Shown: one piece after another, positions 1 to 34,208 of the stretch
Numbering within the stretch: the stretch's first letter is position 1
How the letters are laid out: every line of letters begins with the position of its first letter
NCBI GenBank assembly: GCA_001804805.1
Contig: MHBH01000022.1
Location: 1 to 34,208, forward strand
From: Lentisphaerae bacterium GWF2_49_21
GTDB taxonomy: Bacteria > Verrucomicrobiota > Lentisphaeria > Victivallales > GWF2-50-93
Direction of reading: 5' to 3'
Length of the DNA: 34,208 nt
The notes under the pieces: generated by a model
What the model saw: the letters and a program-made list of their open reading frames with translations, nothing else
Told to the model about the DNA's origin: nothing
Databases searched by the model: none
Made by a program: the position numbers and the translations under genes

Positions 1-7745: not shown

Positions 7746-10739
7746 ATGAAATCATTGAAATGTCTTGCTGTAATGTTGTCCATGCTGGCTGCGAGTTTCG
7801 CAGGAGCCGCGCCAAAATATCTTGAACTTGACAAGGCGGCGAATTCCAATTTCGAGGATGATGGTGTTGCCGACAACGGGAAGGGTGGATGGACTGACGA
7901 AGGTATAAACGACATGGTCATTTATCCGGAGCTGAAGTTCGGGGAGAATGTCCGCAACGGATACAAGTTCAAGCTCGTAGATCCTGCCGCGAACAGCGGT
8001 AATGCCGTCATCATCCTCAAGGGCGCGGAGCGCTGCAAGGACAAACCTCAGGAGGTTGCGGTGAAGGTTCCGTCGTACAAGGCGAAATACCTCTACTTCG
8101 TCCAGAATTCTGCCGCACAGGCGAAAGGCGAGCAGAAGAACTACGTGGTAGCGGTCTATACCGTAAAATATGAAGACGGGACTTCTGTGGATATCGAAAA
8201 TCATGACGGGGTCGAGATCCGGCAGTGGTGGACCGGCAACTGGTGGGACAACAGCGAAAGGAAAAGCTGGCCGATGTACATGGGGCGCAATTTCTATTCG
8301 CTCAAATGGAGCCAGCATATCGGGCTATGGGCTATGCAGTGGGAGAATCCGAATCCGGGCAAGGCGATAACCGAGATCAATTTCAAATCTGCAGGGAAAG
8401 CCGTGCCGATCATCTGGGCGGTGACTTTCGATGACGACAATTATTTTACGAACCCGGACATCAAGGCGGACTTCAAGCGTCCTGATGGGCCCCCGGAAGG
8501 TTTCTTCGACAAGAGGATCGCTCAGGAGCAGGAACGGCTCTTTTCCGAGATGAAGAAGGTTGGTGCAGCGAAAGGCATACGCAGGATAGAGCTGATAAAG
8601 CCTGATCTTGTAGCAGTCACCATAGATACTGTTGTCGCTGGCGGGGTCGGGCAGGGTGAGGCAAAGGCTTCGGCGCTGCAAAAGGAGGGAAGTTTCACAG
8701 TGAAGTCCTCCGACGGCAAGGATGCGGATTTCGCAAATGACACGAATCCTGCAAAGGTCGGAAGACATTCCTACAAGTATGACTCTGTCGACATCGGCGC
8801 TTTCCCCGGCAACCACCTCTACTGGCACACTTACTATCTCAAATTGTCAAAAGCGCTGAAGGCAGGAGGCAAATATCTGGTTTCGGTGAAGGGTATTCCA
8901 GTTGAATTCACAGCTTCGATGGAATTGGACTGCTCCGAGAAGACAGCGACTCCGGTGATCAAGGTCAACCAGGGCGCGTATTCATCGAAGGCTTCAAGGA
9001 GATATGCGTATCTTGGATGGTGGGGGGGCGACTTAGGGCCTCAGGACTTTTCAGAATTCAAGAAGTTCACGCTGGTGGACGAGAAGTCGGGCGCCGTGGT
9101 TTTCACCGGCGACATCAAGCTGAGGAGATCCTCTGAGGATCCCGGAAAGGACCCTAAATTAAAGCAGTCGGGGATAAGCGGCGAAAACGTGTATGAACTT
9201 GATTTCTCCGCATATGGAAAGCCCGGAAGATACTTCATACAGATTCCAGGATTCGCAAGCTCGAGCCCGTTCGGCATAGGCGGGGACGACATGAGGAACT
9301 GCTATTATACGACGATGCGCGGGTTCCTTGTCCAACGCTGCGGATGCGAACTTACTAAGGACGTTACAGATTATCCAAGACCCGCGTGCCATCTGAAGAA
9401 CTACGAGAGCGGGCACCTTGTCTATGGATGCAACGAGAAGTATGTGGATGGCAAGCCAGTGATACAGAACAAGCCCATGAAGGAAGGTGAACCCGTCAAG
9501 GAATTCCGCGGCGGCTACCATGACGCCGGAGATTTCGACCTGTTCTACGGCCATCTGCTCGCGTCCTCGATGACGATGATCGCATTCGAGTTCCAGCCCG
9601 ATGTATTCAAGGACGGCGACCTGAAGCTTCCCGAGAGCGGGAATAAGATCCCGGACATCCTTGACGAGGCCGAGTGGGGTCTCAAGTTCTATGCCGACAC
9701 GCAGGACGCCGATGGCGGAGTCTATGCCGGCCGTGGCAATGATGAGGACTATATTTACAAGGAATGGAAGAACGAGTTCAAGAAGTGGAAGGAGATGAAT
9801 CCCGACTGGAAGAAGTACGGTGACAATCCACCCTACGGTAATTTCTTCCCCAGCATGGGCTCATCGTTCACCTTTGCGGCGGTTGCCGCCCAGTATTCGC
9901 GCTGCGTGAAGAATTATGACGCCAAGAAGGCCGAGCTCTATCTTGCCAAGGCGAAGAAGGCATACGAATGGGCCGAGAAGCACCAAGCCGAAGGATATGA
10001 GAAGGAAGGAATCTCCTACGGAAGGGTCGAATGGAAGAAGGCCTGGGTATGGGCGGCTTCCGAGATGTTCAAGACAACTGGCGAGAAGAAGTACAGTGAC
10101 GATGTCGTCAGGCTCGCCGACAAGAAGGAGGACGCCTTCAAGAGCCCTTGGAACCAGGCGTACAGCATGCCGTTCTTCAAGTGGGCCTATGCGAGCGCGA
10201 AGAATCCCGGAGTCGATAATAAGGTGCAGAAGGAACTGGCCGACAGCATCGTGAAGTGCGCGAACGATGTTGTCAAGAATAACGAGAGCCACGCCTACAG
10301 GATGGGCAACGGCAGGGAGAGCGGCGGCTGGGGCAGCAACGTGGGCGGCGGCTATTACGCATACTCCTGCCTGATGGCGTACATGCTGACAGGCGAACAG
10401 AAATATCTGGATGCCGCCTGCGCAAATGCGGACTACCAGCTGGGCGCCAATCCGCTGTCACGCTCCTTCGTGACCGGAATAGGTGCGCGTCCTCCGGAAC
10501 ATCCCGAAATCAGGGGATGGCTCTACAAGGACAATGTGCCGGCACCTGGAATCTCAGTGTTCGGTCCGGGCGGGGACAGCAAGTCCCTTGGCGGAGCGTA
10601 TCCTGCGGAAGTTCCGCTCTGGAGATGCTGGCTTGACAACAGGGTCTCGGCGCTGCACAGCGAATTCACGGTCGGAAGCACTATCGGCGAATCCGGAATC
10701 CTCTATTCCCTCCTGTGGGCTGTGGAGAACAAAAAATGA
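7746..10739 (+). CDS. Secreted glycoside hydrolase family 9 enzyme with N-terminal beta-sandwich domain
   Basis: Secreted endo-beta-glucanase-type enzyme, 997 residues. A signal peptide (MKSLKCLAVMLSMLAASFAGA) is followed by about 230 residues resembling a carbohydrate-binding beta-sandwich (YTVKYEDGTSV, EIRQWWTGNWWD, WENPNPGKAITEI). The CelD_N-type immunoglobulin-like domain starts at about 405 (IKVNQGAY), and the GH9 (alpha/alpha)6 catalytic domain follows. The catalytic-base motif is GGYHDAGDFD (about 588-597); the C-terminal acid lies in HSEFTVG (about 970-976). LPESGNKIPDILDEAEWGL is another GH9 hallmark. The start ATG 7746 has GGGGAG at 7733-7738. The stop overlaps the ATG of the next GH9 (ATGA). 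Substrate is probably a beta-1,4-glucan or related polymer; exact specificity cannot be read from sequence. Confidence 0.88.
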   Translation: MKSLKCLAVMLSMLAASFAGAAPKYLELDKAANSNFEDDGVADNGKGGWTDEGINDMVIYPELKFGENVRNGYKFKLVDPAANSGNAVIILKGAERCKDKPQEVAVKVPSYKAKYLYFVQNSAAQAKGEQKNYVVAVYTVKYEDGTSVDIENHDGVEIRQWWTGNWWDNSERKSWPMYMGRNFYSLKWSQHIGLWAMQWENPNPGKAITEINFKSAGKAVPIIWAVTFDDDNYFTNPDIKADFKRPDGPPEGFFDKRIAQEQERLFSEMKKVGAAKGIRRIELIKPDLVAVTIDTVVAGGVGQGEAKASALQKEGSFTVKSSDGKDADFANDTNPAKVGRHSYKYDSVDIGAFPGNHLYWHTYYLKLSKALKAGGKYLVSVKGIPVEFTASMELDCSEKTATPVIKVNQGAYSSKASRRYAYLGWWGGDLGPQDFSEFKKFTLVDEKSGAVVFTGDIKLRRSSEDPGKDPKLKQSGISGENVYELDFSAYGKPGRYFIQIPGFASSSPFGIGGDDMRNCYYTTMRGFLVQRCGCELTKDVTDYPRPACHLKNYESGHLVYGCNEKYVDGKPVIQNKPMKEGEPVKEFRGGYHDAGDFDLFYGHLLASSMTMIAFEFQPDVFKDGDLKLPESGNKIPDILDEAEWGLKFYADTQDADGGVYAGRGNDEDYIYKEWKNEFKKWKEMNPDWKKYGDNPPYGNFFPSMGSSFTFAAVAAQYSRCVKNYDAKKAELYLAKAKKAYEWAEKHQAEGYEKEGISYGRVEWKKAWVWAASEMFKTTGEKKYSDDVVRLADKKEDAFKSPWNQAYSMPFFKWAYASAKNPGVDNKVQKELADSIVKCANDVVKNNESHAYRMGNGRESGGWGSNVGGGYYAYSCLMAYMLTGEQKYLDAACANADYQLGANPLSRSFVTGIGARPPEHPEIRGWLYKDNVPAPGISVFGPGGDSKSLGGAYPAEVPLWRCWLDNRVSALHSEFTVGSTIGESGILYSLLWAVENKK

Positions 10740-13276
10740 AAATAAGCCTGCTAGCCATTTCTTTTTTAATTTTATTTTCCGCATCCCTTTATGCGGAAAA
10801 TAAAATTGACAGGATATACGTGTTGACGCCGGAATGGATCGTTCTCGCCAGCAGCTACATGGACGAGACCGACGAGCTGATCTACAAGGAGAAGAAGGAG
10901 GACTTTGACAAGATCCTCCCCGAGATCGAGAAACTGGAGAAGGACGAGAGGACGAACTGGGTGCTGATAAAGAAGCGCACCAGGATATGGCAGAACGCCT
11001 ATGAGAAGTTCAGCACGCAGCATCTGCAGCTGTCGGATCCAAAGTTCTTCTCGGTGACATCCGACGACGATGCGAAGTTCGCACAGCCGCAGGTTCCGGT
11101 GAAGTCGGTGCCGTGGGTGAATTCCCTGGGTGACAGGAAGTACCGTGAGGGTTCACCGCTGAGAGGCTGTTTCAGCTACGAGATCGGCCACTACGCATAC
11201 CTGAAGCTTCCTTTCCCGCTGCAGAACGGGAAGAGTTATGCCGTCAAGCAGGCGGACGGCAGGACGGGCTCGTTCGTCTTTGACGACAGGAAGACTGTCA
11301 ACCGCGCGATCAAGGTTAACCAGGCGGGATATCTTGAGGATGCCCCGCAGAAGTTCGCATATCTTGGAGCCTGGATCCCGTCGGTGGGGGCGGTTGACTA
11401 TTCTGCGTATCCCGAGTTCAAGGTGTTGAAGGCCGCAGACATGTCTGAAGCGTTCAGCGGCAAGATCGCGCTCAGGGCGAAGGATGAGAAGAAATGGGGA
11501 TATAATGGCGGTCAGAGCTATTCCGGGGAAGATGTTTATGAAATGGATTTCAGCACGTTCAAGACGCCTGGCAAGTATTTCATATATGTGCCTGGGCTTG
11601 GCAGGAGCTGGGATCTTGAAATCGGGAAGAACGCGATCGGCGAAGCATTTTATACGGCCGCGAGGGGCATGTACCACCAGCGCTGCGGCTGTGCCCTTGA
11701 CGCCAAGCACACGGCCTGGACGAGGGGGCTTTGCCATCCTCCGCCGGTATACGGCTGCAAATTGATAGGCGGCGGCGGCAACTGGTTCCTAGAGAGCGGC
11801 GACAAGGCCGCGAAGAACAGCAACAACTTTGATTTTGAGATCATCAAGCAGACGACTGACCTCACGCAGAAATATGACATCTGGGGCGGCTGGCATGACG
11901 CCGCCGACTACGACCGTGGCGAATACCACCACCGCCCCATATGGGACATGCTCGGGCTTTATGAGATAAATCCGAAGGCTTTCACTGATGGGCAGCTCGA
12001 CATCCCCGAGAGCGGAAACGGCATCCCCGATATCATCGACGAGGCGAAATACGGGATAGATCTATGGAAGAGGTCCCAGGACAAGGACGGCGGAGTGAGC
12101 GGCAGGGTCGAGACCACCCAGCATCCCGGCAAGAGGCAGATGCCCGAGTTCGAGAAGTTGAACTTCAGCAGGTCGATACCAACGCGCCAGTGCACGATGT
12201 ACTATGCCGCGAGCGCCGCGATGTTCGCAAGGATCGTCAAGGACTTCGACAAGAAGATGTCGGAGGAATACTGCAACTCCGCAATTGCCGCCTATAGATG
12301 GGCGTCTGATCCGAAGAACTCGCGAGAGAACACTGAGCTGGAGATCATGCTGAAGAATGAGAAGACGAAGAAGGAAGAGAAGACCAAGCTCATATATAAG
12401 GGGAAGGACGAGAGGCTCTGCCTTGCAGGGCTGCATGCGGCGGTCAACCTGTATGTTGTCACCGGTGATGCCGCTTTCCTGAAGGACGCGGAAGAGAAGT
12501 TTGCCAAAGACAGCATCAGGCAGTTCAAGTCCTGGCCTAACTACCTCATTGTGCAGTGGGGGCTGTTCGAATACGCATGGCTCGATCTCAAGGGCGCGAA
12601 CGAAGAGATGCGCAAGACTGCGAAAAATGAGCTGCTGGCCTTTGCCGACCAGGAACTGGAGCCCCAGAAGAAATCCCCATACAGGAACTTCTGGCATGAT
12701 GGCAAGTCGCGCGCATGGGGATCAGGTGTGCCGTCGACCTGGGCGAAGTATGCGATACTTGCCTATTTCCTTTCGAAGGACGAGAAATACAAAAGTTCGG
12801 CCCTGATGAACCTCGATTTCCAGATGGGCTGCAATCCGCTGGGCATGGTCCAGACCACCGGCATAGGCAAGGTCTTTCCATGCGAGATACAGGATATGGA
12901 GAGCAGGGCCGACGGGATTGACGAGCCGGTTCCGGGGATAACGACGTATGGAATAGTGGATATACCTTACTTCGTGCGCCTCAACGTCTACAGCATGGAG
13001 ATTTTCTCAGTGGAAAAAGAGAAGGAGTCCCGCAGGATTTATTTCCTTCCCGAAGGCTTCAAGGTCGACAAGCCCGAGATCCCCATGTGGAGGCAGCTTG
13101 GTCCGCATTCCTCCCTGAATCCCGAGTGCAATGAATTTACCGTCCATGAGACGATGGGGCAGACTGTCCTCATGCTAGGAGCTTTCCTCGGAGAAGGCTG
13201 GATGCCGGACAAGTCCCTGAAGGAAAGGAAACCGCGCAAATACGATGAGCTGGAAGGATATTTCTGGCTGCCATAG
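10736..13276 (+). CDS. Secreted glycoside hydrolase family 9 enzyme
   Basis: Second GH9 of the operon, 846 residues. Signal peptide MKISLLAISFLILFSASLYA; then a charged, partly helical N-terminal region (about 25-110), a CelD_N-type domain from about 191 (IKVNQAGYLEDAPQ) and the catalytic domain. The catalytic-base motif is GGWHDAADYD (about 383-392) and the C-terminal acid is in ECNEFTV (about 796-802). LDIPESGNGIPDIIDEAKYG supports GH9. The start is the ATG overlapping the previous stop; an upstream in-frame ATG at 10715 lies inside the previous gene and would spoil the signal peptide. The signal-peptide codons contain a perfect 17-bp stem-loop (10768-10807). Its low identity to the flanking GH9 genes suggests complementary substrate roles, which is inference. 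Confidence 0.88.
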   Translation: MKISLLAISFLILFSASLYAENKIDRIYVLTPEWIVLASSYMDETDELIYKEKKEDFDKILPEIEKLEKDERTNWVLIKKRTRIWQNAYEKFSTQHLQLSDPKFFSVTSDDDAKFAQPQVPVKSVPWVNSLGDRKYREGSPLRGCFSYEIGHYAYLKLPFPLQNGKSYAVKQADGRTGSFVFDDRKTVNRAIKVNQAGYLEDAPQKFAYLGAWIPSVGAVDYSAYPEFKVLKAADMSEAFSGKIALRAKDEKKWGYNGGQSYSGEDVYEMDFSTFKTPGKYFIYVPGLGRSWDLEIGKNAIGEAFYTAARGMYHQRCGCALDAKHTAWTRGLCHPPPVYGCKLIGGGGNWFLESGDKAAKNSNNFDFEIIKQTTDLTQKYDIWGGWHDAADYDRGEYHHRPIWDMLGLYEINPKAFTDGQLDIPESGNGIPDIIDEAKYGIDLWKRSQDKDGGVSGRVETTQHPGKRQMPEFEKLNFSRSIPTRQCTMYYAASAAMFARIVKDFDKKMSEEYCNSAIAAYRWASDPKNSRENTELEIMLKNEKTKKEEKTKLIYKGKDERLCLAGLHAAVNLYVVTGDAAFLKDAEEKFAKDSIRQFKSWPNYLIVQWGLFEYAWLDLKGANEEMRKTAKNELLAFADQELEPQKKSPYRNFWHDGKSRAWGSGVPSTWAKYAILAYFLSKDEKYKSSALMNLDFQMGCNPLGMVQTTGIGKVFPCEIQDMESRADGIDEPVPGITTYGIVDIPYFVRLNVYSMEIFSVEKEKESRRIYFLPEGFKVDKPEIPMWRQLGPHSSLNPECNEFTVHETMGQTVLMLGAFLGEGWMPDKSLKERKPRKYDELEGYFWLP
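10768..10807. repeat. Perfect 17-bp stem-loop inside the GH9 signal-peptide codons
   Basis: AATTTTATTTTCCGCAT (10768-10784), a 6-nt loop (CCCTTT) and the exact complement (10791-10807). It begins 28 bp after the GH9 gene's ATG was read and encodes the hydrophobic core and cleavage site. A run of T (10762-10767) precedes it. There is no T-tract after it on either strand, so it is not a standard terminator. Confidence 0.92.
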
Positions 13277-13300
13277 GCAATGCTAAAAAGTGGGGTGTTC

Positions 13301-14242
13301 ATGAGATATTCGCATAAATTCACTTTGATCGAGCTGCTGGCTGTGCCAGCCGTAGCCACACGGGCGAAGGCAAGCTCTAAAAGCGTATTTACGCTTATAG
13401 AGCTGTTGGTAGTAATTGCGATCATCGCAATACTGGCGGCGCTTCTGCTCCCTGCGCTCAAGAGAGCAAAGGATTACTCATATCAGGCGTTGTGCCTGAG
13501 CATGCTCAGACAGCATGGTCTCGGAGTCATGGACTACACGATGGATAATTCGGAGGTGCTTCCGGGCGCCGTTTCAGGAAGCACGGATTCGGGTGGACAT
13601 GTCACGAGCGAATGGGAGTATTTTTTCAGCCACAGTCTTTCCGCCGATATTGGTGACGGCAGCAACCAGCAGAACCTTGCAACGTTTTATAACCTGGATC
13701 CCGTGCAACAGACTGAGAATGGATGGGGTGTATGCCATTCGGAGAATTACAATGCGGGCAGGGATTCAAGCACCGTGAAGGGGGAAGCAAAAGTCCAGAA
13801 CTACTGCTGTCCGGCATACATCAGGAGATGGCGCAACAACAGCATCTCTTTCTTTGAAAGTGCAGGAAATCAGTATAAGGAAGCCCCTTACAGGCGAGGC
13901 TACATCCATGCTTTCTCCACTGACGGAACAGACGGCGGCCCTTACCGCGGATCACCGGGATGGAGGAAGCTTTCAACTATAGGCACAAGGACAGCCGCCA
14001 ACTACTCGTCCGGATGGTCCTACTACTGGTCGCAGAACACAAGGCCGGACAAGCTGGTCATCATATGCGACTACAAGTTCCCGACGAACATCAACGATGT
14101 ATTGCCGTATTGCAAAGGGAACGGACATCCCTCCGGATACAGTTACCTGACTCTTGACGGTGCGGTAAGATTTTCCCCGACGCAGAACATCCAGCAGTTC
14201 ACCGGATGGGACGCCGCGCCGGGCTGGGTGCTTCTGGATTGA
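13301..14242 (+). CDS. Prepilin/pseudopilin with doubled N-terminal methylation motif
   Basis: Secreted type IV-pilin-like protein, 313 residues, of the family abundant in Lentisphaerae and Planctomycetes. It carries two prepilin motifs: KFTLIELLAV (from about residue 6) and [20 protein letters not shown] (from about residue 29), separated by a short Ala/Lys-rich linker. Only the second is followed by the full hydrophobic helix. The position before Phe is Lys and Val respectively instead of the canonical Gly. The C-terminus has GHPSGYSYLTLDG, an H-x9-DG motif. I choose ATG 13301 over ATG 13280 because GTGGGG lies at 13290-13295. It sits 24 bp after a GH9 gene and 50 bp before the next, so it is part of the hydrolase operon. 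Its role (surface attachment, or pseudopilus for type II export) is inferred. Confidence 0.83.
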   Translation: MRYSHKFTLIELLAVPAVATRAKASSKSVFTLIELLVVIAIIAILAALLLPALKRAKDYSYQALCLSMLRQHGLGVMDYTMDNSEVLPGAVSGSTDSGGHVTSEWEYFFSHSLSADIGDGSNQQNLATFYNLDPVQQTENGWGVCHSENYNAGRDSSTVKGEAKVQNYCCPAYIRRWRNNSISFFESAGNQYKEAPYRRGYIHAFSTDGTDGGPYRGSPGWRKLSTIGTRTAANYSSGWSYYWSQNTRPDKLVIICDYKFPTNINDVLPYCKGNGHPSGYSYLTLDGAVRFSPTQNIQQFTGWDAAPGWVLLD

Positions 14243-14292
14243 AAATGTTTAAAAAATCAGCAGAATAGTAAAAAGTAAAAATGGGGAGCGTT

Positions 14293-16914
14293 ATGAGGAT
14301 CAAATTTGTTGCAGCGGCGTTCGTTTCCGCCTGTGGGATAATTCCATTTTTAAACGCGGGGCCATTGGAAGATTTCCAGAATCTGCCGGACAACCGCGTG
14401 GCTGTCAGGACATCACTGGGTGTCCGTAGCGCAAAGGCTTTAAGCGGGACGCAGATCCAGGTTGTGATCGGAATGAGTTCCACCCCGGTGTCGGCGGATC
14501 CGGCCGCATACAGGATCATCAGCTTCAAGGATCCGAACTATGCATACGAGAAATTCGTAATGCCTGCCAAAGCCGAATTGAAGACCGAACTGGAAGCCGA
14601 AGGTCCTGTGGGATGCCCTTTCAGGAAATTCGAAAAGTCCGTCGTCACCCTTGATCTTCCTTCTCCGATGCAGAACGGGGTCGAATACTATGTTGTCGCG
14701 CAGGGTGCAAAAGACCGCTTGGTCACAGGGGCGCATACAGCCGCCAGCTTTGTCTTTGGAAAACAGGATGCAGTGAATGGGAAAAATGATGTCGACATGG
14801 CTGTGCTGGGGCTCAGGCAGCTGGAGTCGGTTGGCAACGGGCTCATAAGGCTCGAGTTTGGTCCGGCCTTTTCGGCGGACTCATGTGGCAATCTGGACAA
14901 TTATACTATCAAGGTGAATGGGGCGCAGGTGAAGCCCATGAATTATGGAAGATATACGAAGATTGATACTTATCTTCCGGAGGGATGGCCGTTCCAGGCG
15001 ATCCAGATGCATTCCATATTCCTCCAGCTCCCGCAGGCGTTGAAGGATGGAGACAAGGTGGAGGTGGAGGTCTCAAAAAATATCACTACAGCATGGAACA
15101 GGGTGTCGATCGTTTTCAGCTCCAGAACCACGGTAAGCAATTCGATAAAGGTGAACCAGATCGGATATCTCGCCGATTCTCCTGTCAAGATCGCGTATCT
15201 CGGGAAATGGATGGGGTCTTTTCCCGAAATGAAGAATGCCGCGGCCGGCCAGGGACCTGCGCTCTCATTTCCACAGGAGCCGGAATTCAAGGTCTGCAAT
15301 CTGAAGGATGGCGCAGCCGTCTTCACAGGAAAATCCAGACTTGTCCACAAGTCCGGAGATTTCAACGAAGGAGTATACAAGGTCGACCATTCCGGAGAGA
15401 ATGTATATCTGCTGGACTTCACGGAATTCAAGACGGCGGGGAACTACTATGTCAGTGTTGATGGCGTCGGAAGGAGTCTTCCATTCAGCATAGGCGACGA
15501 TGTGTATGCCAAAGCGTTTGAGATCCAGTCCTATGGCGTTTTCGTGCAGCGTTGCGGGATTGAGCTGAAGCCTCCGTACTCGGAATGGCACAGGATTGCC
15601 TGCCACAACAAGGGCCAGCTGGTCACCGCGAAAAGCAGGCTCGAGGGCGAGTTCGCCGATGCCAAACGACTGGTGATGAAGCCCGGCACGAACGAACCTG
15701 TCAAGCTGAACGTCAGCGGCGGACATCATGACGCTGGCGACTACAATCCCCGCGCACACCTCGATGTCGCGCAGAAGCTCATGGACGCATATGAGATCGC
15801 ACCGCAGAAGTTCTTCGACGGACAGCTCAACATTCCGGAAAAGGGAAATGGAATTCCGGACATCTTGGACGAAGCGTACTGGGCCTTGAAGATCTGGATC
15901 GGTCTCCAGGACGCCGATGGAGGAGTCTATAATGGAACTGAAAGCGACGGTGATCCGAATTTCATGCAGACTGTCGAACTTGACATCAAAGGCGATTTCG
16001 CATATCCGAAGGATGCCTGGGGATCGTACAATTTCGCAGGAGCCTTCGCAAAGGCGTCGAGGCTCTGGAAATCTATTGGAAGAACAAAGGAAGCGGAAGA
16101 TTTCCTTGCAAGAGCTAAGAGAGCATATGAATGGGCTGAGAAGAATCCCGACAAGCTGAAGGTCGAAAAGGACGGGATGTATTATCTGAGTCCGAAGGCA
16201 TATGCGGCGGCAGAACTGCTCTGTACGACTGGCGAGGCCAAGTACAACAAGGACTTCATGGATGTCTGCGTAATCGCCAAGAAGCCTGATGCTCCGATTG
16301 AAGATTACGGCAAATATGATCAGCGGCTTGCGTGCTGGGCGTATCTGCAGTGCAAGCCGGAAAATGCTGACCAGTCCGTGCAGGGAAATATAAGGAAGGG
16401 CATCATCGCAAACGCCGACTATTTCATCGCCCAATGCTCTACGATGGGATACGGGTTCATAAGGAATCCGTGGTCGCCGATAAACTGGGGCACGGGAGCA
16501 TATGAGAATTTCCTTCCGGTGGTCGTGTGGTCGTACAAGCTGACCGGCGACAAGAAGTATCTAAACTGGATCATAAGGACCTGCGACAACACTCTTGGCG
16601 CGAATCCGATGAACATCAGCTATATCACCGGTGCAGGAACCAGGACCGTGCGTGCTCCGCTGCATAACAGCCGCTACAGCCATTTTGGCGAAGTGGTCAA
16701 CGGCCAGCAGGTTGAAGGTCCCGTGCAGAAGGGTGATGGATACAGGGTATTGGAATCCACATATCCCAAGATACAGGACAAGTTCGCGAACCTATATACT
16801 TTTGTTGATCTTCATTTCGCCATCGGCATGGACGAAGGGGTCGTTCCAAACCAGGCTCAGAGCATGGCTGTTTTCGGACTCCTTCTGCCTGACAGGAAAG
16901 GGAACGGCAAATGA
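14293..16914 (+). CDS. Secreted glycoside hydrolase family 9 enzyme
   Basis: Third GH9, 873 residues. Signal peptide MRIKFVAAAFVSACGIIPFL ending near NA; an N-terminal beta-rich region (about 25-275), a CelD_N-type domain from about 284 (IKVNQIGYLADSP) and a catalytic domain with GGHHDAGDYN (about 475-484) as catalytic-base motif and LNIPEKGNGIPDILDEAYWAL. The C-terminal acid is probably the Glu of GMDEGVV (about 843-849), where the usual Asn-Glu is Asp-Glu. ATG 14293 is preferred to ATG 14281 because GGGAG (14283-14287) is then correctly spaced and the same leader pattern precedes the first GH9 gene. The stop overlaps the next start. It is expected to act outside the cytoplasm on a beta-glucan-like polymer. 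Confidence 0.86.
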   Translation: MRIKFVAAAFVSACGIIPFLNAGPLEDFQNLPDNRVAVRTSLGVRSAKALSGTQIQVVIGMSSTPVSADPAAYRIISFKDPNYAYEKFVMPAKAELKTELEAEGPVGCPFRKFEKSVVTLDLPSPMQNGVEYYVVAQGAKDRLVTGAHTAASFVFGKQDAVNGKNDVDMAVLGLRQLESVGNGLIRLEFGPAFSADSCGNLDNYTIKVNGAQVKPMNYGRYTKIDTYLPEGWPFQAIQMHSIFLQLPQALKDGDKVEVEVSKNITTAWNRVSIVFSSRTTVSNSIKVNQIGYLADSPVKIAYLGKWMGSFPEMKNAAAGQGPALSFPQEPEFKVCNLKDGAAVFTGKSRLVHKSGDFNEGVYKVDHSGENVYLLDFTEFKTAGNYYVSVDGVGRSLPFSIGDDVYAKAFEIQSYGVFVQRCGIELKPPYSEWHRIACHNKGQLVTAKSRLEGEFADAKRLVMKPGTNEPVKLNVSGGHHDAGDYNPRAHLDVAQKLMDAYEIAPQKFFDGQLNIPEKGNGIPDILDEAYWALKIWIGLQDADGGVYNGTESDGDPNFMQTVELDIKGDFAYPKDAWGSYNFAGAFAKASRLWKSIGRTKEAEDFLARAKRAYEWAEKNPDKLKVEKDGMYYLSPKAYAAAELLCTTGEAKYNKDFMDVCVIAKKPDAPIEDYGKYDQRLACWAYLQCKPENADQSVQGNIRKGIIANADYFIAQCSTMGYGFIRNPWSPINWGTGAYENFLPVVVWSYKLTGDKKYLNWIIRTCDNTLGANPMNISYITGAGTRTVRAPLHNSRYSHFGEVVNGQQVEGPVQKGDGYRVLESTYPKIQDKFANLYTFVDLHFAIGMDEGVVPNQAQSMAVFGLLLPDRKGNGK

Positions 16915-19871
16915 GAATTGCTCTTTTCAGCGACAGGAAGTTCCGCGCAATGCCCGAATACAATTCTGCGGATCTCGCAAGGATGCTGCGTTCGAAAAGA
17001 CTGTCATTTGAAACTTATGATCACGGGGATGTGGAGAGCATTTCGCGGCAGCTATGCGATCTGCTCATTGTCCCATATGTCAACGGCAATTTTTCCAGCA
17101 AGGCGATAGATGCGCTTTTGAAATTCCATTCCGAAGGCGGTTCGCTTTTCTTCCTTGGAGATCTGCCTTGCGTCGACAAATGGTATCCGCTGCGGAATTC
17201 GCAGGCCTACAAGTTCCACCTGACAAGATGCTACGATGACATAAACATAAGTTCCGACCGTCCGGGAATTGAAGGGCTTACTGAAAAAGGGATTGAGATA
17301 CTCGGGAAACTGAAGGATCCAGGATTTATGAAGGGGAAGACATTTCCCGCCCTCAGGATCACGGCGTTTCCTCCTGACGAGACCCATGCGCTTTTTAAAA
17401 TCAAGAGCGGGAGCCATGCCGAACGTTCGTCGGCTGTCGTGGCGATAGAGAGGAAATGCGAGAAGTTCCAGGGTGCGAAGTTCGCAATGATAGGGTTCAG
17501 CGGCGGTGAGCCGCGCGAGAATGTCGATGGAGCATACCAGCTCAAATGGAAATGGAATCCGGGTCTTCTTACGAGAAAATGGAAGGGCATTGACGACATG
17601 GTCTGGAAGCTGATCCGCTGGCTTGAGCCTGCTGATGTCGCTGGCGCAGTTGAAGTGGATGCGATAAGCATTGAGAACGAAAACAGGGATCTTTCCTTCA
17701 CCTTAAGAAGTTTCTGTCCGGAAAGGAAAATAATCGACAAAGTGGTTCTTTCCTGCAATGACAGGAAGATCTGCGAATTCCGCAATGTCGGAATTGGAGC
17801 CGAAGGTGAATTCACCAGGAAGATGAATTCCAAAAGGCGTTTTGGAATTTATAATTATGATCTCAAGGTGCAGGAATCAGGGATGGAGAGGAAGATTGCA
17901 CAATTCACTCAACGTGTAATTCCTGCTGATTCCGCAAGGCATGCGGGATTTGGATTCTCGACATACTGGGCGTTCCAGACGCGGAAGATGCCGGAGGAGC
18001 TGAAGTTCTTCTGCAGGGAGATGCTGAAGCGCGGGTGCCAGTACATCAGGATGAACATTCCGTGGGAGGATATTGAGCCAAAACCGGGGAAATATGACTG
18101 GTCCATGACGGATCAGCTCATCGAATTTGCGGAGAAGGAGAAGTTCCTCCTGCAGTTCTGGATGTTCCCGACGACTCGCGGTTCAGGCCTGGCGGACGGA
18201 GGAGTGCCGTGGTGGACTCTGAAGGAGCCTGCGATCGACAGATCCGGCAACAAGGGGTATTTCCCGACACTCTGGAGCAAATTCTACAGGGACCATTATT
18301 TCGGCATGCTCGAGAAGTTCACTCTGCGATACGCGGATACGAAGAACCTTTCGCGTTTCATACTGGATTTCGGGAATTCCGATTTCCCATACGGATACTA
18401 CTATTACGGCGGCGACAACACGATCTTCGACTACTCGCCCCAGGAACGGAAGGCTTTCTCCCTTTACCTGAAGAACGAACTCGCATGGGATCTCGACACC
18501 GTCAGCAGGCTGTTCTCGAAAAAATTCAAGTCCTATGAGGATGTGCCTGTACCGTTCTCCGAGGACAAGGAAGCGTTCAGGGTCTACCTGGACTTCAGGA
18601 CCTGGTCGATCCGCAACGGCATCGAGGCCGTTCACGGGATTGTGAAGAGAAATGCACCTTCGAAACTGCCTCCTGATCTGCCGGGACACGGCCTAGGATC
18701 AATCGCAGACCTCAGCACATACTTCTGCGAGGCCAAGGCGAAGCATCTGCTTGAGGAAAGCACTTTCGACAGGAAGTACGTGTCATTCCATAATTCCGGC
18801 AAGACCTGGGGCGGCGAGGCCTGGCAGGTCGGCGGTGAATACCGGCAGTACGATGATGCCGTCTTCCAGTCCGTCAGGCTCGGAGCCACATACAACTCCA
18901 TTCCCGGCGCCGATCTGGGACTTTACGGTGACGATATCGCCCGAATAGGGTTCATAAGGCGCACGATAATGGGCGCAACGCGTGTCGCGCCTGAACTTGC
19001 AGTAATGGACAGGCTCGAATGGAACAACTTCAGATCCCTTACGAACATCGCAAGCAGGACTGACATCCCGGTAGATCTGCTCTGCAACAAACACCGTTAT
19101 GACTTCTCGTGCTACAGGCTGATGACGCTTCCGGCGCATGACTTTTCCGACAGGACCGTCACTGGCGGCGGCGGCGGCCTTCTTCTGCCAGATGACGAAT
19201 ACTGGTACCATCTTCTCAGGCTGAGCGTGGAGAAGGGGCTCAACCTACTTGTCTTTCCGCATACCTGTGAGATTGGAACTTCAAAGGTGCAGAGGACTTT
19301 CCTGAGACAGGTTTTCGGCCTGGCTGATGTCAAATACGGAGACTGGAAGAAAATGAATGTTTCTTTCCCGGAAGCTTTTGGCGGAGGGAAAATGACTGGC
19401 TGTGCTTCCGAGGTCATAGGGAAGGGGGAGGTTTTGCTGACGGATTCAAAGGATACGCCTGTTCTTGTCCGAAGGCAATATGGAAAAGGATCAGTTCTTC
19501 TCGCGGGATTCGACAATTCTCCGGACTCGCTCGATCCTGAATACAATTATGAGGAATGTGGAAAGATTGGAGCCCATACGCTCCTGAAGATATGCAGGTT
19601 TTTCGGAATAGGTCCTAAGGAATACAGGACAGACGGGCTTTTCGCTTTCAAGGAGATGGTGCATCGTGGAGGCAAGGATTATTTCCTGCTTTTCAGCCAT
19701 GTAAAGCGTCCGGTGAGAACAAAGGTGCAGGTGAAGTTGTCAAGGCCGTCCGGCAAGGCCATAGATCTGGCTACCGGCGAAAGCTTTGAACTTAGGAAGA
19801 TCGGAACTTGGCATGAATTCGAAATTGAACTCAGGACAAGACAGGGAAGGTATCTCTGTTTCCAAAGCTGA
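16911..19871 (+). CDS. Large cytoplasmic GH-A clan (GH42-like) glycosidase
   Basis: A 986-residue protein without signal peptide. Residues 1 to about 115 look like a glutamine-amidotransferase/ThuA-like fold (LLIVPYVNGNF, EGGSLFFLGDL). A beta-rich segment (about 245-335) precedes a TIM-barrel region from about 345 (GFGFSTYWAFQ, YIRMNIPWEDIEPKPGKYDW), which reads like the start of GH42 and related clan GH-A enzymes. Near the expected acid/base position stands DFGNSDFPYG (about 484-493) without the usual Asn-Glu; a glutamate further on in WGGEAWQVGGEY (about 634-645) is a candidate nucleophile. The C-terminus has a second Rossmann-like/trimerisation-type region and a small beta domain. ATG 16911 overlaps the GH9 stop. 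It probably processes imported oligosaccharides; family assignment needs profile search. Confidence 0.65.
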   Translation: MRIALFSDRKFRAMPEYNSADLARMLRSKRLSFETYDHGDVESISRQLCDLLIVPYVNGNFSSKAIDALLKFHSEGGSLFFLGDLPCVDKWYPLRNSQAYKFHLTRCYDDINISSDRPGIEGLTEKGIEILGKLKDPGFMKGKTFPALRITAFPPDETHALFKIKSGSHAERSSAVVAIERKCEKFQGAKFAMIGFSGGEPRENVDGAYQLKWKWNPGLLTRKWKGIDDMVWKLIRWLEPADVAGAVEVDAISIENENRDLSFTLRSFCPERKIIDKVVLSCNDRKICEFRNVGIGAEGEFTRKMNSKRRFGIYNYDLKVQESGMERKIAQFTQRVIPADSARHAGFGFSTYWAFQTRKMPEELKFFCREMLKRGCQYIRMNIPWEDIEPKPGKYDWSMTDQLIEFAEKEKFLLQFWMFPTTRGSGLADGGVPWWTLKEPAIDRSGNKGYFPTLWSKFYRDHYFGMLEKFTLRYADTKNLSRFILDFGNSDFPYGYYYYGGDNTIFDYSPQERKAFSLYLKNELAWDLDTVSRLFSKKFKSYEDVPVPFSEDKEAFRVYLDFRTWSIRNGIEAVHGIVKRNAPSKLPPDLPGHGLGSIADLSTYFCEAKAKHLLEESTFDRKYVSFHNSGKTWGGEAWQVGGEYRQYDDAVFQSVRLGATYNSIPGADLGLYGDDIARIGFIRRTIMGATRVAPELAVMDRLEWNNFRSLTNIASRTDIPVDLLCNKHRYDFSCYRLMTLPAHDFSDRTVTGGGGGLLLPDDEYWYHLLRLSVEKGLNLLVFPHTCEIGTSKVQRTFLRQVFGLADVKYGDWKKMNVSFPEAFGGGKMTGCASEVIGKGEVLLTDSKDTPVLVRRQYGKGSVLLAGFDNSPDSLDPEYNYEECGKIGAHTLLKICRFFGIGPKEYRTDGLFAFKEMVHRGGKDYFLLFSHVKRPVRTKVQVKLSRPSGKAIDLATGESFELRKIGTWHEFEIELRTRQGRYLCFQS

Positions 19872-19948
19872 AATAATTGCAGTCGAGGTATATACAAGCG
19901 GATAGATTTATGATAGAATCATGTTAAGGAGTTGTGGAGGATTTGGGC

Positions 19949-20707
19949 ATGAAAAAGTTTTTCACACTTATTGAACTGCTGGTCGTAATAGCAATAATTG
20001 CCATTCTTGCTGCCTTGCTTCTTCCGGCCCTGCAGAACGCCAAGGATATGGCCAGGGATTCGGCATGTAAGTCTAACCTCAAACAGCTTGGTCTTTACAT
20101 TCATATGTATATCGATGATTTCGACGGCTATTTCCCTTCGACCCACCGCGACAGCAGCGGAGCCAATCCTCTCACAGAATACTGCTGGTGGGAATATATC
20201 TGCGTGTCGAACAATATCAGTTATGTCAGGGGCGATTATACCATGTATACGGACAATAATAAGACAGAAGGCCTCAAAGGAGTGTTTTCCTGTTCAGGAG
20301 CCAGTGATAAAAACAGAATCCTCACCAATGCGGGACTCCAGCAGACTCTGGCGTCCAACGGCAGCAATGACAATACCGGCTGGGGGGTGAAGACAGCAAA
20401 GCTTCTAATCAGGTATACTCCCAACAGCTGGTGGATGAAGCGGGATGACCAGTGGCAGAGAGGTCCATCAAGGAAATTCAATATCGCCAATAAGCACAGT
20501 ACGCTGATGATGTTTTCCGATGGAGACGGCGATTTCTTTGGCTGGACGGCAGGCTATGATCATCTTGCGGCGCTGAGGTTCAGGCATGATGGTAACAAGG
20601 GGCTGAATGTTGTCATGTTCGACGGGCATGTGGAGGACATGGGGGTAGTGGATTTTTCAAAATTCTCAGCAAAGGCGAGTCCGCCTTTCGGAGAATCAAA
20701 TTATTGA
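19949..20707 (+). CDS. Prepilin/pseudopilin with H-x-DG C-terminus
   Basis: Secreted pilin-like protein, 252 residues. [20 protein letters not shown] at the N-terminus is the prepilin cleavage/methylation motif and helix, with Phe in place of Gly at position -1. The C-terminal [19 protein letters not shown] is the H-x(n)-DG signature of this protein family, here with 11 residues between His and Asp-Gly. ATG 19949 is chosen because GGAGG at 19936-19940 fits it; the GTG at 19934 overlaps that site. The 77-bp gap after the GH42-like gene holds a possible weak promoter (TATACA 19891-19896, TAGAAT 19914-19919), so it may be transcribed both with and apart from the operon. It ends the run of plus-strand genes and faces the anti-sigma gene. 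Confidence 0.85.
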
Positions 20708-20715
20708 CCGCCTGT

Positions 20716-21921
20716 TTATTTTGACATCTTGACGTCGGCCTTGGATCCAGCCTCGGCAGCGGGAGACAGCTTGATTTTCGCCTTTGCCGTCCTGACTAGG
20801 AAGACATCGGCTTCAGCAATGGCGTTGGACGGAGCGGTGATTATGACGGTGTTTTTTTCAAAATCGAGAGAGATCTTCGCGTGATCTGCGAACTTCGCAC
20901 CGTTCCTCTCCAGATATTCCCTGAATGTCTTCTCGTCGGATACGCCTATTGATTTCAAATCCATCTGATAGGTTCTTGACAAGGTTTCAATCATTAGATT
21001 CTGTCCCCTGAAACCCTGTATGACCTGACGGTTCGATCCCAAGTCCTCGTCCTTAAGGGTGATCTGTGCTGCCCTTCCTTCTCTGGAATCGAAACTCTCC
21101 ATCGCCGGAGCTTTTGCAGGCATGCTGGAGACTCCTCCTTCTCCTGCGGTCTTAGCTATGTTGCCCTTTTCAGTCTGGGCGATAACGGTACCGGTATCAA
21201 GGAGAATATCGTCCGCTCTCTTTTTCTTGTCGGCAATAATGGGAGCCTTTGAAGCTTCCTCCTTGAGTTTTGCCGGAGCTGCCTTTGCAGATCTCATGGC
21301 CGGGAGAGGGGTGGCAGAAGTCGTGGTAATTTTCGATACAGTGGCGGACGGCGCAACAGATGCAGCCTGTTCGGAGTATCCAACTTTTCCAGCCGTGGTG
21401 GAAGGCTTTTCAGGAACAGCTACGGCTTTTGCAGGAAGAGGTTCAAAGTTCATTTCACTCTCCCGAAGGGGAGCCTCTTTCCCCTTGTCCTTTCCATCTG
21501 CAATCTTCTTCTCCCCGGGCTGGGCTGGTGACAGGGCCGCCTGTGATTTTTCCTTGTTGAGGCTTCTTCCAAAATCCCTTATCGTAGGATGGAGAATAAA
21601 GGCGATAGCTGTACATAGGACAATTCCGGCCGCCAGTTCGAGCCAGACGAATTTCCGGACCAGATCGGAGAAAGGCACCACGCCCGACTTCTTATTCGCC
21701 GCCTGGCTTATTTCCTCATGCCTCTCATCCCCGAGGGAACTTTCGATTTTTTCGGACATGAGGGCGGAGCCGATCAGATCAAAGCATTCGACCTGCTCCT
21801 TCATCTCGTTCCTGCAGGCTTCGCAGGAGGAAAGGTGCTTCTCCAGATCGGATTTCTCCTTCTCCGACAGTTCCCCGGCGATCATGTCGGTGATCATCTT
21901 CCTGTAATTATCGCAGTTCAT
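20716..21921 (-). CDS. Zinc-finger anti-sigma factor with extended periplasmic region
   Basis: A 401-residue membrane protein expected to hold the upstream ECF sigma factor inactive. The N-terminus has an HxxxCxxC zinc-binding motif, HLSSCEAC (about residues 29-36), after CDNYRKMITDMIAGELS, as in putative zinc-finger anti-sigma domains. One membrane helix lies at about 92-110 (WLELAAGIVLCTAIAFIL). A Pro/Ala/Lys-rich low-complexity stretch (about 115-265) follows, then a C-terminal domain (about 290-385) whose LMIETLSRTYQMDL and SLDFEKNTVIITAPSNAIAE recall short secretin/STN-like repeats. GAGGTG lies 5 bp before ATG. It is downstream of the sigma gene on the same strand, the standard order, but the 161-bp gap is filled by repeats. 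Confidence 0.8.
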   Translation of the reverse strand: MNCDNYRKMITDMIAGELSEKEKSDLEKHLSSCEACRNEMKEQVECFDLIGSALMSEKIESSLGDERHEEISQAANKKSGVVPFSDLVRKFVWLELAAGIVLCTAIAFILHPTIRDFGRSLNKEKSQAALSPAQPGEKKIADGKDKGKEAPLRESEMNFEPLPAKAVAVPEKPSTTAGKVGYSEQAASVAPSATVSKITTTSATPLPAMRSAKAAPAKLKEEASKAPIIADKKKRADDILLDTGTVIAQTEKGNIAKTAGEGGVSSMPAKAPAMESFDSREGRAAQITLKDEDLGSNRQVIQGFRGQNLMIETLSRTYQMDLKSIGVSDEKTFREYLERNGAKFADHAKISLDFEKNTVIITAPSNAIAEADVFLVRTAKAKIKLSPAAEAGSKADVKMSK

Positions 21922-21934
21922 TCAGACACCTCTT

Positions 21935-22113
21935 TAACGCAAAGGCGCAGGGGCGCAAGGATAAAATTTCAATAACATACCTTAAGGGATAAACTACAAA
22001 TAAATACGAAATCAATTGGTTCGTAGTCAAGCCCGTGAGGGCTGTTTTATCTGGCGATGTATTTCTTTTTTCAGACATTCGTTCACCCTTTGCGGCTTTG
22101 CGCCTCTGCGTTG
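21935..22113. repeat. Inverted pair of GCGCAAAG-type repeats between sigma and anti-sigma genes
   Basis: Bases 21935-21962 and the complement of 22084-22113 are copies of the same periodic phrase (AACGCAAAGGCGCAG / AACGCAGAGGCGCAAAG). They flank 120 bp that include the GNRA hairpin AGCCC-GTGA-GGGCT (22030-22043). The right copy encodes the last nine residues of the sigma factor (NAEAQSRKG). The left copy ends next to the anti-sigma ribosome binding site. Confidence 0.85.
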
Positions 22114-22670
22114 AACTCCTTCATCAGTTTCTTAATGGTCGTATGCAGGATGAAACCCACATTTGTCACGCTCAGGTCCATGATGCCCGCGATCTCCTTG
22201 TATGATTTACCGTGTTCGAGCTTCAAGATGACTATTTCACGCTCCCTCTCATCAAGCTGCATTATCCTCCGCCTGACCATCGACATCGCCTCTTCCCTCT
22301 CCAGTTTCCTGTCTGGCGGTGCGTCAGTCCCTGCGAAATTCGCAATGCTGTCATCTGCGGATATTTCAACCTTGACCCTTTTCGACTTCAAGTGGTCCAG
22401 GCACTGGTTCCTGGTGATCTTGTACATCCAGGCCGGGACATTCTTTATCCTGTCCTTATCCTTCTCCTCTGAAATCCGCACATATTTTATGAAGGCCTCC
22501 TGTACAATGTCCTTCGCCTGCTCGGTGTCCCGGACGATTCTAGATGCATAGCGCAGGAGCGGAGCTTCGAGCTGCTTGACCAGCTCTGAAACTTCAAGAA
22601 CCGCCTCCGCCTGTCCGCTGGCGGCTGAAGGCAAATTGTCAACTAGTGCGATTTCCTGTTCGTTCTCCAT
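22083..22670 (-). CDS. ECF-type RNA polymerase sigma factor
   Basis: Sigma-70 family factor, 195 residues from ATG 22670. Region 2 is seen in LLRYASRIVRDTEQAKDIVQ and EAFIKYVR, with WMYKITRNQCLDHLKSK after it; region 4 is LDEREREIVILKLEHGKSYK followed by EIAGIMDLSVTNVGFILHTT, the helix-turn-helix for the -35 element. An upstream in-frame ATG at 22709 adds 13 residues, but a TATAAT on the minus strand (22717-22712) would then lie right at the start codon; I therefore prefer 22670, without a strong ribosome binding site for either. The last nine residues come from an intergenic repeat. It is partnered by the zinc-finger anti-sigma gene downstream. Target genes are not apparent in the window. 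Confidence 0.83.
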   Translation of the reverse strand: MENEQEIALVDNLPSAASGQAEAVLEVSELVKQLEAPLLRYASRIVRDTEQAKDIVQEAFIKYVRISEEKDKDRIKNVPAWMYKITRNQCLDHLKSKRVKVEISADDSIANFAGTDAPPDRKLEREEAMSMVRRRIMQLDEREREIVILKLEHGKSYKEIAGIMDLSVTNVGFILHTTIKKLMKEFNAEAQSRKG

Positions 22671-22771
22671 AGATATAGACGAAGCTCCAGTCAGGATATT
22701 AGGACCCATAAATTATAAGCCGCAGTTAATTTAGTTTAATATACAGGTATTTCAAAGGGCCATGGAACTTC

Positions 22772-22902
22772 AAGCCTATTGCATAGGCTTCAACTGGAAA
22801 CCGGAACAAAGCAACCCGCCGGCCATTTCTGGACGGCGGTTTGCTGAGGAACGCCGACCTCCAGGTCGGCATGCAGGAGCCGGTCTGGAGACCGGCGCTC
22901 CT
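22772..22902. repeat. Array of four hairpins upstream of the sigma gene
   Basis: Successive palindromes: AAGCCTAT-TGC-ATAGGCTT (22772-22790); 22810-22821 with 22834-22845 (12-bp stem, one mismatch); GCCGACCT-CC-AGGTCGGC (22853-22870); and GCCGGTCT-GG-AGACCGGC within 22876-22902, bordered by GGA/TCC. Same style as the array at 4275-4501. There is no gene in 22671-22920. Confidence 0.85.
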
Positions 22903-22920
22903 TTTTGAAACTCAGATATG

Positions 22921-24108
22921 TTACTTTGCGAGGATGCTGCGGCGCATTACATTTCCGTCCTCATCCTTATTCTCGTTGGCAATGCATTCCTTGGCCGGCC
23001 TTTTGACATTCACATTCGATTCATAAACCTTGAGTTTCTCCTCCTTCGCCTGCATCGCCGACCTGTAGAAGGAGAGGATGGCGTCCTTGCCTGCGGGCTG
23101 GACCTTCTCGTCCTTCATTCCGGCGGCATCGAGTACGAACGACTTCAGGAGCTTCTCCTTCATCTTCGCGAAGAGGCTTGGACTTCCGAAGATCTCGACT
23201 GCATAGATTTTTCCATTCATGCAGACGACAATTCCCACGATATTCCTTCCATCGAGCGATGGCAGGATCTTGGCGGCATACTCCTCATACATCTTCTGTA
23301 TTTCAGGCTTGTTGAGTGAGCCCTGGTACGTGCCGGTAGCGGATGGGGCGGCTTGTACGGAGGCATTCTGCTTTGCGACCTCCTCCCAGACTTTTCCCTG
23401 GTCGCTGAACTGGGCAGCCATCCTGCTTTTTGCACCGCCCATCGCCTTTGAAGGGGCGAACTCGGTCTTTCCGCCTTGCCATCTTCCCTGTTCCACGCAT
23501 CGGACTTCGACTGTCAGCTCCTTTCCGGGATGGATTATGACGTCATAGGCGATTATCCTGTCCTGCTTGCCACCAATTATGATTTCACCTGCCGTGATGT
23601 AGATGGGCAGTTTCCCGGAATTCCTGATGATGACATTTGGAACCGTACCATCGCCTTTCTCCTTGACGACCGCGAAATTCTGCTGGACGGCCTCGTCAAT
23701 CGTAAGGAAGCTGCCAATTGACGCAGGAATTTTCCGTTTGATGGGATATATCGCCATCAATCCGTGGACGACGGGCTTGTCGACCGAATGATGTTCATCG
23801 AGATCAAAAGGGAACTCTCCCGGAGCCCCTGTTGGAGTCCTGGAGGCTCCTCCCATGAGGGCGAGGAGTACTGCCTGGCTTGCGCCTGTCTTCTTGAGTT
23901 CGATGATTTCGTCGGCGGTGAGTTTTTCAGGTGCGCCATTGGCTGAAATGAATTTGAGGATTGTCTCCTCGCCAACTTCCGCCTTCAGAAGCTTCTGGAC
24001 TTCCTTGACTGTCGATTCATCCCCGGTCAGCAGCGTGAACGGCACTGCGACTGCGAGAAGCATTACGGTGATCACCGCAACGCCTCTGGTGAATTTTGAC
24101 ATTTTCAT
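22921..24108 (-). CDS. Secreted DUF6569 (ARPP-1-like) protein
   Basis: A 395-residue exported protein of unknown function. The N-terminus MKMSKFTRGVAVITVMLLAV is a signal peptide or anchor. Residues about 30-80 (EVQKLLKAEVGEETILKFIS and KLTADEIIELKKTGASQAVL) match a short helical motif often found in Planctomycetes/Lentisphaerae exported proteins. The main domain (about 105-310) has the ARPP-1 features YITAGEIIIGGKQDRIIAYD and VRCVEQGRW. The start is at 24108 because AAGGAGG lies at 24119-24113; an ATG at 24102 is nearly as well placed. A likely promoter is TTGCAA (24185-24180), 16 bp, TAATAA (24163-24158). It lies upstream of the sigma gene on the same strand but 250 bp of hairpin-rich DNA separates them, so co-regulation is uncertain. 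Confidence 0.75.
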   Translation of the reverse strand: MKMSKFTRGVAVITVMLLAVAVPFTLLTGDESTVKEVQKLLKAEVGEETILKFISANGAPEKLTADEIIELKKTGASQAVLLALMGGASRTPTGAPGEFPFDLDEHHSVDKPVVHGLMAIYPIKRKIPASIGSFLTIDEAVQQNFAVVKEKGDGTVPNVIIRNSGKLPIYITAGEIIIGGKQDRIIAYDVIIHPGKELTVEVRCVEQGRWQGGKTEFAPSKAMGGAKSRMAAQFSDQGKVWEEVAKQNASVQAAPSATGTYQGSLNKPEIQKMYEEYAAKILPSLDGRNIVGIVVCMNGKIYAVEIFGSPSLFAKMKEKLLKSFVLDAAGMKDEKVQPAGKDAILSFYRSAMQAKEEKLKVYESNVNVKRPAKECIANENKDEDGNVMRRSILAK

Positions 24109-24157
24109 GATGCCTCCTTGTTGTTTGTTCAAACAGTAGGACGAAACGGGGAGGAGT

Positions 24158-24185
24158 TTATTAGTAGATTAACTAAGTATTGCAA
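24158..24185 (-). promoter_or_regulatory. Possible promoter of the DUF6569 gene
   Basis: On the minus strand TTGCAA (24185-24180) and TAATAA (24163-24158) are 16 bp apart and 50 bp upstream of the start codon. Both boxes deviate from consensus. Confidence 0.35.
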
Positions 24186-24201
24186 GACTTTTTTGCAATG
24201 A

Positions 24202-24300
24202 AGGTGTCAGGTGTCTGTTTTTAGGACAGGAAATCATAACAGCGAGATGAAAAGCAAGTTACAAGTATTGCTTATTCCCGACACCTGAAAACTGACACCT
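24202..24300. repeat. Inverted GGTGTCAG-type repeat pair
   Basis: AGGTGTCAGGTGTCTG (24202-24217) is answered by GACACCTGAAAACTGACACC (24280-24299) in inverted orientation; the outer 9 bp (AGGTGTCAG) match perfectly. No gene lies in 24109-24349. Confidence 0.7.
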
Positions 24301-24349
24301 GAGACAAGCACAAGAGGGACGCCGTGGGTTTGAAGAAAAGTTTTTCAAA

Positions 24350-25306
24350 TCACCGTTTCATTCTTCCAGCAGCCCTCACTGCGGCAAGCTTGATTGCTGC
24401 GGACAGGCTGCCGGGATTGGCGATCCCCTCCCAGGCAATGTCGAATGCGGTGCCATGGTCGGGGCTTGTCCGGATTATTGGAAGACCAAGCGTGGAATTC
24501 ACACCCTTGTCGAAGGCGAGCATTTTGAACGGAATGTGTCCCTGGTCATGGTATATTGAGATGATGCCGTCGTAATTGTTCCGGATCACGTCGATGAAAA
24601 GAACGTCTGGAGGGAAAGGACCATCTATCCTGATTCCCTTCTTCCGCAGTTTCGAGAGCGCGGGAATGATGATCCTGATCTCCTCCTTGCCCATGTATCC
24701 GTCTTCGCCTGCGTGAGGATTCAGGGCGGCGCACGCGAGAAGCGGTTTTCCTATGCCTTCCTGCCTGATGGCGTCATTGATGAGCCCCGCCACCTCCATG
24801 ATTCTCTTGCCGGTCAGGGCCCGATGGACTTCCTTAAGAGAGATGTGTGTTGTGGCGAAGATGACCCTGAGATCTCCTGCGGACTGCATCATTGCGAAAT
24901 TCGCAGTTCCACAGAGTTCGGCGACGAGTTCCGTATGCCCGGAAAAGGGGATGCCTGACTTATTGATCGAAGCCTTGTTTACAGGGGCGGTGACAAGAGC
25001 GTCCATCTTTCCGGAAAGGACGTCCTTTGTGGCGCAGATGATCGCGTTCCAGGCTTCGATTCCGCAGCGCGAATCTATTTTTCCGACGGGTACTTTTGAA
25101 AACTTCATGTCGCCGGTGCCGGCGATTTTGATTTTTTTGTCCTTTGCGAATTTCGCAGAGGCCTTTTCAATGATGTCAGGACATCCGTAAATTGTAATGT
25201 CGGCAATTTTGCGCAGTGCGGGATTGGTGGCGGCGCGCACGGCCAGCTCCGGGCCGATACCAGCCGGATCACCCATCGTCAAAGCTATTTTAGGAAGGTT
25301 TTTCAT
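24350..25306 (-). CDS. pdxA: 4-hydroxythreonine-4-phosphate dehydrogenase
   Basis: Enzyme of the DXP-dependent pyridoxal phosphate pathway; oxidises 4-phosphooxy-threonine with NAD(P). The 318-residue product begins IALTMGDPAGIGPELAVRA (residues 7-25), the PdxA signature. VTAPVNKASINKSGIPFSGH (about 110-129) supplies metal/substrate ligands; LNPHAGEDGYMGKEE (about 215-229) and SIYHDQGHIPFK (about 253-264) contain the conserved metal-binding histidines; PIIRTSPDHGTAFDIA closes the active site. All expected histidines are present and the length is normal. The ATG at 25306 has no strong ribosome binding site in view. The gene stands alone, followed by repeats, between the secreted DUF6569 gene and thyX. 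Confidence 0.92.
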   Translation of the reverse strand: MKNLPKIALTMGDPAGIGPELAVRAATNPALRKIADITIYGCPDIIEKASAKFAKDKKIKIAGTGDMKFSKVPVGKIDSRCGIEAWNAIICATKDVLSGKMDALVTAPVNKASINKSGIPFSGHTELVAELCGTANFAMMQSAGDLRVIFATTHISLKEVHRALTGKRIMEVAGLINDAIRQEGIGKPLLACAALNPHAGEDGYMGKEEIRIIIPALSKLRKKGIRIDGPFPPDVLFIDVIRNNYDGIISIYHDQGHIPFKMLAFDKGVNSTLGLPIIRTSPDHGTAFDIAWEGIANPGSLSAAIKLAAVRAAGRMKR

Positions 25307-25336
25307 AATTTACGAATAAGCATGTGCATGTAGTCA

Positions 25337-25448
25337 ATGTCGCAAGACATGTGCTTAAGGTAGGGACGGGCTTTAGCCTGTCCCATTCTTGATTAAGATG
25401 GTACATGCTGAAGCACGTACCTACTTATAAGAACAGCCCTCACGGGCT
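25337..25448. repeat. Composite GNRA-loop hairpin element between pdxA and thyX
   Basis: Three palindromes: ATGTC-GCAA-GACAT (25337-25350), GGGAC...GTCCC with GGC/GCC inside (25363-25384) and AGCCC-TCAC-GGGCT (25435-25448, a GTGA loop on the other strand). Flanks such as GTAGTCAA and TTAACTAC recur with the copies at 22030 and 28211-28286. The surrounding spacer 25307-25511 has no gene. Confidence 0.75.
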
Positions 25449-25511
25449 TAACTACGAACAAAATTCCAAGAATCAAAAATCTAAAATCGGCAATCTGAAA
25501 TCTGAAATGCC

Positions 25512-26192
25512 CTACCAGTTCATTATCTTCGCGACATTTGGAATCAACGGTTTCACCAGCTGTTTTATCGCCACCGCATATTCGCGGATCTCAACCTGGG
25601 CATGATCACTGTCGCGCAGTTCGAGGAAATGGATGAGGTTGTTGAGATCGACGGTACCCCAGAAGGTGACCATCATGCTCTGAGGGAGTACCATTCGGGC
25701 CTGTTCGCGGCAGACACCGCCTTCGAGGAGCTTGTCGTACAGATCAAGGGACTTCATATTCTGGCTGAGCATCATCTTCCGGAACTCCTTGTCGTCGAAG
25801 TTCTCGTCTACGAGTGAAGCCTGGCGGTTGGTTTCGGCCTGTTTGCGGAGCTTGTCGGGAGTATAGAACTCAAGATCGATCTCGGTATAGCGCCGGGAAA
25901 TCTCATTGTATGACCAGGTGCGGTGGCGGTGCCACTGTGCGCGGACGAAGAGGGGGCAGTGGATGCTGAAGGTGAACACGATGTGCTCCATTGTGCTGCT
26001 GTGCTTGTTCTCGAGGAGGTATTTCAGGAGGACGATGTCCTTCTCATCCATGGAGTCCTTGAGCTTTCCGAACGAGACGCGGGCGGCGTTGACGATAGTT
26101 GTTTCAGTTCCCATCTTGTCAATAAGCCCGACCCAGCCCTGTCCGTCGAGCACCTTCACATGATCCTTCGGAGGGATATTTATATGCTGCAT
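25512..26192 (-). CDS. thyX: Flavin-dependent thymidylate synthase
   Basis: Makes dTMP from dUMP using FAD and methylene-tetrahydrofolate. The 226-residue product contains the ThyX signature RHRTWSYNEISRRY (about residues 79-92), with the RHRxxSxNExSxRY pattern intact. EHIVFTFSIHCPLFVRAQWH precedes it, and ARMVLPQSMMVTFWGTVDLN is the C-terminal dUMP-binding part. I use ATG 26192 (MQHINIPPKDH); an upstream in-frame start at 26258 would add 22 residues of non-conserved sequence. The stop lies 205 bp from pdxA across repeat DNA, so it is probably separately transcribed. No thyA is seen in the window. Confidence 0.93.
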   Translation of the reverse strand: MQHINIPPKDHVKVLDGQGWVGLIDKMGTETTIVNAARVSFGKLKDSMDEKDIVLLKYLLENKHSSTMEHIVFTFSIHCPLFVRAQWHRHRTWSYNEISRRYTEIDLEFYTPDKLRKQAETNRQASLVDENFDDKEFRKMMLSQNMKSLDLYDKLLEGGVCREQARMVLPQSMMVTFWGTVDLNNLIHFLELRDSDHAQVEIREYAVAIKQLVKPLIPNVAKIMNW

Positions 26193-26373
26193 GATGTTTT
26201 TCCCGTGTTTTAAGTTAATAAAGGTGAAAATTCTAACACCGATTCGTGAAATATTCAACCCAGTCTGTGGGGAGGGGGCGGAAAAAGGTTGATTTTAGAG
26301 GTTCCTTCCAGAGTGAAAAGTTAAATGGATTTCAGGTGTTGGAGATTTGATGTTTTACATATAGAGTGTAGTA

Positions 26374-26391
26374 TTGTTAAAAAATTAATAA
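26374..26391. promoter_or_regulatory. Rex-box operator upstream of rex
   Basis: TTGTTAA (26374-26380), AAAA and TTAATAA (26385-26391) form an 18-bp palindrome with one mismatch to the known Rex-box form TTGTTAAnnnnTTAACAA. It lies 42 bp before the rex start, as expected for autoregulation by the NADH/NAD ratio. Confidence 0.65.
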
Positions 26392-26432
26392 TTAAGATTC
26401 TCTAACATGTCCTAATGATCTGATGGGGGTTG

Positions 26433-27074
26433 ATGAAAAAGTCCAAGTCAAGGGAGATTTCGCGTCCGACCGCGGAAAGACTTACCGAATATCTTCTTAT
26501 TCTCGAACAGCATCTCAGCTGCGGGAATGAAACTATTTCGAGCAAGGAGCTATCCGATGTCTTTGGAAACACCCCGAGCCAGGTGAGGCAGGATCTCTTC
26601 CAGCTGGAGAATACCGGCAGGATAAGGCATGGGTACAATGTAAAGACGCTGACAATGGCGATCCGTAACAGGCTCGGACTCGGCAATATAACCAATCTCG
26701 CGATAATCGGATGCGGCAAGCTGGGCTCCGCGATCGCCGAACATGTGCCCTTCTCGGTTTATGGCATAAAACTCGCTGGAATTTTCGACAATCACAAGTC
26801 AATTATCGGAAAGAAGGTCGGAGGAATCATGGTCGAGAACGTCAAGGATCTTGAGAAAAGCCTCCGGAAAAGGAAAATATCAATTGCGACGCTGTGCGTA
26901 CCGCCTTCCGCCGCACAGGAAGTCGCCGACAAGCTTGTCTCCGCAGGCGGAGTCAGGGGAATTTTAAATTATACGCAGAAGCGCCTGAAAGTTCCGGACA
27001 ACATCGTCGTCCGTGACAGGCAGATAGTCTGCTCGTTCATGCAGCTTGCGTTCTTCAGCAACCAAGGGGTTTGA
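26433..27074 (+). CDS. rex: Redox-sensing transcriptional repressor Rex
   Basis: NADH-responsive repressor of fermentative or anaerobic-respiratory genes. The 213-residue protein has an N-terminal winged helix (ISRPTAERLTEYLLILEQ; ISSKELSDVFGNTPSQVRQD, about residues 8-55) and a Rossmann domain with NLAIIGCGKLGSAIA (about 88-102) and IFDNHKSIIGKKVGGI (about 117-132). The C-terminal helix with CSFMQLAFFS swaps between subunits in this family. ATG 26433 is taken; a TTG at 26430 is also in frame. A near-perfect Rex box lies upstream. manA begins 2 bp after the stop, an unusual partner that may be under the same control. Confidence 0.92.
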   Translation: MKKSKSREISRPTAERLTEYLLILEQHLSCGNETISSKELSDVFGNTPSQVRQDLFQLENTGRIRHGYNVKTLTMAIRNRLGLGNITNLAIIGCGKLGSAIAEHVPFSVYGIKLAGIFDNHKSIIGKKVGGIMVENVKDLEKSLRKRKISIATLCVPPSAAQEVADKLVSAGGVRGILNYTQKRLKVPDNIVVRDRQIVCSFMQLAFFSNQGV

Positions 27075-27076
27075 AA

Positions 27077-28081
27077 ATGAGATTTGTTGAAAAAGACGAA
27101 CTGTATCCGCTCCTCTTTGATCCGATCTATGTAGACGTGGTCTGGGGTGGAAACCTGCTCAAGGAGCATCTTAAGAGGCAGACTCCGGAAAGGGAGTCTC
27201 CGATCGGGGAGTCCTGGGAGATTTCCGACAGGGAAGGAGCTGTCAGCGTTGTTTCAAACGGTCCCATGAAAGGTGCAACCATCAGGGATCTGATAGTACA
27301 TTACGAGAAGGCCCTGGTGGGCAACGTCTTTACCGGCGGAAGGTTCCCGCTCCTCGTCAAGCTCATAGATGCCGGAAAACGTCTTTCACTCCAGGTCCAT
27401 CCCGACGAATATGCCTGCGCGAAGCTAAAGGACAATGCCGAACCCAAGACCGAAATGTGGTATGTGATTTCAGCGAAGCAGGGCGCCAAGATCTTTGCCG
27501 GACTCAAGTCGACATGCACGCAGAGGCGTTTCATCGACAGCATGAACTCCACCGATATTGAGAACTGCCTGCAGAATTTCAATTCGGTTCCGGGAGATGC
27601 ATTCTTCATCAGCGCCGGAAGAGTCCATGCAATCGGCGGCGGCAACCTGCTCCTCGAGATCCAGCAGAACAGCAATACAACCTACAGGATAAGCGACTGG
27701 GGACGCCTCGGTTCGGACGGCAAGCCCCGCGCTCTCCACATAGACAAGGCGCTTGAGTGCATAAATTTTACCGACAGGACTTCGCCGAGGATTACAGGAG
27801 TTTCAAGTTTTTCCGACCACAACCGCAAATTCCCCATAATCAACAGGTGTCCGGTCTTCCGCATTGACGATCTGCGTCTTGTCGAGAGATGGCCTGACAG
27901 TACGGACGGCAACAGCTTCCATCTGATAACTGCGATAAACCAGCAGATCACGATCAGTAGATACGATCTCTCGGTGAAGGTTGAAATTGGGTCCACCTGC
28001 ATGATCCCGGCTTCGTTCGGAGACTACAGCATTGAAGTGCCGGAGGGCAAGGAGACGACGGTGATCAGGACAACGCTGTAG
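27077..28081 (+). CDS. manA: Mannose-6-phosphate isomerase, type I
   Basis: Zinc enzyme that interconverts fructose-6-phosphate and mannose-6-phosphate. The 334-residue product is of the shorter bacterial class. Zinc ligands are seen in LSLQVHPDEYA (about residues 95-105), KTEMWYV (about 121-127) and ISAGRVHAIGGGNLLLEIQQ (about 178-197); the opening YPLLFDPIYVDVVWGG and TYRISDWGR are also typical. ATG 27077 with AAGGGG at 27064-27069 is chosen over TTG 27071. Its close coupling to rex implies one transcript. It ends in front of a repeat-rich spacer facing aspS. Confidence 0.92.
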   Translation: MRFVEKDELYPLLFDPIYVDVVWGGNLLKEHLKRQTPERESPIGESWEISDREGAVSVVSNGPMKGATIRDLIVHYEKALVGNVFTGGRFPLLVKLIDAGKRLSLQVHPDEYACAKLKDNAEPKTEMWYVISAKQGAKIFAGLKSTCTQRRFIDSMNSTDIENCLQNFNSVPGDAFFISAGRVHAIGGGNLLLEIQQNSNTTYRISDWGRLGSDGKPRALHIDKALECINFTDRTSPRITGVSSFSDHNRKFPIINRCPVFRIDDLRLVERWPDSTDGNSFHLITAINQQITISRYDLSVKVEIGSTCMIPASFGDYSIEVPEGKETTVIRTTL

Positions 28082-28384
28082 AACAAGTTTTGAAGAATGA
28101 ACATCGAACTTCGAACACTGAACATCCAACATCGAATTAAATTCATGATAGAATGAGATGAGTAGTTAAGTTGGAGTACAAGCTTTAGCTTGTGCATTAA
28201 AGCCTTGAACAGCTCTTGCGAGCTTGACTACAAACTTTATTCCAGAAATTGAATTGCATAAGCATGTAGTTAACGTCGCAAGACGTGTAATTTTTGTGCT
28301 TGGTATACAGAATCCGCCGGCAATTAAAAGTTGCCAATACTGATTTCGTTCAAAATTCGATGTTGAAAGTTGAATGTTCGATGT
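28082..28384. repeat. Repeat-filled spacer between convergent manA and aspS
   Basis: No gene. The outer parts are inverted copies of an ATCGAACA-type phrase (28095-28136 and 28343-28384); the right copy includes the aspS stop region. Inside are hairpins ACAAGC-TTTA-GCTTGT (28178-28193), AGCTC-TTGC-GAGCT (28211-28224) and ACGTC-GCAA-GACGT (28273-28286), flanked by phrases shared with 25307-25465. Confidence 0.8.
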
Positions 28385-30214
28385 TCAGTTTCCTTGCTTT
28401 GCCGGTTCCTGTGGGTTCTCCTTTTCCTCTGGTTTGGCCTCGGGCTTCTTCGGCATCACGATCTGGATGTGGAGCTCGCGGAGCTGTTTCATTTCAACTT
28501 CCGATGGGGCGTTCATCATCAGATCCTGCGCCTGCTGGTTGAACGGGAAAGCGATGACTTCGCGGATGTTCGGCTCGTCAGCTATCAACATGACTATCCT
28601 GTCGACTCCGGGGGCGATTCCACCGTGCGGCGGCGCACCGAGACGGAACGCGTTGATCATTCCGCCGAACCTGCTTTCAACAGCGTCCTTGCCGTAGCCG
28701 GCGATCTCGAACGCCTTGTACATGATTTCCGGACTGTGGTTCCTGATGGCGCCGCTTGAGAGTTCGACTCCGTTGCAGACTATGTCGTATTGATATGCAA
28801 GGATATCAAGAGGGTTCTTCTTAAGAAGATCGTCCATGCCACCCTGGGGCATCGAGAACGGGTTGTGGCTGAATCCGATTTTTCCTGTCTCCTCGTCGAG
28901 TTCGTACATCGGGAAGTCGACGATCCAGCAGAACTTGAAGACGTTCTTGTCGATCAGGTTCAGCCTGTTTGCAAGTTCAGTCCTGACCGCTCCTCCGATT
29001 TCACAGGCTTTCTTCTCCTTGTCTGCGATAAAGAATACGACGTCACCATCCTTGATGTCCCAGGTCTTCTTGATGGCATCAAGCTCCTCGCGCTTCAGGA
29101 ATTTTACGATCGGGCTCTTCTCTTGGCCGTTTTCCCAGACAATGTATGCAAGCCCCTTGGCGCCGACTGACTGCGCGAAGACGATCATGTCGTCGTAGAA
29201 CTTGCGCGGCTGTCCGGCGATTCCCCTGACAGCTATCGATCTTACGACCCCGCCGTTCTTGACGACTCCTGCGAAGGCGTTGAAGCCGCTGGCCATGAAG
29301 ACTTCGGAGACGTCCTTGATCTCAAGGGGATTCCTGAGGTCGGGCTTGTCCGAGCCATATTTAAGCACGGCCTCCTTGTAGGGGATCTTGACATACGGAG
29401 GCATTTCGATCGTCTTCGTGCTGAACTTGGTGAAGATAGTCTTGAAGAGATCTTCGATCACGACAAACACATCTTCCTGGGTCGCAAAGCTCATTTCCAT
29501 ATCGAGCTGGTAGAACTCGCCGGGTGAACGGTCGGCTCTTGCGTCTTCATCGCGGAAGCAGGGGGCGATCTGGAAATACCTGTCGAAACCTGCAACCATC
29601 AGGAGCTGTTTGAACTGCTGAGGCGCCTGGGGCAGGGCGTAGAACTTTCCAGGATGGATGCGGCTCGGAACAAGATAGTCCCTGGCACCTTCCGGTGAAC
29701 TGCTCGTGAGGATCGGTGTCTGGTACTCGAGGAATCCAAGGTCGGTCATCTTCCTGCGCATCTCGGAAATTATCTTCGAACGCAGCATGATGTTCTTGTG
29801 GATCTTGTCCCTGCGCAGATCGAGGAACCTGTATTTCAGGCGCATGTTCTCAGGAGTCTGCTCCTCCTGGTTGATCTGGAACGGGATCTGTTCGGCTTCG
29901 CCGAGGACTTCCATCTGTTCGGCCACCATCTCGATCTCGCCTGTCGGGATCTTCGGGTTGATGGTAGTTTCAGATCTTGCGACGATGGACCCTGTGAAGC
30001 AGACGACCGTCTCGACGCGCCATTTCTCGAGTGACTGGTAGAAGTCGCGTTTCGGATCGACGACGACCTGGGTGATGCCGTAGTGGTCGCGGAGGTCGAT
30101 GAATATGATTCCGCCGTGGTCGCGTACGCTGTGTATCCAGCCGGAAATACGGGCCTGCTGTCCGACATGCTCCTTCCTGAGCTGTCCGCAGGTATGTGAT
30201 CTGTACTTGTGCAT
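28385..30214 (-). CDS. aspS: Aspartyl-tRNA synthetase
   Basis: Charges tRNA-Asp (and possibly tRNA-Asn) with aspartate in the cytoplasm. The 609-residue length fits the bacterial type with an inserted GAD domain. Visible are the anticodon-binding OB fold ([20 protein letters not shown], about 22-41), class II motif 2 ([20 protein letters not shown], about 218-237), the GAD insertion in the middle third, and motif 3 ([14 protein letters not shown], about 537-550). The C-terminal tail after about residue 580 is charged and repetitive (Lys, Pro, Glu), longer than usual, and the stop codon is inside an intergenic repeat. Start ATG 30214. It converges on manA and is preceded by the cassette-like region. 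Confidence 0.95.
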
Positions 30215-30381
30215 AATAATTTCTCACTTCGTTCTAAGTTTTTATATTATCATGGGTTCAAAGGGCATATATATTAGCATGATTGAATTGTTTTTCTATA
30301 AGGACGGCGTGAATTTATCCATGTGGGATTATGGCGGGGATTTCATGCCTGCTTGCTTGCAGTGAAACGCGGGTTGCAGTA

Positions 30382-30451
30382 TTCTAACGCTCAGAGTTCA
30401 TATGCCCGAACCGCACAGCGGCGAAGGGTTAGGTGGAGCGATTCGTTATGG
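30382..30451 (-). repeat. attC-like foldback after the toxin gene
   Basis: Read on the minus strand this runs from CCATAAC to GTTAGAA, the R''/R' form of integron attC sites (Y at the last position is missing). AACGCTC (30386-30392) pairs with GAGC (30436-30439) and GTT (30445-30447) around extra bases; CCGC (30411-30414) pairs with GCGG (30418-30421) inside CCC/GGG. The last toxin codons and its stop lie inside it, as is common for cassette genes. Confidence 0.5.
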
Positions 30452-30737
30452 ATTCATTATCGAGTAATCTTGAACTATGATAAACTGTGAGGATTTCTGC
30501 GCAATCGTTTTTTTGTCTGTAGATAATCCGGTAATTACCCAGTATTATTTCGCGAATATATTTCTGTTTTATTTCAGGAACAATTCTGCCTGATTCCGGA
30601 AAGATTTCAATTTGTCGAACTGCATCAAAAACTTTAATGGTAAATAGTTGGGCATAATGCGTGCTGTCTCTTGAGATGTACTTGGCAATTGCCTCGACAT
30701 CGTCCAATGCCTGCAGAGTCCATCTTATTTCAGCCAT
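30429..30737 (-). CDS. ParE/RelE-type toxin
   Basis: Small toxin of the ParE/RelE fold, 102 residues. MAEIRWTLQALDDVEAIAKY and ISRDSTHYAQLF form the N-terminal helices; FPESGRIVPE and YIREIILGNYRIIYRQ are the conserved beta-sheet core with the basic residues of the family; it ends with ILTVYHSSRLL. ParE members poison gyrase and RelE members cleave mRNA; sequence alone does not decide. I start at ATG 30737, which overlaps the antitoxin's last 13 bases, so the two are translationally coupled; a longer upstream extension would lie inside the antitoxin frame. The stop codon TAA is embedded in the attC-like structure, supporting a gene-cassette origin. Confidence 0.85.
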   Translation of the reverse strand: MAEIRWTLQALDDVEAIAKYISRDSTHYAQLFTIKVFDAVRQIEIFPESGRIVPEIKQKYIREIILGNYRIIYRQKNDCAEILTVYHSSRLLDNESITNRST

Positions 30738-30919
30738 TTTTTCATCCGCTTTTCGGCTTCCGCATGCGAGACGGTCTTGCCTGAGTCGGCTTGGCGGCAC
30801 CCCTTTTCAATCTTGAAAAGAAGGTAGAGTCGCTCCATCGCCTCTTCAATTGAAGTGTCGTCAGGAAGGCTTTGGACTGTCTTTAAAATATTTTGTTTCT
30901 CGCTTATTATTGCTTGCAT
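30725..30919 (-). CDS. Antitoxin of the ParE-type pair
   Basis: A 64-residue protein whose LPDDTSIEEAMERLYLLFKI and EKGCRQADSGKTVSHAEAEK with the tail RMKKWLK are typical of small antitoxins partnered with ParE-like toxins. It would neutralise the toxin with its C-terminal helix and probably autoregulate the pair. ATG 30919 follows AAGGAG at 30932-30927; the longer open frame from 31030 starts inside the adjoining attC-like site and is not supported. The overlap with the toxin start is 13 bp. Confidence 0.8.
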   Translation of the reverse strand: MQAIISEKQNILKTVQSLPDDTSIEEAMERLYLLFKIEKGCRQADSGKTVSHAEAEKRMKKWLK

Positions 30920-30981
30920 GATAAACTCCTTCATTTGCTGGTACTGTAATCCATCTGCATAATGTTTCAATATGGAGCATC

Positions 30982-31047
30982 TTTCTACGGCCCATGGTCT
31001 GGCGACGCGTAGCGAGGTTGCCAGAAACATATGGTTGGACCGTAAAA
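30982..31047 (-). repeat. attC-like foldback after the small membrane-protein gene
   Basis: An imperfect palindrome: TACGG (30986-30990) pairs with CCGTA (31040-31044), CAT (30993-30995) with ATG (31031-31033), and TCTGGC (30998-31003) with GCCAGA (31020-31025), leaving a 16-nt variable loop and unpaired bases, the topology of attC. On the minus strand it contains GTCCAAC (31040-31034). The conserved GTT/AAC cores are weak here, so it may be degenerate. Confidence 0.45.
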
Positions 31048-31048
31048 T

Positions 31049-31351
31049 TTATTTAAGTATTCCAATCACAAGCCACATAAAATAAAGCATACCACCCGTG
31101 CAGATTGTAATAATGCTCCATGATAAACCTGCTTTGGATAATTCTTTTTTTCTCTTAAGAAAAAATATTATGGTGGCAATCAATAAGGGAACAACAACAA
31201 GTGATGATAACATAATATATAGATTTGCCATTGCTTCCGGGGTGCCACACCAACCGCCAGACTCGACATGATAGTAATTGAATAGAGACAGACCAAGTAA
31301 AGTATATGAAATCCAGGTTGCCATTGTTAGAATATATAATCCAAACTTCAT
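31049..31351 (-). CDS. Small three-helix membrane protein, unknown function
   Basis: A 100-residue protein I do not recognise. Three hydrophobic segments are visible at about 4-24, 45-66 and 78-97, with a basic loop KRKKELSKA between the last two; it should sit in the inner membrane. AAGGA lies just before ATG 31351, and GTTGGAC (31371-31365 on the minus strand) stands just upstream of that. The stop is 2 bp from the attC-like foldback. The gene is visibly more AT-rich than its neighbours aspS and ruvC, consistent with recent acquisition. It shares strand with the toxin-antitoxin pair, and both look like consecutive cassettes. Confidence 0.7.
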   Translation of the reverse strand: MKFGLYILTMATWISYTLLGLSLFNYYHVESGGWCGTPEAMANLYIMLSSLVVVPLLIATIIFFLKRKKELSKAGLSWSIITICTGGMLYFMWLVIGILK

Positions 31352-31653
31352 TATATCATTCCTTGTCCAACTTCTTATTATGCGGTTCCCCATAAGCAGG
31401 GGGTCAAAATGACAATTTTGTAAGCCCCGCCCCGGATTTAGCCTCAAGCCTGTCATCCTATGTATATAACGCTTAGGGTGAAACAGCCTATGCAGTTTAA
31501 AATAGACCACAAGAGGCCCTGAAATCAAGGTTCCAGCTCTTGCGAGCTTGATCCTCCTTGCATCATAGCTTCTTTGCGACGGTGCAAGGAGGATGCCTCT
31601 GTGCTTCCTGTGAAGCAATTGGAAAATTACAATCAGCTTGATATATTGTCTCC
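31352..31653. other. Non-coding region between membrane-protein gene and ruvC
   Basis: No convincing gene. It holds a short attC-like palindrome (31464-31501: AACGCTTAGG pairs with CCTATGCAGTT apart from one mismatch and one extra base), the hairpin AGCTC-TTGC-GAGCT (31535-31548), a perfect 12-bp inverted repeat ATCCTCCTTGCA (31551-31562 with 31583-31594) and TGCTTC...GAAGCA (31602-31617). Confidence 0.6.
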
Positions 31654-32163
31654 ATGATCATTCTCGGAATAGATACGGCTTTGAGATGCACCGGCTACGG
31701 CGTGGTTGATTTCACGACGGCGGACAGGATCAGGGCGCTTGACTGCGGAGTCATAAAGACAAAGGCTTCCGCGCCTCACAGCGAATGCCTTCGCAGGCTT
31801 GCCGGCGGAATGCGCGAACTCGTTGAAAAATATCATCCGAATGTCGCAGTGCTTGAAAGCGCTTTCTATCAGAAGAACATAAAAACGGCAATGATCCTGA
31901 GCTACGCGCGCGGTGCAGTTATGACAGTTTTCGCCGAGAACAACATTCCCATGTACGCCTACGCTCCCACTAAGGCCAAGCTGTCTGTCTGCGGAAACGG
32001 CGCTGCGTCCAAGGACCAGGTCGCATATCTTATCGCAGGACGCCTCGGACTGAATGTAAAGGACATGCCTCTTGATTCGTCGGACGCCCTCGCTCTTGCA
32101 ATATGCCACGGACAGATAGCCACCAGCCCAATGTCTCAACACCTCATGCCGGAAAGCATTTGA
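31654..32163 (+). CDS. ruvC: Holliday junction resolvase RuvC
   Basis: Endonuclease that resolves Holliday junctions with RuvAB. The 169-residue length is standard. The acidic active site is visible: Asp in GIDTALRCTGYG (residue 7), Glu in VLESAFYQKN (about 69), and the C-terminal DSSDALALAICH aspartates (about 142-145). The loop NIKTAMILSYARGAVM is the conserved DNA-contact helix. ATG 31654; ruvA and ruvB are not in the window. A strong 17-bp palindrome directly follows the stop. Confidence 0.94.
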   Translation: MIILGIDTALRCTGYGVVDFTTADRIRALDCGVIKTKASAPHSECLRRLAGGMRELVEKYHPNVAVLESAFYQKNIKTAMILSYARGAVMTVFAENNIPMYAYAPTKAKLSVCGNGAASKDQVAYLIAGRLGLNVKDMPLDSSDALALAICHGQIATSPMSQHLMPESI

Positions 32164-32164
32164 G

Positions 32165-32204
32165 GTAAATATTCACTGAAGTATGCCCTTCAGTGAATAT
32201 TTAC
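32165..32204. terminator. Perfect 17-bp stem-loop after ruvC
   Basis: GTAAATATTCACTGAAG (32165-32181), loop TATGCC, and exact complement (32188-32204). It starts 2 bp after the ruvC stop. It lacks a following T-run, so it may protect the mRNA 3' end instead of terminating by itself. Stem and loop sizes equal those of the palindrome at 10768. Confidence 0.6.
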
Positions 32205-32207
32205 TTG

Positions 32208-32235
32208 CTGACTTTTGCAATTGGCTTGATAGAAT
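32208..32235 (+). promoter_or_regulatory. Possible promoter for the YeeE-like pair
   Basis: CTGACT (32208-32213), 16 bp and TAGAAT (32230-32235) lie just before ATG 32245. The start would then be nearly leaderless; only GGAA is found before the ATG. Confidence 0.3.
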
Positions 32236-32244
32236 ATTTCGGAA

Positions 32245-32907
32245 ATGAATTTACCTTATAAGGAAATTAAAGGAGCGCTGGCCTGTTTCGACTATGCTGC
32301 ACTCGAGACAGACAGTACAGGTCTGGCCGGCAAAATAATTAATCAGATGATCAAATCGCTTACAGGAAAATGGTCCGCATACATTTCAGGAACGGCACTG
32401 GCCTTCCTTTTCATGCTCGCACTCTATCTTTTTGACACCACTATTGGCATGAGCGATTCGTATATAATGATATCCGACTACTGCAAACAGTCTATCAACA
32501 GGCGTGCGGTCAATGAATTTCCTCCTTTCGACTGGCATACCGGTTTTCTTGCCGGAATCTTTCTGGGAGCAATGATTGCCGCAATCATCGGCGGAGAGTG
32601 GCGTTTCCGGCTTGTGCCTGAGGATATCAAGGAAAAAGGTGTTTTTGGGTCTCTTGGCCTAGCCATGCTCCAGGGTGTTGCCGGCGGATTCCTTGTCATG
32701 CTCGGCCTGCAGATCTCCGGGGATTCGTTCGAAGGGCAGTTGAGTTCCGCGATGCAGCTGTCGACCGGCGCCTGGATATTCCTCGCGGCATTCGTTGTCT
32801 GGGGTGTCATTTTCATGGGCATCCACAATATGGTTTCTGCAGGCGGAGGGAAGAAATCCTCCGGTTCAAAAGGTGAAAAAGCCGGAAAAGGCAAGGATAA
32901 GGAATAA
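32245..32907 (+). CDS. YeeE/YedE-like membrane protein, first half
   Basis: A 220-residue inner-membrane protein. Four to five hydrophobic helices are seen, including YISGTALAFLFMLALYLF, TGFLAGIFLGAMIAAIIGGE, MLQGVAGGFLVMLGLQI and WIFLAAFVVWGVIFM. FLAGIFLGAMIAAIIGGEWR and the following Arg resemble the first repeat of YeeE/YedE sulfur-compound transporters. The C-terminus is a lysine/glycine-rich tail that is probably cytoplasmic. The next gene starts one base after the stop and encodes a similar protein, so the two likely form one split transporter. The conserved cysteines that carry thiosulfate in characterised members are not evident here, so the substrate is uncertain. Confidence 0.55.
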   Translation: MNLPYKEIKGALACFDYAALETDSTGLAGKIINQMIKSLTGKWSAYISGTALAFLFMLALYLFDTTIGMSDSYIMISDYCKQSINRRAVNEFPPFDWHTGFLAGIFLGAMIAAIIGGEWRFRLVPEDIKEKGVFGSLGLAMLQGVAGGFLVMLGLQISGDSFEGQLSSAMQLSTGAWIFLAAFVVWGVIFMGIHNMVSAGGGKKSSGSKGEKAGKGKDKE

Positions 32908-32908
32908 T

Positions 32909-33499
32909 ATGGAGCCACTTGCACTAAGCGGGACATACAGGCTGATAGCAGCGATAATCTTCGGAATGCTGCTCGGTTTCATCTTCATCCGTTCCGAACT
33001 CGCCTGGAGGAAGACCTTCATAGACCAGTTCTCGATGAAAAGCAGCCAGCTCTTCAAGACAATCTTCTGTGCAGTAGCTGTCGGTATAATCCTCTTCTAT
33101 CTGCTGAAAATGGCGGGTCTTGTCCATCTCAATATCCGGCCGACCTATTTCTGGGGTGCCGTCCTGGGCGGAATGATCTGTGCGGCAGGAACGGTCTTCT
33201 GCGGACAGGTGCCGTCCACTGCAGTTGCCGCGATAGGCGCCGGCAGGATCTACGCCATCTGGGTCTTTGCGGGAATGATGATGGCTCTTCCTTTCGTCCA
33301 GCTCATTTCCAGATACATTTCGGAAACCATATACAAATGGCCGAAGCCGACAAACTACAATGACCGCCTCGACCAGTTCTTCACCGGCGGAAATATTTAC
33401 CTGTGGTTTGCGATAGGCTCGATCATCCTCTGCCTTTTCTTCGGATTCATCAGCCCGGACAAGTCATCCCGTGGAAACAAGAAGGATGACCAGGAATGA
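32909..33499 (+). CDS. YeeE/YedE-like membrane protein, second half
   Basis: A 196-residue inner-membrane protein with about five helices: LIAAIIFGMLLGFIFIRSEL, FKTIFCAVAVGIILFYLL, FWGAVLGGMICAAGTVFCGQ, IYAIWVFAGMMMALPFV and IYLWFAIGSIILCLFFGF. The order of the FGMLLGFIFIRSELAWRKTF segment and GGMICAAGTVFCGQVP resembles YeeE/YedE proteins, where a GGC motif stands at the second place; here the cysteine is shifted (VFCGQ). AAGGA precedes ATG 32909. The stop overlaps the yraN start (ATGA), so the three genes are one transcript. Confidence 0.57.
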   Translation: MEPLALSGTYRLIAAIIFGMLLGFIFIRSELAWRKTFIDQFSMKSSQLFKTIFCAVAVGIILFYLLKMAGLVHLNIRPTYFWGAVLGGMICAAGTVFCGQVPSTAVAAIGAGRIYAIWVFAGMMMALPFVQLISRYISETIYKWPKPTNYNDRLDQFFTGGNIYLWFAIGSIILCLFFGFISPDKSSRGNKKDDQE

Positions 33500-33882
33500 T
33501 TCACTTCGCCCGTTCAAGGGCCGGGCACCTGAAGCTTGGCGCCCGTGGTGAAAAACTTGCATGTTCCTTCCTCGGAAACAAGGGCTATGACATTTTATTC
33601 AGGAACTACAAGGTTGATTCGGGCGAAGTTGACATTGTCGCCAGGGACGGCTCGGTCATCTGCTTCATTGAAGTCAAGACAAGGCATTCCGGCTTCAAGG
33701 GCAGGCCTGCAGAGGGACTTTCCGAAAAACAGAGGAGAAGGATCCGCCATGCAGCCATGGATTATCTCCGCGAGATAGGAAATCCAAAAGTAGTATACCG
33801 GTTCGACCTGATCGAGATCGTGCTGTCAAGATGGGATGTCAGGGAGCTGAGGCACTGGAAGGACAGGTTCGGCAGGAATTAA
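33496..33882 (+). CDS. yraN: UPF0102 (YraN) endonuclease-like protein
   Basis: A 128-residue cytoplasmic protein of the YraN family with a restriction-endonuclease-like fold. GARGEKLACSFLGNKGYDIL, RNYKVDSGEVDIVARDG and VICFIEVKTR are the family signature; Glu and Asp in GEVDIVARD and the Glu-Val-Lys form the nuclease-like active site. Length is standard. It overlaps the preceding gene by 4 bp. ruvC lies two genes away; DNA-processing neighbours are common for yraN, though its exact role is not established. Confidence 0.9.
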   Translation: MIHFARSRAGHLKLGARGEKLACSFLGNKGYDILFRNYKVDSGEVDIVARDGSVICFIEVKTRHSGFKGRPAEGLSEKQRRRIRHAAMDYLREIGNPKVVYRFDLIEIVLSRWDVRELRHWKDRFGRN

Positions 33883-34000
33883 ATGAATATCCAATATCGA
33901 ACACGGAATGTCCAATAACGAAGTAAAGAAAAATCAATGGCAATTAATTTCGTTGGACATTGGAGATTCCTTGTTGGATATTGGGTGTTCAATTGGATTT
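33883..34000. repeat. Long imperfect hairpin of the ATCGAACA/ATATCCAA family
   Basis: Arms of about 45 bp, 33883-33927 and 33949-33997, pair with several mismatches around a short AT-rich centre. The phrase words (ATATCGAACA, GGAATGTCCAA) recur at about 5745-5775 and at 28095-28136/28343-28384. Confidence 0.8.
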
Positions 34001-34001
34001 G

Positions 34002-34115
34002 GGTTTAAGTTTCAGGTGTTAAGTTTTAAGCCGGCCTGATTAATCCAGATTGGAACAACATCTTCTGAAATATAACTATCTTTACTTAAAACCTAAAACC
34101 TAACACTTAAAACTC
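34002..34115. repeat. Imperfect inverted repeat of TTAAGTTTTAAG type
   Basis: The phrase GGTGTTAAGTTTTAAG (34015-34030) is answered by CTTAAAACCTAAAACC and AACACTTAAAACTC (34086-34115) in inverted orientation. With the neighbouring repeats it fills the whole 326-bp end of the window; no gene is seen after yraN. Confidence 0.65.
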
Positions 34116-34187
34116 TGTCAAGTCCTGATTTCGATTTGACACTTTAAATTAAAATTACTTTGATTAGAACAATGATTTATTTCTTCA
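34116..34187. repeat. Right copy of the 72-bp perfect inverted repeat
   Basis: Exact reverse complement of bases 1-72. It is followed by 21 bases of further sequence (34188-34208) that have no counterpart because the left copy begins at base 1. It contains TTGACA (34136-34141) followed after 17 bp by TTTGAT, a possible outward promoter. Confidence 0.95.
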
Positions 34188-34208
34188 AACAACTTGGCGT
34201 TGGCCAGG

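Follow-up and report, generated by a model that had tools for sequence, protein, structure and literature searches.

We describe here a perfect palindrome in the signal-peptide codons of a GH9 gene of Lentisphaerae bacterium GWF2_49_21, which is one case of a genus-level phenomenon: a perfect stem of equal length is present at this place in a second species, stems inside genes exceed codon-shuffled expectation in both genomes of the genus that were sampled, and at two other loci the two arms of a stem show joint changes from one species to another. We consider it slightly better than an even chance (a probability of about 0.5) that the GH9 palindrome formed in place and that its arms have been kept matched by DNA template switching, with the signal peptide tolerating the result.

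A perfect palindrome in the signal peptide of a GH9 gene

The window, that is the whole stretch of 34,208 nt that was analysed, belongs to a genome assembled in 91 contigs (5.9 Mb), here designated G000; G001, G002 and G003 are other members of the genus. As the initial annotation had recognized, a perfect 17-bp stem with a 6-nt loop is found about 30 bp into the second of two consecutive GH9 genes (Table 1). It reads AATTTTATTTTCCGCAT-CCCTTT-ATGCGGAAAATAAAATT (window 10768-10807), its 17-nt arms are 100% complementary, and it occupies codons 11-24, within a signal peptide judged by eye. It starts 32 nt past the A of the ATG at 10736, and the stop codon of the first GH9 gene (10737-10739) leaves a 28-nt gap before it. 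The two genes, whose products both match the GH9 and CelD_N families of Pfam, overlap by four bases (ATGA).

Table 1. Position of the palindrome and of the neighbouring genes in the window
Feature	Position	Strand	Remarks
5' arm	10768..10784	+	T-rich; encodes LILFSA, hydrophobic part of the signal peptide
Loop CCCTTT	10785..10790	+	other loop sequence in the sister species G001
3' arm	10791..10807	+	A-rich; encodes AENKI and the last residues of the signal peptide
Second GH9 gene (846 aa), containing the palindrome	10736..13276	+	Glyco_hydro_9, E 9e-29; CelD_N, 1.5e-12
First GH9 gene	7746..10739	+	stop overlaps next start (ATGA); Pfam GH9 and CelD_N
Fe-S protein gene	6732..7724	+	Fer4 matches below curated cut-off; G001 counterpart directly upstream of the GH9 orthologue

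Whichever strand is read, a T-rich 5' arm precedes an A-rich 3' arm, so that the T tract of a terminator is lacking, and a terminator scan returned 0. A 150-nt RNA carrying the stem folds with a z-score of -3.56, none of 200 shuffles being as good. The genome holds no second copy of the palindrome, only its own site and the reverse complement of that site, and no Rfam family matches the window at the gathering score. A gene at 13301-14242, located between two GH9 genes, gives a weak N-terminal methylation (prepilin) match below the cut-off.

The palindrome in ruvC (window 32165-32204) was correctly noted to have the same size and a different sequence. It is part of a separate family, which occupies 20 places in the genome and is characterized by outer arms TAAATATTCAC/GTGAATATTTA and variable cores which are usually complementary; 7 of the 11 sampled members start between -3 and +18 nt from a stop codon. 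The GH9 palindrome is not among the 20 places with the outer arm TAAATATTCAC.

Conservation of the stem in a sister species

The G001 orthologue, with 82% protein identity, carries a perfect 17-bp stem, ATTTTATTTTCCGCATG-TCTC-CATGCGGAAAATAAAAT. Sixteen pairs are common to both species, the loop is different and the outermost pair is lost. Among the stem codons specifying the same amino acid, 9/10 are identical, versus 355/644 elsewhere in the gene (p = 0.024). The 5' arm retains all five of its codons, whereas of the nine positions that separate it from Met-Lys one retains its codon and eight are different or gapped. The only synonymous substitution affecting the stem, ATC for ATT in G001, opens the outermost base pair alone, and none of the orthologues compared combines the same protein with a stem destroyed by synonymous changes. 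The RNA fold is as strong in G001 (z = -3.57) and falls to -0.68 in the stemless orthologue L044.

The initial annotation had proposed that the hairpin sets the ratio of the two GH9 enzymes. In G001, the stem starts 30 nt after the stop of a different gene (29 nt after the last base of the stop in the window), namely the counterpart of the Fe-S protein gene and not a GH9 gene; the stem thus does not serve to balance two GH9 enzymes, and this role was rejected. The conservation of the stem in one sister species lends some plausibility to the broader idea of an mRNA element. In the window, a GH9 gene separates the Fe-S gene from the second GH9 gene (6732-10739), whereas these two genes adjoin in G001; to judge from this gene order, the intervening GH9 gene was either gained in the window's species or lost in G001.

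The more distant orthologues L044 (73%) and L091 (54%) have no stem. They encode 21 and 22 residues before AE, versus 20 in the window gene, and the palindrome is therefore not an insert. Both are too distant for the reconstruction of a single event of arm rewriting, and no close stemless relative was found. Searches with the GH9 protein gave no match in G002 and G003, and the stem is present in two species only.

Excess of perfect stems inside genes of the genus

The survey covered 1.90 Mb of G000 (32% of the genome, part of which was chosen for holding TAAATATTCAC-family or TTCCGCA matches), 0.39 Mb of G001 and 350 kb of Escherichia coli K-12. Genes were called by our own simple script based on codon usage, signal peptides were assigned by a hydropathy rule, and the null consisted of shuffling synonymous codons within each gene. 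The 1371 genes called in G000 contain 23 perfect stems of at least 12 bp, versus 0.9 (10 shuffles) or 1.6 (5 shuffles) expected. Seven reach at least 14 bp, a length which the shuffles gave 0 times in 10 rounds and once in 5 further rounds; since synonymous shuffles so rarely give such stems, the GH9 palindrome is not due to chance. The G001 sample has 7 in-gene stems of at least 12 bp versus 0.2 expected. With the same pipeline, E. coli (0.30 Mb coding) has none versus 0.3 expected, while 4.4 would be predicted from the G000 rate (Poisson p = 0.012), and no perfect stem of even 11 bp or more occurs in the genes called in the 350-kb sample. Over all sequence, stems amount to 29 per Mb in E. 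coli and 60 per Mb in G000. No stem of at least 12 bp is present anywhere in 160 kb of short contigs of G011, from another genus of the same family (p = 7e-5).

For loops of 3-8 nt, in-gene perfect stems number 20 versus 0.83 expected and one-mismatch stems 10 versus 3.17. In a separate count of in-gene one-mismatch stems, G.U and A.C mismatches stood at 5 : 0 in G000 and 0 : 1 in G001, an excess of G.U which is not significant (p = 0.22), falls to 3 : 1 under other settings and concerns few cases. With loops up to 10 nt, the longest perfect stem of the 1.9-Mb sample measures 20 bp inside genes and 23 bp outside. The 5' arm is T-rich in 15 of the 23 in-gene stems, A-rich in 4 and neither in 4; for stems outside genes (loops up to 10 nt), subtraction gives 22/86 with a T-rich and 28/86 with an A-rich 5' arm, the latter kind being the one that would resemble a terminator. 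The 39 in-gene stems of at least 11 bp have features in common: their outer end tends to read ATA (A 0.72, T 0.64, A 0.54), their base is AT-rich and their tip richer in GC. Stems found at stop codons show these features too. Otherwise the arms of the in-gene stems differ in sequence and spacing and their loops vary, and many of these stems lie mid-gene, hundreds of bases into genes for unrelated proteins. Counted by eye, the stem-loop length is a multiple of three in 6 of the 23 cases, which indicates no preference.

Outside genes, 91 stems of at least 12 bp were listed in the G000 sample (e.g. L060, L071, L006, L018): 13 of them begin on the final base of a stop codon and 17 on the preceding base, compared with one at +1 and two at +2, and both T-rich and A-rich 5' arms abut stops. 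A 19-bp perfect stem (C32:124261-124302 in G000) immediately precedes what is probably the true ATG of a U32 peptidase gene, and its 3' arm, GGAAAGAAAAA, could be a ribosome-binding site hidden in the stem.

Concentration in export signals

Stems of at least 11 bp within the first 120 nt of G000 genes are found in 5/404 signal-peptide genes (null 0.07), 3/44 prepilin genes (0.00) and 2/923 other genes (0.23), or 8/448 for the two export classes combined versus 2/923 (p = 0.003); at least one of these stems (C32:124261, class "other") and perhaps a second (C32:26076, signal peptide) may sit in a leader and not in the gene. The corresponding values in G001 are 2/87 (0.00), 1/12 (0.03) and 0/165 (0.10). 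A scan for the FTLIELL motif found a stem of at least 9 bp upstream of 5/84 sites, versus 0/84 control stretches. In prepilin-type genes (C66:55117, C66:55946, C33:70408 and C2:5776 in G000; C118 in G001), perfect stems of 12-15 bp occupy the codons just before FTLIELL, and those of two adjacent genes are similar yet different. Tolerance, as opposed to selection, may account for this concentration: codons for Lys, Asn and Glu have reverse complements of the Phe, Ile and Leu-like kind, and these are acceptable in a signal peptide.

Joint evolution of the arms

Four loci were compared across species: the GH9 gene, a PHP-domain gene, a TIM-barrel gene and a transporter gene. The stem of the PHP-domain gene (C40:5883 in G000) is 20 bp long in G000, 17 bp in G001 and 18 bp in G002; in G009 it has 4 bp, and no match was found in G003 and G011. 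Five of its pairs underwent a double change that left the pairing intact: C-G became T-A in two cases, and T-A became A-T in two and G-C in one. One such change converts both a Leu and a Gln to His; at another pair, G001 has an A.A mismatch, which stands between the paired states of G000 and G002. Between G000 and G002, the four double changes were reached in none of 20,000 trials of random placement; the lone double change that separates G001 from G000 fell short of significance (p = 0.067).

The stem of the TIM-barrel gene (C71:805) measures 13, 18 and 12 bp in G000, G001 and G003, and 5 bp in G009 and G011; the search gave no match in G002. Its two double changes, from C-G to A-T and from A-T to T-A (p = 0.016 in the comparison with G000, 0.004 in that with G001), replace amino acids in both arms. 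Altogether, the seven double changes at these two loci alter the protein, and 5/7 are double transversions, for which there is no G.U bridge. The outgroups have no stem at either locus.

The transporter gene, found from G001, has a perfect 16-bp stem in that species. In G002 the stem contains a single C.A mismatch, in G003 a single G.U, and in G000 it has eroded to 6 bp; no double change was seen. Since this stem is perfect in only one of four genus members and eroded in the window's own species, maintenance is not strict. Two of the four loci thus display joint evolution, one (GH9) conservation and one (transporter) partial decay. Synonymous sites are more conserved in the stem for the best species pair of each of the four genes (p = 0.024, 0.005, 0.026 and 0.028), and not clearly so in the other 10 species pairs (p = 0.055-0.96). 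Within the genus, pairing at these sites is real and is inherited, and the protein sequence sometimes follows it. Because the GH9 stem is conserved without a double change, its place in the jointly changing class is one that we infer from the other loci.

Origin and maintenance of the palindromes

According to two reports, template switching homogenizes the arms of inverted repeats and creates perfect stems; one event can suffice, multi-base and double changes are produced, and no function is required (PMC8794818; PMC8604942). Applied to the GH9 gene, the nascent strand would fold back at a small inverted repeat during replication, and one arm would be copied into the other (quasi-palindrome conversion by template switching), thereby coupling the two arms. 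The A-rich arm, encoding AENKI, would act as the template, and its reverse complement would provide Phe, Ile and Leu codons tolerated by the core of the signal peptide, probably with no specific function for the site. Arguing for such copying are the double transversions lacking a G.U bridge, the replacements in both arms, the scatter over unrelated genes, the varying loops and the larger excess of perfect than of one-mismatch stems. Several observations go against it: the GH9 stem occurs in only two species and has no double change; maintenance at the transporter locus is not strict; the shared ATA outer ends, AT-rich base and GC-richer tip are not predicted by template switching; the one-mismatch class is also in excess; and the synonymous conservation in stems is what structural selection would give as well. 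Copying and selection may both act together.

The main alternative is a selected mRNA hairpin, which we hold to be distinctly less probable. Located 33-72 nt into the gene, just downstream of the initiating ribosome, the hairpin would slow early elongation or protect the message, and perhaps aid export, selection keeping the pairing while ordinary mutation supplies the compensations. The enrichment in the first 120 nt of signal-peptide and prepilin genes, the strong folds of the two stem-bearing GH9 sequences compared with stemless L044, the synonymous conservation for the best pair of each of the four genes and the shared architecture of ends, base and tip are all in keeping with it. The one-mismatch stems point the same way in G000 (G.U 5 : A.C 0), with the reservations on significance and settings given above and with 0 : 1 in G001. 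However, loops are not conserved, many stems occur in the middle of genes for unrelated proteins, stems with one mismatch are fewer than perfect ones (10 versus 20), and double transversions that change amino acids are an unlikely route for compensation by point mutations. That the structure is the terminator or 3'-end hairpin of the upstream gene, happening to fall in the next gene, appears improbable. It does start shortly after an upstream stop in both species, and many stems of the G000 genome abut stop codons, but many other in-gene stems lie far into their genes, and an intrinsic terminator was rejected, as the scan returned 0 and no T tract follows a GC stem, the 3' arm being A-rich.

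The remaining explanations are weaker still. A perfect dyad of this length close to the start of a gene, with recurrent AT-rich outer ends, might suggest an operator or another double-stranded DNA site for a dimeric protein. This is, however, very improbable: the arms of in-gene stems differ in sequence and spacing, and the pattern TTCCGCA-N4-14-TGCGGAA recurs just once elsewhere in the genome, the reversed control pattern likewise giving one place. That other site is an 11-bp stem in another signal-peptide start and may be a chance match. The initial annotation had also considered an inserted palindromic element tolerated in frame. The perfect palindrome within a reading frame recalls the elements of Rickettsia, but the signal peptides of the stemless orthologues differ by only 1-2 residues from that of the window gene, which has no extra in-frame length, no second copy exists, and multiples of three are not preferred among stem-loops; insertion was therefore rejected and we give it hardly any credence. 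That T-rich codons of the signal peptide merely happen to be complementary to A-rich ones is the least credible reading of all: hydrophobic codons are naturally complementary to those for Lys, Asn and Glu, but 30 rounds of codon shuffling within the signal-peptide class of G000 gave a mean of 0.07 stems of at least 11 bp and none of 12, versus 5 and 3 observed.

SbcD exceeds the curated cut-off in 6 of the 21 genomes (including G009 and G011) and in none of G000-G003, where only weak matches over about 90 of 252 positions were found. SbcC matches are present in 9/21 genomes and absent from G000-G003; as none passes the cut-off, presence was scored by E-values. Two other genera of the family have both SbcC and SbcD, and two more do not. 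The pattern in the genus thus fits a loss of hairpin surveillance. As a sufficient cause, this loss was rejected: G010 and G012 (same family) and G006 and G007 (same order) also lack both genes, and none of the 60 ATATTTT...AAAATAT places in G006 and G007 (0/26 and 0/34) reaches a 12-bp stem, compared with 12/28 in the G000 sample and 0/3 in the G001 sample. Raw counts of ATATTTT...AAAATAT are not a useful test, the pattern beating its control in 20/21 genomes and tying (2 and 2) in G010.

Comparison with known systems

The closest precedent is provided by the coding palindromes of nematomorph mitochondria. They are described as perfect, with both arms coding, and as present in some species and absent from others through gain and loss; almost all of the long ones are perfect, and the authors propose template switching and weigh it against function (PMC6649704). 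The GH9 arms are likewise perfect and both coding, but the nematomorph palindromes reach up to 284 bp and occur in animal mitochondria, whereas those of the present genus measure 12-20 bp, lie in genes of a bacterial chromosome and are in some cases imperfect. Identity of the arms through sequence change, as in nematomorphs, is seen at the PHP-domain and TIM-barrel loci; the GH9 stem is kept in two species without a double change, and the transporter stem is perfect in one of four.

The template-switch hairpins described in PMC8794818 and PMC8604942 resemble ours in arm homogenization, multi-base double changes and amino-acid replacements, but concern RNA genes and yeast strains in which the events were reconstructed, whereas here the event is deduced from few species. 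Quasi-palindrome mutagenesis in E. coli, as presented in PMC6357072, is similar in that an 18-bp imperfect coding repeat is perfected by copying one arm; that system is, however, a reporter assay, and the E. coli genes sampled here are themselves free of perfect stems of 11 bp or more. The palindromic elements of Rickettsia also lie inside reading frames, but are insertions (PMC6649704), while the GH9 palindrome brings no added length and has no related copies in the genome. Literature searches outside subscription sources listed no coding palindromes of bacterial chromosomes kept perfect across species, which does not prove their absence, and the titles retrieved included nothing relevant on hairpins within coding sequence, whether of Lentisphaerae or of signal peptides.

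When the two arms of a stem change in a paired manner, this is usually read as proof of a functional RNA. In our estimation it is an evenly balanced proposition that this genus carries tens of short chromosomal coding palindromes in which complementarity between the arms is actively maintained, either through copying or because hairpins are generally required, with the proteins following and with a preference for export-signal codons. If true, these would be a chromosomal, bacterial counterpart of the mitochondrial palindromes of nematomorphs. If the process is arm-to-arm copying, a mutational process would mimic structural selection and drive amino-acid replacements in ordinary enzymes; the genus would then be a natural test case for separating copying from selection, and for identifying which nucleases normally prevent such copying.
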